Below, in pieces: positions 1-64,000 of a stretch of DNA of 64,000 nt (position 1 is the first letter of the stretch; each line of letters starts with the position of its first letter). The position numbers and the translations under genes were made by a program. The notes beneath the pieces are model-generated. The model saw nothing but the letters and a program-made list of their open reading frames with translations. It was not told where the DNA came from and did not search any database. The DNA comes from an uncultured Methanomassiliicoccus sp. (GTDB lineage Archaea > Thermoplasmatota > Thermoplasmata > Methanomassiliicoccales > Methanomassiliicoccaceae): contig CALUEU010000001.1 in the NCBI GenBank assembly GCA_944319735.1, forward strand, positions 62,001-126,000. Direction: 5' to 3'.

Positions 1-428
1 CCGTCCAAAAATGTATTTGTGTGTGAAACACTCCTAACAAAATCCCTCACTACAGGATCATCATTCCAATCACTGGATTTTTCATAAAATTTAGGAACTT
101 CTTCTCCAGAATACAGATATGCGCTTAAGATGATTAAAGCTCCATATCCGTCCCAGTCTGGCTTATCCGTATAGTATTCTTTTTCATTATTTTCTTCCCA
201 AGGCTCAAGTGAAATGTCTCCGTCCGACAGTCCGCTTGTCAAAGCTTCCATCCAGAGTTCAATAGTCTCTTGAACTTCCTTAGCATTCACATTGCTATCT
301 TCTCTTACACCATTTGGAGTCATGATGTCACAGCGTATGTTATTCTGTTCAGCCCACTGTTGGACAGCAGTTTTCCAATTGTGTGTATAATACCTTGTCA
401 ATGTACCAGCATATATATCCAGACCCAT
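1..428 (-). CDS. Hypothetical protein, 3' end cut by the window edge
   Basis: The frame is open from an ATG at 428 to the left edge, about 142 codons. The protein begins MGLDIYAGTLTRYY and continues as an acidic, aromatic-rich soluble protein with no membrane segment and no motif I can name. The start lies two bases after the stop codon of the 501-residue gene upstream, so the two are translationally coupled and probably act together. Function unknown. The style (small acidic globular protein beside other orphans) recalls accessory or immunity-type proteins of gut bacteria, but that is only an impression. Confidence 0.7.
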   Translation of the reverse strand, partial: MGLDIYAGTLTRYYTHNWKTAVQQWAEQNNIRCDIMTPNGVREDSNVNAKEVQETIELWMEALTSGLSDGDISLEPWEENNEKEYYTDKPDWDGYGALIILSAYLYSGEEVPKFYEKSSDWNDDPVVRDFVRSVSHTNTFLD

Positions 429-429
429 T

Positions 430-1935
430 TTATAACCTCACTTCAGTATTAAGTTTAATTATTTTCCCATCTGGACAAAAATCAGACAAATAAAATCCAA
501 ATTGATAATTTTTTAACATGCTGTCGATTCTTTTGAAAAATTCTGGCATATCATAAATCAGCAGATCTATGTATTCATACATACTGCCACCAGCGCTCCC
601 AAGAGATATTCCGATTTCTCTGCTGCTTCCTTTTTCTCCAAGAATTTCTTCAATCAGATAGTCTTCAAAATCATACCTGAGATCAAACAGCCTGTTTCTA
701 TCCATTTCCATCGGCCATACATAAAAAAGGTAAACGAGTTTAGCACCAGAGTTTTCCATATTCATATATGTATTTCTTACATCAGAATGATATTCAGCAA
801 CTGAATCCAAAAGAGATGTTGAACCGCTGAGTATATCATATCTCAGTTTATCCGTATCTGCATTTGTAAAGGTATATGCAACACGAATATTGCTGGGATT
901 TTCAATCATTTCTTTTCCATATAGCTTTAGAGTATTAGATAGTTTTTCACTTAGCTGGAGCACTGAGAACATGTCATCAATTGGAGATTGCAAGACTGCT
1001 ACAGTGTTTATATAAAGTCTCAATATATTTTCACTCAGTAGTACTTTCAGCATCTTGGAAAATAGCATGTTTGCTTCATCAATTTCCATTGGCAGGAAAT
1101 CTTCTGAATAATAGTACAAATCAAATTTATTTGATTCGGGATCATAATTGAATGTTAATTTGACTTCTTCTATCAGAATACCATCTATTGAGCGACTAGC
1201 TCTAAGGCTCCGCGATTCAGATGCAGATATGGAAATATGCCATTTATCTTGAATTTGCCGTGGGGCTTTGGAAATAAGATATGGAAGCAAGTAGAAAAGA
1301 TAACTGTTGCTGTTTAACACAAATGTGAGCTTAAAATTTTTTTCAAGGATGCAATCAACATCATTAGTTATTGAATCCATACCTTCTGATACAAAAGAAG
1401 TTATTTCAGAAGGGCATCTTTCACAATTTTCAGAAAGTTCAGATAATTTTGATTCATTTTCACAGAACCAGTTCCAGAATGATGTTACTCTGTCTGTGAA
1501 GGAGTATTCAGGAAGAAATTCACGCCTAGGGACAAATCTCTCTGCCAACTTATCCAAATGAAGTTTGACATAATAATGAAAGTGACAATATTCTACAAAA
1601 TCTGAAGCATAATCCCCCTCAGAATTCAATTCAAATGCTTTACATATTTCTTCTTCTACCTTTGCCATATCATCCATAAAATAGTAAGCCTGTCCAATCA
1701 TGAAGTGCCATATGTAGTCTTCAATGCCCTCTTCGCTGACAGAGAGGAGACTGTTTATGGCTTCACGATACTTGTAAGTGTGCAGATATGCATCTGCTAA
1801 AAGAATGATTAAATCATAATCCAATCTATTTTCTGGAATGTTTGAAATCTCTTTAATGATGTCAGAATAATTTTTATCGTTCCGCAGCTTATCTAAACGC
1901 TTATAAAGTTTTTGTCTCACTATAATCAGTTTCAT
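430..1935 (-). CDS. Hypothetical protein with TPR-like N-terminus (501 aa)
   Basis: The first 120 residues look like tetratricopeptide-type helical repeats: residues 35-60 (aspartate/leucine-rich, ADAYLHTYKYREAINSLL) and 70-100 (FMIGQAYYFMDDMAKVEEEI) fit the TPR pattern of small and aromatic residues. The remaining 380 residues are acidic and mixed alpha/beta, with no recognised motif, signal peptide or membrane span. The start ATG at 1935 follows an AT-rich leader. It is coupled to the next gene on the same strand (stop at 430-432, next ATG at 428). I do not recognise the family. A scaffold or immunity role is possible but unsupported. Confidence 0.72.
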   Translation of the reverse strand: MKLIIVRQKLYKRLDKLRNDKNYSDIIKEISNIPENRLDYDLIILLADAYLHTYKYREAINSLLSVSEEGIEDYIWHFMIGQAYYFMDDMAKVEEEICKAFELNSEGDYASDFVEYCHFHYYVKLHLDKLAERFVPRREFLPEYSFTDRVTSFWNWFCENESKLSELSENCERCPSEITSFVSEGMDSITNDVDCILEKNFKLTFVLNSNSYLFYLLPYLISKAPRQIQDKWHISISASESRSLRASRSIDGILIEEVKLTFNYDPESNKFDLYYYSEDFLPMEIDEANMLFSKMLKVLLSENILRLYINTVAVLQSPIDDMFSVLQLSEKLSNTLKLYGKEMIENPSNIRVAYTFTNADTDKLRYDILSGSTSLLDSVAEYHSDVRNTYMNMENSGAKLVYLFYVWPMEMDRNRLFDLRYDFEDYLIEEILGEKGSSREIGISLGSAGGSMYEYIDLLIYDMPEFFKRIDSMLKNYQFGFYLSDFCPDGKIIKLNTEVRL

Positions 1936-2233
1936 ATCGAATCATTAGTATTTAGAAAATGGTATTAGTTGACAGAGATAATATCTGATCTGAATACAGC
2001 ATTCAATTGTGAATTCTAATCATTATGCGATTATTTCACTATCGAGCTGTATTCTCCTGCATCTTAATGGCAATGACATCTGGACCTATAACAGTAATTG
2101 ATATGTCATGTCAGTAGATTTAGTATTGTCTAAGATTGATGGAATCAGGCAAGATATCCAAAATAAAGAATTGATAATCGTTTGGTCCGATTCATGAAGT
2201 GATTGGTTTCATTAACAGACTTAGATGTTCAAT

Positions 2234-2971
2234 TCAGTCTTCATCACCATATGCAAGATCAATATCGATGAACTGAATCACCAGCTGGCATATTTTTCCA
2301 TCTGCATCATATCCAAAGTACACGGGATAAGTACCGTCTCCGAATCCAGTTTGAAAGATAGGCAGATGATAATCTGTTTCAGGAATTACCCAATTTATCC
2401 AGTCCCCTTCCTTTCTCTGATGCTTCGGGTTTTCAGCATAGCTCTTTGCAAAGATTGCTGCGAAGTAATCATCATAGATGTTTTTACCTGGATTATTTTC
2501 AGACCAATCGTCATAAAATTCACAGAATACATTTCTAACCGCGATATCACAAATACATGCCAAGCCTGCATCTACGTTGAAACCGAAGTACTCATCATCT
2601 TCCAATTCTGAAAGATTTTCATTTCCGATGAGTGCTTCCTCAAAAACTACTGCTTCTTTTTTAGTGAATTGAACACGCACTGCAGCATATCGTGAACAGT
2701 CGGAATCATCTCCGCAGACTACACAGGCAACAGCGTGAAACTCACCAGATGGCACTTCTTTAAAATACGGCTCTTCTTCACAGTCGAGATAGCACAGCGG
2801 ATCCCTTACCAGAATTATTCCAGTCGGAATAGATACCAGCCCAAAGTCTAGCAAATCTAATTTCTTACCTGCCATCTCTGATAAAGTAAAGTAGTCATTT
2901 AGAGGAGCTGGACATAATAATTTATCACGATGTTTGTTAAAGGAATTAAGCCATTCTGCAGTAGGTTTCAT
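2234..2971 (-). CDS. DUF4241 domain protein (245 aa)
   Basis: The C-terminal motif GFGDGTYPVYFGYDADG followed by a hydrophobic strand (QLVIQFIDID), and the central VPSGEFHAVACVVC stretch, match my memory of the DUF4241 family, in which an aspartate/glycine-rich DG.YPVY..D motif is diagnostic. The protein is soluble and strongly acidic. DUF4241 proteins are common in gut Firmicutes and are often found near secreted-toxin immunity genes; their biochemical role is unknown. The gene stands alone, with about 300 bp of non-coding DNA downstream and a divergent promoter region upstream. It is probably acquired from bacteria, as are its two neighbours. Confidence 0.7.
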   Translation of the reverse strand: MKPTAEWLNSFNKHRDKLLCPAPLNDYFTLSEMAGKKLDLLDFGLVSIPTGIILVRDPLCYLDCEEEPYFKEVPSGEFHAVACVVCGDDSDCSRYAAVRVQFTKKEAVVFEEALIGNENLSELEDDEYFGFNVDAGLACICDIAVRNVFCEFYDDWSENNPGKNIYDDYFAAIFAKSYAENPKHQRKEGDWINWVIPETDYHLPIFQTGFGDGTYPVYFGYDADGKICQLVIQFIDIDLAYGDED

Positions 2972-3113
2972 TACTTTGTCAATGCTATAATTCCATTATA
3001 GAGTTATCTATAATCATTATGTTGAATTGCATAGGCCCATCATTCTGTAGACTGGTATCTTCCGGGTTACTACACACTATATATGCGCCAAAGTCATTTC
3101 GTATTAGACAGAC

Positions 3114-3737
3114 ATGGAGAAGTATGAAGAATACCTGCATATGCTAGTGGATGAAATTCATTCCACAATTTTTGCTACAGTAGACAGCAGTGGAAATCCT
3201 GTAACCTGTGCAATAGACATGATGCTGGCAGATGAGAACGGACTGTACTTTCTGACTGCCAAAGGAAAATCATTCTACGACCGTCTTATTTCTCATCCAG
3301 CCATATCACTTACTGGATTAAAAGGCAAAGACACTATGTCTTCAAAATCTATAACGATCTATGGAAATGTAAGAGAAATTGGAAGTTCCCTTCTTTCTGA
3401 AATATTTACAAAAAACCAATACATGGCTGAGATTTACCCAGATGAGGAAAGCAGGGCCGCACTGACTGTCTTCCAGATCTATGAAGGCGAGGGCGAATTT
3501 TTTGATCTCAGTGTAAAACCGATATTCAGAGAAAAATTTTCATTTGGAAATGCCATGATCAAGGAGACTGGTTACTTTATCACAGATGGGTGCGACGGCT
3601 GCGGCCTATGTTGCAGTGTCTGCCCTCAAAAATGCATTGACACATCACATATTCCATTTAAAATCGAACAGGAACACTGCCTGCATTGTGGCAGATGTGC
3701 TGACATATGTGATCAGCAAGCCATAGAAAGAAGATGA
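3114..3737 (+). CDS. Pyridoxamine 5'-phosphate oxidase-like flavoprotein fused to a 2x[4Fe-4S] ferredoxin domain
   Basis: Residues 1-140 resemble the FMN-binding split-barrel (PNPOx-like) fold: STIFATVDSSGNPVTCAID near the start, then a strand pattern typical of small flavin reductases. The C-terminal 60 residues hold two ferredoxin motifs, CDGCGLCCSVCP and CLHCGRCADIC, enough for two [4Fe-4S] clusters. The likely role is electron transfer between flavin and iron-sulfur centres; the substrate is unknown. A TATA-like element (actatatatg, about 3070) lies near the expected distance, and the transcript would be almost leaderless. The stop is 4 bases before the macrodomain gene, so it forms one operon with that gene and the sirtuin. 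Confidence 0.82.
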   Translation: MEKYEEYLHMLVDEIHSTIFATVDSSGNPVTCAIDMMLADENGLYFLTAKGKSFYDRLISHPAISLTGLKGKDTMSSKSITIYGNVREIGSSLLSEIFTKNQYMAEIYPDEESRAALTVFQIYEGEGEFFDLSVKPIFREKFSFGNAMIKETGYFITDGCDGCGLCCSVCPQKCIDTSHIPFKIEQEHCLHCGRCADICDQQAIERR

Positions 3738-3741
3738 TCAA

Positions 3742-4509
3742 ATGAAACAGGAAGAGCGCCTTCAATGGCTGATTGAGTATCTTCTACAGGAAAATGAAGA
3801 TTGTAGAAAGATGCCATCTTCAGAACAAGAAAGAAAGCAACTGCTGCGAGCCTTAATGAATATAAGGATGCCGGATCAAATTGATGAAAAGTTTTTGAAG
3901 ATACAGGATGATTATCTTTCGGAAGAGCTGTCAAACAAGACGATTACTTCATTGAAAGACCTCAACCCTGCAGAGGAGCACATTTACCTCTGGAAGGGAG
4001 ATATTACCACACTTGATGTAGACGCCATCGTTAATGCTGCCAATAGTTCTCTTTTAGGATGTTTTGTTCCAGGACACGCGTGCATAGACAATGCAATTCA
4101 TTCTGCAGCAGGAATACAGCTCAGACTTGCATGTAATGATATGATGATGAAACAGGGAAAAAGAGAAGAAACCGGAACATCCAAGATAACTTTTGCATAC
4201 AATCTGCCGTGCCGTTACGTGATTCATACAGTTGGACCGATAATTCAAAATGAAGTTACACAAAAAGACCGTGATCTGCTTGAATCCTGCTACACATCGT
4301 GTCTGAATCTTGCTGTTGATCATGATGTAAAAAGCATAGCATTCTGCTGCATATCTACAGGGGAGTTTCATTTTCCCAATGATATTGCAGCCGAGATTGC
4401 CGTGGGGTCTGTAAAAAAATTCCTAAAGAATCATGAAATGGATGTAATTTTCAATGTTTTCAAAGAAGTGGACTATGACATCTACAGACGATTACTCAAC
4501 GCAGATTGA
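3742..4509 (+). CDS. Zinc-containing macrodomain ADP-ribosyl hydrolase (SirTM-associated type)
   Basis: Predicted to remove ADP-ribose from proteins. The helical N-terminus (1-75) precedes a macrodomain with LWKGDITTLDVDAIVNAANS (about 83-102), the usual ADP-ribose binding loop. It is followed by GCFVPGHACIDNAIHSAAG, in which C107, H112 and C114 match the zinc ligands of the SpyMacroD/SauMacro class. The length (255 aa) is normal for that class. It lies directly between the flavin/ferredoxin gene and the class M sirtuin gene, whose start overlaps this gene by 35 nt. In bacteria the same macrodomain-sirtuin pair adds and removes ADP-ribose on a lipoylated GcvH-like carrier. Confidence 0.9.
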   Translation: MKQEERLQWLIEYLLQENEDCRKMPSSEQERKQLLRALMNIRMPDQIDEKFLKIQDDYLSEELSNKTITSLKDLNPAEEHIYLWKGDITTLDVDAIVNAANSSLLGCFVPGHACIDNAIHSAAGIQLRLACNDMMMKQGKREETGTSKITFAYNLPCRYVIHTVGPIIQNEVTQKDRDLLESCYTSCLNLAVDHDVKSIAFCCISTGEFHFPNDIAAEIAVGSVKKFLKNHEMDVIFNVFKEVDYDIYRRLLNAD

Positions 4510-5326
4510 ACGCCTTCAAGACGAACTTGATGAAGCGGATGCTGTTCTGATAGGTGGCGGATCAGGCTTGTCTACATCTGCAGGCTTAACATACTCTGGA
4601 AAACGATTTGAAGAAAACTTTTCAGATTTCATCTCAAAATACGGCTTCAGTGACATGTATTCTGCAGGATTTTATCTATATCCGACGGCAGAAGAATACT
4701 GGGCATACTGGAGCAGGCATATTTACTTCAACAGATATGACAGGCCTGTCGGGCAGCCGTACTTAGATTTGTTAAAAATTGTAAATAAAAAAGATTATTT
4801 TATAATTACAACCAATGTAGATCATCAGTTTCAGATTGCCGATTTTGATAAGGACAGGCTGTTTTACACCCAGGGAGACTATGGACTGTGGCAATGCTCA
4901 AAGCCGTGCCACCAGAAAACATACGACAATGAAGCGATCGTATACCGCATGGTTTCCGAACAGAAAGACATGAAGATACCTTCAGAGCTAGTACCCCACT
5001 GTCCTCTCTGCGGAAGAAGAATGAGTATGAATCTGCGCATTGACAACGGCTTTGTGGAAGATGAAGGATGGCACTCTGCAGCACAGCGCTATTCTCAGTA
5101 TGTACAAAAACATCAAAGCGACCATGTGCTGTTTTTAGAGCTGGGAGTAGGCAGCAATACTCCAGCAATCATAAAGTATCCATTCTGGAAGATGACGTAT
5201 TCAAACCCAAAAGCAGTTTATGCCTGCATAAATCTGGGTGAGGCATATACAGCCAAAGAAATTGAGAGCCGTTCCATATGCATTAATGAAGACATAGGCA
5301 AAGTTCTGAGAGAGCTTGTTGCATAA
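4475..5326 (+). CDS. Class M sirtuin (SirTM), protein ADP-ribosyltransferase
   Basis: NAD-dependent enzyme of the sirtuin fold, expected to ADP-ribosylate a protein. With the ATG at 4475 as start, residues 26-37 give the Rossmann loop IGGGSGLSTSAG, 112-119 give TTNVDHQF, and 131-141 give YTQGDYGLWQC. In the last motif the usual catalytic histidine of deacetylase sirtuins is glutamine (Q133), the hallmark of class M. Zinc ligands are C141, C145, C176 and C179. An upstream in-frame ATG at 4454 would add 7 residues; 4475 gives the more natural N-terminus. The gene overlaps the macrodomain gene, so the two are translationally coupled. No gcvH-like or lipoate ligase gene is present in the window. 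Confidence 0.9.
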   Translation: MTSTDDYSTQIERLQDELDEADAVLIGGGSGLSTSAGLTYSGKRFEENFSDFISKYGFSDMYSAGFYLYPTAEEYWAYWSRHIYFNRYDRPVGQPYLDLLKIVNKKDYFIITTNVDHQFQIADFDKDRLFYTQGDYGLWQCSKPCHQKTYDNEAIVYRMVSEQKDMKIPSELVPHCPLCGRRMSMNLRIDNGFVEDEGWHSAAQRYSQYVQKHQSDHVLFLELGVGSNTPAIIKYPFWKMTYSNPKAVYACINLGEAYTAKEIESRSICINEDIGKVLRELVA

Positions 5327-5345
5327 TCTTGTGAGAATATATTAA

Positions 5346-5359
5346 AGTTTGAGCAAACT
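5346..5359. repeat. 14-bp perfect palindrome (AGTTTG-AG-CAAACT)
   Basis: It lies 20 bp after the sirtuin stop and about 115 bp before the DUF362 gene, just upstream of an AT-rich TATA-like stretch (agtttaaataatatg). It could be a terminator stem for the sirtuin operon or an operator of the DUF362 gene. No U-run follows. Confidence 0.4.
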
Positions 5360-5474
5360 CTAAGTTTAAATAATATGTATGATGTCTGTGTAATTAATTG
5401 AAAGGCTCAGAAAATCAATGAAAATTATGCTTTCAAAATTACACTGAAGACTATACAGACAAGGAGGAGCTAAA

Positions 5475-6614
5475 ATGGAAAAATCAAAAGTTTATTATAC
5501 TGATTTACGCACAGTTGCGTTTGGCAATGGACTGCCTGCCAAGCTTAAAGAATTGATCAAAGCCGCTGGAATTGAGCAGATCGATATGAAAGGTAAGTTT
5601 GTTGCCATAAAGATGCACTTCGGTGAACTGGGCAACATCTCATACCTTCGTCCCAATTATGCTAAAGCTGTTGCAGACTTGGTCAAAGAGCTGGGAGGAA
5701 GACCATTTCTGACTGACTGCAATACTATGTATCCAGGAAGCCGTAAAAATGCTCTGGAACATCTGGAATGTGCATGGGAGAACGGCTTCACACCTCTGAC
5801 TACAGGCTGCCCGATCATAATCGGCGACGGTCTGAAAGGCACTGATGATATTTCTGTACCGGTTGTAGGTGGAGAGTATGTCAAAAATGCTAAAATCGGC
5901 CGTGCAATAATGGATGCTGATATCATCATTAGTCTGACTCATTTTAAAGGCCATGAAATGACAGGTTTCGGAGGTGCAATTAAAAACTTAGGCATGGGTT
6001 GCGGTTCCCGTGCCGGAAAAACAGAACAGCACAGCAACAGCCAGGCATGCATAGATGAAGAAAAATGTCGCGGATGCCGCTTGTGCCAAAGAGAATGTGC
6101 TAACAACGGCCTGATATTTGACGAAAAGAAAAAGAAAATGAGTATTGACTCTAAAAATTGTGTGGGCTGCGGAAGATGTCTGGGAGCATGCAACTTTGAT
6201 GCCATTTCCTTCGATAATTCCAGTGCCCTGGAAGAACTGAACTGCCGCATGGCTGAATATACAAAAGCTGTTGTTTATGGTCGTCCACAATTCCATATCT
6301 CGCTGGTAATAGATGTCTCACCCAACTGCGACTGTCACTGCGAGAACGATGTACCCATTCTACCAAATATCGGAATGTTCGCATCGTTTGACCCGTTAGC
6401 TCTTGATCAAGCGTGTGTTGATGCCTGCCTTGCAGCTCAGCCGCTGCCAAACAGTCAGCTCAGCGACAACATGAAGAAAGAAGATTTCGTTGATCGTCAT
6501 GACCACTTCACAAATTCCACTCCTGAGTCTGAGTGGAAAAGCTGTCTCAAACATGCTGAGAAGATCGGGCTAGGAAGCAGATCTTATGATCTGATATTTG
6601 TAAAAACGATGTGA
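5475..6614 (+). CDS. DUF362 protein with two [4Fe-4S] motifs
   Basis: Residues 1-190 are the DUF362 domain (KMHFGELGNISYLRPNY, LTDCNTMYPGSRKNALEH, then ISLTHFKGHEMTGFGGAIKNLGMGCGSRAGK). Residues 195-245 hold two ferredoxin motifs: CRGCRLCQRECANNG and CVGCGRCLGAC. The C-terminus (DPLALDQACVDACL) is also typical of DUF362. Length (379 aa) fits the family. It is probably a cytoplasmic iron-sulfur redox protein; the reaction is not known. A strong ribosome binding site (AAGGAGGAG) precedes the ATG. It stands alone, with a G/C-rich hairpin (GGGAG...CTCCC, about 6638-6664) downstream that may end transcription. Confidence 0.88.
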   Translation: MEKSKVYYTDLRTVAFGNGLPAKLKELIKAAGIEQIDMKGKFVAIKMHFGELGNISYLRPNYAKAVADLVKELGGRPFLTDCNTMYPGSRKNALEHLECAWENGFTPLTTGCPIIIGDGLKGTDDISVPVVGGEYVKNAKIGRAIMDADIIISLTHFKGHEMTGFGGAIKNLGMGCGSRAGKTEQHSNSQACIDEEKCRGCRLCQRECANNGLIFDEKKKKMSIDSKNCVGCGRCLGACNFDAISFDNSSALEELNCRMAEYTKAVVYGRPQFHISLVIDVSPNCDCHCENDVPILPNIGMFASFDPLALDQACVDACLAAQPLPNSQLSDNMKKEDFVDRHDHFTNSTPESEWKSCLKHAEKIGLGSRSYDLIFVKTM

Positions 6615-7025
6615 AGTAAAAAACAGTCTCCATTTGGGAGGGGTTTCGTGAGGAAGTCTCTCCCTTTGGCTTTTGTAATCGGCTGGGATGATTGAACTTG
6701 TAGGAAAAACAATCATATTGAGGATTACAGAATGAACCAGCATTACATTGGATGAAAAATGATATCAGTTACACTTTGCAAAGGCAATTACTACTTGCCT
6801 GGCCTTATTCTACCTGCCCAAGAAACAGTGATAATAGCGTACATGATATGATTTTATCAATATTTTCTTTACTATATAGAGCTGGGTGGTAAATACTCCA
6901 CTGGTCGTCAATCAAGGTCGATGCTGTTTTACAGGTAAAGTGAGATAAATATTTCATAAAAACATTTATAAAGGATATTCCTATATAGTATAATTCTAGA
7001 CAGAATGAATCAAGAGGTTTCTAAT
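6615..7025. other. Intergenic region, no gene seen
   Basis: About 410 bp. It holds a hairpin-forming stretch near 6638-6664 after the DUF362 gene and a clear TATA box (atttataaagg, about 6964-6974) for the flavin reductase gene. The middle part has no open frame and no repeat that I could find. Confidence 0.5.
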
Positions 7026-7529
7026 ATGAACAAAATTTCAATCGCAAATGCTCCGACATATACTTCGCCCAATTCTATGACTCTGATCTGTACCGAGAAA
7101 CCGGATGGCAGCACCAATCTTGCAACGCTAGCCTTCTGGGCTTTCGCTTCTACCAATCCTGGTAAGATCATGTTTTCCCTGAACAAAGGCGCATACAGTC
7201 TTGAGTTACTAGCTAAGAAAAAAGAAGTTGTACTTGCCATTCCGGGAGTCGAGCTAACGGAGGCTCTGATTGGCTGCGGTACCTGCTCCGGTCGTGATAT
7301 TGATAAGGCTGCTAAGGTTGGTTTGACTATGCAGAAAGTAGAAGGCACGAACATCAAGGCGCCTGTTCCCTGTAAACTGCTCATCCATGCAACTGTTGCT
7401 CAGACCATGGATGCAGACGACCATGTTGTCCATCTTTGTGATGTCAAAGGTGTTTACGATAACGAAGATGTGGATGCTGTTTTCGGCTGGAAAGGCTATG
7501 CTGAATTTGCAGCGGCACAGCAGAAGTAA
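7026..7529 (+). CDS. Flavin reductase family protein (FMN-binding split barrel)
   Basis: This 167-residue protein has the pattern of the flavin reductase-like/FMN-binding split barrel: SPNSMTLICTE near the start, TNLATLAFWAFASTNPGKIMFSL for the flavin pocket, then a strand with KKKEVVLAIPGVELTEALIGCGTCSGRDIDKA. It probably binds FMN and passes electrons to an unknown partner. I chose the second ATG (7026) because GAGGT sits at the right distance before it; the ATG at 7005 has no such site. The MarR-radical SAM genes follow after 56 bp and may be read on the same transcript. Confidence 0.85.
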   Translation: MNKISIANAPTYTSPNSMTLICTEKPDGSTNLATLAFWAFASTNPGKIMFSLNKGAYSLELLAKKKEVVLAIPGVELTEALIGCGTCSGRDIDKAAKVGLTMQKVEGTNIKAPVPCKLLIHATVAQTMDADDHVVHLCDVKGVYDNEDVDAVFGWKGYAEFAAAQQK

Positions 7530-7585
7530 AAAATAAACAAGGCGGCTGTCTGCAGATGGCCGCTCTTTGAATTTGAGGAGACAAT

Positions 7586-8017
7586 ATGAAAACACAAGGC
7601 GGATTTTTGATTACAAGAATTAAACAAGTCGGCGGGCGTGTCTTTGAGCACATACTGAATGAGAAAAATATAGACGCCTTTAACGGTTCACAGGGCAGAA
7701 TTCTCTATGTACTCTGGCAGAAAAACGGAGTTCCCATCAATGAACTGTCCAAGGAAACTGGGCTTGCTACGACTACACTAACCAGTATGCTTGATAGGAT
7801 GGAAGCGGCGAACCTGATTTATCGTGACCGTGGAGATAAAGACCGAAGAAAAATCCGAATTTTTTTGACGGAAGAAGCGAAAGGCTTAGAACAAGAATAT
7901 AATTCAGTAACAGAAGAAATCAGTGAAATTTATTACAAGGGTTTTTCCAAGGAAGAGATTGAACAATTTGAAAAATATCTTGAACGTGTCCTTAAAAATG
8001 TGGAGGAAATCCTCTGA
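7586..8017 (+). CDS. MarR-family regulator of a radical SAM mobile pair
   Basis: A 143-residue winged-helix protein: residues 45-100 (RILYVLWQKNGVPINELSKETGLATTTLTSMLDRMEAANLI and then RDRGDKDRRKIRIFLT) form the MarR DNA-binding domain and wing. GGAG precedes the ATG. The stop overlaps the start of the next gene by one base. MarR regulator, radical SAM protein A and protein B in this order is a known mobile gene set of Firmicutes and other gut bacteria, so this gene was probably transferred with them and controls that set. Confidence 0.88.
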   Translation: MKTQGGFLITRIKQVGGRVFEHILNEKNIDAFNGSQGRILYVLWQKNGVPINELSKETGLATTTLTSMLDRMEAANLIYRDRGDKDRRKIRIFLTEEAKGLEQEYNSVTEEISEIYYKGFSKEEIEQFEKYLERVLKNVEEIL

Positions 8018-8706
8018 TGAGCATATGCATTAAGGATAATATCCAAAACATGAATTTGGTTATCGGCTGCACAATAGGCTGCTCCTACTGCTATGCTCGC
8101 AACAATGTGAATCGATATCACGTGATGGATGATTTTTCCAAGCCGGAATTTTTTCCGAATAAGCTGCACATTATGGAAAAGAAGCGCCCGCAGAATTTTC
8201 TGTTGACAGGCATGAGTGATTTGGCAGACTGGAAACAAGAATGGTGTGAAGCGGTTCTTGAGAAGATCCGTGAAAATCCGCAGCACCAATTCCTTTTCCT
8301 TTCGAAACGTCCTGACCTATTGGATATTGAAACCGATCTTGAAAACGCATGGTTCGGGGTAACTGTCACAAGAAAATCAGAGCTTTGGCGTATTGAAGCA
8401 CTTTGTCAGAATGTCAGCGCAAAGCATTATCATATCACCTTTGAACCGTTGTTTGACGATCTTGGGAAGGTAAATCTCTCCGGCATTGACTGGATTGTAA
8501 TTGGCACAATGACAGGTGCCCAAAGCAAAAAGATTCATACACACCCTGAATGGGCATATACCCTGACTGAACAGGCTCATGCGCTTGACATTCCAGTTTT
8601 CATGAAAGAGGATATTGTGCCGATCATAGGCGAGGAAAATATGGTGCAGGAGTTTCCAGAGGCATTTGTCAAGGTGTTGGAAGCACAGAAAGAATGGCAC
8701 AAGTAG
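8017..8706 (+). CDS. Radical SAM mobile pair protein A-like (DUF5131-type)
   Basis: The N-terminus holds CTIGCSYCYARN, the CxxxCxxC motif binding the [4Fe-4S] cluster of radical SAM enzymes. It is followed by a TIM-barrel pattern (FLLTGMSDLADW, FLFLSKRPDLL, WFGVTVTRKSE, HITFEPLFDDLG, DWIVIGTMTG) that matches the DUF5131/phage Gp37-Gp68 branch and the 'mobile pair protein A' group. Length (229 aa) is near normal and all core motifs are intact. The product is unknown. Its partner gene just downstream is broken, so the pair is no longer complete here. Confidence 0.82.
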   Translation: MSICIKDNIQNMNLVIGCTIGCSYCYARNNVNRYHVMDDFSKPEFFPNKLHIMEKKRPQNFLLTGMSDLADWKQEWCEAVLEKIRENPQHQFLFLSKRPDLLDIETDLENAWFGVTVTRKSELWRIEALCQNVSAKHYHITFEPLFDDLGKVNLSGIDWIVIGTMTGAQSKKIHTHPEWAYTLTEQAHALDIPVFMKEDIVPIIGEENMVQEFPEAFVKVLEAQKEWHK

Positions 8707-8885
8707 AGATGCTGGGTATTCTCATCGGAGATGTAAAGACAAAAAACATCATGACCAAATCCAACCTGCCCATGGGCGGTTACTCGATAAATCCCTATGT
8801 GGGCTGTGCACATGCCTGCAAATACTATTAGGCCTCCTTTATGAAACTGTTTACTGGACGCGCAGAGAAATGGGGTTATAACTGA
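8694..8885 (+). pseudogene. Radical SAM mobile pair protein B remnant
   Basis: Starting at ATG 8694, inside the end of gene A, the frame reads MAQVEM..., then KTKNIMTKSNLPMGGYS, INPYVGCAHACKYY, a TAG stop (8829-8831), and then ASFMKLFTGRAEKWGYN before TGA (8883-8885). Intact protein B, as I recall the family, reads CxxACKYCYASFMK here. So the third cluster cysteine has become tyrosine and the next tyrosine codon is now TAG. The remaining roughly 200 residues of the family are not recognisable downstream. With the cluster cysteine gone, reading the TAG as pyrrolysine would not restore function. I call it a decayed gene. Confidence 0.78.
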
Positions 8886-9190
8886 TAATCTTTCTTCACA
8901 GATTTTAGATAAACGGCCATGAGCTAGACAACGCCTGCATTATACTGAGAGAAAATACCGCCGCTTCTGAAACTACCCTGAACTGTCGGCAGAGGTAAAG
9001 CGTAAACAACAGTTTCGACTTTGAATTTCAAAGTTGGTTACATGAATATGAAGCCAACTTCACAAAGGAGAGTCTGCCTTTTTAGCGGTGAGTCGGTACG
9101 TATTTGGAGGCATTTAATATTTTATAACACTTAATCAGTATTATTCATTAATTACTTTTTATATCCAAATTATCGGTTCGAAATTGTTTA
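8886..9190. other. Non-coding remnant region between radical SAM pair and padR
   Basis: About 300 bp with many stops in all frames. Short stretches look like worn coding sequence, but I could not align them to a family. It is probably the decayed 3' part of the mobile element's flank. Confidence 0.4.
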
Positions 9191-9246
9191 TATCACATTG
9201 TGATATAGTTTATATATCATGACGTGATATAGTGTAATGTGATATA
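9191..9246 (+). promoter_or_regulatory. Operators and TATA box of the padR-DUF2812 operon
   Basis: Three related sites share the half-site TGTGATA or TATCAC. They are a perfect 15-bp palindrome TATCACATTGTGATA (9191-9205), a second palindrome ATATCA-N5-TGATAT (9214-9230) and a third half-site TGTGATATA (9238-9246). The TATA box (tttatatatca, about 9208-9218) overlaps the second palindrome. A bound regulator would block transcription factor access, so autorepression by the PadR protein starting at 9261 is likely. Confidence 0.75.
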
Positions 9247-9260
9247 AGAAGAGTGAAAGA

Positions 9261-9578
9261 ATGAATCTGGACAAAGCAATGAAACGATATATTCCAATGA
9301 GCGAGACGATGTTCTACATTCTTCTATCTCTTCGTGAAGAGCGCCATGGATATGGGATAATGCAACACGTTGAAGAACTGACGAATGGTAGAATCAAGCT
9401 TGGAGCCGGAACTATCTATCAAAGTCTGAGTAAACTGAACGGAGACGGGCTTATCACACCAACTGAAGAAGTGGACAGACAAAAAAAGTATGTGATTACA
9501 GAAATAGGCAGTCAAATACTGATGAAAGAAGCAAACAGAATTAAAGAATTGTACAGCGCAGTGGAGGATTTGCTATGA
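9261..9578 (+). CDS. PadR-family transcriptional repressor
   Basis: A 105-residue winged-helix protein with the PadR signature: MSETMFYILLSLREERHGYGIMQHV, then GRIKLGAGTIYQSLSKLNGDGLI, then RQKKYVITEIG as the wing. It lacks a long C-terminal domain, so it belongs to the short PadR-s2 type. Its stop overlaps the start of the DUF2812 gene by 4 bases, a pairing that is frequent in Firmicutes. The palindromic operators just upstream are the likely binding sites. The DUF2812 partner probably senses or carries out the stress response controlled here; the inducer is unknown. Confidence 0.92.
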   Translation: MNLDKAMKRYIPMSETMFYILLSLREERHGYGIMQHVEELTNGRIKLGAGTIYQSLSKLNGDGLITPTEEVDRQKKYVITEIGSQILMKEANRIKELYSAVEDLL

Positions 9579-10114
9579 AAGATAAAAAGACTGAATTGTT
9601 TGCTGGATTCAAATATTATGTACCAGCAGACTTTGAAAAATTCATGGAAAAAAATGCTGCAGAAGGATGGAATGTTGATAAAATCCATCAGTGGAGCTCA
9701 ACATCCATGACGTTTCAAAAGACTGAGCCCAAAAAGTACAGATATGTCGTAGATCTAAATGCATTTCCCACTAAAGAATACAAAGAAACATACAGGCAAT
9801 TCGGCTGGGAATATATGGGCAGAATGGCAAGTATGTATGTCTGGAGAAAAGAGTATACTGATGAAAGACCGGAAGCATTTACGGACTGCCAGAGTGTAAG
9901 AAAAAGAAGCATGAATGTGTTCTGGGTTCTCACTGCCCTCAACATAATCCTAATTGCATCAATGATTGCTCTGACGATATTATATTTCGGAAATTACTAT
10001 TCAGAAGTTTCAGAAGATATAGCTGGTTATTCAATAGCAATGATTCTTCTAATAGCCATGACGGCAATCACACTCTATGCTTCAAATGGAGTCTACAAAA
10101 ACAGACAGAGGTGA
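9575..10114 (+). CDS. DUF2812 membrane protein
   Basis: Residues 5-105 form the DUF2812 domain (FAGFKYYVPADFEKFMEKNAAEGW, YRYVVDLNAF, TYRQFGWEYMGRMASMYVWRKE). Residues 110-175 hold two membrane spans (VFWVLTALNIILIASMIALTILYF and SIAMILLIAMTAITLYA). This is the standard DUF2812 layout of a cytoplasmic N-terminal domain and a C-terminal hairpin in the membrane. It is paired with padR upstream through a 4-base overlap. The family's molecular function is unknown. Confidence 0.88.
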   Translation: MKDKKTELFAGFKYYVPADFEKFMEKNAAEGWNVDKIHQWSSTSMTFQKTEPKKYRYVVDLNAFPTKEYKETYRQFGWEYMGRMASMYVWRKEYTDERPEAFTDCQSVRKRSMNVFWVLTALNIILIASMIALTILYFGNYYSEVSEDIAGYSIAMILLIAMTAITLYASNGVYKNRQR

Positions 10115-10120
10115 AGTCAA

Positions 10121-10218
10121 GCCCCAACAGGGGCATTGATTTATTTAAAATTGGTATTTTTAAAATAAACATTTAAAAAGGTTATAAAAATTGATTAAGG
10201 GGGTTTTCTCCCCTTTTT
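10121..10218 (+). terminator. Two hairpins in the convergent padR-DUF2812 / ileS gap
   Basis: The first stem is GCCCC-AACA-GGGGC (10121-10134), 7 bp after the DUF2812 stop. The second is AAGGGGG with CCCC (10197-10213), followed by TTTTT, and sits just before the ileS stop on the other strand. It can serve as a terminator for the plus strand. Read on the minus strand the same stem follows the end of ileS but lacks a good U-run. Confidence 0.6.
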
Positions 10219-10222
10219 AAAT

Positions 10223-13200
10223 TTATTTTGAAGGAGTCAAGGCAATGACTACCTTTTCTCCCTCGATGTCCCAATCAACGGAATACTCGCCTGCAGGAGC
10301 ATCTGAAATTATCAGATCTGTAGATCTGGTTTCTTTCATGATGTGTTCTTTCCAGGCCGACACGGCATCTGCAAGAGATCCAGCATTGATTTCTGCAGAA
10401 ACAAAGCTTTCGACATCAAGCTTCATGTCTTTACGCATCTGCTGAATACGTCTGATTACTTCTCTTGCATATCCTTCCAGTTTGAGATCCTCATCAAGGT
10501 TGAAATCAATATAGAGATCTCCGTGGCTGAACGGCACCGCAATAACATCGGACGGCGGAACATAATTGTAAGAAACCATTTCTTCTGTGATCTTGTAGGT
10601 TTCTCCATCGATCTCAAGCATGTATGCACCAGCATCTGTACCTGCCTTGATGGCACGGGCGTCGCCTTCTTTGATTGCAGGAATGATCTTTGCCGATGCC
10701 TGCTTATATGTGTGGCCGATCGGTTTAGGCACAGGACTCACGACAAGCAGAAGCTCATCCCAGTTATCTGAAGAGTATTCGATTTCTTTCACATTAGCCT
10801 GAGAAAGCAGAACTTCTTCCATTCTCTTAATTAAGCCTTCAACCTCGGGAGAATTTATCCTAACGACGATTCTGCGCAGAGGCCAGCGGAGTTTGACATT
10901 ATTTTTCTGCCTTTCTCTTGTAATATCTTCCACCAACTCCTGCATCAGTTCCATAGAAGCCTCGAGATTGTCATCAATGAGTGACTTATCGAAAGTAGGC
11001 CAGTCTAACATGTGTATTGTTTCTTTGCTGCCATCCATTGCCATGTAAATCTCATCGGTGATGTGCGGACAGAATGGAGATAGCAGCTTCACAACAGCCA
11101 TCAGTGAGGAATGCAGAGTGTTGTAGGCTGCAAGTTTGTCTTCATCCGTAGATTCACTCCACATCCTGTCTCTGATCAAACGAACATACCATCTGGAAAG
11201 ATCTCCGAGAATGAAGTCTTCCAGGGCACGGCATGCTTTGTGAATGTCGAGAGAGTCGAGATTTTCAGTTACAGTCATTTTAAGCTTCTCAGTTCTGGAT
11301 ATCAGCCAGAGATCTTCAGGGCGCAGTGCGTCTTTAGAGACTTTTTGACTCTGAGGATCGAAACTGTCTAGAGCCATATATGTAGAAGCAAAACTGGCTA
11401 CATTCCAGAGAATGTTCAGAGTTTTCCTTGCGCTTTTTACACCATCATACTGGAAGGACACGTCTTCCCAGGGTGATGAAACACGGAGAAGGTAGAAGCG
11501 CAGAGCATCTGCACCATACTCGGTGATTACATCGTGAGGCTCTACCACATTTCCGCGGCTCTTGGACATTGGAAGTCCTTTGGCATCAAGCATCCAGCCG
11601 TGCATCAGGACCCTGTCATAAGGAGCTCTGTCAAAGGCTACACATGATGATCCCAGCTGAGAATAGAACCATCCTCTTGTCTGGTCATGAGCTTCAGTGA
11701 TGAATTTGGCAGGCCACCATCTTTCAAATTCCTCAGTCTTGCGAGGCCATCCCAGAGCTGCCCATGAGGCAACACCGGCATCGAACCAGACATCGAGAAC
11801 ATCTGGAACACGTTTCATCTTACCGCCGCACTCACAGTCAAATGTTACATTATCAATCCAAGGACGGTGAAGATCCATTCCTTCTTCGTAGCCTTTAGCA
11901 TCTTTTAAATCATCGGCAGAACCGATGACTTTCATTTTACCGCAGGAGCAAGTCCAGACCGGAATTGGAATACCCCAGTATCTCTGACGGGAAATGCACC
12001 AGTCGCGGGCATTCATTGTCCAGTCATATTCTCTAGAAGAACCAGCCCACTCAGGAACCCAGTCAACCCTGGCGATCTCTTCCAACATCTTATCCTTGAC
12101 TTCAGTTATCCTCAGGTACCACTGGTTTGTGTTGCGGTAGATGATAGGAGAACGGCATCTCCAGCAGTGGCCGTAACGGTGTTCGATTTTGCCTGAGAAG
12201 AACATCAGACCTTTGGATTCAAGATTCTCAATGATCAGTGAGTTTGCTTCTTTGACTTTCATGCCAGCATAGCGTTCTCCAACTTCTGGAACAAACCTTC
12301 CGCTGCCGTCTACCGGACAAAATGGAGGTATGCCGTATCTTTTACCGATCTCAAAGTCTTCAGGACCATGGCCAGGGGCAATGTGCACCAGACCAGTCAT
12401 GTCTTCTTCCACAGTATCTGAGAGAAGAACTTTATGAATCCATTCTCCAGTGATTGTTCTCTGAGAGTTTATTTCTTCATAAAGCGGTGGAATATATTCC
12501 ATGCCCTCGATGTCTTCTCCCATGTAAGTCTCTAAAACTTCATATCCTTCCCACTCTCCGACTGCTCCTACAGACTCAATGAGGGATTTCATCATGATGA
12601 CCGTGTCTTCAGTACCATCTTTTTTGAATCTGACTTTAGCATATTCATGATCTGGATGAGCTGCAACTCCCATGTTTGCAGGGAGAGTCCAAGGCGTTGT
12701 TGTCCATATGAGTAAGGAAACTCCCTTCTCATTTTTCAGAGGGAACTTCACATAAATTGAAGGATCTGTTTCATCTGCATATTCAATCTCTGCTTCGGCA
12801 AGAGCGGTTTCACATCTTGGACACCAGGAAATGACTCTGTTGTCTGAAGAGAGAAGATTCTTTTCATGAGCCTTTTTCAAAGTCCACCATGCAGCCTCTA
12901 TATATTCAGGAGCAAGGGTGCGGTAAGGTCTGTCCCAATCCATCCAGATACCTAACTCTTTGAACTGGTCTGTCATCATATCCTGATGAGACAAAGCAAA
13001 ATCCTTACACTTTGAAATGAAGTTGTCAATACCGAAACTCTCGATTTCTTTCTTGCTTTTGATGCCTATCGACTGCTCGACTTTAACTTCAATAGGCAGC
13101 CCATGCATGTCGAATCCAGGCTGGTCACGGACATTGTATCCGCACATCCTTTTATAACGAATAATAGAATCTTTAATCGTCTTGTTCCATGCAGTACCGA

Positions 13201-13366
13201 GATGGATATACCCAGTGGTATATGGGGGACCGTCTACGAAGTAATAGTCCTCTCCCTCGGCACGCATCTGTTTGGTTTTCGCATACGTGTCGTTGTCTTT
13301 CCAGAGCTTTTGAATCTTCTTTTCAAGCTCTGGAGGGTTGTATTCAGCCTGAACCTGCTTTATCAT
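10223..13366 (-). CDS. ileS: Isoleucyl-tRNA synthetase
   Basis: Charges tRNA-Ile. The 1047-residue class I enzyme has PPYTTGYIHLGTAWNK (HIGH motif, residues 48-63) and LPMSKSRGNV (KMSKS motif, near residue 600). The editing domain contains LLIWTTTPWTLPANMGVA. Two CxC/CxxC groups (CSCG and CECGG, near 465 and 510) suggest a bound zinc. Length and layout fit archaeal/eukaryal-type IleRS. GGTGGAAGTGA upstream of the ATG can act as ribosome binding site. Monocistronic, with fen behind it in the same direction across about 180 bp that include an AT-rich promoter (tagtttatatc). Confidence 0.97.
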   Translation of the reverse strand: MIKQVQAEYNPPELEKKIQKLWKDNDTYAKTKQMRAEGEDYYFVDGPPYTTGYIHLGTAWNKTIKDSIIRYKRMCGYNVRDQPGFDMHGLPIEVKVEQSIGIKSKKEIESFGIDNFISKCKDFALSHQDMMTDQFKELGIWMDWDRPYRTLAPEYIEAAWWTLKKAHEKNLLSSDNRVISWCPRCETALAEAEIEYADETDPSIYVKFPLKNEKGVSLLIWTTTPWTLPANMGVAAHPDHEYAKVRFKKDGTEDTVIMMKSLIESVGAVGEWEGYEVLETYMGEDIEGMEYIPPLYEEINSQRTITGEWIHKVLLSDTVEEDMTGLVHIAPGHGPEDFEIGKRYGIPPFCPVDGSGRFVPEVGERYAGMKVKEANSLIIENLESKGLMFFSGKIEHRYGHCWRCRSPIIYRNTNQWYLRITEVKDKMLEEIARVDWVPEWAGSSREYDWTMNARDWCISRQRYWGIPIPVWTCSCGKMKVIGSADDLKDAKGYEEGMDLHRPWIDNVTFDCECGGKMKRVPDVLDVWFDAGVASWAALGWPRKTEEFERWWPAKFITEAHDQTRGWFYSQLGSSCVAFDRAPYDRVLMHGWMLDAKGLPMSKSRGNVVEPHDVITEYGADALRFYLLRVSSPWEDVSFQYDGVKSARKTLNILWNVASFASTYMALDSFDPQSQKVSKDALRPEDLWLISRTEKLKMTVTENLDSLDIHKACRALEDFILGDLSRWYVRLIRDRMWSESTDEDKLAAYNTLHSSLMAVVKLLSPFCPHITDEIYMAMDGSKETIHMLDWPTFDKSLIDDNLEASMELMQELVEDITRERQKNNVKLRWPLRRIVVRINSPEVEGLIKRMEEVLLSQANVKEIEYSSDNWDELLLVVSPVPKPIGHTYKQASAKIIPAIKEGDARAIKAGTDAGAYMLEIDGETYKITEEMVSYNYVPPSDVIAVPFSHGDLYIDFNLDEDLKLEGYAREVIRRIQQMRKDMKLDVESFVSAEINAGSLADAVSAWKEHIMKETRSTDLIISDAPAGEYSVDWDIEGEKVVIALTPSK

Positions 13367-13549
13367 CGCCTGTTCACTTCCACCGTGGTAATCCGGTTGT
13401 TGTTAATTAAGGATGCGGTATGCCAGAATTATTATTCTCCCTGTATGTGAAAGTGTCAGAAAAATTTAGAAACCATTTGTATAACTTCTAAATCTAATTG
13501 AAAACATAGATAGTTTATATCAAAAATGTAAAAAAGAGATGTGGTCTGA

Positions 13550-14602
13550 TTAATGCCAGTCATCCAAACTCATCTGAGATTTAGTAGGCACTGGTTTTTT
13601 GTAGTCGCCTTTGACCCTCTTTTTATTCTCCAGCTTATTTAATGAGGATTCCACACGCTTCCTTGAGAAACCATGCTCTTCACACATGAATTCGATAATG
13701 CGTCCAACATCTGGATGTTTCCACTCTAAGGAATATTCATCTGTAATTGCTGTATTGATGAAAGCATCCTGAACTTCACTTAGATTTGGAATGTTTTCTC
13801 CAATAGCTTCTAGTACTGCAGATGCTGAGCCGTATTGTCTGATTAATTTCAGACCTTTCTTGGGACCGATTCCCCTTATCCCTTTGTTATAATCTGTTCC
13901 AATGAGAATGCAGAGAGAAATTAGCTGATCTCTGTTTTCAAGTCCGTTTTCTTTTAGAACTTTTTCAAGCTCTACTTCCTCGATGAATATGTCTTTATAT
14001 TCTCTGCCACCTGGCATTTTGCGTCTTCCAGTGATGTTTAGATTACGGACTAGCCTCGGTGCTCCAAACAGCAGTGAGTCAAAGTCCTGAGAAGATGCTG
14101 CCCATACATCTCCCTTCATTGCCATGTATGCAGCCTGTGCTTCACCTTCGCATGGTGCCTGAATAATCGGCAATCCTAGATAAGTAAGAAGGATTCTTGA
14201 GCTTTCAACCACTTCATTGCTTATTCGTGTAGACTGAGTGGCTTTAGCCCTTGCTTTTTCTACATCACCTTCATCAATCGCTCGTTTCCATTCATCGTGA
14301 GCTTTTGTCCGCCTTTCGAATCGCTCTGCTAAAGTCTGTGCTTTTAGAGCACTAGGTACACCGTCAAAAACATATGCGGGTTTTATGCCAGACTGTAAAA
14401 AGTTTATGTTGCGGTATAAAAGTCCTGTGAGATGAGATGTTACTCTTCCACTTTCATCCTTGAGAGGTGTTCCATCTCGACCTCGGATTATGCTCAAAAA
14501 TTGGTATATTGAATTATATGCATCAATAGCAAGTGTTCTACCAGAGAGGCCAGAAAGTTCCATCTTTTCCGAAGGAACGATGTCAGAGATGTTTACTCCC
14601 AT
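13550..14602 (-). CDS. fen: Flap endonuclease 1
   Basis: Structure-specific 5' flap nuclease for Okazaki fragment processing and repair. It has the N-terminal MGVNISDIV, then AIDAYNSIYQFLS and VFDG (metal ligands of the XPG-N region), EGEAQAAYM and SQDFDSLLFG (XPG-I acidic residues), then LCILIGTDYNKGIRGIGPKKGLKLI (helix-hairpin-helix). The last residues SQMSLDDWH form a PCNA-interacting motif (Q-x-x-L-x-x-W-H). Length 350 is normal. A TATA box (cttatattattt) lies about 22-35 bp before the ATG, so the mRNA is probably leaderless. Confidence 0.97.
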   Translation of the reverse strand: MGVNISDIVPSEKMELSGLSGRTLAIDAYNSIYQFLSIIRGRDGTPLKDESGRVTSHLTGLLYRNINFLQSGIKPAYVFDGVPSALKAQTLAERFERRTKAHDEWKRAIDEGDVEKARAKATQSTRISNEVVESSRILLTYLGLPIIQAPCEGEAQAAYMAMKGDVWAASSQDFDSLLFGAPRLVRNLNITGRRKMPGGREYKDIFIEEVELEKVLKENGLENRDQLISLCILIGTDYNKGIRGIGPKKGLKLIRQYGSASAVLEAIGENIPNLSEVQDAFINTAITDEYSLEWKHPDVGRIIEFMCEEHGFSRKRVESSLNKLENKKRVKGDYKKPVPTKSQMSLDDWH

Positions 14603-14693
14603 ATTTTACAGTTAAGCACATAAATAATATAAGCAATTCGTAGGAGTTTAAAAAGTAAGAGGGACTTGTGAGTCCCTGATTGTACTAAAACGA

Positions 14694-14879
14694 TCATTCA
14701 TCATTTTCAGAATATTTTGGAACGTAGAAGATAAGGAATATCGCACCGATCCAAACTATGAAGAATACTACGGAACAAAGACCAGTCCCTGTAAACAAGG
14801 ATACCAGTAATAGTATAAGCGGGACTACAAAGGCCACCAGCAAAAGGAACCATTTAGTTCCGGCAAACTCGAATTTCAT
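14694..14879 (-). CDS. Small two-span membrane protein (61 aa)
   Basis: The frame gives a short basic N-terminus, then two hydrophobic spans (FLLLVAFVVPLILLLVSLF and CSVVFFIVWIGAIFLIFYV) and an acidic tail. I take ATG 14879 as start; an in-frame TTG at 14891 adds four residues. It lies upstream of fen in the same direction, but with its own AT-rich promoter. The family is not recognised. Several methanogen genomes carry similar tiny membrane proteins of unknown role. Confidence 0.6.
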   Translation of the reverse strand: MKFEFAGTKWFLLLVAFVVPLILLLVSLFTGTGLCSVVFFIVWIGAIFLIFYVPKYSENDE

Positions 14880-15144
14880 AGCATGCCCCAATACGCAGAT
14901 GATTAAAAACTTTGTGAATCAAATCTTGTCTGCAATTTAATAAAAAAACAAACTATCATAAACATATATGATTCCAGATCAATCTATCGATCATAGATGT
15001 ATAATTATAGTGGGTTTGCAAAGATATGGAAAAATTTCTAGGGTTTGTTTCACCGATTCATACAATGTATAGTCTTTAAGTTGTGTGTATACGGTCGAAT
15101 TTATTAGGCTCTGTTGATAAACAAACGCATAATCATGATTTAAT

Positions 15145-15693
15145 TTATTGAATAGAAGCTCCAAGCTTGCGGGCTTCATCTAATTTTTCATTTCCTTGAA
15201 TATCACCAATAGCCATTACACCGCCACAAAGCACTTTCCCAAGGCTCTTCCAACCAAGATGTTTTTCAAGTCTATTGTACCAGTATTCACTTTCTTCAAA
15301 ATCATTCCCCTCTGCTGCCATGATCAGAATAGAATCCTTTTTAGGATTGTGATACTCAGAATCACACTCAGCTACGGCAAATAATCTGTCAAAAGTCATT
15401 TTAAGCTGTCCACTTATATTCCAATAGTATAGAGGGGAAGCGAGAACGACAATATCTGCTTCTTTATAAAAAGGATAGATTTTATCCATATCGTCTTTTT
15501 GAACACAAGGGCTGTCACAGTTTTTTCCACCACCAAAGCAGCCTTTGCAACTTTTAATATTCATTCCATCAAGGAAAAATTCTGTAACCTGATTCCCTGT
15601 TTCCTCTGCGCCCTTCGTAAAAGCAGCGGTTAATGCAGTCGTATTTCCAGATTTACGAGGACTTCCATTCAAAATAATAATTTTCTTGCTCAT
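15145..15693 (-). CDS. Iron-sulfur flavoprotein / NADPH-dependent FMN reductase family
   Basis: A flavodoxin-like fold: ILNGSPRKSGNT (residues 7-18) is the FMN-phosphate loop, and LASPLYYWNISGQLKMTFDR contains the second flavin contact. A cysteine-rich insert, SCKGCFGGGKNCDSPC (about 49-63), resembles the compact cluster motif of Isf-type iron-sulfur flavoproteins. The 182-residue length is normal. It is divergent from an HxlR-type regulator 118 bp away, an arrangement usual for redox- or xenobiotic-responsive reductases, so that regulator probably controls it. Confidence 0.88.
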   Translation of the reverse strand: MSKKIIILNGSPRKSGNTTALTAAFTKGAEETGNQVTEFFLDGMNIKSCKGCFGGGKNCDSPCVQKDDMDKIYPFYKEADIVVLASPLYYWNISGQLKMTFDRLFAVAECDSEYHNPKKDSILIMAAEGNDFEESEYWYNRLEKHLGWKSLGKVLCGGVMAIGDIQGNEKLDEARKLGASIQ

Positions 15694-15811
15694 GCTTACA
15701 TCTCCAATCCATTTTAACTTTTTAAATTGCTTATATTATGGTTATAGCAAGAATTATAAATAAATCGAGTACATACATATACGTTATATACTTACCTAAA
15801 GGAGAGTTTAA

Positions 15812-16144
15812 ATGGGTGAACGATGCATTTCTAAAGAGTGCTTAGATACAACTGGTTTTAGCTACACATTATCGCTGATAAATGGAAAATATAAGATGAC
15901 AATTTTGTATGCACTCATGGAATTTGGTGTTGTACGTTTTAATGAAATGAAAAGATATATCGGCAATATTTCGTATAAAACTTTGAGCGTGACATTAAAA
16001 GAACTTGAAGCGGATATGCTCATCCACAGAGAAGAGTATCCACAAATCCCACCAAAGGTTGAGTATAGTTTAACAGAACGTGGAAAATCCTTAATTCCCA
16101 TACTTGATGGAATGTGTGAATGGGGCGAAAATAATCGCCTTTGA
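15812..16144 (+). CDS. HxlR-family winged-helix regulator
   Basis: A 110-residue protein with the HxlR layout: an N-terminal cysteine (KECLDTTGFSYTLSLINGKYKMTILYAL), the recognition region (VRFNEMKRYIGNISYKTLSVTLKELEADMLI) and a wing (PPKVEYSLTERG). Two N-terminal cysteines (C5 and C10) could sense redox state, as in YodB/HypR relatives; that is an inference. AAGGAGAG precedes the ATG. It is divergent from the iron-sulfur flavoprotein gene, its likely target. A run of eight T follows the stop (about 16145-16152) and may terminate transcription. Confidence 0.9.
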   Translation: MGERCISKECLDTTGFSYTLSLINGKYKMTILYALMEFGVVRFNEMKRYIGNISYKTLSVTLKELEADMLIHREEYPQIPPKVEYSLTERGKSLIPILDGMCEWGENNRL

Positions 16145-16423
16145 TTTTTTTTGATTTAGAATGTAGCGCATTGGCCAGCTAGATAATTAAAATCCATTTC
16201 CAGTTAAAAAGTATAAAATTACCAACAACATCACTGATTTTGTACCAAGGAGATCAATAGAATATATGAATTGATGTTTGAACTTGAACCGGTGGTAGTA
16301 TGAATCATACAAATGAAGATGTTTAAAGAATGTTCACAAGCTTACAAGTCATATAAACAAAAATCAATAAATGATTATTCAAACCTATCTGCTATAAAAC
16401 AAGAACCATCTGGCTATACCGAA

Positions 16424-16499
16424 TGGCGCCCTGGTCGGGATTTGAACCCGAGTCGAAGCCTCGACAGGGCTTCATGATAGGCCGCTACACTACCAGGGC
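16424..16499 (-). tRNA. tRNA-Asp (GUC), CCA encoded
   Basis: Read on the minus strand: acceptor GCCCTGG pairs with CCAGGGC, the anticodon stem AAGCC/GGCTT surrounds the loop CTGTCGA with anticodon GTC, and the T arm carries GGGTTCAAATCCC. The discriminator is G, and the 3' CCA is encoded in the gene. There is no intron. A TATA element (catatatatgac) lies about 30-40 bp upstream on the minus strand, as expected for an archaeal tRNA promoter. Confidence 0.95.
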
Positions 16500-16930
16500 T
16501 TGCTTTTTCTCCTCAATAAGTAAGTCATATATATGCATTTCTATCTTTCAATCATCTGAGCCAAATATCTGGCAGTTATTTGTTACATACCAACTAAGCA
16601 GTAGTGTAAACATATCTCTAAACTGCACATAAGTGCGATTTTCGAAAAAAATTCAGATTTTTATCTCATCAATTTGAAAACGATTTAAAATTACTTATAC
16701 TAGTATTCATTTTTTTGTTTTATGTAGTTCGTTACAAAACTTTTGTAAAACGTAGTATTAGGTCTTACTAATTTCATTTTACAAACAATTTCAACGGTTA
16801 CCGCCAAAAGACGTTTGGCATATCAATTGATACAGACTTTTAGAATCAGCATATGTTATAATTTTATATTAATTTATAATATACTATTGTTTAAATAGTA
16901 GTTTTTATTTAGCAAATGTGAGAGATTATT
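16500..16930 (+). promoter_or_regulatory. Promoter region of the MFS exporter with three palindromes
   Basis: Apart from the tRNA promoter at its left end, this 430-bp stretch has no gene. It holds three inverted repeats: TTACAAAA-C-TTTTGTAA (about 16732-16748), GCCAAA-N5-TTTGGC (16803-16819) and TATCAATTGATA (16821-16832). A very AT-rich segment with TATA-like sequences (ttataatttt, ttataatatac, 16855-16885) follows, then the gene at 16931. The palindromes are candidate operators for substrate-induced expression; no regulator gene is adjacent. Confidence 0.5.
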
Positions 16931-18373
16931 ATGAGGAAGAGAAAAATTGGTTATGAGTGGATTGTGCTTTCAGTTACTACAATAGGAGCATTGCTTGCTT
17001 CAATGCAGTCGTCTGCACTTCTTATAGCTCTTCCTGAATTGATGGGAAACCTCAATATCGATTTTCTCACAATAATGTGGGTAATTCTGGCGTATATGCT
17101 TATGACTACTGTTATGCTGCCTATAGTCGGCAGACTGGCAGACATATATGGCAGAAAAAAATTATACCTTTCTGGATTTGCGATATTTACCATTGCTTCT
17201 CTGTTATGCTGCTTATCCGTTCCGCAATTCAACGGCTGGGATCTGGTAATATACAGAGCAATTCAGGGACTAGGTGGATCATTACTGCTAGGCAACAGCA
17301 CTGCACTGGTGGCAGATGCATTTGATACTCGCAGGCTTGGATTGGGTCTGGGAATAAATCAGGTTGCCGGAGCAGCGGGTATTGTATTAGGTCCTGTCGT
17401 AGGAGGATTATTAGTTGGGTATGGATGGTGGGCAATATTCGCCTTCAACGTCCCGATTGGAATAATTGGAACAATATGGGGAATAAAGTGCCTCAGAGAA
17501 ACAGTAATGAAATCTGCTGATAATTCCTTTGACCTTAAAGGATGCATATCAGTATCTGTGGGACTTACATTCCTTCTTTTAGGAATTACATTACTGGCCT
17601 TCCCAATGATCGATATGATCTGGGTATGGCTCATGATAATCATCGGAGCTATTGCTCTGATTGTATTTATTTATACAGAACTTAAAGTAAAAAAGCCGAT
17701 GATCAATCTGAGACTTTTCAAAAACAGATCATACGCTGTATCAAACTTTACTAACTTCACAACAGGCCTTGCCAGAAGTGCAATATTATTTGCATTGATC
17801 TGTTACTTCCAAGGACCATATGGAATGGATCCGCTGACCGCTGGACTGGCTTTAATCCCCTATGGTTTAGGATTTATGATTCTCGGTCCGATAGCAGGAC
17901 GTTTGTCCGATAGTTACGGAACCAAGTATGTCGCACTCTCCGGATTAATCTTGATGGCTTTAGGTCTCATATGCTTAACAACCATTGATGAGAAAACCAG
18001 CTTCGTTATGTTAGCTGCCTATATGCTCGTAATAGGCATAGGCTCTGGGCTGTTTTCATCACCGAATTCAAGCACAGTCATGAAAGCCGCACCGCCTGAA
18101 GAAAGAGGGTCGGCTGCCTCAACAAGAATGATGCTGATGAATGCAGGAGGAATGTTCAGTTTCACCATTGCATTTCCAGTTCTGTTCAACGGTGTTGAAG
18201 AGTATATGGAGCAGATATTCATTGAAGGCGGCGGAGTTCCCTCAGAGATCTTAGGACCGATCGTGGATAATATACATGAGACGTTTCTGATATTCTTCAT
18301 AGTGGCGCTGGTTTCTGTTGTGATAGGATTTTTCCAACAGAAAGAAAAAGGACTAGAAACCCGAAAAAATTAG
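16931..18373 (+). CDS. MFS multidrug exporter, DHA2 (14-span) family
   Basis: A 480-residue integral membrane protein with about 14 hydrophobic spans. It has the MFS loop motif GRLADIYGRKKLY after span 2, and motif C-like GAAGIVLGPVVGGLL in span 5, typical of drug:proton antiporters of the EmrB/QacA group. AGAG at a short distance precedes the ATG. Palindromes in the long upstream region suggest regulated expression. The next gene begins 72 bp later and is probably separate. Substrate unknown. Confidence 0.92.
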   Translation: MRKRKIGYEWIVLSVTTIGALLASMQSSALLIALPELMGNLNIDFLTIMWVILAYMLMTTVMLPIVGRLADIYGRKKLYLSGFAIFTIASLLCCLSVPQFNGWDLVIYRAIQGLGGSLLLGNSTALVADAFDTRRLGLGLGINQVAGAAGIVLGPVVGGLLVGYGWWAIFAFNVPIGIIGTIWGIKCLRETVMKSADNSFDLKGCISVSVGLTFLLLGITLLAFPMIDMIWVWLMIIIGAIALIVFIYTELKVKKPMINLRLFKNRSYAVSNFTNFTTGLARSAILFALICYFQGPYGMDPLTAGLALIPYGLGFMILGPIAGRLSDSYGTKYVALSGLILMALGLICLTTIDEKTSFVMLAAYMLVIGIGSGLFSSPNSSTVMKAAPPEERGSAASTRMMLMNAGGMFSFTIAFPVLFNGVEEYMEQIFIEGGGVPSEILGPIVDNIHETFLIFFIVALVSVVIGFFQQKEKGLETRKN

Positions 18374-18445
18374 AGCTCACCGCTCTACCTATTTTTTATA
18401 CATCTAACTTGATTGAGATTTTATACATCTTCAAGAAGTGATCTT

Positions 18446-19255
18446 ATGGATTCAAAGCTGAAAGTCAGTGATTATATGGTGAGAGATGTTGTCTCTATTC
18501 CACCAGATTATACAATTAAAGAAGCAAGAGAGAAAATAATCAGTACAGAATTTCATGGGCTTCCGGTTTCACAGGATGGAAAAATTTTAGGATTCGTGAC
18601 TGCCAAAGAACTTCTGAGGGAGATTGACCATCCTGATAAAAGAGTCAGTGAGATCATTAAAGACGGCACTGTGACTGTATCACCAGACATGGATATTGAT
18701 GATGCCTCGCGTGTTCTTTTCAGATACGGGCTGAGAAATACGCCTGTGGTGGACGAAGACGGTATGGCTGTAGGAATGATTTCCAATATGGACATAATCC
18801 GCTCTGCCATCGAAAAGGCGACTCCGAATAAGATCAATATGCTCAAGAATTTTTTATCACAGCAGCATGATGTTAAGATTGAGGTTAGAAGGCGTGTAAT
18901 TCCAATAGAGCGGCTGAGGCCTACACAAAAAGAAGTTTATGCCGATGAACTCCGCGGAAGACAGTATGAAATAAAACGCGGTCTTGTAGAGCCTTTGATT
19001 GTAATCCGCAAAGACGGTTACTATGTCTTGGTTGACGGTCATCACAGAGTTCTTGCCGCCAAGGAGATGGGTGTCAAGCAGTTTCAGGCTTTTGTGTTAG
19101 AGCCGGAACATGATATTGAGCTGGGCATGGAAAGATCAGCTGACGAGATGGGCGTCAAAACAATTGATGATATTAAAATAATCGAGGGTAAACACCATCC
19201 CCTCGTGAAAGTTGCAACCCGTCTTTTAACACATAAAGATGCAGGCTCTGAATGA
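18446..19255 (+). CDS. CBS-pair protein fused to a ParB/SerK-like domain
   Basis: Residues 1-130 hold two CBS motifs (VSDYMVRDVVSIPPDYTIKEA and IIKDGTVTVSPDMDIDDA), a unit that usually binds adenosine nucleotides. Residues 145-215 form a ParB/sulfiredoxin-like domain with IERLRPTQKEVY, then VEPLIVIRKDGYYVLVDGHHR. DGHHR is the nucleotide-handling motif shared by ParB CTPases and the archaeal free-serine kinase SerK. I chose ATG 18446; the extension from TTG 18413 is unlikely. It could be a nucleotide-sensing kinase or a DNA-linked regulator; the sequence does not decide. Confidence 0.85.
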   Translation: MDSKLKVSDYMVRDVVSIPPDYTIKEAREKIISTEFHGLPVSQDGKILGFVTAKELLREIDHPDKRVSEIIKDGTVTVSPDMDIDDASRVLFRYGLRNTPVVDEDGMAVGMISNMDIIRSAIEKATPNKINMLKNFLSQQHDVKIEVRRRVIPIERLRPTQKEVYADELRGRQYEIKRGLVEPLIVIRKDGYYVLVDGHHRVLAAKEMGVKQFQAFVLEPEHDIELGMERSADEMGVKTIDDIKIIEGKHHPLVKVATRLLTHKDAGSE

Positions 19256-19270
19256 GCCTGCTTATTTTCT

Positions 19271-21577
19271 TTATTGACTCAGCTGTTTTCTTACTGATTC
19301 CATAATAATCCTTTTTTCTGCTGCAGCAACATAGTTTATGGTTTTAACAACAGTGTCTGGATTAAGTGAAATGGAATCTATTCCGGCACGTACCAGGAAT
19401 TCACAGAATTCAGGATACACCGATGGGCCCTGTCCACATATGCTGACGGTAACTCCTTTTTTGTGAGCTCCGTCAATTATCTGTTTGACAGCTCTTTTCA
19501 GAGCTTCATTCCTCTCGTCGAAGTATCCCATTTTGCCAAGTACATCAGAATCCCTGTCTGCACCCATTACAAGCTGAGTGAGATCGTTGGATCCAATTGA
19601 GAATGCATCGCAGTGCTCTGCGAATTCTTCAACCATGAAGACAACTGCTGGAACTTCTGCCATCAAGTAGAGTTTGAAATCTTTACTGCGGTAGAGTCCC
19701 ACTTCATTCATCATTTTCTCAATTTCAACGACTTCATCTACAGTGCGCACAAACGGCAGCATGACCCATATGTTTTTGAGACCCATTTCATCACGGGCTT
19801 TCTTTACAGCTTTGAGCTCTGCCCTGAATGCTTTGTTGTAGCTCTCTGAAACATATCTGGAGCAGCCTCTCCATCCGATCATCGGATTGGACTCTTTAGG
19901 CTCATAGTCAGCTCCGCCTTTCATATCGTGATACTCATTGGTTTTGAAATCAGAAGTTCTCAGAACCACAGGCCTCGGATAGAAAGCTCTTCCGACAGAT
20001 GCAATTCCTTCTGCCAGCTTATCAATAAGCTCATTTTCTCTTCCGTCTTCAATCAGAGCACAGGGGTGTTCCTGCACGTGGGAGGTGAATAAGAATTCGC
20101 TGCGCATGAGACCTACACCCTGAACAGGCAGCTCGGAATATTCTGCAGCTTTGGTAGGAACACCGATATTCACCATGATCTTTGTAGCTGTCACAGGCAC
20201 AGCAACTGCAACTGCAGTAGCTGCAGCTGAAGTGGTTATTACTTCAACTGAAGGTGCTCCGCCTTCGTAAACAACTCCCATCTGACCGTGGACTGTTACT
20301 TCCATTCCATCTTTGAGAACGTTGGTAGCTTCAGTGGCTCCTACGACGCATGGAATTCCAAGCTCTCTCGCTACAATTGCAGCATGGCAGGTCATACCTC
20401 CTTCATCGGTAACGATGGCGGCTGCCCTGGTCATTGCCGGAACCATGTCTGGTGTGGTCATCTGAGTTACTAAAATATCTCCTTTCTTAACCACATCTAA
20501 GCTCATGTTCTCGTCGTAGATCTTTACCTTGCCGCTTGCATTTCCGGGGCTAGCTCCAAGACCTCTGACAAGAATTGTACGTCCAGATTCTTCAGACTCT
20601 TCAACAGTTTCCTGCTTAGTCTGTTTTGATAAGGTTGTGATCGGCCTGGCCTGAACAACATATACATGATTGTCTTCTATTGCCCACTCGATATCCATCG
20701 GACGGTTGTAGTGCATCTCAATGCGGTTTCCGATATCAGCGACTTCTTCGATCTGAGCATCCGTTAATTTCTGAGATTTTACCTGGTCGTTTGCAATTTC
20801 TTCTCTCAAGCATTCTCCGCTTTCTCCTCTGACTAACTTCCATGTCTGGGTGGAAATTCTCTTATTCAAGACATTACGGTGGAATTTGTCTACAACGTAA
20901 GTGTCAGGAGTTACCTTTCCTCCTACTAATGCTTCACCTAATCCATATCCTGCCTCGATGATAATGTGCGGCAGTTCAGAATTCGGATCCACAGTAAACA
21001 TGATACCTGATTTCTCAGAGTTGATCATACGCTGAATTACAACAGCCAGTTTGACTTTGTCGTGCTCGAATTCCTTAGACACCCTGTAAGAAATTGCACG
21101 TGGGGTGAATAGAGAAGACCAGCATTTTTTAATGCAAATTAAAAGAGACGAAGGTTCTGAAACATTCAGATAAGTATCTTGTTGACCTGCAAATGATGCT
21201 GTCGGGAGATCTTCTGCAGTTGCACTGGATCTCACAGCAACAAGAGGATATTTTCCTTTTCCCAGCTTTTTGTATTCAGCCAGAATCTGTGATTCAAGAT
21301 TTTTTGGAATTTCTCCCTCTTCAAAAGCATTTCTGATCTTTGCAGAGGCTTCCTGAAGTGCTACATCTGAATCTACATCAATATCCTCAATTGATTCCGA
21401 TATGACAGTCTTGAGATTGTTGTGCTCTAAAAACTCGTCATAGGATTCTGTTGTCAACACGAACCCAGGAGGTACGTCGAACCCGGCAGCAGTAAGCTCA
21501 CCCAGATTGGCAGCTTTACCGCCAGCAATCGGAATATCATTTACACCTAGATCCTTGATGCTCATTATCCCTTTCAT
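19271..21577 (-). CDS. ppsA: Phosphoenolpyruvate synthase (pyruvate, water dikinase)
   Basis: Makes PEP from pyruvate and ATP for gluconeogenesis. The N-terminal ATP-grasp region shows IAGGKAANLGELTAAGFDVPPGFVLT and SSATAEDLPTASFAGQQDTYLNV. The swivelling domain has DEGGMTCHAAIVARELGIPCVVG with the phospho-histidine, and the C-terminal PEP barrel has LMRSEFLF and SIGSNDLTQLVMGADRDS, then SICGQGPS. ATG 21577 has GGGGAT before it; in-frame ATGs at 21601 and 21565 are alternatives. A long 5' region separates it from lysS, and a possible structured RNA lies there. Confidence 0.95.
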   Translation of the reverse strand: MKGIMSIKDLGVNDIPIAGGKAANLGELTAAGFDVPPGFVLTTESYDEFLEHNNLKTVISESIEDIDVDSDVALQEASAKIRNAFEEGEIPKNLESQILAEYKKLGKGKYPLVAVRSSATAEDLPTASFAGQQDTYLNVSEPSSLLICIKKCWSSLFTPRAISYRVSKEFEHDKVKLAVVIQRMINSEKSGIMFTVDPNSELPHIIIEAGYGLGEALVGGKVTPDTYVVDKFHRNVLNKRISTQTWKLVRGESGECLREEIANDQVKSQKLTDAQIEEVADIGNRIEMHYNRPMDIEWAIEDNHVYVVQARPITTLSKQTKQETVEESEESGRTILVRGLGASPGNASGKVKIYDENMSLDVVKKGDILVTQMTTPDMVPAMTRAAAIVTDEGGMTCHAAIVARELGIPCVVGATEATNVLKDGMEVTVHGQMGVVYEGGAPSVEVITTSAAATAVAVAVPVTATKIMVNIGVPTKAAEYSELPVQGVGLMRSEFLFTSHVQEHPCALIEDGRENELIDKLAEGIASVGRAFYPRPVVLRTSDFKTNEYHDMKGGADYEPKESNPMIGWRGCSRYVSESYNKAFRAELKAVKKARDEMGLKNIWVMLPFVRTVDEVVEIEKMMNEVGLYRSKDFKLYLMAEVPAVVFMVEEFAEHCDAFSIGSNDLTQLVMGADRDSDVLGKMGYFDERNEALKRAVKQIIDGAHKKGVTVSICGQGPSVYPEFCEFLVRAGIDSISLNPDTVVKTINYVAAAEKRIIMESVRKQLSQ

Positions 21578-21774
21578 GATTATCCCCGGAAACTGTTCCA
21601 CATCATACTAGATGGAACAACGCTCTGATATAGTCAACGCTAATATATTTTCCCTTCTGTCATTAAGCAGAAAGATCATTGACGATGCGCTTTTCGAATT
21701 TTTTCAAAAGTAACAGAATCTAATATGTGTGTTTTGCGCGAAAAATATAGAAAAATCATCAGATTGCGTTGTGA

Positions 21775-21945
21775 ATTGTCCCCCGAGCCTTAACAGATTA
21801 GTTCATGGACGGCTTATGCCTATTCTCCCCACACTGACCCAGGCCGGGGGTTTATTGTCGTTCGCCGGGGTTGTTTCCCATTCATGACCCGATGTCACAT
21901 CGTTGTTCATGGAAAGACCCATAAATTACGGCGATCTGTATACTA
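21775..21945. ncRNA. Candidate structured RNA or leader element
   Basis: A GC-rich island in an AT-rich intergenic gap of about 500 bp between divergent ppsA and lysS. On the plus strand CCCCCGAGCC (about 21780-21789) can pair with GGCCGGGGG (about 21843-21851), closing a 50-nt domain that contains the small hairpin GGC-TTAT-GCC. A second stem-loop follows, with CGATG-tca-CATCG at its tip and longer flanking pairs (TTTCC with GGAAA). Both strands can fold. On the minus strand it would lie in the ppsA leader, on the plus strand ahead of lysS. I could not match it to SRP RNA, RNase P RNA, 5S rRNA or a known riboswitch. Confidence 0.4.
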
Positions 21946-22100
21946 ACGGTTTGCAAGGAAAATCACGTATCATTTCCGGTTTCCGAAAGCAATTTCTCTA
22001 CTGTAGCATTGGATTTTAACTTTTCGTATAAAAACCGCATATTACAGCCCCCTGGGACCATAGGCTTTATATCATTGTTATCGATGAAAGGCCCGATATT

Positions 22101-23645
22101 ATGCACTGGGCAGACGTATTGGCCAATACTCTTCTCGAGAAAGGAAACAATCACTTGATTTCTACTGGTATAACACCTTCTGGTACACTTCATGTAGGTA
22201 CTCTGCGCGAGTCAATAACAGCTGAATCTGTACGCAAATCATTAGAAAAGCAAGGCGCAAATGTAAAGATGATTTACCTTGTGGATTCCTGGGACCCGCT
22301 AAGAAAAAGATATCCATTTCTTCCAGAAAGCTTTGAAGCTGAAGTAGGAAAGCCATTGGCGTACATACCCTGCCCCTGCGGCGAGCATGAGAACTATGCC
22401 CAGCATTATATCCAGCCGTTTTTAGATTCCATTAAAGAACTTGGCATTCACTGCGATGTTTTGTGGACACATGAACAATATGAACAGGGTAAGTTCGAAA
22501 AAGTAATTGATACTGCAATTACAAAAAAAGACCAGATTGCCCAGATCCTTACAGAAGTGAGCGGTCGTGAACTTCCCAAAGACTTTTTCCCATACTCTCC
22601 CAGATGTGAATGCTGCGGCCGCATCAGCCATACAAAAGCATTGAGTTATGAATATCCGTACGTCTCATACTCCTGTGCATGCGGCCATGAGGGAAAGGCA
22701 GACATCAGAAAAGGAGATGGAAAGCTGCCGTGGAGAGTTGAGTGGGCAGCAAAATGGAGAGTATTCGGCGTAACCTGCGAACCGTTTGGCAAAGATCATG
22801 CAGCTGCCGGCGGATCATACGACACGGGAGTAAGGCTGGCCAAAGAAGTCTTTGAAATTGATGCACCTTACCCGATCCCGTATGAATTTGTACAGCTGAA
22901 AGGCAAGGGGCAGATGCATAAATCAACTGGTTCTTCAGTTACCGGTGTAGATGCTCTGCACATTACTCCAGCTGCAGTAATGAATTATATAGTTCTGAGA
23001 GTCAACCCATCCAGACACATTGATTATGACTCTGGGGCAGGCATACTTGACATGGTTGATGAGTATGACCGCATAGAATACATGTATTACAATCAGGAAT
23101 GTGAAGACAGGGACAAAGACCTTCTGAGAGCGTATGAACTTTCACAGCCGGAAGGGCCCCGTGCCACCGCACCTCTGCAGATCCCGTACAGACATCTTGT
23201 TTCATTGGTGCAGATTGCAGACGGCTTCGACGGAGTCCTTGCAATTCTGAAGCGCATGAATCTGATCGACGACAATGTTGATCAGGAAGACCTGGACATT
23301 CTCAAACAGAGAATGGAATGTGTAAAATACTGGTTGAACGGCTTTGCACCTGACAATGTCAAATTTGCAATATGCGACACCCTGCCTGAATGCGAGATCT
23401 CAGAAAATGAGAAGATGTTCTTCAAAAAACTCATTGAGTCAATATCCGCAGTGGAATGGAATGGTGAAAGCATACACGATGCAATATACCAGTGTGCAAA
23501 AGAGACTGAACTTGGTCCAAAAGGCTGCTTCCAGGCACTGTATAAAATCTTCTGCAACCAAAAGCAGGGACCTCGTTTAGGCTTCTTCTTTTCCACAATA
23601 GAAAAGGACTTTGTCATCAACAGAATTAAAGAAGCTGGCAACTAA
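22101..23645 (+). CDS. lysS: Lysyl-tRNA synthetase, class I
   Basis: Charges tRNA-Lys. The class I archaeal type is shown by ITPSGTLHVGTLRE (HIGH motif, about 24-37) and GKGQMHKSTGSSV (KMSKS-type motif, about 273-285). A zinc-like cysteine set CECCG...CACGH sits near 172-197. Length 514 is normal. A TATA box (ctttatatc, about 22065-22073) lies about 30 bp upstream. Class I LysRS is used in most archaea in place of the class II enzyme. The next gene follows 76 bp after the stop in the same direction. Confidence 0.96.
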   Translation: MHWADVLANTLLEKGNNHLISTGITPSGTLHVGTLRESITAESVRKSLEKQGANVKMIYLVDSWDPLRKRYPFLPESFEAEVGKPLAYIPCPCGEHENYAQHYIQPFLDSIKELGIHCDVLWTHEQYEQGKFEKVIDTAITKKDQIAQILTEVSGRELPKDFFPYSPRCECCGRISHTKALSYEYPYVSYSCACGHEGKADIRKGDGKLPWRVEWAAKWRVFGVTCEPFGKDHAAAGGSYDTGVRLAKEVFEIDAPYPIPYEFVQLKGKGQMHKSTGSSVTGVDALHITPAAVMNYIVLRVNPSRHIDYDSGAGILDMVDEYDRIEYMYYNQECEDRDKDLLRAYELSQPEGPRATAPLQIPYRHLVSLVQIADGFDGVLAILKRMNLIDDNVDQEDLDILKQRMECVKYWLNGFAPDNVKFAICDTLPECEISENEKMFFKKLIESISAVEWNGESIHDAIYQCAKETELGPKGCFQALYKIFCNQKQGPRLGFFFSTIEKDFVINRIKEAGN

Positions 23646-23721
23646 AACCACTTACAAAATAAAATGGCAAAACTACCTATATGCAGGTAGCTATGCACTT
23701 TCATTTAAATTAGGTGAACCT

Positions 23722-24234
23722 ATGAGCCAAGACAATGAAAAACCATCATGCAAATGTGGATGCGAAGATGAACTCAGTGAAGAGGAACTTACCTCACTGG
23801 ATGAGCTCGCTGAAGAAGTAATATTCGGAAAAAACCAAAACAGAAGCCGCGCCATCAAAGACCTGTGGTTTGAAGATATGAAGAATTATCTCAAAGAATG
23901 TGAGGCTCCTGAAGAATCCAGACCTGAACTGATGTTTTTATCATTGTCTAATGCGCTGCTGGATATGTTCTTTGACATAGTTCCCAGAGAGTTTGCAATC
24001 GCTTCTGCAAACAACATGAGCCACTTTTTAGCCACACTCCTGATCAACAAAGAATATGACATTGACGTCATGGAAAAATACATGGACGACTACAACAAAG
24101 TCATCGGGGACTCTGAGGACATAGAAAAAATTGAGAATTTTGATGAAGAGTGGTGGAATGAGAAGAAAGATTACCTCAATGGAAAAACTATGAATGAGGT
24201 AATTTCAGAAATGTCAGAGAAATATGGTCTATGA
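23722..24234 (+). CDS. Hypothetical acidic protein with cysteine-rich N-terminus (170 aa)
   Basis: The start at ATG 23722 is supported by AGGTGA just before it; the frame upstream overlaps lysS and is not coding. Residues 9-13 (CKCGC) form a short cysteine cluster that may bind metal. The rest is strongly acidic and helical (DELSEEELTSLDELAEEVIFG; then ELMFLSLSNALLDMFFDIV). There is no membrane span. The stop overlaps the start of the MFS gene by 4 bases, so the two are co-translated. I do not recognise the family. Confidence 0.78.
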   Translation: MSQDNEKPSCKCGCEDELSEEELTSLDELAEEVIFGKNQNRSRAIKDLWFEDMKNYLKECEAPEESRPELMFLSLSNALLDMFFDIVPREFAIASANNMSHFLATLLINKEYDIDVMEKYMDDYNKVIGDSEDIEKIENFDEEWWNEKKDYLNGKTMNEVISEMSEKYGL

Positions 24235-25436
24235 GACAATCTAAAAGCTACGGTGCAGTCGCAGCACTGTCGATTGCTGCATTCATGGTAATGACTGGAG
24301 TGTCTATAATCTCTCCAATCTTACCGGCGTATGCAGCTAGCTTTGGAATACCTTACGCACTCATAGGCATAATCATATCTTCATTCGCGATAGCAAGAAC
24401 ATTTTTAGATATTCCGTCTGGATTAATTGCCTACAAATTAGGAATGAAAAAATTCATGGCGATCGGCCTGATTCTGATCGCTGTATCTTCATTCATAGCC
24501 GGTTATGCACCTACATATGAAACTCTTCTGGTAGCTAGGATACTCGAAGGTGCTGGTTCAGCAATGTATACAACTGTCTCAATGACCATGGTCGCGGTTG
24601 TATCTCCGCCGGAACGCAGAGGAGCTACACTATCATTTTACGTAAGCATGATGCTGCTGGGAACAGTCAGCGGTCCGGTAATAGGCGGATTTATCTCTGA
24701 AGCCTGGGGAATGTCCGCTCCGTTTTATGTATATGGAATGTTCGGTCTGATCTCGCTGATTATAATAGCCATGGCAGTAAAAAATGCTGACAACAGCAGC
24801 AGTACGGCTCATCCAGCAAGCATGAAGATTACAAAACTTCTCAAAGATTATAATCTGATGGCCATCTGCTTCTCGGTACTTGTCACATTTTTAATCCGAC
24901 AGGGTGTTGTCAATACAGTCATTCCTCTCTATGCATACAATAACCTTGGGATGGGAGAAGTGGGTCTTGGAATTGCCTTGGGTGTTCTGGCTATCGGCAA
25001 TACGATTATGATGCTGATTATAGGTAAATTATCTGACAAGTTTGGAAGAAAAACATTCATGATGCTGAGTCTGATACTTTCAGCAGCAGTGATTTTAATA
25101 ATTCCATTTGATAAAACATTCCTTTCTTTAGTGATAACCATGGGCATGCTGGGGATATGTTTAGGCTTGGCAGGCCCTGTTTCAGCATGGATTACAGACG
25201 TTTCAAAACCAGAAGATCTGGGTGGAGCAATGGGCATTCAGCGGACAGTAGGTGATTTGGGATTTATTATCGGTCCGATACTGCTAGCAGCTATCGCAGG
25301 AATGTCTGGACAGACTGTTTCATCTATGCCTTTCATTGTGGCGGCTCTGATCTCAATTTTACCGGTTGCATTCTTAATAAGCGTGAAAGACCCGGTAGCT
25401 GCAGAAAAATTCTCACTCCGTAAACAAAATGTCTGA
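24231..25436 (+). CDS. MFS transporter (12-span)
   Basis: A 401-residue membrane protein with about 12 hydrophobic spans and the MFS loop patterns DIPSGLIAYKLGMKKFMAIG after span 2 and GKLSDKFGRKTFMM after span 8. PPERRGATLSFYVS lies near the central loop and is common in sugar/drug efflux MFS proteins (YdeE/AraJ-like). It overlaps the acidic hypothetical gene upstream by 4 bases (ATGA) and runs 24 bases into the convergent small gene on the other strand. Probably an exporter; substrate unknown. Confidence 0.9.
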   Translation: MRQSKSYGAVAALSIAAFMVMTGVSIISPILPAYAASFGIPYALIGIIISSFAIARTFLDIPSGLIAYKLGMKKFMAIGLILIAVSSFIAGYAPTYETLLVARILEGAGSAMYTTVSMTMVAVVSPPERRGATLSFYVSMMLLGTVSGPVIGGFISEAWGMSAPFYVYGMFGLISLIIIAMAVKNADNSSSTAHPASMKITKLLKDYNLMAICFSVLVTFLIRQGVVNTVIPLYAYNNLGMGEVGLGIALGVLAIGNTIMMLIIGKLSDKFGRKTFMMLSLILSAAVILIIPFDKTFLSLVITMGMLGICLGLAGPVSAWITDVSKPEDLGGAMGIQRTVGDLGFIIGPILLAAIAGMSGQTVSSMPFIVAALISILPVAFLISVKDPVAAEKFSLRKQNV

Positions 25437-25715
25437 TCTGCTGTCTTCATAAAAAGATTCATCAAACCTCTGAAGGTCTGAAATATCAGACATTAAATCA
25501 GATCCGTTAGCTTCGCTTTCAGGAAAAGATCTCGCAAATTGATTTACATCACAGAATAACACTTCCCATTTAGCATCGCCTGTTCTGGAGATCATTTCAC
25601 TAAGTCTGTTTACACCTGCTGAGTAATATTCCATTCCCTTCATTCGGTTCTCAAACATCTTCCATTCTACAATTCTTCCATTTAGTGTTGTTAATACTGC
25701 AACTCTGTCAGTCAT
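25413..25715 (-). CDS. Small hypothetical protein (100 aa)
   Basis: The start at ATG 25715 has CGGAGA seven bases before it, better than the alternatives at 25742 or 25754. The protein (MTDRVAVLTTLNGRIVEWKM...) is mixed, acidic at its end, soluble and without known motifs. Its 3' end overlaps the MFS gene on the opposite strand by 24 bases. Amino-acid composition is protein-like, and no other frame in this stretch is open, so I consider it real. Function unknown. Confidence 0.6.
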   Translation of the reverse strand: MTDRVAVLTTLNGRIVEWKMFENRMKGMEYYSAGVNRLSEMISRTGDAKWEVLFCDVNQFARSFPESEANGSDLMSDISDLQRFDESFYEDSRSDILFTE

Positions 25716-25903
25716 ATGGCATTCTCCGAGTTTTTCTATCATTTGAGAACGCAATGTATTTTAAAATAATCCTGAAGTTGAAACAATTTATCCAGAAAAT
25801 ACTGTTTTTATACGCATAATCTGAATCTTGCAAGACATAATAATCTGAAAGCCTGTTTTATTCTGACTTATAATTCTATAAAGAAGAAGGATATACGGTA
25901 ATC

Positions 25904-26860
25904 GTGATCTCAGCTTCCGCACCAGGAAAAATAGTTCTCATGGGAGAACACGCAGTGGTATTTGGGAAGCCAGCCATAGCTCTAGCAGTCAATTTACGTC
26001 TACGTTGCAGAATTGACCGCAGCAATGAGAATTTAGTAAACGGACAGCCTTTGGCACTGGCCGGGAATCCGTATCTGAGTCATATTGTGAATGATATATC
26101 TAAAAAGAGTGCAGATGTACTTTCTAACCAGCACTTTTCATTTGATGTTTCATCCGATATTCCTGCAGGGTCTGGCCTGGGATCATCTGCCGCACTAAGT
26201 GTAGCAACGATAGGGGCACTTGCAGCTATGAGAAATACATCTCTGGATGAAGAGACAATCTCAAAAAAAGCTTTTGAAGTGGAATTTAATGTTCAGGGAA
26301 GAGCCAGTCCGATGGATTCTTCAGCATCTACACATGGGGGAGGAATTTTTCTAGACAGTAAAAAAGGACCTGATTTTCTCTGGGAATCAACTAAAAACGA
26401 TAAGTCCTGGTTTATACACGATTTAAAAGTTCCAGAAATGGGAATGGTTATCGGATATACAGGAATAAGAAAACCTACTGGTCCGATGATTGCCAAAGTA
26501 GCAGCATACTGCAAACGTACCAGATTCGCCTGTGAAATCGTTGATGAAATCGGCGAAATAACACTTGAAGGAGCAGAGGCGTTAAATCACAATGATACTG
26601 AAAGACTTGGCAGACTCATGACTAAAAATCACAAGCTCTTGGCAATCTTAGGAGTATCTTCTCCTGAATTACAGAAACTAGTGGATGCTGCACTGCCGTA
26701 TTCATATGGTGCAAAATTAACAGGCGGCGGAGGCGGCGGAAGCATGATTGCTCTGACAGACAAACCTGAAAAAGTCTACAAAGCAATTGAACTTCGCGGC
26801 GGAATACCCTATATCGTCCGCACCGGCGTAAATGGAATAAAAATAAGTGAGCGGGATTGA
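25904..26860 (+). CDS. mvk: Mevalonate kinase
   Basis: Phosphorylates mevalonate in the archaeal isoprenoid pathway. The GHMP kinase signs are clear: SAPGKIVLMGEHAVVFGKPAIA (1-25), the ATP loop SDIPAGSGLGSSAALSVA (about 85-102) and the C-terminal KLTGGGGGGSMIAL. The start is GTG 25904 with AAGGAT upstream; a TATA-like acttataattct precedes it. Length 318 is normal. It converges on the geranylgeranyl reductase gene with only 5 bp between the two stops, so two steps of lipid synthesis lie side by side. Confidence 0.95.
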   Translation: MISASAPGKIVLMGEHAVVFGKPAIALAVNLRLRCRIDRSNENLVNGQPLALAGNPYLSHIVNDISKKSADVLSNQHFSFDVSSDIPAGSGLGSSAALSVATIGALAAMRNTSLDEETISKKAFEVEFNVQGRASPMDSSASTHGGGIFLDSKKGPDFLWESTKNDKSWFIHDLKVPEMGMVIGYTGIRKPTGPMIAKVAAYCKRTRFACEIVDEIGEITLEGAEALNHNDTERLGRLMTKNHKLLAILGVSSPELQKLVDAALPYSYGAKLTGGGGGGSMIALTDKPEKVYKAIELRGGIPYIVRTGVNGIKISERD

Positions 26861-26865
26861 CCCGC

Positions 26866-28056
26866 TTAAATTAAGTCTTCAAATTCTTTTACGAGATCTG
26901 GATGTTTCTCTTTAACAATTGCCAGTAAATTCCTGACAGAAAGTTTTTCAACACCAACCTCTGAGATTGTCTTGACTAATGAGTCTAAAGTAGCATCATC
27001 TAATGTAACTAATTTCTCTTTAGCCATCCAGTTGCGCCAGAGTTTGTTTTCCAGACGGTCTCTCCAGTTATCTTCGTACTCCTGGAATGTATTCATGGTG
27101 TAGTCGCCTGTTTCTTTTGCCTTGGCAAGAGCTTTTCCGGCAAACATACCAGCAATACAGCTGTTGGAAATTCCTCCACCAGTAATCGGATCGATCTGTC
27201 TGGCAGCGTCTCCGACCAGAATTACATGATCAATGCAAACTGAGTCCAGAGGTGCACATACCGACACGGCACCGGCTACACATTCCAAAGGCTGTCCATC
27301 TTTAAGACCAGGAGTCTCAGCAATGAACTTGTCGAGATACATCTTGGGGTCACCAAGATTCTTGATGAGTGGAGTGAGAATTCCTAATCCAACATTGGCA
27401 GTGTCTTCAGTCTTGGGGAATACCCATACGTATCCGCCTGGAGCTGCAGAACCGAGTACGAATTCACAGTAATCGCAATCATATTTGATGTTGGTAAGCC
27501 TGTACTGGTAGCAGGTCAGAATATCGTTTGGTTTTAATGAGGTGTCGATTCCAGCCCAGCGTCCGATTTGTGACTCGTAACCGTCAGCACCTACAACTGC
27601 ATCAGCCAGGATCTCGATTTCTTCACCGTGGCTCACAGCTTTGACACCAGCTACTTTGCCGTCTTTCCAGATCAGACCGGTTGCTGCAGTCTTGAGCATT
27701 ATTTTTGCACCAGCTTTTGCAGCATCTTTTGCTAAGGCTTTGTCAAAGAATACCCTGTCTACGACCCAACCGACTTCATTACCGGCGTTCTTTTCATCAA
27801 CAAAGTAGGTGAAACCAGTTGGAGAAACGAATTTTGCTCCTTTGATATCTCTAGCAATCCACTTAGGATCTACTTCAATGCCAACTTCATCGAGCCAAGC
27901 TTTGGAAATACCCTCACCGCATCTAACTGGGGCACCTATTTCCTGACGCTTTTCAATTAATACAACGTCAACTCCGTTCTTAGCTGCCCATTTTGCAGTC
28001 ATGCTGCCTGCAGGACCAGCACCTACAACAACCACATCGCACTTAATCTGCCTCAT
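26866..28056 (-). CDS. Geranylgeranyl reductase (digeranylgeranylglycerophospholipid reductase)
   Basis: FAD enzyme that saturates the isoprenoid chains of archaeal lipids. The N-terminal dinucleotide motif is VVVGAGPAGSMTAKWAAKNG, followed by LIEKRQEIGAPVRCGEG. The second FAD motif is HVILVGDAARQIDPITGGGISN (about 270-292), and CEFVLG with GGYVWVFP lies between. Length 396 matches the archaeal GGR family. Its ATG overlaps the stop of the small ferredoxin gene, which may be the electron donor, and the tetraether-synthase gene is next upstream, making one operon. Confidence 0.95.
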   Translation of the reverse strand: MRQIKCDVVVVGAGPAGSMTAKWAAKNGVDVVLIEKRQEIGAPVRCGEGISKAWLDEVGIEVDPKWIARDIKGAKFVSPTGFTYFVDEKNAGNEVGWVVDRVFFDKALAKDAAKAGAKIMLKTAATGLIWKDGKVAGVKAVSHGEEIEILADAVVGADGYESQIGRWAGIDTSLKPNDILTCYQYRLTNIKYDCDYCEFVLGSAAPGGYVWVFPKTEDTANVGLGILTPLIKNLGDPKMYLDKFIAETPGLKDGQPLECVAGAVSVCAPLDSVCIDHVILVGDAARQIDPITGGGISNSCIAGMFAGKALAKAKETGDYTMNTFQEYEDNWRDRLENKLWRNWMAKEKLVTLDDATLDSLVKTISEVGVEKLSVRNLLAIVKEKHPDLVKEFEDLI

Positions 28057-28226
28057 TCTTTACCCTCCATCTCTAAAGCTCCGACGGGGCATATTTTGAC
28101 ACATCTCCCGCAGCGGTTGCAGTTCTCATTAAATTCAAGCATGACGTCATTCAGATATATTGCATTTTGAGGACAGGATCCAACGCATGCTCCGCATTTA
28201 TGACACTTTTCGATATGCACTATCAT
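28053..28226 (-). CDS. Small 2x[4Fe-4S] ferredoxin (57 aa)
   Basis: The product begins MIVHIEKCHKCGACVGSCP and has a second cluster motif CNRCGRCVKICP. Cysteines C8, C11, C14, C18 and C36, C39, C42, C46 give two [4Fe-4S] clusters. AAGGAG stands at the proper distance before the ATG at 28226. It begins 19 bp after the tes-type gene and its TGA overlaps the geranylgeranyl reductase ATG. The position suggests that it supplies low-potential electrons to one or both lipid enzymes. Confidence 0.92.
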   Translation of the reverse strand: MIVHIEKCHKCGACVGSCPQNAIYLNDVMLEFNENCNRCGRCVKICPVGALEMEGKE

Positions 28227-28244
28227 AGAACTATCTCCTTTGGA

Positions 28245-29798
28245 TCAGGTATACTCGTCTCCCTTCTTAGCTCTCCATTCCTCTAATGGAATTGAGAATT
28301 TCTTCTCGACTTCAGCACGGTACTCGGGTCCTCCGTTGTATGCACAGAATGGAATAATTCTTCCGTCTGGTACAACATAGTGAATTACACAGCGCTTGAC
28401 CCTCTCAATATCGTAGTTATAGTCATCCTGGAAGTGCATTGCACTTACAAGCAACATATTCCATGAGAATTTTGCCAGTCCCTCTTTGGTTTCGTTGTTG
28501 AATACATTGGTCATCATTTTTATGAACTGTAATGTATTCATACCATCTGGTATCTTATCCTCGATCATATGTTTCTTAATAATTCTCTCTGCTTTCAGCA
28601 GGGAAAGTTTCTTGACTTTTGAATTCTCAGTCTTCTTAGCTAACTCGAATAAATCATCAAAAAGACCTTCGACTTCTATGAAGTCTGTAATCGGTATCAC
28701 ATTGTTTTCATCTTTAACAAACCAATAGGTTGCAAGTCCGCAATGAGGATGTGCGGAGAATGTTACTTTATCTTTGCCTAAGAATGCAGAAGCATATGCA
28801 GAGATAGGCACAACGCTTGGTACTGGGTACCAGTCTTTCTTGTGAGCATATCCTGTCTGTTCTTCAATATCTTTAACAAGATCTGGAATTGTGTATCTGC
28901 CCTGTTCTCTTTCTTCCTGCTCCATACGGCCCGTAAATGCCACTGGCTGGAAGTTGACGCCTCTGACGACATCCATATTTTTAATTGCAAATCTGATGAT
29001 GTCTCCAATCTGGTGATCGTTTAGACCCCTTACTAATGTTGGAACCAACACAACAGAAGGACGCTTATTGGGAACGTTTCTGATATTCTCAATGGCTTTG
29101 TTTTTAACATCCACCATCTTTCTGCCTCTGCTCCTCATGTAGATGTCATCATCCATACCATCGAACTGAAGGTAGATTGTGTTTAATCCAGCTTCTGCAC
29201 ATTTGATAGCAAATTCAGGATCGCTTGCTAATTTTACACCGTTTGTAGCAACCTGAATCTGAGCGAATTTGAGCTCTTTCGCTTTTTTAATTACGTCAAA
29301 GAATCTGGGATAAATTGTAGGTTCTCCGCCTGAGAACTGAACTGCTGTGCACGGCACTGGCCTTTCTGCACGCAGGTTTTCAAGCATTTTGACAACTTCA
29401 TCATATGAAGGTTCGTACACATAACCAGCCTGACCAGCATGAGCAAAACAGATTGGACAGTTCATGTTGCATCTGTTAGTAAGATCCAGATTTGCTAAGA
29501 CAGTGTGACTTGCATGCAGATTACAGAGTCCACAGTTATCAGGGCAGCTTGTAGCATCCTGGATCAAAGCATTCGATACACCAGTGGTATCATATGCGAA
29601 TTTCTCTGCTTTTAAGTAAAGCTCTACGTCAGACCAATAAACGTCTGTGACCTTACCGTGTTCTGGACAGGTCTTGTCCATCAACACTTTGCCATTTGAT
29701 TCGTATATGGTAGCAGGTACAACCTTTTTACATTCGGGACAAAGAGACTGAGTATCTTTTGGGAGCCCCTTCTTTAATGCACTATCTATTGTAATCAT
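28245..29798 (-). CDS. tes: Tetraether lipid synthase-type radical SAM enzyme (Tes, MJ0619-like)
   Basis: Couples the ends of archaeal lipid chains to make tetraethers. The radical SAM motif is CNMNCPICF (C110, C114, C117), followed by VQFSGGEPTIYPRF. Extra cysteines that could hold additional clusters lie at 20, 23 and 44 and at 85, 89 and 92 (CPDNCGLC), as in the MJ0619 family. Length 517 fits. It is upstream of the ferredoxin and geranylgeranyl reductase genes and divergent from a TrmB-type regulator. The family call is from memory of its motifs; context strongly supports lipid work. Confidence 0.85.
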   Translation of the reverse strand: MITIDSALKKGLPKDTQSLCPECKKVVPATIYESNGKVLMDKTCPEHGKVTDVYWSDVELYLKAEKFAYDTTGVSNALIQDATSCPDNCGLCNLHASHTVLANLDLTNRCNMNCPICFAHAGQAGYVYEPSYDEVVKMLENLRAERPVPCTAVQFSGGEPTIYPRFFDVIKKAKELKFAQIQVATNGVKLASDPEFAIKCAEAGLNTIYLQFDGMDDDIYMRSRGRKMVDVKNKAIENIRNVPNKRPSVVLVPTLVRGLNDHQIGDIIRFAIKNMDVVRGVNFQPVAFTGRMEQEEREQGRYTIPDLVKDIEEQTGYAHKKDWYPVPSVVPISAYASAFLGKDKVTFSAHPHCGLATYWFVKDENNVIPITDFIEVEGLFDDLFELAKKTENSKVKKLSLLKAERIIKKHMIEDKIPDGMNTLQFIKMMTNVFNNETKEGLAKFSWNMLLVSAMHFQDDYNYDIERVKRCVIHYVVPDGRIIPFCAYNGGPEYRAEVEKKFSIPLEEWRAKKGDEYT

Positions 29799-29844
29799 AA
29801 CAAGTCCCCGCAGTTAAAAGGATAGATAGGTATTTAATAGAATT

Positions 29845-29861
29845 GTAGCTCTTGTCGCTAC
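29845..29861. promoter_or_regulatory. Inverted repeat between tes and trmB-like gene
   Basis: GTAGC-N7-GCTAC ends two bases before the ATG at 29864. An AT-rich stretch (aggtatttaatag, 29828-29840) next to it can be a TATA box for either direction. Binding by the TrmB-type protein here would control both itself and the lipid operon. Confidence 0.5.
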
Positions 29862-29863
29862 AA

Positions 29864-30610
29864 ATGAATGAAGAAAATTTATTCAAATTTTTATCGTCTG
29901 ATCCAATGGATGTAGATCAAACGAAGTCAGAATTACTGTCGCTTCTGAGCAACCTAGGATTCTCAGAGTATGAAGCTAAAGCATATCTTTCTCTCATAAT
30001 GAAAACAAGAGCTTCAGCAGAGGAAGTGGCGGAAATGGCTGAAATTCCAAGAACTTCTTCATACAAGGTTCTTAAAAGTCTGATATCCAAAGGATTTGCA
30101 ACTTCTAAAGAAGGCCGTCCAACACAGTATTTTCCAGTTCATCCACGAAATGTCCGAGATCGATTTATTGCTGATTTCAGCAGATCTTTTGAAAAGCTGG
30201 AAATGGCTTATGGCCTCATCACTGAAAAAGGAACGCCTCAGATTGTATACACAATGACTGGAAAGGCAAAAATAATTGCAAAAATAGGCGACATGCTTGA
30301 TTCTGCAGAAGAGTCATTCTTCATCGCCTCGCCGCTTATTGAAGAGATATACAAGTATTGTTTCCACAGCTTTTCTAAAGCCGTCAAGCGTGGCGTGAAT
30401 ATTGTTGTTGTTACGATTCCAGGACCTGAAATACAATATGCTTCAGAAGTCGTCAGAAAAAAAGGAATAATGGCCACAGACGTTCTTGCAGATTGTAAAG
30501 CCGCTATGCTGGCTTCGAATGATCTCGGCATCTGCGGATATACTGACAATGAGTTTATTGTAGGACATATGCAGTCGTTTCTGCTGATCTCTTTATTAAA
30601 TGAAGGTTAG
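29864..30610 (+). CDS. TrmB-family transcriptional regulator
   Basis: Residues 20-90 form a winged helix: LLSLLSNLGFSEYEAKAYLSLI, then EVAEMAEIPRTSSYKVLKSLISKGFATSKEGRPTQYFPV, the classic TrmB N-terminal pattern. The C-terminal half (about 115-245) is a phospholipase D-like effector domain (SFFIASPLIEEIYKYCF, GVNIVVVTIPG). I use ATG 29864; an in-frame TTG at 29852 is less likely. It is divergent from the tes-ferredoxin-GGR operon with a palindrome between them, so it is the candidate regulator of membrane-lipid genes. The ligand is unknown. Confidence 0.88.
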   Translation: MNEENLFKFLSSDPMDVDQTKSELLSLLSNLGFSEYEAKAYLSLIMKTRASAEEVAEMAEIPRTSSYKVLKSLISKGFATSKEGRPTQYFPVHPRNVRDRFIADFSRSFEKLEMAYGLITEKGTPQIVYTMTGKAKIIAKIGDMLDSAEESFFIASPLIEEIYKYCFHSFSKAVKRGVNIVVVTIPGPEIQYASEVVRKKGIMATDVLADCKAAMLASNDLGICGYTDNEFIVGHMQSFLLISLLNEG

Positions 30611-30621
30611 GATGATCTGAA

Positions 30622-31884
30622 TCATCCTATTATTTTCTGACCTTTCATATATGGACGCAGCACTTCTGGAATTACGATTTTGCCGTCAGGTGTCTGATAG
30701 TTTTCCATAATTGATACAAGCGTCCTTGGCAAAGCGAGACCTGATCCGTTTAATGTATTGATGAACTCGCTTTTGAGATGCGGTTCTGGACGGTATTTTA
30801 TTCTAGCTCTGCGGGCCTGGAAGTCTGTGAAACAAGAACATGAAGAAACTTCGAGCCACTGGTCTGCAGCTGGCGCATAAGCTTCCAGATCATATGTCTT
30901 TGCAGATGCAAAACCCATGTCACCGGTACACAGCAGAAGAACACGGTAAGGCAGTTCCAGACCGCGAAGAATTGCTTCGGCATTATCACGCAGAGTCTCT
31001 AATCTCTCCATAGATCCCTGTGGAAGAACGAACTCAACAAGCTCAATCTTATTAAACTGATGAACCCTGATTATTCCCCTGGTATCCGCATTCCTTCCAG
31101 CTTCACGCCTGAATGACGGAAGATATGCTGTATAATATATTGGAAGATCTACTTTCTCAAAAATCTCATCCTGATGCATGTTTGTTACCGGAACTTCTGC
31201 TGTTGGATTGAGCCATAAGTCATCTCTTTCACACCAGTACATATCATCCTTCATCTTTGGATACTGTCCGGTTCCTATTACAGCATTTTTATTGATAATC
31301 GCAGGAGGTATTATTTCGGTATATCCCTGCTCGTGGTGAACATCCAACATATACTGAATCAAGGCGCGTTCCAGCCTGGCTCCGTCACCCTTCATGATAT
31401 AGAAACCGCTGCCTGTTATCTTTGCGCCTCTTACAAAATCAATAATGTCAAGGTCTTCACCGAGCTCATAATGTTTTTTAGGTTCAAAATCGAATTTTTT
31501 TGGTGTTCCCCATTCCATTACAATCTTGTTTCCGTCATAATCCTTCCCTATCGGAACACTTTCATCAGGAATGTTCGGAATGTTTAAGGCGATATCTTCC
31601 CTTTTTAATTCAAGTTCTATTTTGAGAGCATCAAGTTCTTTAATTCTCTCAGAAACTTGTTTCATCTCGGCAATAACCTTCTGTTTTTCCTCACCTTTCA
31701 GACTCGGAATGCGGCTTGAGGCATCATTGCGTTCATGTTTCAGCCTGTTGCCGTCATCCACGGCTTTTCTCCATTCCTTATCCACAGTTAAAAAATCATC
31801 CAGCAGTTCCTCTGAATAATTCCGGTTTTTAAGTGATTCCCTGATAAGATCGGGGTTGTTACGGATTAGATCGATGTCTAGCAA
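30622..31884 (-). CDS. serS: Seryl-tRNA synthetase
   Basis: Charges tRNA-Ser. The protein has the N-terminal coiled-coil arm (about 25-110) and class II motifs: LPIYYTAYLPSFRREAG (motif 2, with the arginine) and GSGLALPRTLVSIMENYQ (motif 3). It is the common bacterial/archaeal type of SerRS, not the rare methanogen type with a zinc N-domain. I place the start at TTG 31884 (MLDIDLIRNNPDLIRE, the usual family start, with GGGGA before it); GTG 31899 would add five residues. yhbY and rnp4 lie upstream in the same direction. Confidence 0.95.
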   Translation of the reverse strand: MLDIDLIRNNPDLIRESLKNRNYSEELLDDFLTVDKEWRKAVDDGNRLKHERNDASSRIPSLKGEEKQKVIAEMKQVSERIKELDALKIELELKREDIALNIPNIPDESVPIGKDYDGNKIVMEWGTPKKFDFEPKKHYELGEDLDIIDFVRGAKITGSGFYIMKGDGARLERALIQYMLDVHHEQGYTEIIPPAIINKNAVIGTGQYPKMKDDMYWCERDDLWLNPTAEVPVTNMHQDEIFEKVDLPIYYTAYLPSFRREAGRNADTRGIIRVHQFNKIELVEFVLPQGSMERLETLRDNAEAILRGLELPYRVLLLCTGDMGFASAKTYDLEAYAPAADQWLEVSSCSCFTDFQARRARIKYRPEPHLKSEFINTLNGSGLALPRTLVSIMENYQTPDGKIVIPEVLRPYMKGQKIIG

Positions 31885-31933
31885 TGCGGTTCCCCACACG
31901 GCTAATTACATCAGGTATTCAAAAACTCTTGTA

Positions 31934-32209
31934 TCAGTTTTCTGCTATTTTGGGATCACATAGCAGAATTGTAAAACCTCTTGTTTCAACGCACTTCACT
32001 TCGGCACGTTTTGCTATGTCTGCTGCCACGTCTTTGATATCTTCACCGGCTGCAGGCAGCATTTTTACTTTAATGATCTTTGCCCTCTTTATCTGAGTTT
32101 TTATCTCCTCAATTACGCCATCAGAAACTCCCTCTTTCCCCACATGGATTGTTGGATCAATGGTGCTTCCCCTCTTAACGAGCTCTTTTTTACTTAATTT
32201 TGTTGACAT
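31934..32209 (-). CDS. YhbY/CRM-domain RNA-binding protein
   Basis: A single CRM domain of 91 residues: LSKKELVKRGSTIDPTIHVGKEGVSDGVIEEI, then a basic segment with KIIKVKMLPAAGEDI and RGFTILLCDP. It contains the KxG-type loop (HVGKEG) known in YhbY, which associates with ribosomal precursor RNA in bacteria. In archaea it is often next to ribosome or RNase P genes. Its start follows directly on the stop of rnp4, so both are read from one mRNA. Confidence 0.92.
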   Translation of the reverse strand: MSTKLSKKELVKRGSTIDPTIHVGKEGVSDGVIEEIKTQIKRAKIIKVKMLPAAGEDIKDVAADIAKRAEVKCVETRGFTILLCDPKIAEN

Positions 32210-32530
32210 TTAATCACTCTTTTTGTATGCATATGATGTTCTTATAATCTTACCACAATTTAAGCAGTGTATACTCAAGTGGCCTGAATTTAATCTAACC
32301 CTGCAGTTTGTTCCAGGAATCAGAGGTGAAAGACATTTTTTACAGTATAAATCCTCTTTAGGTATTGAGGTCTTGGTTTTGTTGCTTACTTTTCTGGCCA
32401 GCTCCACATACCTTCTGCTTCTGTTATAATTTCCATATCGAGACTCATTGCGGGCCATCTGCATCAACATATTAATTCTATCTCTAGATATATATTTAAT
32501 TTCTTTAGAGGATATTCTTTTTTTAGTCAT
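32210..32530 (-). CDS. rnp4: Ribonuclease P protein component 4 (Rpp21)
   Basis: Protein subunit of the tRNA 5' processing enzyme RNase P. N-terminal basic helices (RDRINMLMQMARNESRYGNYNRSRRYVELARKV, given here as a pattern of R/Y/N) precede a zinc ribbon with CKKCLSPLIPGTNC and CLNCG, the four-cysteine set of Rpp21/Rnp4. Length 106 is normal. Immediately upstream of yhbY without a gap; serS follows. The set looks like an RNA-processing operon. Confidence 0.92.
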   Translation of the reverse strand: MTKKRISSKEIKYISRDRINMLMQMARNESRYGNYNRSRRYVELARKVSNKTKTSIPKEDLYCKKCLSPLIPGTNCRVRLNSGHLSIHCLNCGKIIRTSYAYKKSD

Positions 32531-32773
32531 GTTTAATGCGCATGTAAATTATTCGTCTATTAGATTCTTCGCTTTGAACTGGGCGTGAATTGCTCATTGT
32601 ATAAAGTCAATAAAATTATTGATACGAATTCTTTTAAGAGGTGTATACTTTCATGATGCGTGAGCAAATAACGCGTCAATTGTCTAATGAAGAATGAAAA
32701 AAGGATATACCAAGACGGATATCTGCCAGACGCTTTGCTGCATGATGCAAAACAATAAATTGGAAGGACTGAC

Positions 32774-34660
32774 TTGGACGAAACAATACTGTTGATTAAT
32801 CTTGCATGCCTCATGCTAGTAGCTGGAGCTTGCACTCTGATTTTCTCCAAGTTGAAGCTTCCATCAGTTATTGGATTTTTAGCAGCTGGAATTATAATTG
32901 GACCAATATTGGATTTGTCAGATTCCAGTGACATGATGTCTATTGTCTCGATATTTTCTGACCTAGGCATTGTAATTTTAATGTTTTACATAGGATTGGA
33001 GTTAAATCTACAGAAGCTTAAAAAAGTAGGAAAATACGTAATCGTAGTAGCGGCTATTCAGCTTCCACTGGTAGTCATGTTCGGCTACATTGCCGGAACT
33101 GCCATGGGATGGAGTTTTACTGCATCCATATTTTTAGGGGCCGTTTTGTCGGGATCGAGTACGGCTGTAGTTGCAGCAGTGCTGAAAGCAAATAATGTAA
33201 TAGATGAAGAGACCAAAGATGGTATCATCTTAATCACAGTGATGGAGGATATCGGACAAGTCATAATACTGACAATGGCTACTCCCCTGCTGAGCGGAGA
33301 TTCTCCAGCTTTAGACTCTACTTTAATCCTCATCTTCAGCATCATATTGTTCATTGGATTGAGCATAGCTGTTGGTGTTCTGGTAATTCCAAAATTTTTA
33401 AACTGGGTTGGAAAAAAATACAGTCCAGAGTCGCTGCTGATAATTTCAATAGGGTTATGTTTTGCAATGGCTCTCTGTGCATCATCAATCGGCCTGTCAA
33501 TTGCAATCGGATCGTTTTTAATGGGTTTAATCATCTCTCAATGTGAATACTCAAAGGTTGTGATGGCAAGAATAGAGCCGCTCAAAGAGATATTTATGGC
33601 CGTATTTTTCATTTCAATCGGAATGGAAATTGTTCCTGCAGAGCTCGTTGATAATCTCTTACTAATATTTATCATAGTAATTATATTTATCCTGGCAAAG
33701 GGTTTTTCTGCAACGTTTGCGTGTTATATCGCCAACCGCCCGCTAAAAACAGCATTCATTTCTGCTGCTAGCCTCTTAGCAATGGGAGAATTTGCACTTA
33801 TCATCTCTAAAACTGCCTATGATGCAGGCGCTGTTCAAAGCTGGTTCTACACATCAGTCATTGGAGCGTGTCTTGTTTCCATGATCCTGTTGCCTCCGAT
33901 TTCCAAAAATTCCATTAAGATCTATGACAAGGTATCGGAAGCATCTCCAAGCTGGTTACACAAATGGATCAATAAAGTTAATGAAATTCGTGCAGATGTA
34001 TTCGCAAGAGTTTCATTCTCACCCGCCTCTAAAAAAATTGCTGCCCGAGAGACATCAATGATCGCTATAGACTTTGGAGTAATAATAATTACAGAGATTA
34101 TATTTTATTATCTATCTCCTTACGCAGTACAATATGTAGCCGATACGCTGCCATCACTAAACCGCTATGTGATGCTGGCAATATTGATTGCTAATTTCAT
34201 TATATTGATTCCAGTAGTACACTCTCTGGTTCAAAGTCTAAAAGCCATCTCTAAACTGATGATCGTGGGAGGAGCTATCTCTAAAATCACAAAGACAACA
34301 GAGGTTACTCCGCTCATCACATTTGTTCAAAATATGAGTACTGTGATCAGTGTTACAATTCTTACACTGCTGATCTTAATAATTGTACCAATATCATTTG
34401 GAACATGGGCATATTTTGCAGGATTAGTCATATGTCTGATCATTGTTTTAGTTTACGTCATCTATAGCAAAAATAACAGTTACATGAAAGCCCGTACCGC
34501 TGTTGCAAATACCATTTCTGAAAGGAGGGGTCATGCTTCATGGTCTGAAGACGAATATGAAGAAGATCAAGAAGGATTTGTTTCAGACATTTCTACACAT
34601 GAGCATGAAGGATTCGAAGATGTTGCAGAATTGCCAAAGAATGATGATAAACCCAAGTAA
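32774..34660 (+). CDS. KefB-type (CPA2) cation:proton antiporter with extra membrane domain
   Basis: The start is TTG 32774, preceded by GGAAGGA. Residues 1-385 are a CPA2 antiporter (KLPSVIGFLAAGIIIGP in span 1-2; SGSSTAVVAAVLK; IGLSIAIGSFLMG; MAVFFISIGME) with about 12 spans. There is no cytoplasmic TrkA-N/RCK domain. Instead there is a linker (about 395-430), then four further spans (430-570) and an acidic tail rich in Glu/Asp (SEDEYEEDQEG). It probably exchanges K+ or Na+ for protons; the tail could sense ions. The gene is alone. Confidence 0.88.
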   Translation: MDETILLINLACLMLVAGACTLIFSKLKLPSVIGFLAAGIIIGPILDLSDSSDMMSIVSIFSDLGIVILMFYIGLELNLQKLKKVGKYVIVVAAIQLPLVVMFGYIAGTAMGWSFTASIFLGAVLSGSSTAVVAAVLKANNVIDEETKDGIILITVMEDIGQVIILTMATPLLSGDSPALDSTLILIFSIILFIGLSIAVGVLVIPKFLNWVGKKYSPESLLIISIGLCFAMALCASSIGLSIAIGSFLMGLIISQCEYSKVVMARIEPLKEIFMAVFFISIGMEIVPAELVDNLLLIFIIVIIFILAKGFSATFACYIANRPLKTAFISAASLLAMGEFALIISKTAYDAGAVQSWFYTSVIGACLVSMILLPPISKNSIKIYDKVSEASPSWLHKWINKVNEIRADVFARVSFSPASKKIAARETSMIAIDFGVIIITEIIFYYLSPYAVQYVADTLPSLNRYVMLAILIANFIILIPVVHSLVQSLKAISKLMIVGGAISKITKTTEVTPLITFVQNMSTVISVTILTLLILIIVPISFGTWAYFAGLVICLIIVLVYVIYSKNNSYMKARTAVANTISERRGHASWSEDEYEEDQEGFVSDISTHEHEGFEDVAELPKNDDKPK

Positions 34661-34936
34661 AACACATTCTGATAAACATTGATAATTTTCAAAAACCAAT
34701 AATACAGGCAGCTTTTAATCAAGAGTTTAATATATGCCTAGAGTTGCTATATACTCTAAAGATTGAGGTGAAAAGGCATTTTCATTAAATGATGAAAGCA
34801 AAAACGAGTTCTTCAGAACTTGAAAGAATTAGATTCATGAAAGATCGAAGAATATGTAGCATTCTTGAGAGTAAGACTTGTTTATCGATTTTTTGATGCG
34901 TTGTGTATAAAATCTATAGAGTTTGGGAGGAATTCA

Positions 34937-35683
34937 GTGAAGTTTTTTAACAAAGGCCAGAAACAAGATAGTAAGCAGGATATTTGGATAGAATGTCTTG
35001 ATATTGACACTGGAGATTGGTTTCAAGTTTTTTCAGCTTGCTTGGGTAAAATGATGGCAATACAGACCGCTTGCAGCGAGCAGGTGGTAAAGGGGCAAGA
35101 TTGGAATGTTGATTTATCAGAAGGCGTAATACTTTTTGGAAGTCAAAAGTACCCACTTCAGTTTATCGGGAGTGAGTCTACATTAAGCAATACATGGTTG
35201 TGGGGGTGGGAAAATGTCAATGGCTTTTCAGAGAAAATTATTCAAATAGCTATGAACACAAAAGAAGTTGGAGAGCGTTGGAAGTTAGATCCATTAACAA
35301 CAGCAGAATTTACATTAGATGATGCATTCAATGGACATAACTTGTCTATAGTAACCTGTGGTTTAGCTGATAAATGCTGTTATTACAGAGGACCGCATAG
35401 TGGTGGAGCAATTTTTGTTGCATTTTCAGGTGTGCCGAATAATGTATTTTCACCCATAGATGCTCATAAATTTATCTCCATAACAGCACAATGTATTCAG
35501 CAATTTCATGTTGATCAAAAAATTTTCGTGGAAGGATTTCTTTTGTGGAATAACACGAAATATGAATGGAACGATCAAACACTAATTGCTCATTTTCAGC
35601 AAGACTTGAAAATTGAGTTTGAACAAATAGATGACATTTTGCGTATTTGTTCCATGAATACTGTATTGTCGGAAAAGCAGTAA
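34937..35683 (+). CDS. DUF6882-like protein (248 aa)
   Basis: The GTG start at 34937 has a strong GGGAGG before it; the frame upstream from 34865 lacks any site. QFIGSESTLSNTWLWGWEN (about 80-98) resembles the GS...TWLWAWAN signature that I recall from DUF6882. The rest is soluble, with several cysteines (CGLADKCCYYRGPHSGG). The gene is AT-rich with codon use unlike the housekeeping neighbours, and stands alone, which fits acquisition from gut bacteria. Role unknown. Confidence 0.68.
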   Translation: MKFFNKGQKQDSKQDIWIECLDIDTGDWFQVFSACLGKMMAIQTACSEQVVKGQDWNVDLSEGVILFGSQKYPLQFIGSESTLSNTWLWGWENVNGFSEKIIQIAMNTKEVGERWKLDPLTTAEFTLDDAFNGHNLSIVTCGLADKCCYYRGPHSGGAIFVAFSGVPNNVFSPIDAHKFISITAQCIQQFHVDQKIFVEGFLLWNNTKYEWNDQTLIAHFQQDLKIEFEQIDDILRICSMNTVLSEKQ

Positions 35684-35727
35684 AGTAATGTGCCAAGAGG
35701 CAAGTCTCTTTAGAAACCCCGAACAAT

Positions 35728-35768
35728 AAAGGGTAATATACTCCTAAAAAGGCAGCATATCACCCTTT
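35728..35768. terminator. Hairpin after the DUF6882 gene
   Basis: AAAGGGT-A-ATAT (35728-35739) pairs with ATAT-C-ACCCTTT (35757-35768) around a 17-nt loop, one mismatch. It lies 45 bp after the gene's stop. It could terminate or stabilise the mRNA, or mark the edge of an insertion. Confidence 0.4.
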
Positions 35769-35863
35769 GTTATCAGCATCCTCTTTTCAGTCTGCGTATA
35801 ATTCCTTGTAAACTAAAGTAAAGTGTAGAAAAATAGAGAAATTGATTTGTTGAGCATTCGTGG

Positions 35864-36046
35864 TTACTTTCCCAGCACTTTGTCAACTTCATTCATAAAT
35901 GCGTATGCATGATCTGCTATGATTTCAATAACACCTTCTTCCAGCAACGGGGATGATTCTACAGTTACTCTCAATAAAGTTGAAATCTTCTTTCCATCGC
36001 TTGTAGTTGTTTCCCAGGTTCTAGATATTGCTTCTAATGTATTCAT
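35864..36046 (-). CDS. Small hypothetical protein (60 aa)
   Basis: From ATG 36046 the protein reads MNTLEAISRTWETTTSDGKK and then a strand-helix pattern to VDKVLGK. GAGGTG lies about 14 bases upstream. A longer frame from GTG 36118 exists but its extra 24 residues look like leader. TATA-like tttaaatattt is about 45 bp upstream. It is divergent from the ribbon-helix-helix gene with only about 90 bp between, so the two may be co-regulated. Family not recognised. Confidence 0.55.
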   Translation of the reverse strand: MNTLEAISRTWETTTSDGKKISTLLRVTVESSPLLEEGVIEIIADHAYAFMNEVDKVLGK

Positions 36047-36134
36047 GTTTACACGCTCAACACCTCTAAAAGGTGCTAAGCGCTGTATTATCTTGTAAAT
36101 ATTTAAAACGTTGTACACTGTTGAGCACTACAAT

Positions 36135-36293
36135 ATGGCGAGAAATAAATCATCTATCAATATCACAGTGGATCCAGAGATTATAGATTGGATCGATGGA
36201 ATGATAGAAGAAAAAGTATTTTCAAGTCGCTCACATGCGTTTGAAGCCTGTGTCTTCTGGTACAAGAAACAACTTGAATCAAAGAAAGAATAA
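36135..36293 (+). CDS. Ribbon-helix-helix protein (52 aa)
   Basis: MARNKSSINITVDPEIIDWIDGMIEEKVFSSRSHAFEACVFWYKKQLESKKE contains the RHH layout: a strand (INITVDP), helix 1 (EIIDWIDGMIEE), the turn FSSRSHAFE and helix 2. It is a likely DNA-binding regulator. The ATG at 36135 lies about 32 bp after a TATA element (aatatttaaaa), so the mRNA is nearly leaderless. An imperfect inverted repeat TTGTA...TACAA (36110-36132) between it and the divergent gene is a candidate operator. Confidence 0.72.
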   Translation: MARNKSSINITVDPEIIDWIDGMIEEKVFSSRSHAFEACVFWYKKQLESKKE

Positions 36294-36527
36294 CTCTTTT
36301 AAGTCTAGTGTACAGCTTTTGTATAATATAGATTGTTTAGCAGTCAATATTTAGAGATGCTTATATACATGATATGATAGTGAGAACTATTCAATTGGTT
36401 GCTGCTGCTGGAACACAGACTGAACAAATAGGATAAAACATGTCTTTCTGTGCTTTGTATAAGAATAATGTTAAATATGACAAGGCTAATGCAATCGAAT
36501 CTTCAGTTTAATTTATGGTGATTAAAA

Positions 36528-37046
36528 ATGGCAAGGAAACCCAACAGAATGTACCGTCAAATTAGGGGACAGGCATACACTCGTAGAGAGTACATGGGAG
36601 GAGTGCCTGCTAACCGTATCACAACATATAACTTAGGCAATATAACTGGAGACTTCCCCATTGTTATGAACCTAAGAATAAAGGAGCCCTGCCAGATAAG
36701 GCATACGGCTTTGGAAGCCGCTCGTATTGCAGCAAACAGAGCACTTTCAAAAGGTACAACCTCTGCATCATACCACCTTCGCGTTCGCTTGTATCCTCAC
36801 ATTGTATTGAGAGAGCACAAGATGGCAACAGGCGCAGGAGCAGACCGTGTGTCTGGTGGAATGCGCAGTGCATTTGGAAAATGTGTAGGTACGGCATGCA
36901 GAGTTGACAGTGGAACAACAATCATTACACTTAGGGTTACACCTCAAGCATTCCAGCTTGGCAAAAATGCCTTATGGAAAGCTTCTATGAAACTCCCATC
37001 TCCATGTCAAATCGAGATTGAAAAAGGCGCTGAGCTCGTAGCTTAA
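36528..37046 (+). CDS. rpl10e: Ribosomal protein L10e (uL16)
   Basis: Large-subunit ribosomal protein near the tRNA binding sites. MARKPNRMYRQIRGQAYTRREYMGGVP, then ALEAARIAANRALS and the loop region HKMATGAGADRVSGGMRSAFGK are diagnostic of the archaeal L10e family. Length 172 is normal. GGTGAT precedes the ATG. A TATA box (gcttatataca, about 36359) in the 234-bp upstream gap implies a leader of roughly 140 nt. dph2 follows 26 bp later in the same direction. Confidence 0.97.
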   Translation: MARKPNRMYRQIRGQAYTRREYMGGVPANRITTYNLGNITGDFPIVMNLRIKEPCQIRHTALEAARIAANRALSKGTTSASYHLRVRLYPHIVLREHKMATGAGADRVSGGMRSAFGKCVGTACRVDSGTTIITLRVTPQAFQLGKNALWKASMKLPSPCQIEIEKGAELVA

Positions 37047-37072
37047 GCCACTTTCCTAATTTTTTTGGAGGT

Positions 37073-38050
37073 GTGCATCTGGACTTAAAACTCGAAGATG
37101 TCATCTCCTGGATATTATCTAAAAATGTTTCTAAAGTAGCTATTCAAATGCCTGAAGGGCTGAAGATATATGCTCAAAAAGTAAAATCCAAAATAGAATC
37201 TGAAACTGGCGCATTTTGCATAATCTGTGCAGATCCTTGTTTTGGAGCTTGTGATTATGATATTGATTTTAAACAGTATGCTGATGTTCTGATACAATTT
37301 GGACATTCAAACATACCCTCTATGAATGCCTCATCTGACATTCTATTTGTAGAAGTCTTCTTTGATTTTGAAGTAGACGACCTTATCGAAGAAATATTGC
37401 CTAAACTGGGTTCTAAAGTAGGTTTGGTGTCTGCAGTTCAATACATCAACCTGTTACCTAAAATCCAAGAGATTTTAAAAGCTCATGGAAAAGAAGCAAT
37501 AATCGGAAAGGGAGACTCTCGAATAGCATTCGAAGGGCAGATTCTTGGATGCAATATATCTGCTGCATTATCCACAGATGTTGATCAATATATCTACATT
37601 GGAAGCGGTAATTTTCATCCTATAAGCATATCGATTGAGACAGGAAAAGACTTGATAGTTTTGGATCCTCAAATGAATGAAGTTAGAGAATTAAATAATC
37701 TTAAAGACAAGATTCTCAGACAGCGTCATGGTGCAATTACAAGAGCACAAAATGCAGAGCATTTTTTGATATTGGCATCTTCAAAACCAGGCCAAATAAG
37801 GATGGATAAAACTGTTGAGGTTAAGAAACTTTTAGAATCGAAGGGAAAAACTGCTGATGTCATCATAATGGAAAGGTTTGATCCTGAATATCTTCTTCCA
37901 TTCAATGCAGATGCTTATGTGTCAACAGCTTGTTCCAGAATAGCAATAGATGATTATTTGAGATACGATAAACCGATTCTCACCCCCATTGAGCTTGAAA
38001 TTGTATTATGTGTGAGAGATTGGGAAGATTATCACTTAGACTTTTTTTGA
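37073..38050 (+). CDS. dph2: Diphthamide biosynthesis enzyme Dph2
   Basis: Radical SAM-like enzyme of the non-canonical type that transfers the aminocarboxypropyl group of SAM to a histidine of elongation factor 2. Cysteines at ADPCFGACDYD (first), SAVQYINL region (position taken by other residues) and VSTACSRIAIDDY (third) match the family; the middle cysteine is expected in GQILGCNISAA. The start is uncertain: GTG 37073 overlaps the GGAGGTG site, while CTG 37079 is better spaced. Together with rpl10e it forms a translation-related unit. Confidence 0.92.
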   Translation: MHLDLKLEDVISWILSKNVSKVAIQMPEGLKIYAQKVKSKIESETGAFCIICADPCFGACDYDIDFKQYADVLIQFGHSNIPSMNASSDILFVEVFFDFEVDDLIEEILPKLGSKVGLVSAVQYINLLPKIQEILKAHGKEAIIGKGDSRIAFEGQILGCNISAALSTDVDQYIYIGSGNFHPISISIETGKDLIVLDPQMNEVRELNNLKDKILRQRHGAITRAQNAEHFLILASSKPGQIRMDKTVEVKKLLESKGKTADVIIMERFDPEYLLPFNADAYVSTACSRIAIDDYLRYDKPILTPIELEIVLCVRDWEDYHLDFF

Positions 38051-38065
38051 AAATCAGGATCTGTT

Positions 38066-38626
38066 TTAACAGACCGTATGTGTTTTTTTATTTGCAGAAG
38101 TGTAGATGTACCAGATAATCTGGCTACCGATTATTCCTACAATGGCTCCTGCAATTACATCTGTAGGATAATGCACGCCTACATACAGTCTTGAAAATCC
38201 CATTAGAATAGCTGCTGCAATGCTTGCTAATGCCCAACTTTTTGACTGTGTTCTACAGATTATTCCTGATACTGCAAATGCTATACAGGTATGACCGGAG
38301 GGAAACGAATTTGGATTGGATGCATAGATCAATGGCTCTAAAGCCGAAATATCAATCCAAGGTCTGGGCCTTTCAATTAGATCTTTTAACACAAAATTGT
38401 TGATTAGGTATCCCAAGACAATTGCCAATAGTACTAGTATACCGGCTTTGCGGGTTTTAGGAAAATAAATCATTACAGCTGCTAATATTAGCCAGATGAT
38501 GCTATAATTTCCCAAGCTTGTATACGCTATCATGAACGGATCCAATATAAAATTACGGAAGTTTTCTTGGATCCACAATAGTACAGAACTGTCAAAAGTC
38601 TGTATAATATCAAGCATATACATCAC
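38066..38626 (-). CDS. PAP2-family membrane phosphatase
   Basis: A 186-residue membrane protein with about five spans and the three PAP2 active-site motifs: KDLIERPRP (Kx6RP), NSFPSGHT (PSGH) and SRLYVGVHYPTD (SRx5Hx3D). Such enzymes hydrolyse lipid pyrophosphates or phosphatidate; in an archaeon a polyprenyl pyrophosphate is a plausible substrate. It converges on dph2 with 15 bp between the stops. The upstream side opens into the long gene-poor region. Confidence 0.93.
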   Translation of the reverse strand: MMYMLDIIQTFDSSVLLWIQENFRNFILDPFMIAYTSLGNYSIIWLILAAVMIYFPKTRKAGILVLLAIVLGYLINNFVLKDLIERPRPWIDISALEPLIYASNPNSFPSGHTCIAFAVSGIICRTQSKSWALASIAAAILMGFSRLYVGVHYPTDVIAGAIVGIIGSQIIWYIYTSANKKTHTVC

Positions 38627-38951
38627 AATTTCAATTTGACCGTTAGCATCTCAATGCGATCTAGATATATGAATTATCAATCTACTAGAGTTACAAGATT
38701 TTAAAAGATGTGTGTTATTGAAACTAAAATATCATGTGACAAGTACCAATAAATGAGTAGTTGATTGAGTCATTTTTCCATTTTTAAAGAATTAGTGTGT
38801 GTCAGAAGAGGCAAATAAGATTCTCAGTTTAGGTAGATTTCCTAAACTAAGTATGAATGAAATCATCAAATTTTAGGGTTCATTTTGCTGTAATTTGAGT
38901 ATTTGCAAATGCATTTTTATTATGCAGTTAAAAATGCAATAAAATGAAATA

Positions 38952-39265
38952 ATATCATGAAAAATTGCAGATAAATTTAAATATCAAAAAACTTGGAATT
39001 TTAAAAAATATCATCTTTCATATTTTAATGAGTGATCGTTTTCGTTATACTCGCGCGTACCCGTGAGCGCGCAATAATCCCTGCCCGCTATTTTTTCCAA
39101 GTTTGCTTCATTTCCACTGGAACTGTTTTTTCGAAGATTTTTTGATCAGTTTTTCACTACCTCTTTTTGAGTTTTGATCTAAACTACGACTACATTGCAA
39201 TGCTCAATATTTTGAAAATGTTTGAGACTATTGCTCTCTCTCGAATTTCGTGCAAATACGCAAGC
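38952..39265. repeat. Tandem unit A with 48-bp GC-rich core
   Basis: The left block (38952-38985) has ATATCATGAAAAATT and a TATA-like run. The core at 39038-39085 is 48 bp, runs from GTTTTCGTTATACTC to ATAATCCCTGCC, and contains the stem GCGCGT-N7-AGCGCG. Right blocks: GATTTTTTGATcag with TTTTTCACTA at about 39137-39161, TTTTTGAGTTttgatcTAAA-CTACGAC, and TTTCGTGCA at 39246. Near 39110 it also has TTCCACTGGAA, a palindrome like the archaeal mini-ORB. Confidence 0.75.
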
Positions 39266-39434
39266 ATCGAAAATGAAAAGGAAGCAGAGCTAAGAGTGCT
39301 TACGCTTTGCATAGCAGCTTTCGATTCAATTTTCCTACTTTTCTAGAACAGTAATTTCTGCAGACTTTTCTTGTTAAAAGAGATTGCAGAAACACCTATT
39401 TTATCAAACAATCAAAATGTAAAATGTTGAAATT

Positions 39435-39747
39435 ATATCATGAAAAATTACAGACAAGCTTAAATAATTAAAAATGTAGCTCTCAGATATATCTTCATGT
39501 ACAGATATATCTACATGGGTGTTTTCGTTATACTCGCGCGTACCCGTGAGCGCGCAATAATCCCTGCCGGCGATTTTTGCGATATGCCCGAAAATTTACT
39601 CGAGTGTCTTTTTGAAAAATTTCGATGATTTTTTGATGATTTTTCACTAGTCTGCTTTCAATTTTTGAGTTAAAATACGACCACTTTGCAACACTATAAA
39701 CACCCCTAAATTACCGTCTAAATGTCTCTTCGATTTCGTGCACACGT
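39435..39747. repeat. Tandem unit B with identical 48-bp GC-rich core
   Basis: Same order of blocks as unit A, displaced by 483 bp from the left block through the core (39521-39568, identical to A over all 48 positions) and by about 488 bp at the right end (TTTCGTGCA at 39734). Between blocks the copies have diverged strongly. This pattern means selection on the core and on a few short blocks, not on protein. Confidence 0.75.
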
Positions 39748-40281
39748 AAGCTCTCAACAACGAAAAAACAAGCGAATAAGTTGCAAAAATAATTAGCCAG
39801 ATGTGGCAATGCTTCAAAAGTGGTTAAATGCAATCTCTGTAAGAGTCACGGTTGATGAAACGACATGAAATTCACCGCAAAATATACTGCTGGCTGCTGA
39901 TCTTATTTTTGCATAACAGCCAGAAATTAAGAACTTACAGTCATCAGCAATGTTGCTCAAACATGGAAACACAGATTATAGCATCCAGGAGAAGAATGCA
40001 TGAGGTGTCTAAAAACTCTGAATCTGATGAACCTAGCAAATAGCAGATCCTGTTCATCATAGGTGTGCATCATTTCTCTCATCTCATGCGTTTTAAGTCA
40101 TCAAAAACTCATCAAAAACAAGCGATTTTTGTCATTTTTCTTGAGTTTTCAAGTTTCTTTTATTTTTCCCCTTTTAAAACTATCGAAAAGCCAGATTTTT
40201 ATATTGAGTGATTCAAAAAAAGTATTGAAATACTCTTGTTAGATACGGTAATCAAGAACAAAAATGGAGGTAAGTTAAAAA

Positions 40282-40533
40282 ATGAAAATGTCAAAGAAAA
40301 ATGATTGCTTGAATGAACTTTTGAAAGGAAAAACTGCTGCAAATAGTTCATATTTAGGATTCACCAGTATTATGTTGGCAATAATTTTAATCTGTGTGAA
40401 GAATAGAATGTTTTCAGTTAAACAGCCATTCCATAGAAATTGTGCAGAATTAAGTGCCATCAAGGGTGAAAAATACCCACACTCAAGTCAAAAATCATTG
40501 TGTGATCGAAAGTACTTGGATGAGAGTTCATAA
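40282..40533 (+). CDS. Possible small membrane protein (83 aa)
   Basis: GGAGGT lies 13 bases before the ATG, and a TATA-like tttttatattg about 80 bp upstream. The product is Lys/Ser/Asn-rich with one hydrophobic segment (YLGFTSIMLAIILICVK) and several cysteines. It has no recognisable family and lies in the AT-rich gene-poor region, so it may be spurious. Confidence 0.4.
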   Translation: MKMSKKNDCLNELLKGKTAANSSYLGFTSIMLAIILICVKNRMFSVKQPFHRNCAELSAIKGEKYPHSSQKSLCDRKYLDESS

Positions 40534-40831
40534 TGATTGGATGTCATCTCATCGTCCGCATAACGGTGTTGGTTTGATATTCACACCTCTTTGGATATTA
40601 CAAGATTTTAAAGTAATATTCGAAAATTAATATTTTCCACATGTTGTTTGTATTGTAATTTCATCAATAATCACGCCATCTATTTTGTATACTGCATTAA
40701 TAATAAGGAGCAATTGTAGAAAAGATCTTCAAAACTGTGTGCATGAAACAGATTATCCGGCATTGAGATGGGAGAAATTCAAAAGAAACAGCGCAAATCT
40801 ATATGATCGGTTTACCGCATTGCGATCATAT

Positions 40832-41596
40832 ATGCTCAGCGTCACGGACATATTCAGTTTAGCTCGAGACTCAAAAGCTCATATCGGCATATGCGGAGAT
40901 TGTAAAGCAGAATCTAGCGCATCTAAAGCCTGCGATCTTGGATACGGGACGGTTGACATTTATCATGATCCTGTAAAACTGGCAAAGGATCTCTATGAAG
41001 GTAAAATAGACGCTGCGGTGAGGGGAGATGCTCCCTCCAATGACGCCATGGGCGCCGTTCGTGATATTTTCGGAATATCGAAGGTACTACGGGCTGCCAT
41101 GATGCAGCCAAAGGGTGGCAGATTATTTTTACTCGGCCCTGCCGGCATAGATGAAGGGTGGACAGTACCTGAAAAGGTGCAGTTTGCAAAACTTGGTGCT
41201 GAGTTATTCAGAAAAATTGGCATTGAACCAGTTATCGGCATAATGTCTGGGGGAAGATCTTCAGATATTGGCAGAATGCCTGAAATTGACCAGAGCATTC
41301 ATAACGCAGAAGAAGCTGTAAAACTTGCAAAATTGGAAGGACTTAATGCAATAGATGTGCAGATATTGATTGAAGATGCTTCCACAAAATGCGACATTAT
41401 AATCGCCCCTGACGGGATTTCTGGCAACTTGATATTCAGAACCCTTCATTTCCTTGGTCACGGAACGGCTATGGGAGCTCCTGTGCTTAATATAGATAAG
41501 ATATACGTAGACACTTCAAGAGCTAAGTCGGATTACGTTGATGCCATAGCACTTGCGTCTGCTCTAGTTAGCAGAAAACTAGGCGGCATACAATAA
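40832..41596 (+). CDS. mtxX: MtxX, methanogenesis marker protein 4
   Basis: Methanogen-restricted protein with a phosphate-acyltransferase-like fold and unknown reaction. AAVRGDAPSNDAMGAVRDIFG, FLLGPAGIDEGWTVPEKVQFAKLGA and IMSGGRSSDIGRMPEIDQSIHNAEE fit my memory of the family, as does the C-terminal GTAMGAPVLN. I place the start at ATG 40832 (MLSVTDIFSLARDSKAHIGIC), where family members begin; the frame is open back to TTG 40685. It stands 11 bp before queD and probably shares its mRNA. Confidence 0.85.
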   Translation: MLSVTDIFSLARDSKAHIGICGDCKAESSASKACDLGYGTVDIYHDPVKLAKDLYEGKIDAAVRGDAPSNDAMGAVRDIFGISKVLRAAMMQPKGGRLFLLGPAGIDEGWTVPEKVQFAKLGAELFRKIGIEPVIGIMSGGRSSDIGRMPEIDQSIHNAEEAVKLAKLEGLNAIDVQILIEDASTKCDIIIAPDGISGNLIFRTLHFLGHGTAMGAPVLNIDKIYVDTSRAKSDYVDAIALASALVSRKLGGIQ

Positions 41597-41607
41597 ACTT
41601 CAATAAG

Positions 41608-42105
41608 ATGTTGTCCGTCATGGAGATCATGCGCATAGAAATTGACGGAGAATATTCAGGCATTAAGTTCTCTGCATCCCATTTTATTCCTGGTCACTCC
41701 AAATGTGGCAGGCTTCATGGTCATTCTTACATCCTGCACCTAGTGTTATGCGGAGAAAAAGGCAACAACGGAATGATTATGGATTTTGTAGATCTAAAAA
41801 AGTGCTTACGTGATATCGTGAGCGAACTGGATCATAGAATCCTTTTACCTAAAAATTCACCAGAGCTGAACATCAGTGTTGGACCTGAAATTGAGGTAAA
41901 GACTTGCACAAAGCGATATGTCTTCCCGTTAGAGGATGTGATGCTGTTAGACATCTCCCAGACAAGTGCAGAAGAAATGGCAGAAATGATTTTAAACATG
42001 CTATTGAGCAAAATAGACTTTCCAGATAACGTAGAATATGCTGAAATCGGACTAGACGAAGAAAGAGGACAAACAGCATGGGCCGGCAGGAGGCTCCATC
42101 AATGA
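41608..42105 (+). CDS. queD: 6-carboxytetrahydropterin synthase QueD
   Basis: Second step of preQ0 synthesis for archaeosine in tRNA. Zinc histidines are seen in FSASHFIPGHSKCGRLHGHSY (H, HxH pattern), and GMIMDFVDLKKCL and LDHRILLP follow as in the PTPS/QueD family. Starts are possible at ATG 41608, 41620 or 41629; GGAGATC sits immediately before the last. The end overlaps the queC start (ATGA). Length 165 is somewhat longer than bacterial QueD, as usual in archaea. Confidence 0.93.
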   Translation: MLSVMEIMRIEIDGEYSGIKFSASHFIPGHSKCGRLHGHSYILHLVLCGEKGNNGMIMDFVDLKKCLRDIVSELDHRILLPKNSPELNISVGPEIEVKTCTKRYVFPLEDVMLLDISQTSAEEMAEMILNMLLSKIDFPDNVEYAEIGLDEERGQTAWAGRRLHQ

Positions 42106-42785
42106 AAAAGGCAGTAGTTCTCTTGTCTGGTGGATTGGACTCAACTACCACAATGGCATGCGCCATTAATGATGGATATGAAGTAATCGCTTTAAGTGTA
42201 CTATACGGGCAGAGGCATTCAAAAGAGATCGAATCTGCAAAAAAAGTAGCAGATCATTACCATGCCAAACATATCATTTTAAACATGGACATGAGCTTCC
42301 TGCATTCCAGCGCCTTGACGTCTAAAGACCTGAGCGTCCCTTCGCATAACTCGGCGGATGAAGTAAAAGCAGACATACCAGTAACCTATGTCCCGGCGAG
42401 AAATATAACAATGCTCAGCCTGGCAGCAGGTCTCTGCGAGTCAGAAAATGGAGAAGCCATCTACATAGGTGCAAATTCAGTAGATTATTCGGGATACCCA
42501 GACTGCAGACCGGAATTCTTTGAAGCTTTTCAAAAAGTACTCAATGTCGGAACTAAATGCGGTGTGGAAGGAAATCCAGTAAAGATAATTACACCCATTC
42601 TCTCAATGTCAAAAGCCGAGATAGTTAAGCTAGCAACCAAGCTTGGAGCTCCTCTGCAATACACATGGTCCTGCTACAACGGAGGAGAAAAAGCTTGCGG
42701 ACATTGTGATTCCTGCCTGCTGAGGCTAAAGGGATTTGAAGAAGCGGGAATTAAAGACCCTGTTGAATACGAGGAATCCTCATGA
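42102..42785 (+). CDS. queC: 7-cyano-7-deazaguanine synthase QueC
   Basis: ATP-dependent enzyme that makes preQ0 from 7-carboxy-7-deazaguanine. The PP-loop motif is VVLLSGGLDSTT near the N-terminus, and the zinc site is CYNGGEKACGHCDSCLLR at the C-terminus (four cysteines). ATG 42102 with GGAGG upstream is the start; the longer frame from 42078 overlaps queD. It overlaps queE by 4 bases (ATGA). Confidence 0.96.
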   Translation: MKKAVVLLSGGLDSTTTMACAINDGYEVIALSVLYGQRHSKEIESAKKVADHYHAKHIILNMDMSFLHSSALTSKDLSVPSHNSADEVKADIPVTYVPARNITMLSLAAGLCESENGEAIYIGANSVDYSGYPDCRPEFFEAFQKVLNVGTKCGVEGNPVKIITPILSMSKAEIVKLATKLGAPLQYTWSCYNGGEKACGHCDSCLLRLKGFEEAGIKDPVEYEESS

Positions 42786-43417
42786 AAGTCTCTGAAATCT
42801 TTTTTTCAATTCAAGGTGAAGGAGTTTTGATGGGAACTCCGACGATATTTATCAGATTCTCCGGCTGCAATCTAGATTGTGCCTGGTGCGATACAGACTA
42901 TGCAAAAAATGATACTGACGCCAAAGAAATGAGTATTAATGAGATTCTTGATCAAATTGAACGTTACGACTCTCCCTTTATATCTATAACGGGCGGCGAA
43001 CCCATGATTCAAGAAGGCATAATCAATCTCATAAATGCCCTTCTTGAAGAGTCGTATCACATAACAATCGAAACAAACGGTTCAATACCTTTGGACTCCA
43101 TTCCCACTTCAGAAGAGATAATGATCTCGATGGATATGAAATGCCCCAGCTCTGGAATGACAAAACCAGAAATGTATGACAATCTTTCGTTTCTTTCACC
43201 CAGAGATCAACTGAAATTTGTAATTGCAGACAGAGTTGACTACTTATTTGCTAAGAAAGTGCTGAGAGAGAATGATGTAAACTGCCCAGTTATCATGACT
43301 CCTGTGGGCGGAATGGACCTTAAACCATTAGCAGAATGGGTAATCCAAGACTGCCTGATGGTCAGGGTGATGCCTCAGCTGCATAAACTGATCTGGGGAA
43401 ATGCTAAAGGAGTGTAA
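42782..43417 (+). CDS. queE: 7-carboxy-7-deazaguanine synthase QueE
   Basis: Radical SAM enzyme that forms the deazapurine ring. FFSIQGEGVLMGTP leads to CNLDCAWCD (C29, C33, C36, the CxxxCxxC motif), then ISITGGEPMIQ. Length 211 fits the short QueE type. It is the last gene of the queDCE unit; the stem GGAGTGT...ACACTCC overlaps its stop (43409-43429) and may terminate the mRNA. Confidence 0.95.
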   Translation: MKVSEIFFSIQGEGVLMGTPTIFIRFSGCNLDCAWCDTDYAKNDTDAKEMSINEILDQIERYDSPFISITGGEPMIQEGIINLINALLEESYHITIETNGSIPLDSIPTSEEIMISMDMKCPSSGMTKPEMYDNLSFLSPRDQLKFVIADRVDYLFAKKVLRENDVNCPVIMTPVGGMDLKPLAEWVIQDCLMVRVMPQLHKLIWGNAKGV

Positions 43418-43512
43418 TCAACACACTCCCACCTCACTTCATTAAACTTCATGTGTTGTAAAATCGTAGTAATCTTAAAATATTGTTAATCGCCTCGGAG
43501 GTTTATCGAGGC
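43409..43512. terminator. Hairpins between queE and leuA
   Basis: Stem 1 GGAGTGT-N7-ACACTCC (43409-43429) overlaps the queE stop. Stem 2 GCCTCG-N9-CGAGGC (43492-43512) lies about 95 bp before leuA. Neither has a strong U-run. The second could instead be part of the leuA promoter or leader. Confidence 0.4.
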
Positions 43513-43607
43513 CCTTAAATGTGGAATGCAATTGAAATTGAGTTGCTATTCTTGCGTTTGTATTGCTAAATATCACATTTGTAGGGTAGATGCCGTGAGG
43601 CGTTTTT

Positions 43608-45197
43608 ATGATAGATCCTAATACTGTAGATTCAAATTGCTGTCGAGGTTCGTTAGACAAAAAGAGAGTGTATACCAGCAAATTCAATGAACTTTTTTTA
43701 TCTGATGATGTTCCAAAAAATATAACTGTATTTGATACGACACTCAGGGACGGTGAGCAGACTCCAGGTGTAGCTCTCACATGTGATGATAAAATAAGAA
43801 TTGCGAAAGCGCTTGATGAGTTAGGAGTTAACGTTATTGAAGTTGGTTTTCCTGCTTCCTCTCAGGGAGAAAAAGATGCGGCCAAGGCTGTCATGAACCT
43901 TGGATTAAATTCAAAGGTCTGTGGTTTAGCCAGGTCTGTAAAGAGTGATATCGATGCAGTGGCGGACTGCGGCCTGGATTATGTTCATACTTTTATCGCC
44001 ACGTCAGATTCACATTTAAAGTACAAACTTAAAATGACTCAGGAAGAAGTTCTGGAAAGAGCTGTGTCTGCAGTAGAATATGCAAAATCCAGAGGGCTTG
44101 AGGTTGAGTTCTCTTGTGAAGATGCTACTAGGACCAGCCTTGAATTCCTCAAAAAGATGCATATAGCAGTTCAGGAGGCAGGAGTCAACCGCATAAATGT
44201 TCCAGATACTGTAGGTACGATATCACCCACAGCAATGGAGTATCTCATCCGCGAACTCAAAACCGTTACAAAGGTTCCAATATCTGTGCACTGCCATGAC
44301 GATTTCGGAATGGCCGTGGCAAACACCCTTTCAGCAGTAAGAGGCGGAGCTGAACAGATCCATGCAACGATCAACGGAATGGGCGAGAGGTCGGGTAACG
44401 CATCACTGGAAGAAGCAGTACTGGCATTAATGGCATTTTATAATGTAGAGACTACAATTAACACTAAAATGATCGGACCTACCTGCAAGCTTGTCAGCAG
44501 GCTGTTTGGATATCCGATTCCGGCTAACAAAGCAATTGTAGGAAAAAATGCCTTTGCCCACGAATCAGGAATCCACGTCCATGGAGTCTTAAACGATCCT
44601 TCAACATATGAGGCGTTCGGACCTGAGTTAGTAGGAGTGGAAAGGAACATTGTGTTAGGCAAACATTCTGGAACACACTCCATAAAGGAAAAGCTAAGCG
44701 AGTATGGAATCATGCTGGATGATGACCGCATCGCTCAGGTAGTCGATAAGATAAAAGATCTGGCTGACAGCGGAAAGGAAATTGATGATGCGGAGTTAGT
44801 TGCGTTAGCATCTCACTTTGCTGAACAGCGTGAGTCTAAGCACATCAATCTAGACGAATTCGCTGTATTCACGGGAATTAAAACAACTCCGACCGCAGTC
44901 GTCACACTTGATATAAACGGAGAAAAGAAAACAGGAACATCGATTGGTATCGGACCTGTTGATGCTGCAATCAACGCCATAAAAACCGTCATGGGTAACG
45001 TATTTAGACTCGAAGAATATTGTTTAAATGCCATTACTGGCGGCAGCGACTCTCTGTGTGAAGTGATGGTTAAAATCAGTAAAGATGGCAAAGGAAAAGC
45101 AGTTTCCGTAGGAAAAGGCGTAGGTTCTGACATCGTGCAGACCAGCGTTGATGCCACCATGGAAGCTCTGGACCGCTTATACTCTAGACTGGAGTGA
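43608..45197 (+). CDS. leuA: 2-isopropylmalate synthase family enzyme
   Basis: Condenses acetyl-CoA with a 2-oxoacid. TVFDTTLRDGEQTPGVALT (about 40-58) is the metal/substrate site of the family, with VHCHDDFGMAVANTLSAV and HESGIHVHGVL further on. The C-terminal 130 residues form the LeuA-type regulatory domain (GIKTTPTAVVTLDINGEKKTGTS), so leucine feedback is likely. Citramalate or homocitrate synthase cannot be excluded by eye, but position before leuC, leuD and leuB favours leucine synthesis. The first 38 residues are an extension of unknown use. Confidence 0.9.
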   Translation: MIDPNTVDSNCCRGSLDKKRVYTSKFNELFLSDDVPKNITVFDTTLRDGEQTPGVALTCDDKIRIAKALDELGVNVIEVGFPASSQGEKDAAKAVMNLGLNSKVCGLARSVKSDIDAVADCGLDYVHTFIATSDSHLKYKLKMTQEEVLERAVSAVEYAKSRGLEVEFSCEDATRTSLEFLKKMHIAVQEAGVNRINVPDTVGTISPTAMEYLIRELKTVTKVPISVHCHDDFGMAVANTLSAVRGGAEQIHATINGMGERSGNASLEEAVLALMAFYNVETTINTKMIGPTCKLVSRLFGYPIPANKAIVGKNAFAHESGIHVHGVLNDPSTYEAFGPELVGVERNIVLGKHSGTHSIKEKLSEYGIMLDDDRIAQVVDKIKDLADSGKEIDDAELVALASHFAEQRESKHINLDEFAVFTGIKTTPTAVVTLDINGEKKTGTSIGIGPVDAAINAIKTVMGNVFRLEEYCLNAITGGSDSLCEVMVKISKDGKGKAVSVGKGVGSDIVQTSVDATMEALDRLYSRLE

Positions 45198-45201
45198 GAA
45201 A

Positions 45202-46443
45202 ATGGTAGACGCAAAAACAATCGCTGAAAAGATAATGTCCACAAAATCAGGAGTTGATGCTCATGCAGGACAGATCGTTGAAGCTGAAATAGACTATGTT
45301 ATGGCAAATGATGTAACGGCTCCTATCGCATTCAGAGAGTTTGAAGCATTAGGAAGAGAACCAGTGAGAGATAAGATCGTTCTGATTCCAGATCATTTTG
45401 TACCCAACAAAGATATCGCTTCCGCAGAACAGGCTGCAGAAATGAGACGGTTTGTTAAAAAATACAACCTTAAAAATTACTTTGAAGTTGGAAGAGGCGG
45501 AGTGTGCCATCAAGTAATGGTAGACGAGGGTTTTGCAGCACCTGGCAGATTGATTGTCGGAGCTGATTCCCATACTTGCACATATGGGGGCCTCAACGCA
45601 TTCTCCACTGGAATAGGAAGTACTGAAGCGGCTGCCTGCTTTGCAGAAGGCCGCCTGTGGTTCAAGGTGCCGGAATCCATTAAAGTAAAAGTAACTGGCA
45701 AATTCAAAGAAGATGTTTCCGGCAAAGATCTGATTTTAAAAATTATATCTGATATCGGAGTTGACGGCGCTAACTACAAGGCATTTGAATTCTGCGGAGA
45801 CCTTCAGAATGTCTCAATATCTGACAGGCTTGCGATCAGCAATATGGCCATAGAAGCTGGAGGAAAAGCCGGAATATTCCCCTGCGACAAACTTACTGAA
45901 GATTTTCTGAAAGGAAGGGTAAGAGGTGAGTATACTCCAGTAGCTCCGGACGCTGATGCAGTATACTGCAGAGAACTAGAGTATAATCTTGATGATTTAG
46001 ATTACATGGTAGCTTTTCCACACCTGCCGGAAAACGGAAAAAATGCCAGAGACGTGGATGTCACCATAGATCAGGCATTCTTAGGATCATGCACCAACGG
46101 CAGGATCGAGGATCTCAGAGTAGCTGCTAAAATCATAAAGGGAAAGAAAATTCATCCTGATGTGAGGATGATTGTCGTTCCCGCATCAACAGAAATTTAC
46201 AATCAGGCAATGGATGAAGGCCTGCTCAAAATCTTCAGTGAAGCTGGTGCATTTGTTTCAGGTCCGACCTGTGCTGCATGCTTAGGTGGACATATGGGAG
46301 TGTTGGCAGCCGGTGAAAAATGTGTTTCCAGCACCAACCGTAACTTTATCGGAAGAATGGGCGACAAAGATTCCGAAGTGTATCTGGCCGGCCCGGCCGT
46401 CGTAGCTGCAAGTGCTTTGACTGGTAAAATATCAGTCCCCTGA
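45202..46443 (+). CDS. leuC: 3-isopropylmalate dehydratase large subunit
   Basis: Aconitase-type isomerase subunit. VGADSHTCTYGGLNAFSTGIGSTE (near 120), FLGSCTNGRIEDL (near 300) and GPTCAACLGGHMGVL (near 360) supply the three cysteines of the [4Fe-4S] cluster. The ATG at 45202 follows GGAGTGA by a few bases and begins 4 bases after the leuA stop. Methanogens often carry two copies, one for leucine and one for coenzyme B; here the leu context decides. Confidence 0.95.
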   Translation: MVDAKTIAEKIMSTKSGVDAHAGQIVEAEIDYVMANDVTAPIAFREFEALGREPVRDKIVLIPDHFVPNKDIASAEQAAEMRRFVKKYNLKNYFEVGRGGVCHQVMVDEGFAAPGRLIVGADSHTCTYGGLNAFSTGIGSTEAAACFAEGRLWFKVPESIKVKVTGKFKEDVSGKDLILKIISDIGVDGANYKAFEFCGDLQNVSISDRLAISNMAIEAGGKAGIFPCDKLTEDFLKGRVRGEYTPVAPDADAVYCRELEYNLDDLDYMVAFPHLPENGKNARDVDVTIDQAFLGSCTNGRIEDLRVAAKIIKGKKIHPDVRMIVVPASTEIYNQAMDEGLLKIFSEAGAFVSGPTCAACLGGHMGVLAAGEKCVSSTNRNFIGRMGDKDSEVYLAGPAVVAASALTGKISVP

Positions 46444-46452
46444 GGTGATCAT

Positions 46453-46935
46453 ATGAACACGATTAAAGGAAAAGTTTGGAAATTTGGGGATCACGTCGAC
46501 ACAGATCAGATAATTCCTGCTGAAAGGCTTACCAGCCAGAACAATGACAAGCTTGGAACTTTCTTATTTGAAAAGGTAAGGCCTGGTTTTCCAGAAATTG
46601 TTTCAAAAGGAGACATAATTGTAGCGGGAAAGAACTTCGGATGCGGATCTTCAAGGGAGCACGCTCCCAGGTCACTTATGCAGGCTGGCATAGTCTGCGT
46701 AGTTGCAGAAAGCTTTGCCAGAATATTCTACCGCAACTCAATAAACATCGGTCTGATACTTGTTGAGTGTAAAATCGAAGCGAACGAGGGAGATATATTA
46801 TCAGTTGATGTTGACAACGGAAAGATCGTTAATGAAACGTCCCAAAAATCATGGTCATTTCCCGAGTACCCTCCGTACATTAAAGAACTGATAGCATCCG
46901 GCGGATTGATGGCCAGGCTGAAGGGAGGAAAGTGA
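46453..46935 (+). CDS. leuD: 3-isopropylmalate dehydratase small subunit
   Basis: The swivelling subunit of the isomerase. KVWKFGDHVDTDQIIPAERL at the start and GKNFGCGSSREHAPRSLMQAGI (the YLRV/YLRT-type loop region and SSREHAP site) are clear. A near-complete ribosome site GAGGTGATC ends three bases before the ATG. Length 160 is normal for the archaeal small subunit. The stop overlaps the leuB start (TGATG). Confidence 0.95.
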   Translation: MNTIKGKVWKFGDHVDTDQIIPAERLTSQNNDKLGTFLFEKVRPGFPEIVSKGDIIVAGKNFGCGSSREHAPRSLMQAGIVCVVAESFARIFYRNSINIGLILVECKIEANEGDILSVDVDNGKIVNETSQKSWSFPEYPPYIKELIASGGLMARLKGGK

Positions 46936-48047
46936 TGTATAAAATCGCAGTGGTTCCGGGAGACGGCATAGGCCAGGAAGTAGTTGCAGAAGGGGTGAAA
47001 GTCCTTAATGCATTGGAAGAAACTGCTGATGTATCGTTTTCCCTTGATTATCTGGACATTGGATCAGAAAGATATCTCCGTACGGGAGAGCTTCTGACTG
47101 AAAATGACATAAATGATCTTAGAAAGCACGATGTCATATATTTCGGCGCCATAGGCGACCCGCGTGTAGCTCCTGGAATTTTAGAGAAAGGCATTTTGAT
47201 ATCAATGCGCACAACTTTCGATCAGTATGTGAATATCCGCCCGTCCAAAGCATGGCATCCATATACACCGTTAAAAGAAGAGAAAAATTTCGATATAATA
47301 TTCCTGAGGGAAAATACCGAAGACTTTTACATGGGAGCCGGAAGCAGATTCTCCAACGGCAAGAGCGTTTTCCTTGATCTTAAACGTGAATTGTATGATG
47401 CAAAGATTACCGTCAGCATGGAAGCCAACACTGATGATGAATTTGCATTTGAAATCGGAATGATGTCCAGAAAAGGCATAGAGCGTTTTGCTGACTATTG
47501 TTTCAAAACAGCAAAAGATCTGGGAAAAGACAAAGTCACTGCTGTAGACAAAGCCAACGTCTGCACTTCTCTTTACGGAATGTGGAGAGAGATTTTCAAA
47601 CAGAAATCTCAGGAGTACGGAATCGCCCTGGAACACATGTATGTTGATGCGATGGCAATGGCTCTGGTAAGAGCTCCGGAACGCTTCGGCGTTGTTGCCT
47701 GCCCCAACATGTTCGGAGATATTCTCACAGACATCGGTGCAGAGATCATGGGCGGCTTGGGAGTTGCTGCCTCAGGAAACATCTCTCCAAACAGCGTTTC
47801 CATGTTCGAACCAGTGCACGGATCAGCTCCGGACATCGCAGGACAGGGAAAGGCAAATCCAGTCGCCGCCATATTGGCAGCTAAGCTCATGATAGATAAC
47901 TTGGGCAGAAGAGACCTCGGCATCTTAATTGAAAAGGCTGTCAGAAAAGCCATGGACAATAAAGATCTGACAGCAGATATGGGCGGTCATCTCAATACCA
48001 AACAGACGGGAGATGCAATTGCAAAATATATTTCGATGGTTGAGTAA
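46935..48047 (+). CDS. leuB: 3-isopropylmalate dehydrogenase
   Basis: NAD-dependent beta-decarboxylating dehydrogenase. IAVVPGDGIGQEVVAEG at the start, LRENTEDFYMGAG, DKANVCTS, VDAMAMAL and FEPVHGSAPDIAGQGKANP (cofactor loop) are diagnostic. I choose ATG 46935, which overlaps the leuD stop; GTG 46932 would add one residue. It ends the leuACDB operon. Confidence 0.94.
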   Translation: MYKIAVVPGDGIGQEVVAEGVKVLNALEETADVSFSLDYLDIGSERYLRTGELLTENDINDLRKHDVIYFGAIGDPRVAPGILEKGILISMRTTFDQYVNIRPSKAWHPYTPLKEEKNFDIIFLRENTEDFYMGAGSRFSNGKSVFLDLKRELYDAKITVSMEANTDDEFAFEIGMMSRKGIERFADYCFKTAKDLGKDKVTAVDKANVCTSLYGMWREIFKQKSQEYGIALEHMYVDAMAMALVRAPERFGVVACPNMFGDILTDIGAEIMGGLGVAASGNISPNSVSMFEPVHGSAPDIAGQGKANPVAAILAAKLMIDNLGRRDLGILIEKAVRKAMDNKDLTADMGGHLNTKQTGDAIAKYISMVE

Positions 48048-48075
48048 GTGGGTCATCCCCACATACTTACATTTA

Positions 48076-48288
48076 TTATCCGCCGATCAGGAAATCAAGA
48101 ATGTTCATACCCAGTGATGTCTCTGATTTATACAGTTCAGTATAGCCGCATTTTTTACAGCTGATTGTTATGAACTTCTTTGATTGGATGTCAAAGATCT
48201 TTGAAAGATTTCCGCCAGTGGCTTGAAAAGTGTCATTTTGAAATTCTCTGCATCCACATTTGGGACAGATGTATTGTAATTGCTCCAT
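48076..48288 (-). CDS. DUF2082-type zinc-ribbon protein
   Basis: Two CxxC pairs (ICPKCGCREF and ISCKKCGYTELYK) with GGNLSKIFDIQSKKF between, and the ending SLGMNILDFLIGG, match the small nucleic-acid-binding zinc-ribbon family DUF2082 as I recall it. ATG 48288 (MEQLQYICPKCG) is the likely start; ATG 48300 adds four residues. It is divergent from the SPFH/zinc-ribbon operon with about 115 bp between and converges on leuB. Confidence 0.8.
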   Translation of the reverse strand: MEQLQYICPKCGCREFQNDTFQATGGNLSKIFDIQSKKFITISCKKCGYTELYKSETSLGMNILDFLIGG

Positions 48289-48403
48289 GATGCTCTGCAT
48301 GACATATTGAGAAATAAAATGACAGGTAATGTTTCCATTTTTCTAAATTGAATAATGCAGGCAACAAAATTAAGATACAAATACAATCAGGGAAAGATTA
48401 AAG

Positions 48404-48940
48404 ATGTCTGATATTCGTGAAAGAATCGAAGATGACAGAGGATTATTGAAAAAGATCCAGATGTTTGTTCCAGGGTTCCGTGGTTACCGTATAAAGGAAG
48501 ATATACGCGACGCAGATAGAATGCTGAGGAACCAGCTAGCAGACAATATCGGCTTGTTGTGCAGGGACATAGAAAATGTCCGCAGCATGATGCCCATAAA
48601 ATTTAACTCTAAAGATCCGGAGTACATCGGCGGAATCATTAACAGTTACAAAAAACTCGAATCACTGGTTCAGCATGCAGAGTTTGGATACTCGGGAATA
48701 GCTGCTGACATTTCATTCAAGGAAGAAGAGTTAGACAGACTGTATGAATTTGATCTCAAGCTGTTTGAAGATCTTGATGAAATTAAAAAGGCAAATGACT
48801 GCTTGAAAAATCACATAGCTTCAGGCAGTTCTGATTCGATAGTTAATGAAATAATTAGCATAAGGAATTTACTTGATGATTTTGAAACAGAATTCAACAG
48901 ACGTATTGATGTCGTACAGGATACAGTGGTGAAACAATGA
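48404..48940 (+). CDS. Coiled-coil protein, first gene of SPFH operon (178 aa)
   Basis: A highly charged helical protein with no membrane span. The first 35 residues are amphipathic and basic (RGLLKKIQMFVPGFRGYRIKED); the rest forms long helices (residues 40-75 and 95-175). In the bacterial ydj operon this place is taken by PspA, an amphipathic-helix coiled-coil protein, but I see no direct PspA motif. GGGAAAGA precedes the ATG. The end overlaps the SPFH gene by 4 bases. Confidence 0.75.
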   Translation: MSDIRERIEDDRGLLKKIQMFVPGFRGYRIKEDIRDADRMLRNQLADNIGLLCRDIENVRSMMPIKFNSKDPEYIGGIINSYKKLESLVQHAEFGYSGIAADISFKEEELDRLYEFDLKLFEDLDEIKKANDCLKNHIASGSSDSIVNEIISIRNLLDDFETEFNRRIDVVQDTVVKQ

Positions 48941-50064
48941 GCCTCATTGGTGCTGAAACAATAGTCTGGGACGATTCCCAGAAACGTCAAAATATTATGT
49001 ACCGCGTCCCACGCAATATAAAATACAACGACAATATCGTTGTCAGAGAAGACGAAATAGCGGTATTTTACAGAGACGGAAAAGCATTGGCCTACTTTGA
49101 TAGACCGGACCGTTATGCTTTGACCACAACAAACATTCCTATTGTTGCAAAAGTCGTAGAGGCGCTTTCCGGCGTAAAGCAGGAAGCAGAAGTAGTATAT
49201 TTACAAAAAAGAACTTTTGACGGTAAGTTTGGATCTAAGCAGCCGTACCAGTTCCGCGATGCAGAGTTTGGAATGGTGAACCTGAGGCTGTTTGGAGAGT
49301 TCAGATATAAAGTATCTGCACCAGAGAACTTTGTAAACCAATTCATAGGTACATTCAATTATTCACGATCAGACGAAGTTGAAGACCGCATAAAAGAGCA
49401 GATTGTAGTTTTGATTTATTCAATCCTTGGTGATATGAAAAACCAGGGGATGGGTGTCGCTGATATCGCATCAGCACTTCTGAATATAGAACAGGCAGTA
49501 CTTGCAAAATCCAAAGATCATTTTGATTTGTATGGAATAGAGATCGATAAACTTTCAGGATTGTACATCTCTCTTCCAGATGAGGTGCAGAAAGCTGTCG
49601 ATACCAGATCATCCATGCAGATCCTCGGAACAGACTATATGGGATACCAGACTGGAAATGCCATGAGGGAAGCTGCATCTAATCCTGCAGGAGGCGCCGC
49701 CGGCGCAGGAGTCGGCGTAGGTGCCGGTTTCGGAATGGGATATATGATGATTGATCAGATGAAGCAGGCCCAGAATCAACAGCCCGCTCAGCAGGCATCA
49801 CAGCCGGTACAGGCTCCTGCGGCACCAACTGTTGCATGTCCGTCATGCTCTGCTCAGATAAATCAGGGAAGTAAATTCTGTCCAGAATGCGGAGCTAAGA
49901 TAGAAAGTTCTAAAAAGTGTCCAAGCTGCGGAGCTGAAGTCCCTGCTAACTCAAAATTCTGTTTGGAATGCGGAGCTAAAATGACATCTACCAAATGCAC
50001 ATGCGGAGCAGACATTCCAGCAGGTGCAAAGTTCTGTCCTGAGTGCGGAAAGCCTACGCAGTGA
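48937..50064 (+). CDS. SPFH-domain protein with three C-terminal zinc ribbons (YdjI-like)
   Basis: Residues 15-235 form an SPFH/band-7-like domain of the 'virion core/YdjI' branch (VVREDEIAVFYRDGKALAYF, then RDAEFGMVNLRLFGEFRYKV). A Gly/Ala-rich segment (about 245-270) and a Gln/Pro linker follow. The end has zinc ribbons CPSCSAQI/CPECGAKI, CPSCGAEV/CLECGAKM and CTCGADI/CPECGKP. It is expected to assemble on the inner face of the membrane. Centre of a five-gene operon with coupled or closely spaced genes. Confidence 0.88.
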   Translation: MSLIGAETIVWDDSQKRQNIMYRVPRNIKYNDNIVVREDEIAVFYRDGKALAYFDRPDRYALTTTNIPIVAKVVEALSGVKQEAEVVYLQKRTFDGKFGSKQPYQFRDAEFGMVNLRLFGEFRYKVSAPENFVNQFIGTFNYSRSDEVEDRIKEQIVVLIYSILGDMKNQGMGVADIASALLNIEQAVLAKSKDHFDLYGIEIDKLSGLYISLPDEVQKAVDTRSSMQILGTDYMGYQTGNAMREAASNPAGGAAGAGVGVGAGFGMGYMMIDQMKQAQNQQPAQQASQPVQAPAAPTVACPSCSAQINQGSKFCPECGAKIESSKKCPSCGAEVPANSKFCLECGAKMTSTKCTCGADIPAGAKFCPECGKPTQ

Positions 50065-50069
50065 TTGTT

Positions 50070-50816
50070 ATGATTACTATAAAGTGTCCCAAGTGCGTAG
50101 CACCGATTGAAATTGACGCTGGAACTAAGTTTACTAAGTGTCCATACTGCGACACTCAGATATATGTAGACCGTTCCGGTGCTGGATTTTATTACATCAT
50201 AGATTTTACACTAGACAAAGATGCAGCAATCGGAACTTTCAAAAGATGGGCCAGCGGACCGTCGAAAGTCAAAAATTTAGACAAAACTGCATCAATCACT
50301 AACATAAAGAAAATGTTCTTTCCCACATATTTCTTCCGCAGACATGTGGATGGAAAAGAAAAAGTCATTATTGAGCCGGCTCAGTCCACTACCTTGCCCG
50401 GTTTGCACAGATTAAAAATTCCCGCTGGTGATTTTCAGATTTTTGACAGTTCTTACAAGATAGATGATGCGGAATTGATGGAACCAGATATTGAAATGCT
50501 TCATTATCTGGACAGTCTTCCGGGCAGTGGTAAAGAACAAGCCTTGGTATATTTCCCAATATGGATTATAGAATATTCATACAAAGGAACTAATTATAAG
50601 GCAGTGATTGACGCTTCATCATCTGAAGTCTTTGCATCATCATTTCCTGCCAGAAGTTCAGCATCATATCTTGCGATTACTGCCGGTGGGTTTATGGCAT
50701 TTTTTATAGAAGGAGCGTTGGCAGTAAAGTATCCGGTGATTGCAGTAGCATTGATGGGCGTTACAGCACTGGCAGTGTTTCTTACATCATACAAAATAAC
50801 AAAGGAGGCTGCGTGA
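50070..50816 (+). CDS. Zinc-ribbon membrane protein (248 aa)
   Basis: N-terminal zinc ribbon CPKCVAPIEIDAGTKFTKCPYCD, a beta-rich middle domain (FFPTYFFRRHVDGKEKV..., YFPIWIIEYSYKGTNYKAVID) and two C-terminal spans (YLAITAGGFMAFFIEGAL and YPVIAVALMGVTALAVFLTSY). The YFPIWIIEY/Y..VIDAS pattern also occurs in the next gene, so the two are paralogues. It resembles YdjG/YdjH-type proteins of the Bacillus stress operon. Start ATG 50070, five bases after the upstream stop. Confidence 0.82.
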   Translation: MITIKCPKCVAPIEIDAGTKFTKCPYCDTQIYVDRSGAGFYYIIDFTLDKDAAIGTFKRWASGPSKVKNLDKTASITNIKKMFFPTYFFRRHVDGKEKVIIEPAQSTTLPGLHRLKIPAGDFQIFDSSYKIDDAELMEPDIEMLHYLDSLPGSGKEQALVYFPIWIIEYSYKGTNYKAVIDASSSEVFASSFPARSSASYLAITAGGFMAFFIEGALAVKYPVIAVALMGVTALAVFLTSYKITKEAA

Positions 50817-50817
50817 T

Positions 50818-51828
50818 ATGTCTGAATTGTCTGTAGGCTTAACATGCCCTGCCTGCGGTGGTACCATCTCGGTGGGAGAAGGAGAGAAGAACATAGCCTG
50901 CAAATACTGTGATTCTGCGCTGCATATTGATGGTGATGAGGGAGTGATGATTGCTGCATTTAAAAATAAAATAACAAAAGAGCAATCTATCGACACTGTC
51001 AAAAAATGGTGGAAAAAAGGGCTTAAATCAAGGGATTTGAAAACTAAAGGGAAGATAGTGGAATGTTATCCGATATATCTTCCATTCTGGAAAATTAAAG
51101 CTAGAACTGCTGGATGGGTCTGCGGCTATGAAGAACGCAGGAGAACAGACAGCAACGGCCACGTACATGTGGAAAGGATACCATTGGAACAGATGGTATT
51201 AAGAGATGTAATTTACAGCAATATCGCCTGCGATCCTGGAGATCTTGGCATTCGTAGACTGCATAATTTTCATGGAGAACTGACCTTGGAAGATTTTACC
51301 ATGCTGCCTACGTATGAATCTGTAACAAGCAAAGATGATGCTTTGTCTGCTGCTAAAATGTATGCGATAGACAGCGGCATAGCCAGCGCTGGAGTTCCAA
51401 ATATTACATTTCAGAAAGTAAACGCCATCATACAAGACATTTCCATGATATATTACCCAATCTGGATTGTGCAGTATGAGTATAATGACAGGATATATCT
51501 GGCAACTGTTGATGGTGTTACAAATTCAATAATATCTGGACGTGCTCCGGGAGATGCTTTGTTTCAAAGTTTAGCAGTAACCGGAGGTGCAGCTGCTGGC
51601 GGTCTTGTAGCATCATTATCAATACCGCTTGCATGGTACTCTTCACCCGAATTTGGAGTGATGGGATTCATATTTGGTGTGGCGATTACAGCAATTGCAT
51701 ACCACTTCTTCCGCAATGGGTCTGAAAGAGTAGAAGGCGACTTCAAGTCAAACAATAAAAAATCTTCATCGGATGTGATTAATGATCTGAATGAACTGAG
51801 TGGTTTAATGAGGGGGATGAAAATATGA
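50818..51828 (+). CDS. Zinc-ribbon membrane protein (336 aa), paralogue of the upstream gene
   Basis: It starts with a zinc ribbon (CPACGGTISVGEGEKNIACKYCD), then two copies of the beta domain: CYPIYLPFWKIKARTAGWVCGYEERRR and IYYPIWIVQYEYNDRIYLATVDG. Two spans follow (LAVTGGAAAGGLVASLSIPLAWY and GVMGFIFGVAITAIAYHFF) and a charged tail. GGAGG precedes the ATG, which lies one base after the previous stop. The end overlaps the next gene (ATGA). Confidence 0.82.
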   Translation: MSELSVGLTCPACGGTISVGEGEKNIACKYCDSALHIDGDEGVMIAAFKNKITKEQSIDTVKKWWKKGLKSRDLKTKGKIVECYPIYLPFWKIKARTAGWVCGYEERRRTDSNGHVHVERIPLEQMVLRDVIYSNIACDPGDLGIRRLHNFHGELTLEDFTMLPTYESVTSKDDALSAAKMYAIDSGIASAGVPNITFQKVNAIIQDISMIYYPIWIVQYEYNDRIYLATVDGVTNSIISGRAPGDALFQSLAVTGGAAAGGLVASLSIPLAWYSSPEFGVMGFIFGVAITAIAYHFFRNGSERVEGDFKSNNKKSSSDVINDLNELSGLMRGMKI

Positions 51829-52376
51829 AAGTTTCTGCAATCACCTGTCCAAAATGCGGAGCCCCTTCTAGATTAAACGGCCCCGATCATTTATTCATGT
51901 GTGAAAGATGTGAAACTCTCCATGATATTGAAGAAAATACATCACGCATGATCGAATATGAAGTTGTCAGGCCCGATAATGAAAATGATGATACGCAGTA
52001 TCTACCAGTCTGGAAATTAAAATCAGAATTTACTGTTAATTCTTCACAGTCTGATGGTTTTTGGTCATCAATATACAGAAAAGATGATGCAGGTAAAAGA
52101 GAGCTTAATATTTTCATTCCGGCATGGGATACTGACCCGGCATCATTCAGATCGTGGGCAATCAACCTCACAACTAATAAATGGAATTACAAAATGGGCG
52201 GCAGAATCGGAAGACATAAACGGGTTCCAGCGACAATATCTAAAAAGCAAGCTTATGAGCTGGCCGATTTCGTTGTTGTTACAATTGAAGCAGAAAAACC
52301 TGGAACGATGCAGTATCTTGATTACAACCTGAAGATACTTGACTCGTCTGTCGTGTATATTCCACAAACCTTTTGA
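51825..52376 (+). CDS. Zinc-ribbon soluble protein, last gene of SPFH operon (183 aa)
   Basis: An N-terminal zinc ribbon (CPKCGAPSRLNGPDHLFMCERCETL) is followed by a beta-rich domain with YLPVWKLKSEF, again like the YFPIW motif of the two upstream paralogues, but without membrane spans. It may be a cytosolic partner of the membrane members. ATG overlaps the upstream stop; a terminator follows directly. Confidence 0.8.
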   Translation: MKVSAITCPKCGAPSRLNGPDHLFMCERCETLHDIEENTSRMIEYEVVRPDNENDDTQYLPVWKLKSEFTVNSSQSDGFWSSIYRKDDAGKRELNIFIPAWDTDPASFRSWAINLTTNKWNYKMGGRIGRHKRVPATISKKQAYELADFVVVTIEAEKPGTMQYLDYNLKILDSSVVYIPQTF

Positions 52377-52377
52377 A

Positions 52378-52400
52378 TTGACAGTTTTCTGTCAATTTAT
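52378..52400 (+). terminator. Terminator of the SPFH/zinc-ribbon operon
   Basis: The stem TTGACAG-TTTT-CTGTCAA (52378-52395) is perfect, begins one base after the stop and is followed by TTTATTTTT. Confidence 0.75.
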
Positions 52401-52533
52401 TTTTCATTAATCATCATGAAACATAATCTAGATTAAAGAGTATAGATTGACTTGACAAAACAATATCACAGAATAAGGAAAAACCATGTCTGGATTATTA
52501 AAAAAAGTAAGAGTTTGAGCCGAGATTAATCCA

Positions 52534-52940
52534 TCAATGAATTATCTCTTTTTGAGCACTTGCGATATCAGATAATATGTACATACATGCTAATGCTATC
52601 ACACAAGGAAAGAACCATGATACATCAAATTGTGAAATCATGTCCTCTGATACGGCAACCATACCAATCATGAATATCACAGCAAGTACAATTGTTTTAT
52701 GCCAATCCGTTTCTGAAATTTAGGTACAGAGAAGATTTCTAACCATTGAACATCCCTACATACAACTATGAGTATGGTCGCGAATACCGCTATATCAAGG
52801 ATTAGCGAGAAGATTATATCCGTTAAATTATCTAATGGATATACTATAAAAGTATATGTCACCATCACTACAAATATAGATATAGAAGCCATCAGCCCAA
52901 CAATTGATGGTTTTCTTACTTTCCACCCAAATATATTTTC
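52534..52940 (-). pseudogene. Broken copy of the 130-aa membrane protein gene
   Basis: It aligns along its whole length with the intact gene at 53262-53654, and the similarity continues past the stop (agagtttgag.tgagattaa on both). The start codon is changed to ATA (52932-52934). One base is missing at about 52697 (gttttatgcc here, gtaaatatgcc in the intact copy), which shifts the frame after VPKFQKRIGI. The frame resumes in another phase with VIFMIGMVAVSEDMISQFD. Confidence 0.8.
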
Positions 52941-53261
52941 ACCCCCACATCACGTACTTTACTCTGTTTGATTTACATAGCTAAATCTAGTCATCAGTAA
53001 ATTAAGAGAATGTCTAAATCAGTTAGACTCTAATTTTAATTAAAAAGTTAATAAATTTATCTATATAAGTAAGTATCTAAAAAAATATCGATTTGTAAAA
53101 TAGACTGATCGTATTCTTATCTTACGCAGGCATAATAGTCATGCAGCGAGATATGGATATTAAATCAGTTTTAATTTAAATTGTTAACTCTGATAAAAAA
53201 AGAGTAATAATTAAAAAAAATAGATAAGAGTTTGAGCTGAGATTAACCCACATCTTGTGAT
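52941..53261. other. AT-rich spacer between the duplicate membrane genes
   Basis: About 320 bp without an open frame. The right end (53228-53250) repeats the 3' flank of the broken copy. I see no remains of the signal-peptide gene here, so only the small membrane gene was duplicated. Confidence 0.45.
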
Positions 53262-53654
53262 CTATTTTTTCTGAGCGCTTTCAACACATGATAGTATAAC
53301 TATACATGCCCATGCTATCACAAAAGGAAAGATCCATGATGCATCAAATTGTGAGATTATGTCCTCTGAAACAGCAACCATTCCAATTACGAATATAGCA
53401 GTAAGTACAATTGTAAATATGCCAATCTGTTTTTGAAATTTAGGTACAGAGAAGATTTCTAACCATTGAACATCTCTACTTACAGTTAAAAGCATAGCCG
53501 CAAATACAATCATATCAAGGACTAGTGAAATAGCAATATTCATAAAATTATCCAATGGATATAATATGAAGGTATATGCCACCAGCACGATTAATATAGA
53601 GATTGAAACTATCAGACCAACAATTGGCGGTTTTCTCAGTTCAAATCCAAGCAT
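53262..53654 (-). CDS. Small membrane protein (130 aa), four hydrophobic segments
   Basis: Short N-terminus, then four spans: PIVGLIVSISILIVLVAYTFI, IAISLVLDMIVFAAMLLTV, FTIVLTAIFVIGMVAVS and WIFPFVIAWACIVILSC, with the conserved loop RDVQWLEIFSVPKFQKQIG between two and three. It lies 19 bp after the stop of the signal-peptide gene on the same strand and is probably co-transcribed. It ends in TAG. Size and place fit an immunity or partner protein for the secreted product, but no homology is recognised. Confidence 0.72.
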   Translation of the reverse strand: MLGFELRKPPIVGLIVSISILIVLVAYTFILYPLDNFMNIAISLVLDMIVFAAMLLTVSRDVQWLEIFSVPKFQKQIGIFTIVLTAIFVIGMVAVSEDIISQFDASWIFPFVIAWACIVILSCVESAQKK

Positions 53655-53673
53655 GTTTTTTCACCCCTGTTGT

Positions 53674-54300
53674 TTATTGAGACTCCGTGTGAAGAAGTGT
53701 AACAAGAGGTATCGTTGTACTAGAAGTTATGTAGATTCCTGTTGCTACAACAAATATAATCCCATTCGGGTATAATTCTTCAATAGCTACTATTCCAATG
53801 GCTTCTAAGGCTAAATCAACTACATGTATTACTGCTGCAGATAGAAGACCTCCAGATAATACAGCACCTGCTGTTATTGCTCCAGTTGCAATTAAATGAA
53901 GTGTTGTTGAAGACATGTATATTTTATAGCCATCATAGTGTTCTGTAAATCCAAGTGAAGAAGTTTGTGCATAATATCTAATCTTTTCTACTTTATCCAC
54001 TCCTCCACCATTAACAGCTGTAGAATCAGTAGATGGCAAATACATACGCACTTCTTCAAAATCTGTAGTTGAAAATGTGTCTGTTTCTGCATCATACACT
54101 GGTATCATAATGCTAACGTAGTCCATGCTTTCAAAAGCACTTTCACTTTGAATCTCAGCCCCATTTTCCATCGAAGCCAATGCTGGTGAACCGTCTGAGA
54201 CAGCATTAGAGTCACCAGGACCTAATGCTGCAAAACAACCTACGGACGCAATCATCAAAGCAATGGCTATAGATAATACCGCTTTAGTATTCATATCCAA
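53674..54300 (-). CDS. Secreted protein with Gly/Ala-rich hydrophobic C-terminus (208 aa)
   Basis: The N-terminus KAVLSIAIALMIASVGCFAA is a signal peptide. A polar acidic section follows (about 28-125), then two hydrophobic Gly/Ala/Ile-rich stretches (LHLIATGAITAGAVLSGGLL and AAVIHVVDLALEAIGIVAI), then a third (GIIFVVATGIYITSS). The layout (signal, acidic pro-part, hydrophobic C-terminal part) resembles precursors of hydrophobic peptides such as bacteriocins, but an ordinary membrane-anchored surface protein is equally possible. Confidence 0.68.
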   Translation of the reverse strand: MDMNTKAVLSIAIALMIASVGCFAALGPGDSNAVSDGSPALASMENGAEIQSESAFESMDYVSIMIPVYDAETDTFSTTDFEEVRMYLPSTDSTAVNGGGVDKVEKIRYYAQTSSLGFTEHYDGYKIYMSSTTLHLIATGAITAGAVLSGGLLSAAVIHVVDLALEAIGIVAIEELYPNGIIFVVATGIYITSSTTIPLVTLLHTESQ

Positions 54301-55281
54301 TGCCGTCCTGTCTAATCTAGATAGCTAAAGCTGGTTCCCAGCAAATTATATATAATATCCAAATCAACTTTAGATATCGAAATAGACAAATTTACAACGA
54401 AATAATAGTATAAATATAGCAACATATGAATTATACATTTGTAAAATAGTTTAAAATTCACATATGTAATTATATATCATATCTGAAATATTATGTATAA
54501 ATTACCCATATAATATTATAAAGAAATTTATTAAAATATTGTCTGGATGATGTATAGTATTTTATTTTTAGTATTATTATTTCTAACATAAGATGTTTAT
54601 ATTAGATACATAATATTTTAATATATTTTATTTTAAGTATTTTCTGGATATCGTGTTACGACTCAAAATCTATGAAAATTAGATGACATATTCTGTGAAT
54701 TTTGATTAACAAATACACAATTATCAATGTTGAACGTATATGTACTTTATTAAGGACCGTTTTGTCCAACAATCTTAAAGATAATTGATTATATGAATAG
54801 TTAGATATGAGAAATATAGTGGATAATGATTCATATTAGAATATTTGATTAACTTACATATGTAAGAATTTCTTAAAAATGCCCACGCAGGTGTAAGCAT
54901 GACAAATGATTATATCTATTGCTTAGTATGAGAGATACAGATCACATACAAAATATGTAGTAATATGATACTAAACATGCTTAGATTTCTCCTCATTCAA
55001 AATCTTTTGAAATCTCAGAAAGATAATGCTATCAATAAGAGCATGATTGATGTAACTTAACAATTCAGATTCTGGTTGAATGGCTATTGTACATATGCAG
55101 ATTTTTTATGATCATACAACATATTTTGTCATAAGTTATTAACTGAGCACGATTAAGTTGATGTGTTGCATGTGTTTTACAGCCATTCTATATTTTTGTT
55201 TTTGTAGGATTATCTTTAATAGTATTATCATAATTGGAGTTTGAACTAAAATATTGAGTTTATATCTAAATTGTGATTAGA
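54301..55281. other. Very AT-rich intergenic region upstream of the ABC operon
   Basis: About 980 bp without any gene on either strand. It contains a perfect 14-bp palindrome CTTACATATGTAAG (54853-54866), several other ACATATG/CATATGT repeats (near 54425, 54460) and TATA-like sequences throughout. No tRNA or GC-rich island is seen. It may carry regulatory sites for the operon at 55282. Confidence 0.5.
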
Positions 55282-56178
55282 ATGGGGAATCAAAACCGAG
55301 AAGATAGGATATTAAGTTCACTACTTGAGTCTAGAGACAATAATGAACATGTCATTGATGTCCCCAAAGATCGTGTATATATTTTGATAACAAATATTGT
55401 AACTTTTTTAATCGGTATTTTGATAGTATTGCTGATATGGCAGGGATTTTCTGTTTTGTACAATGAATATATCGGCAGTTCTTTGATTTCTTTCCCTACA
55501 CCCCTGGAGGCTTTTGATCGTCTTTTTGAACTATTGTCTGGCAGCAACATGTTCGGCCTCACAATCTACGACCATGTGTTTGCAAGCCTTAAGAGATGGA
55601 CGATAGGATATCTCATCTCGGCAGTCATAGGTGTTTTGACTGGATTAATTCTTGGATACTGTACTAGATTATATTCTGTCGGAATAATCCCAGTGCACAT
55701 TCTTCAAATGATTCCTGGCCTGGCTTGGATTCCAATAGCGATGCTTATATTTGGACTAGGCGATGAGTCGGCAATATTTATCATTGCAATGACTGCAATG
55801 GCGCCGATAATCATAAACGTGTCATCAGGAATCAGAAAGGCGCCTCCCGTTATCATGAGAGTAGCCAATATGGTTGGATCCTCTAGACTTTCTATTTTTT
55901 CAAATATTCTGATACCTTATGCTTCATTAGATATCATAAATGGTTTAAGAATCGGCCTGGCCAACGGCTGGAGGGTATTGATAGCTGCCGAAATGGTAGT
56001 TGGCGTAGCTGTCGGATTGGGATTTTCCATATCTCAGGCCACATATGTTGTCGATTATGTCTCAGCATTTGTCTGCATAATGGTGATTTGTGCAATTGGA
56101 TTATTCGTAGAAAAAGTCGTATTTGTATCAATTGAAAAGTACATAAGAAGAAAGCTTGGACTTGAGGGGGGAGCATGA
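55282..56178 (+). CDS. ABC transporter permease, SsuC/TauC type
   Basis: A membrane protein of about 298 residues with a cytoplasmic N-tail and six spans. The permease loop (EAA-like region, ITAMAPIIINVSSGIRKAPPVIMRVANMVGSS) and PGLAWIPIAMLIFGLGDESAIFII match the nitrate/sulfonate/taurine importer family. I use ATG 55282; GTG 55273 is possible. It overlaps the ATPase gene by 4 bases. With the next two genes it forms a complete importer. Confidence 0.92.
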   Translation: MGNQNREDRILSSLLESRDNNEHVIDVPKDRVYILITNIVTFLIGILIVLLIWQGFSVLYNEYIGSSLISFPTPLEAFDRLFELLSGSNMFGLTIYDHVFASLKRWTIGYLISAVIGVLTGLILGYCTRLYSVGIIPVHILQMIPGLAWIPIAMLIFGLGDESAIFIIAMTAMAPIIINVSSGIRKAPPVIMRVANMVGSSRLSIFSNILIPYASLDIINGLRIGLANGWRVLIAAEMVVGVAVGLGFSISQATYVVDYVSAFVCIMVICAIGLFVEKVVFVSIEKYIRRKLGLEGGA

Positions 56179-56987
56179 TGTGCATCCTTGAAGCAAAAAA
56201 CGTTTACAAAGTGTATTTAGATCAAAAGAAAACCAAAGGAAGACTTGTTCTAAATAACGTATCACTTAAAGTTGATGAAGGAGAATTTATTTGTTTAATC
56301 GGGCCAAGCGGATGCGGAAAAACTACGATGTTAAATCTCATGGCTGGTTTTGAAACTCCCACCAGAGGAGAAATTCTGTATCGTGGTAATCAGATTAAAA
56401 AACCTTCATGGGAACGTGGAGTTGTATTTCAAGAATACAGCTTGCTTCCATGGATGAACGTGATTGAAAATGTAAAATATGGACTTGACGGCAAGAAATT
56501 ATCTGACAAAGAAAAGGATCAGATTGCCATAGACTGTTTAACAATGGTAGGTCTGAGTGAGTTTGCAGAGCAAAGACCAAATCTCCTGTCAGGCGGTATG
56601 AAGCAGAGAGTGGCTATTGCAAGAACTTTAGCTATGGATCCAGACATTATGCTAATGGATGAACCTTTTTCCAGTCTGGATGAACAAACAAGAAAGAGAT
56701 TAGATAACGAAGTCTATGATATTTGGCTAAAAAAACAGAAAACTGTGATTTTTGTAACTCATAGCGTAGATGAGGCACTTCTCTTAGGGACGAGAATAGT
56801 AATGTTTTCTCAATCACCTGGAGAAATAATAAAGGAATGGAAGATAACGATAGATCATTCTAAAAGAGATCTTGCAACAAGTGAGTTTACATTATTAAAA
56901 CAAGAGATTCTGTCGTCTCTGCAAACATGTTCTTGTGCTGATAATTATACAAATAATTCCCAAAAGATAATAAATATTGAAGGATGA
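56175..56987 (+). CDS. ABC transporter ATP-binding protein, SsuB/TauB type
   Basis: Walker A GPSGCGKTT (about 43-51), Q-loop VVFQEYSLLPWMNV, signature LSGGMKQRVAIARTLA and Walker B IMLMDEPFSSLDE are all intact, with the H-loop VTHSVDEALLLG. The family is that of nitrate/sulfonate/taurine importers. GGGGGGAG precedes the ATG. The last 25 residues (SLQTCSCADNYTNN) carry an unusual CSC motif. Four bases separate it from the binding-protein gene. Confidence 0.95.
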   Translation: MMCILEAKNVYKVYLDQKKTKGRLVLNNVSLKVDEGEFICLIGPSGCGKTTMLNLMAGFETPTRGEILYRGNQIKKPSWERGVVFQEYSLLPWMNVIENVKYGLDGKKLSDKEKDQIAIDCLTMVGLSEFAEQRPNLLSGGMKQRVAIARTLAMDPDIMLMDEPFSSLDEQTRKRLDNEVYDIWLKKQKTVIFVTHSVDEALLLGTRIVMFSQSPGEIIKEWKITIDHSKRDLATSEFTLLKQEILSSLQTCSCADNYTNNSQKIINIEG

Positions 56988-56991
56988 TTAA

Positions 56992-57966
56992 ATGAAAAAC
57001 AAAGTATTGATTGCAATAGTGGCTGTTATACTTGTTGTCATACTAGCAGGAGCTGGATACTATGTTCTTGCTGACGATAATAATGACAATAAAGAGACAA
57101 TAAGAGTAGGATACTGCAATAAAGTGTGCTACGAATCTTTCATGATAGCCAAAGAAAAAGGATTTTTTAATGAATTGGACGTAAATGTTGAAGCCATTAT
57201 AATCCCAGGCGGCGGAACAGATGTTTCTAGTGCACTTCTCCAAGGCACAGTTGATCTTGCTGCAATGGGTGATACGCCAGCTGTACAAAATCTAAACAAA
57301 ACGGATAAGACTTCAATAGTATGCAGATATGGTTACAGCGAATCAATGCATGTTTTCGTAGCCAGACCTAACAGTGGCATAGACATTAATGATCTCTCCA
57401 CTGTGGAAGGTAAAACCGTTGGAGTTCAAAAAGGATCCTCCACAGAAGGAGCTTTATTAGATTGGATGAATGCTAATAATATAGACACTAAAAAAGTTAC
57501 ATGGAAGTATCTGCAGCCTAACATTCAGGTAGATGCCTTAAGCAAGGGAGATGTAGATATGATTGCAAGCAGCCAGCCGAATCCTCAAAAAGCTCTGCAT
57601 CTTGAAGGAACATATGTTGTCGGGACCTCAGAAGGTCTTGGAAACTACTATCCATTAATTCTTCTGGGATCTAACTCAGTAATAGCTGAAAAATCAGATG
57701 CCGTGAACGCTGTAGTTAATGCTCTGAAAAAAGCAAGCGAATATATGAATGAAAATCCTGAAGAAGCTGCTGAAATCGCTGCTAACTTGATTGGATGGGA
57801 TAAATCTGATGAATTGACCTGCATACAGCAAATTACTTGGGAAGTGGGATTTACTCAAGAAATTGATGTAAGCAGTCTTGAAAAGACAGCACAGGTTCTC
57901 AGAGACAACGGTCAGGATATATCTGAAGACTTGAACTTTGTTGACAGATCAATCATGAAACCCTGA
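56992..57966 (+). CDS. ABC transporter substrate-binding protein, SsuA/NMT1 type
   Basis: An N-terminal signal or membrane anchor (LIAIVAVILVVILAGAGYYVLA) is followed by a periplasmic-binding fold: RVGYCNKVCYESFMIAKEKGFF, EAIIIPGGGTDVSSALLQGTVDLAAMGDTP and GKTVGVQKGSSTEGALLDWM, typical of the SsuA/TauA/NMT1 group. Length 324 fits. It probably stays anchored outside the membrane. The ligand cannot be read from the sequence; the downstream methyltransferase hints at a methylated compound. Confidence 0.92.
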   Translation: MKNKVLIAIVAVILVVILAGAGYYVLADDNNDNKETIRVGYCNKVCYESFMIAKEKGFFNELDVNVEAIIIPGGGTDVSSALLQGTVDLAAMGDTPAVQNLNKTDKTSIVCRYGYSESMHVFVARPNSGIDINDLSTVEGKTVGVQKGSSTEGALLDWMNANNIDTKKVTWKYLQPNIQVDALSKGDVDMIASSQPNPQKALHLEGTYVVGTSEGLGNYYPLILLGSNSVIAEKSDAVNAVVNALKKASEYMNENPEEAAEIAANLIGWDKSDELTCIQQITWEVGFTQEIDVSSLEKTAQVLRDNGQDISEDLNFVDRSIMKP

Positions 57967-57974
57967 GAGGTATT

Positions 57975-59009
57975 ATGACATCAAAAGAGCAGGTAATATC
58001 CAGGCTAGCTTTGAGTCCAATCGGACCTACACCAGTATTTCCGCGTGACTTAACTTTAGGTCTTGATGCATTGAACATCTCAACCGGGGAAATTTTTAAA
58101 AATGAATACAATGCAGATCTGGCTGCCAAGGCAGTGCTTGCTCTTCAAAAAACCACGCATCATGATGCAGTGATAGGATGCATACATTCAGCAGGATTTG
58201 ATGTTGAAAGTTTCGGGGGTGAAATGGGGTATCCAGAAAGAGGAATCCCACATGTCCAAAGACATCCGTTTTCATCCCCGGATAATTTTTATAAATTCAA
58301 AGAAAGAAAATATGATTATTCACAGGTAGTTAGATCATACAACATTGTTAAATCAAATTCTTCAGACCTTGCTGTTTTTGGAAATCTGGAAGCACCTGTA
58401 ACCAGAGCAGGAATCTACAGAGGCTTGGAGAATTTAATGATGGATCTAAACTTAGATCAAACATTTGCTCGTGAAATTGTAGAGTTGGGTGTTGAAAGGG
58501 CAACAGAATACATTGAAAAATTAGCTAAAAACCAATCAGTAGATGCCATATTTTTTGCTGCTGCATCGGATAATCCAGACATGATAGGGCCTGAAACATA
58601 TGAGTCAATTACACTAAAATACATGTACCAGCTAATCAAAAAAATTCATGATTTCGGACTGCCAGTGGTATTCCATCCGCATGGTAATTTTTCATCAGAT
58701 GAACTGAGCAGCACATTGGACAAAACAATTGATCTTGGAATTGACGGTTTCCAGTTTGCTGAGCAAAACGATCATAATGTAATATTGCAGCATACAAAGA
58801 ACAGGTGCTGCATATTAGGCGGAATAAATGTAACTGATAGTTTGTTATTAGGTCCTGATAGAAGAATAATCAATGATTGTAACAGATACATGAATGACCT
58901 TTACAATGAAAATTATATTTTTATGTGCTCCTGCTCACTTCATAGGGGCATTTCAATTAAAAATGTTAAAACAATGGTTGACGCAGTAAAATCATTCAAA
59001 CTAACTTAG
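57975..59009 (+). CDS. UroD/MtbA-like methyltransferase, variant zinc site
   Basis: A 344-residue TIM-barrel protein of the uroporphyrinogen decarboxylase / methylcobamide:CoM methyltransferase superfamily: TPVFPRDLTLGLDAL (entry), DAVIGCIHSAGFDVESFGGE, AVFGNLEAPVTRAG, then VVFHPHGNFSSD. In MtbA/MtaA the zinc ligands are H-x-C...C; here the first pair is H234-x-H236, with a cysteine pair and histidine (C318, C320, H323) where the last ligand is expected. It lies 8 bp after the binding-protein gene. The methyl donor and acceptor are unknown. Confidence 0.8.
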   Translation: MTSKEQVISRLALSPIGPTPVFPRDLTLGLDALNISTGEIFKNEYNADLAAKAVLALQKTTHHDAVIGCIHSAGFDVESFGGEMGYPERGIPHVQRHPFSSPDNFYKFKERKYDYSQVVRSYNIVKSNSSDLAVFGNLEAPVTRAGIYRGLENLMMDLNLDQTFAREIVELGVERATEYIEKLAKNQSVDAIFFAAASDNPDMIGPETYESITLKYMYQLIKKIHDFGLPVVFHPHGNFSSDELSSTLDKTIDLGIDGFQFAEQNDHNVILQHTKNRCCILGGINVTDSLLLGPDRRIINDCNRYMNDLYNENYIFMCSCSLHRGISIKNVKTMVDAVKSFKLT

Positions 59010-59108
59010 AATTTTAGAATATTGATCTTGTAAATCTATTGTGTAATTCTAGACTAAAATAATAACATTTATAATTCAGTAAATCATTGATGAGATTAGG
59101 TGTATAAC

Positions 59109-59552
59109 TTGGATGAGAAAACTGTCGCTAATCTTTTCAAAAATGGCATTGCATGTTCACAGATCGTATTTTCTGAATTATCTGATGAAGCAGACATAAG
59201 CAAAGATGATGCCAAAAAGATTGCATCCCTCTTTGGAGGAGGAATGTGGTCCGGTGAAGTCTGCGGGGCATTTACAGGAGCGTTGATGGCACTGGGATTA
59301 AAATACGGACACTGCAAAGAAGGAGATGTAGACGCTCAGAATCTCGGCATGTCTAAGCTGATGGAATTCAAAAGTAAATTCGAAAAAGAGTATGGATCCA
59401 TTGTTTGCCGCAAGATTATGGGATACGATTTGTCAATACCTGAAGAAATGAAGATCATTGATGAAAAGGGCTTGTTTGACAATTTCTGCCCTAAATTAGT
59501 CATTAAGACTATTCAAATTGCTGAAGAGATGCTCTCTGAAGACAAGCCGTGA
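59109..59552 (+). CDS. C_GCAxxG_C_C family redox protein
   Basis: The protein (147 residues) has ACSQIVFSEL near the start, FGGGMWSGEVCGAFTGALMALGLKYG (the C-GA-x-x-G core) in the middle, then IVCRKIMGYDL and FCPKLV, giving the spaced cysteines of the family. The start is best placed at TTG 59109, six bases after AGGTG; GTG 59100 overlaps the site. Such proteins often accompany methyltransferases or reductases and probably hold a metal cluster. The radical SAM gene starts 4 bases after its stop. Confidence 0.85.
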   Translation: MDEKTVANLFKNGIACSQIVFSELSDEADISKDDAKKIASLFGGGMWSGEVCGAFTGALMALGLKYGHCKEGDVDAQNLGMSKLMEFKSKFEKEYGSIVCRKIMGYDLSIPEEMKIIDEKGLFDNFCPKLVIKTIQIAEEMLSEDKP

Positions 59553-59556
59553 TTAT

Positions 59557-60537
59557 ATGGATCAAGATGTAAAGCAGCTGATAGATGAGGCTAAAAATGC
59601 AGCTCTTGCGGGCAGAGCGGTGGATAATGGCGCACTTAAAACTTTTTTAGACTTGGACCCTCTTTCAGAAGAGACTGAATACTTAGGATCTGCTGCAAGA
59701 GATATTGCTAAAGCTGTCGGCAACAGGGGAAAGGTCTGGAGCGCGATAGGAGTAGATTACAGACCATGCACAATGAACTGTGAGTTTTGTTCATTCGGTG
59801 AAAAATGGAAATTAATGAATGATTCTCACGAGCTCAGTGATGAGGAAATAGTCAGGAATGCCATCGGCTTTGTCAATCAGGGTGCATCATGGGTTACTCT
59901 GCGCACTACAGAATTCTTTGATCTAAACAGACTTTGCAATATTGCAAAAAAGATCAGAAGTGGAGTTCCTGGAGACTACGGATTGGTAGTAAACACCGGC
60001 GAGTTCGACCTTAACATGGCAAATAGGTTTGCCGAATGCGGCATAGATATAGTGTATCATACGTTGAGATTAGGTGAAGGAAAAGCAACACCTTTTGACC
60101 CAAAAGACCGTATCAGAACAATTAATGCAGTGCGAGACTCCCCAATGAAACTGGCATATCTGGTAGAACCGTTGGGGGCGGAGCATACCAGTCAAGAGAT
60201 TCTTGAAGTTTTACAAGTGGCACTAGATAACAATGCCTCTTTATGCGGTTCAATGGCCAGAGTAAACATAGCCAACACTCCTTTTGAAGGCAGCAAGGAA
60301 GTAGATGACGACCGCATAGCACAGGTTGTAGCTGTGACGAGAATCGCCGGAGGCATTAATGTACCGGAAATCTGTGTACATCCTCCCAGTCAAAAAGCCC
60401 TCAGATACGGAGCCAATGTACTGGTAGTCGAAAAAGGTGCTATTCCCAGAAGCGAAACTGAATGCTGTGACGACTGGAAAGGCTTCAAAGTAGAAGATGC
60501 TAAAAAGATGTTCAGGGAAGCTGGTTATTCAACATAA
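59557..60537 (+). CDS. BioB-like radical SAM enzyme
   Basis: The cluster motif is CTMNCEFCSFG (C71, C75, C78), followed by a TIM-barrel pattern (ASWVTLRTTEFFDL, YGLVVNTGEFDLNMANRFAECGIDIVYHTLRLGEG, LAYLVEPLG) like that of biotin synthase and HmdB-type enzymes. It differs from HcgA/HmdB, whose cluster motif is CX5CX2C. Start ATG 59557, after the upstream stop at 59552. It is the last gene of the operon; the product is unknown but likely modifies the imported substrate or builds a cofactor for the methyltransferase. Confidence 0.85.
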   Translation: MDQDVKQLIDEAKNAALAGRAVDNGALKTFLDLDPLSEETEYLGSAARDIAKAVGNRGKVWSAIGVDYRPCTMNCEFCSFGEKWKLMNDSHELSDEEIVRNAIGFVNQGASWVTLRTTEFFDLNRLCNIAKKIRSGVPGDYGLVVNTGEFDLNMANRFAECGIDIVYHTLRLGEGKATPFDPKDRIRTINAVRDSPMKLAYLVEPLGAEHTSQEILEVLQVALDNNASLCGSMARVNIANTPFEGSKEVDDDRIAQVVAVTRIAGGINVPEICVHPPSQKALRYGANVLVVEKGAIPRSETECCDDWKGFKVEDAKKMFREAGYST

Positions 60538-60587
60538 CCTGCCCTGATTTTTTTTAAAAATAAAAATTAATCCCCTGGGGGGATTGT

Positions 60588-62426
60588 TTATGCCTGATCG
60601 ACAAAGTCAACACGGCGGCTCAGGTCTCTGGGCATGTATAAGGGCCTGAACGGTTTGTCAGCGCATTCTCCCTTGATTCTTTCTACAAGTTCTGAGATGG
60701 TCATTTTCACATTTTTATCTTCAGACCTGACATACACATCAAAGGAATCGGCTTCCAGCTCATTGTCGCCGATGACAATCACATAAGAGCACCAGTCCTG
60801 CTTTGCCTGACGGACTTTCTTACCAACAGTTATTGAACGCTCGTCGATGCTGGCTCTTATTGAGTTTGACTGTACAATATCTGCAAGCTCATTGGCACGT
60901 GCCTGGTGTACGTCAGAAACAGTCAGGAAACGCACCTGCTCGGGATTCACCCACACAGGCAGATATCCAACCTTTCCGCTTGATTCCATTTGAACGGCAG
61001 TGTCCAGAAGGGTGTACAGGTATCTTTCAATTGTACCGATTACTGCACAATGAAGAATGACTGGATATTCTTCTTTTCCGTTTTCATCAACGTACCTGAT
61101 GCCGAAACGATGTGCGTTGCCGATGTCAATCTGCACTGTTCCGATCTCTCTTGCACGTTTCATGTCGTCAAGAATGTGGTATTCGATATTTACTGTCCAA
61201 TAGTAATTAATGCCTTCAGGATAAAAGTGGAGCAATGCAGGTTTGTTATGCTTTTTCATCAGATTGGAAATTAATCCTTTATGCTGTTCAAAAGCCTCCT
61301 TGGATGAGAAATTCACAAGCATTTCATAGTCTCTGCCAAGCTTTGCGGCTTCCTGATAAATACGCTCATCGAGTCTTGCAAACCATTCTTCAGCTGCATC
61401 CATTCCATTACAGACTACATGCAGATCGGGCATGTTCATGCGCCTTGTACGGAAACAAAGCATGGTTTCTCCAGACTGCTCCAGACGATAAGAGTCTGCA
61501 ACTTCAAAAGCACCGAAAGGCAGATTTTTGTAACTCATGTTCCAATTTTTCATCATTGCAAACTGCTGATGGCAGGCTGCATATCTTAGAACATAAGAAT
61601 GCTTTTCAGTTTCAATCTTGTATAATCTGTCTCCAAATAATTTAGCATGTTCTGCAACTGGACCTTCATCAAGATTGAACATATTTGTTCCTTTTATTGT
61701 ATAAACTGGAAGTCCGGTGGAGTTGACCGTCTGCCATGAATAATCAGAACAAAGATCAAACATTAAAGCCCCTTTTGGACTGAAACACATATGACCGGCA
61801 TCACTCATGGATTCCCACTGGATTCCAAATTTCTTGCAGAGTCTGAGATACTTAGGTTCTCCGCTTAATTTGGATTCTTCGTGCAATGCTTCTTTTTTCA
61901 TCATCACCTGGAAGCATTCGGTGCCGTCTTTGTAATCCTCAGGACTTATCATTTTGCCGTCAAGTGTAAAGACAAAGTGTTCATCTTTTCCTTCGGGTTT
62001 AGAAACTTCTTCCTCTCCCGTAATTTCTCTGGAAAGCTCCGACAAAGGATGTCCTTTGCATGAAATCTTAAATGCTTTGTACCATCCAAACGGAACACGG
62101 TGAACATCGCCTCCAACGAGTTCTTCTATCTTTTTCATTACGTCTTTTCCTACACTTGGAGATGATAATGAAGATGAAAGGTGAGCATATGGGTAAAGAA
62201 CAATCCTTTCCGCACCTACTGTTTCAGCAGTTTCTTTGATGTCTTTGGCAGCTGCTCTGGCAACGGCATCGGGATTGTCTTCATCTCTTTTTTCAACACT
62301 AATAAACGCTACTAAAACCTCTTCGAAACGCCCCTGTTTCTCCTCATCAGTAATATCTTCTGCTACTGGTGTAGCTTTTTTGACGTTAAACTCGAGATAA
62401 TCTGCATGAATGTATAAGGTCTTCAT
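60588..62426 (-). CDS. thrS: Threonyl-tRNA synthetase, archaeal type
   Basis: Charges tRNA-Thr. The first 140 residues (MKTLYIHADYLEF..., VLYPYAHLSSSLSSP, VPFGWYKAFKIS) form the archaeal editing domain related to D-Tyr-tRNA deacylase. The class II catalytic part and C-terminal anticodon domain follow (YLPVWVNPEQVRFLTVSD). Length 612 is normal for the archaeal form. It converges on the radical SAM gene with 50 bp of AT-rich sequence between. It is divergent from hddA. Confidence 0.96.
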   Translation of the reverse strand: MKTLYIHADYLEFNVKKATPVAEDITDEEKQGRFEEVLVAFISVEKRDEDNPDAVARAAAKDIKETAETVGAERIVLYPYAHLSSSLSSPSVGKDVMKKIEELVGGDVHRVPFGWYKAFKISCKGHPLSELSREITGEEEVSKPEGKDEHFVFTLDGKMISPEDYKDGTECFQVMMKKEALHEESKLSGEPKYLRLCKKFGIQWESMSDAGHMCFSPKGALMFDLCSDYSWQTVNSTGLPVYTIKGTNMFNLDEGPVAEHAKLFGDRLYKIETEKHSYVLRYAACHQQFAMMKNWNMSYKNLPFGAFEVADSYRLEQSGETMLCFRTRRMNMPDLHVVCNGMDAAEEWFARLDERIYQEAAKLGRDYEMLVNFSSKEAFEQHKGLISNLMKKHNKPALLHFYPEGINYYWTVNIEYHILDDMKRAREIGTVQIDIGNAHRFGIRYVDENGKEEYPVILHCAVIGTIERYLYTLLDTAVQMESSGKVGYLPVWVNPEQVRFLTVSDVHQARANELADIVQSNSIRASIDERSITVGKKVRQAKQDWCSYVIVIGDNELEADSFDVYVRSEDKNVKMTISELVERIKGECADKPFRPLYMPRDLSRRVDFVDQA

Positions 62427-62507
62427 TTAGCGTCTCTCATTACCTGACCCATACAAATAATATTGCTTTTTACAACCTAAGCGCTCTTTAAATATAGGTA
62501 TAGGCTG

Positions 62508-63542
62508 ATGCGGGAAAAGATGCAAAAAGGTAAAATTATCAGATGTAAAGCGCCACTGAGAATAAGTTTCGCTGGCGGCGGGACAGATGTGTCTCCATAC
62601 TGCGATGAACGCGGCGGAGCTGTTTTAAATTCAACCATTGACCAATTTGCATATTGTACAATATCACCTAGGTCTGACGAGCAGGTTACAATACGTTCCC
62701 TGGATTATGAGACAATACAAAAATGGAAGACAGGGAATACACTAACTTATGATGGAAATCTAGATCTCATTAAAGCGGTAGTTAACCACTTCAATGTGAA
62801 GCAGGGATTCGATATGTTTCTTCACTGCGGCGCACCTCCGGGATCGGGCTTAGGCTCTTCCTCTGCAGTGATTGTTTCAATAATCGGAGCCATGGCTGAC
62901 TGGCTGAATGTATCTTTATCTCAATATGAAATTGCAGAGCTCGCATATATACTGGAAAGAGAAGAACTGAAACTTCCCGGCGGAAAACAGGATCAATACG
63001 CTGCTGTCTTCGGCGGGTTTAATTTTATGGAATTCGACCGCGACAGAACGCTGGTTACTCCGCTCAGAATAAAGTCAGATATTCTCAATGAACTGAACTA
63101 CGTAATGCTTCTAGCCAACACCGGCAAGACAAGAGATTCTGGAAACATCATTAAGGCTCAGACACAGGGATATGTCGAGGGAAATTCCAAGACCTCAGAA
63201 GCACTTGACAATGCAAAACGACTTGCTGAAGAAATGAAAAATGCACTCTTAAAAGGTGAAATCAGGTATATGGGGGAGCTTCTTAACGAAGCCTGGACAT
63301 ATAAAAAGAATTATACAAACAATATTTCTAATGACTATATCGATAAAATTTACAACACAGCCATGTCTACAGGGGCAGTAGGCGGTAAAATTTCAGGTGC
63401 CGGCGGCGGTGGATTTATGTTTTTCATATGCGAATATGATAAAAAGCGTGATGTCGCCCGTGAGCTGACTTCTCTTGGTGCCAACATAGTCGGATATAAC
63501 TTTGAAAAAAATGGATTCCAAACATGGGGGTTCAGTGAATGA
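62508..63542 (+). CDS. hddA: D-glycero-D-manno-heptose 7-phosphate kinase (HddA-like GHMP kinase)
   Basis: GHMP-type sugar kinase: KAPLRISFAGGGTDVSPYCDERGGAVL at the start, the ATP loop GAPPGSGLGSSSAVIVS (about 110-126), LPGGKQDQYAAVFGG and a C-terminal KISGAGGGGFM. These fit the HddA/fucokinase-like branch. ATG 62508 or 62520 can be the start. Its stop overlaps the gmhA start (ATGA), which supports a heptose pathway for surface glycans. Confidence 0.88.
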   Translation: MREKMQKGKIIRCKAPLRISFAGGGTDVSPYCDERGGAVLNSTIDQFAYCTISPRSDEQVTIRSLDYETIQKWKTGNTLTYDGNLDLIKAVVNHFNVKQGFDMFLHCGAPPGSGLGSSSAVIVSIIGAMADWLNVSLSQYEIAELAYILEREELKLPGGKQDQYAAVFGGFNFMEFDRDRTLVTPLRIKSDILNELNYVMLLANTGKTRDSGNIIKAQTQGYVEGNSKTSEALDNAKRLAEEMKNALLKGEIRYMGELLNEAWTYKKNYTNNISNDYIDKIYNTAMSTGAVGGKISGAGGGGFMFFICEYDKKRDVARELTSLGANIVGYNFEKNGFQTWGFSE

Positions 63543-64000
63543 GCTACTTGATTGAAGAAGAGTTGTGTGAAAATACCTCAGTCATTTCATCTTTGGATCC
63601 AAAACAAATTGAAGACATATCGGCAGTTATGATTAAAGCCATCAAAAATGGCAACAAAGTAATTTTCTTTGGAAATGGCGGCAGCGCATCAGATGCTGTT
63701 CACATTGCAGCTGAATTTTCCGGCAGATATCTGATGGAAAGGCCTGCCATGGATGGCATTGCACTTTCTTCATTATCATCCATAACTGGAATAGGAAATG
63801 ATTACGGCTATGATCGTGTATTCATAAGGCAGTTGGAAGCCTGCATGAAAGATGGAGATGTGGCTGTAGGTCTGAGTACCAGCGGAAATTCCAAAAATAT
63901 AATCTCAGCTCTTGAATTTGCAAAGACAAAAGGCATAACAGTTTCATTTACAGGTTCTGGAGGAGTAATAAAGGATATGGTTGATTTCCCGCTAATAATT
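63539..64000 (+). CDS. gmhA: Sedoheptulose 7-phosphate isomerase GmhA, cut by the window edge
   Basis: The first 154 codons are present. VIFFGNGGSASDAVHIAAEFSGRY and AVGLSTSGNSKNIISALEFAKTKG are the two SIS-domain sugar-phosphate binding loops. The family makes heptose 7-phosphate, the substrate for the kinase encoded just upstream (4-base overlap). The 3' end lies outside the window; the rest of a nucleotide-heptose operon probably follows. Confidence 0.9.
   Translation, partial: MSYLIEEELCENTSVISSLDPKQIEDISAVMIKAIKNGNKVIFFGNGGSASDAVHIAAEFSGRYLMERPAMDGIALSSLSSITGIGNDYGYDRVFIRQLEACMKDGDVAVGLSTSGNSKNIISALEFAKTKGITVSFTGSGGVIKDMVDFPLII

Follow-up and report, generated by a model that had tools for sequence, protein, structure and literature searches.

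Two non-coding units in this Methanomassiliicoccus genome belong to a family of 16 repeats which probably represents a lineage-specific family of sibling small RNAs, with mini-ORB boxes attached, that has spread by segment duplication. The observations behind this reading are the repeat family itself, a shared promoter grammar, covariation in a 5' hairpin, the lack of a coding signal and an identity with archaeal ORBs at the sequence level. The window, as the whole 64,000-nucleotide stretch analysed is called here, corresponds to bases 62001-126000 of contig C1 in a genome of 1.77 Mb in 21 contigs. Its genes match those of Methanomassiliicoccaceae, with QueD relatives 53-68% identical in Methanomassiliicoccus-type genomes, and its GC content is 40%, with a markedly low value at positions 52001-56000 (0.33 against 0.40 window-wide).

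A dispersed family of repeat units

Twin units with a spacing of 483 bp had been described in the window, and the description holds in detail. The two cores are 100% identical over 48 bp (97% when the pair is extended to 58 bp), the left blocks upstream of them share 79% identity, right-hand blocks are conserved at 39129/39620 and 39237/39725, and an ORF check found no plausible protein gene across the pair. The parts of the two units are as follows.

38931..38991, + strand: unit A upstream block, TATA box TTAAATA at 38977-38983
About 39003-39096, + strand: predicted transcript A
39005..39026, + strand: 5' hairpin SL1 of RNA A (39005-39011 with 39020-39026)
39038..39085, + strand: core of unit A, GC hairpin with two alternative forms
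39050-39055 with 39062-39067, or 39053-39058 with 39067-39072, + strand: the alternative core hairpins of unit A
39091..39096, + strand: T-run 1, predicted terminator of RNA A; T-run 2 at 39126-39131
39414..39474, + strand: unit B upstream block, TATA box TTAAATA at 39460-39466
About 39485-39578, + strand: predicted transcript B
39485..39512, + strand: 5' hairpin SL1 of RNA B (39485-39494 with 39503-39512)
39521..39568, + strand: core of unit B, identical to the core of A
39574..39578, + strand: T-run 1 of unit B; T-run 2 at 39609-39613; no ORB downstream

When the core was sought in the rest of the genome (IUPAC pattern, up to three mismatches) 16 matches were obtained, of which the window pair makes up two, compared with none for a reversed control pattern, and the repetition is therefore far above chance. 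A covariance model scanned across the genome recovered 16/16 known units and no additional ones. The units fall into three subfamilies, A, B and C, which stand in tandem, always in the order A-B(-C), at about nine loci; subfamily C, together with a downstream promoter block and small gene of the same module, is additional to the twin pair originally described. The loci are listed here by contig.

A-B arrays: C1:101k (the window), C2:138k and C17
A-B-C arrays: C1:365k and C3:189k
A or B units at contig ends: C12, C4 and C7
Further array remnant: C11
Solitary unit A: C10

A private variant is common to the A and B units of the contig C2 array (C2A and C2B), so that copies within an array look partly homogenised; they seem to convert each other, and the identity of the cores may stem in part from such gene conversion.

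Homology to other arrays spans about 38832 to 40500 of the window and takes in more than the RNA units.

38832..40533, + strand: whole repeated module (units A and B, spacer, block D and ORF1), from homology among arrays
40151..40259, + strand: block D, conserved predicted promoter and leader, 9 genome copies
40282..40533, + strand: ORF1, 83 aa, strong ribosome-binding site, 5 genome copies

Most arrays finish in block D, and a small membrane-protein gene often comes next. Block D precedes ORF1, with the ribosome site GGAGGTAA, in five arrays and short or unrelated frames in three, and it appears to behave as a promoter and leader. ORF1 contains one hydrophobic stretch, judged by eye to be a membrane segment, is under weak purifying selection (dN/dS of 0.36-0.73 in its first 55 codons) and has no convincing relatives in Pfam, related genomes or viruses. 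As regards a possible type I toxin-antitoxin system, the RNA units sit upstream of ORF1 on the same strand, not opposite to it. On contig C10 (C10:5000-17500; L014/L068) a solitary unit A and a block D lie about 3 kb apart with a tyrosine recombinase gene between them, and block D there is followed by a series of genes for secreted repeat proteins.

Promoters and anatomy of the predicted RNA genes

A TATA-like block had been noted ahead of each core, and its placement is constant: from the start of TTAAATA to TTATAC there are 68 nt in every A and B unit and 67 nt in both C units, the spacing to the core being fixed although the intervening sequence is unrelated between A, B and C. A BRE/TATA matrix trained on 28 tRNA upstream regions of the same genome (consensus AAAA...TTAAATA) gave the A promoter a score of 9.19, the best in the region and in the top 0.025% of window positions, and the B promoter 6.74, in the top 0.15%. 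Both scores lie within the range of the tRNA promoters (1.9-13), as would be expected of the stable-RNA type.

Directly after the expected start site every A and B copy can form a hairpin, SL1, of at least 7 bp. In an alignment built on sequence alone (A1) an unbiased scan ranks SL1 first among all 7-bp hairpins, A and B share its register (columns 40-46 with 55-61, 8-nt loop), 96% of cells are paired over the 16 copies, and sliding the partners by 1-3 columns reduces pairing from 98% to 18-65%; shuffled segments put the chance of A and B hairpins in one common register at 0.0002. In three of the seven pairs A and B differ at both partners, compensatory changes that amount to a single inherited A/B divergence and not to many independent events. 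Columns of SL1 that vary within a subfamily are loop or wobble positions, all of them loop in B, and the C copies pair at 5/7 positions in the A/B register and possess a stronger alternative hairpin. Covariance folding thus yielded compensatory pairs for SL1, and for the core a compatible hairpin with little variation. The two forms of the latter are mutually exclusive, and pairing cannot rank them, CUCGCG/CGUGAG being paired in 100% and GCGCGU/GCGCGC in 97% of cells; SL2 has no single register across copies. Single copies have folding energies no more than modestly below those of shuffled sequences (z from -1.4 to -4.4). We also considered a long-range helix, AAACTTGGAA/TTCCAAGTTT, that would close unit A; it is perfect in most A copies, but it is broken in the contig C3 copy (C3A), absent from B and C, and its 5' side precedes the expected start site, so that it was not credited.

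The core hairpin is followed by a C-rich tail and then a T-run, ATTTTT(T) coming after the core in 16/16 copies; among the tRNA genes of the genome a T-run follows 26/29 and is absent in 3. The limits of the unit, from TATA to T-run 2, are confirmed by substitution among the A copies, which is low inside (0-7 variable sites per segment) and high outside (35/50 upstream, 30/45 downstream). The solitary copy on contig C10 (C10A) retains just this stretch.

Structured RNAs, one of the options offered in the original prediction, are the best supported of them: promoter grammar, compensatory changes in SL1 and the T-run all speak for the idea, the amendment being that the pair are not twins but members of a 16-copy family. 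Each unit would be an independent gene for a structured non-coding RNA of about 95 nt, laid out as a TATA promoter, a protective 5' hairpin, a strictly conserved core hairpin, a C-rich tail and a T-run terminator. That the units are transcribed, that the RNAs have the ends given above and that they act in trans is what we infer, and the same applies to binding of Orc1/Cdc6 and whatever follows from it. The conserved core would be the acting part, either pairing with shared targets or binding a protein, and the divergent 5' hairpins would be stability elements. Spread within the lineage would have occurred by duplication of a 1.5-2 kb module usually ending in block D and often in ORF1. This reading is favoured because the islands of conservation coincide with the promoter, the transcript, the box and block D.

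A putative initiator box

A mini-ORB-like TTCCACTGGAA had been predicted at about 39111. It was located at 39112-39122, where 0.05 would be expected per window, and is part of a longer match on the minus strand.

39106..39123, - strand: ORB-like Orc1/Cdc6 box GTTCCAGTGGAAATGAAG, 18-nt match, without the GGGGT string

The box agrees at every position with the left 18 nt of ORB3 of Ca. M. intestinalis, listed as GTTCCAGTGGAAATGA-AGGGGT in Table 2 of PMC4153887, and holds the dyad half of an ORB; the genome's ORBs are similar, not identical, to those of that species, so that the genome probably comes from a related species or strain. All nine A and C units carry GTTCCAGTGGAAATGAAG with no more than two mismatches, and the B units and block D are without it. 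A genome scan for the 18-mer with up to three mismatches returned 14 matches, against none for the reversed control: nine in arrays, two flanking the probable oriC beside cdc6, two at single ORBs that have GGGGT, and a last one with three mismatches and no GGGGT. Array boxes read GAAGCAAA/GAAGCAAT where the oriC and single boxes read GAAGGGGT, and since GGGGT is missing the array box is termed mini-ORB-like and not a full ORB. Throughout 14 other genomes of the family GGGGT follows nearly every examined match, most of these lying in oriC-like clusters, and the same 17-mer marks oriC in relatives. On the strength of the matches at home and in these 14 genomes, it is very probable that the array motif is a true sequence of ORB type, in which the G-string has been lost or was never present. 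Dispersed ORBs of the form TTTCAGTGGAAATGAAG were seen in relatives of the same family (G006 C3:234898, C9:45567 and C13:9860; G010:C7:32430), with GGGGT after them in the loci read and a common CCAG(C/T)ATTTTAT-like stretch ahead of each; it is possible that these are Orc1/Cdc6 sites at promoters.

A replication origin was another of the early suggestions. The A unit does have a true-looking Orc1/Cdc6 box, but there is no G-string and B has no box. The probable oriC, an ORB pair beside cdc6, lies away from the arrays at C2:251.0-251.3 kb, Cdc6_C matches fall at C2:252464 and C2:163585 with none on the window's contig, and a second Orc1/Cdc6-like gene is present in the genome (weak Pfam match). 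Each A-B array has one box and not paired ORBs flanking AT-rich DNA near cdc6, and GC skew has no sharp switch at the arrays. With G-string, clustering and a nearby cdc6 all missing, an independent chromosomal origin at the arrays is unlikely, and for a partition or anchor site no positive evidence emerged from the analysis.

It may be asked whether the arrays serve first of all as DNA sites for the initiator, either boxes that titrate or store Orc1/Cdc6 in the manner of bacterial datA/DARS or accessory origins in which the T-rich DNA beside the box is the unwinding region. The presence of the 18-mer in 9/9 A and C units, the restriction of the other close genome matches to the oriC pair and two single ORBs, and the recurrence of the 17-mer at oriC of relatives make this the most serious competitor, but we regard it as unlikely. 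The GGGGT that oriC and single boxes have is lacking from the array box, B units and block D have no box at all, an insertion sequence (IS) lies inside the box of the contig C11 array and splits that array, cdc6 is not beside the arrays, and the promoter and SL1 features are left unexplained. The RNA reading, for its part, gains no support from the ORB, which is a DNA signal. Less probable again is a joint function, in which RNA gene and Orc1/Cdc6 mini-box would act together as dispersed stations coupling replication initiation to gene control; initiator binding would then set small-RNA output, or transcription through the box would evict or load the initiator, and the arrays would correspond in archaea to the loci that titrate the initiator in bacteria, their output being a small RNA. 

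Under the favoured reading of the units as sibling RNA genes, initiator binding just past the A and C RNAs would probably modulate their transcription or termination, or titrate the initiator; the box may accordingly serve in titration or in regulation of A and C, or may be a relic.

Mobility and distribution

An IS with inverted ends CGGAACCTCCGCA / TGCGGAGGTTCCG, separate from the module, has repeatedly inserted in the arrays and explains the contig ends inside them. The 6-bp target duplications TTTGAA, common to contigs C12 and C4, and TTAAAA, common to C17 and the start of C2, indicate that the two members of each pair are most likely parts of a single array that an insertion has divided. 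The IS was found at the ends of contigs C12, C17, C4, C7 and C11 of G000 and in L009 (reverse strand) at about 5813-6167, and a MITE-like form of approximately 350 bp adjoins the contig C3 array.

The repeat itself might be a non-autonomous mobile or selfish element, spreading by itself or through a trans-acting enzyme, its conservation reflecting recent copying and gene conversion. The copies are indeed dispersed, private variants are shared within arrays, and in the relatives L031 and L032 the genes dph2, mtxX and queD, here the neighbours of the module, are adjacent with no insert, from which it follows that the module and a PAP2-type gene were probably inserted in this lineage. Nevertheless we think this explanation improbable. 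Module ends vary by locus, and in the comparison of the arrays no terminal inverted repeats or target duplications were apparent for the module. Conservation is confined to the promoter-RNA-box stretch and block D, and as the neighbouring repeat DNA has diverged around these parts copying alone is insufficient; nor does simple decay of a mobile repeat account for such conserved islands. A widespread mobile repeat had been named as the finding that would undo a selected function; dispersal was found, but within the range of the searches it was limited to a single lineage, and the interior of the repeat is conserved in the manner of a gene.

No counterpart was found elsewhere. Rfam at gathering scores gave no match in the window apart from one tRNA, and with the threshold relaxed to E 1 nothing was matched over 38900-40300. 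The exact core (one core variant) was not found in GTDB 220, blastn detected no homologue in 40 relatives, the nearest being of the same family (Methanomassiliicoccaceae), and a covariance model run on 146 other genomes of the order gave no credited match, the lone weak one (E 0.06) being in a small incomplete genome. The family is absent from the phages and plasmids searched, and IMG/VR yielded neither core, block D nor box. Thus the search that had been suggested gave 16 copies at home and none in the relatives searched.

Coding potential of the core

It is very improbable that the units are small protein genes whose core encodes the peptide segment FVILARTRERAIIPA, conserved between variable ends. 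A single frame does stay open across the core in all the copies, and in B units this frame has an ATG ahead of it and the few substitutions downstream of the core are synonymous apart from those in one copy (C1bB), but A would require GTG and C a distant TTG, the frame has no ribosome-binding site, in contrast to ORF1, and one codon varies as I/V/S/P/L. A coding core was rejected because variable sites fall mostly at codon positions 1 and 2 (6/3/5 by position in A, 6/2/4 in B), dN is about equal to dS in A, and Pfam has no match.

Relation to known systems

Bacteria are well known to have multicopy small-RNA families, whose siblings (Qrr, AbcR, OmrA/B and RyhB) are encoded by paralogous genes (PMC4211561). 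The putative RNAs resemble them in being paralogues with a common core and differing ends, and differ in that 16 putative copies are carried in repeated modules and in an archaeon. In limited paper searches this RNA family was not reported, and neither an archaeal family as large nor one joined to replication-initiator boxes was found; likewise neither the RNA family nor the pairing of RNA and box matched the databases searched. If expressed, the units would provide a 16-gene RNA family for study in a methanogen related to human-gut species.

Closest in organisation is the Brt/Trp system of Bartonella (PMC5387305), in which nine genus-specific, homologous intergenic RNAs of predicted structure each have behind them, in tandem, one small gene from a family of paralogues; here too homologous RNAs of putative structure stand in tandem with a small gene. 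The likeness is one of organisation: the Brt RNAs are about 200 nt long and the proteins are of helix-turn-helix type, whereas here the RNAs are predicted to be about 95 nt, with two or three of them at a locus, the small gene would encode a membrane segment, mini-ORBs are attached and the domain of life is another. With respect to archaeal ORB and mini-ORB boxes (PMC4153887, PMC3984812, PMC5663688), the 18 nt of the arrays equal the left part of the Methanomassiliicoccales ORB, but the array boxes are without GGGGT, dispersed and not clustered round cdc6, and lie at the 3' end of putative RNA genes. In Saccharolobus Orc1-2 is a non-initiator Orc1 that acts as a gene regulator (PMC9738581), and a second Orc1/Cdc6-like gene exists here too, a likeness at the level of the gene. 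If Orc1/Cdc6 does bind the mini-ORBs, control of archaeal initiator availability by dispersed sites, as known for bacterial DnaA, would become testable.
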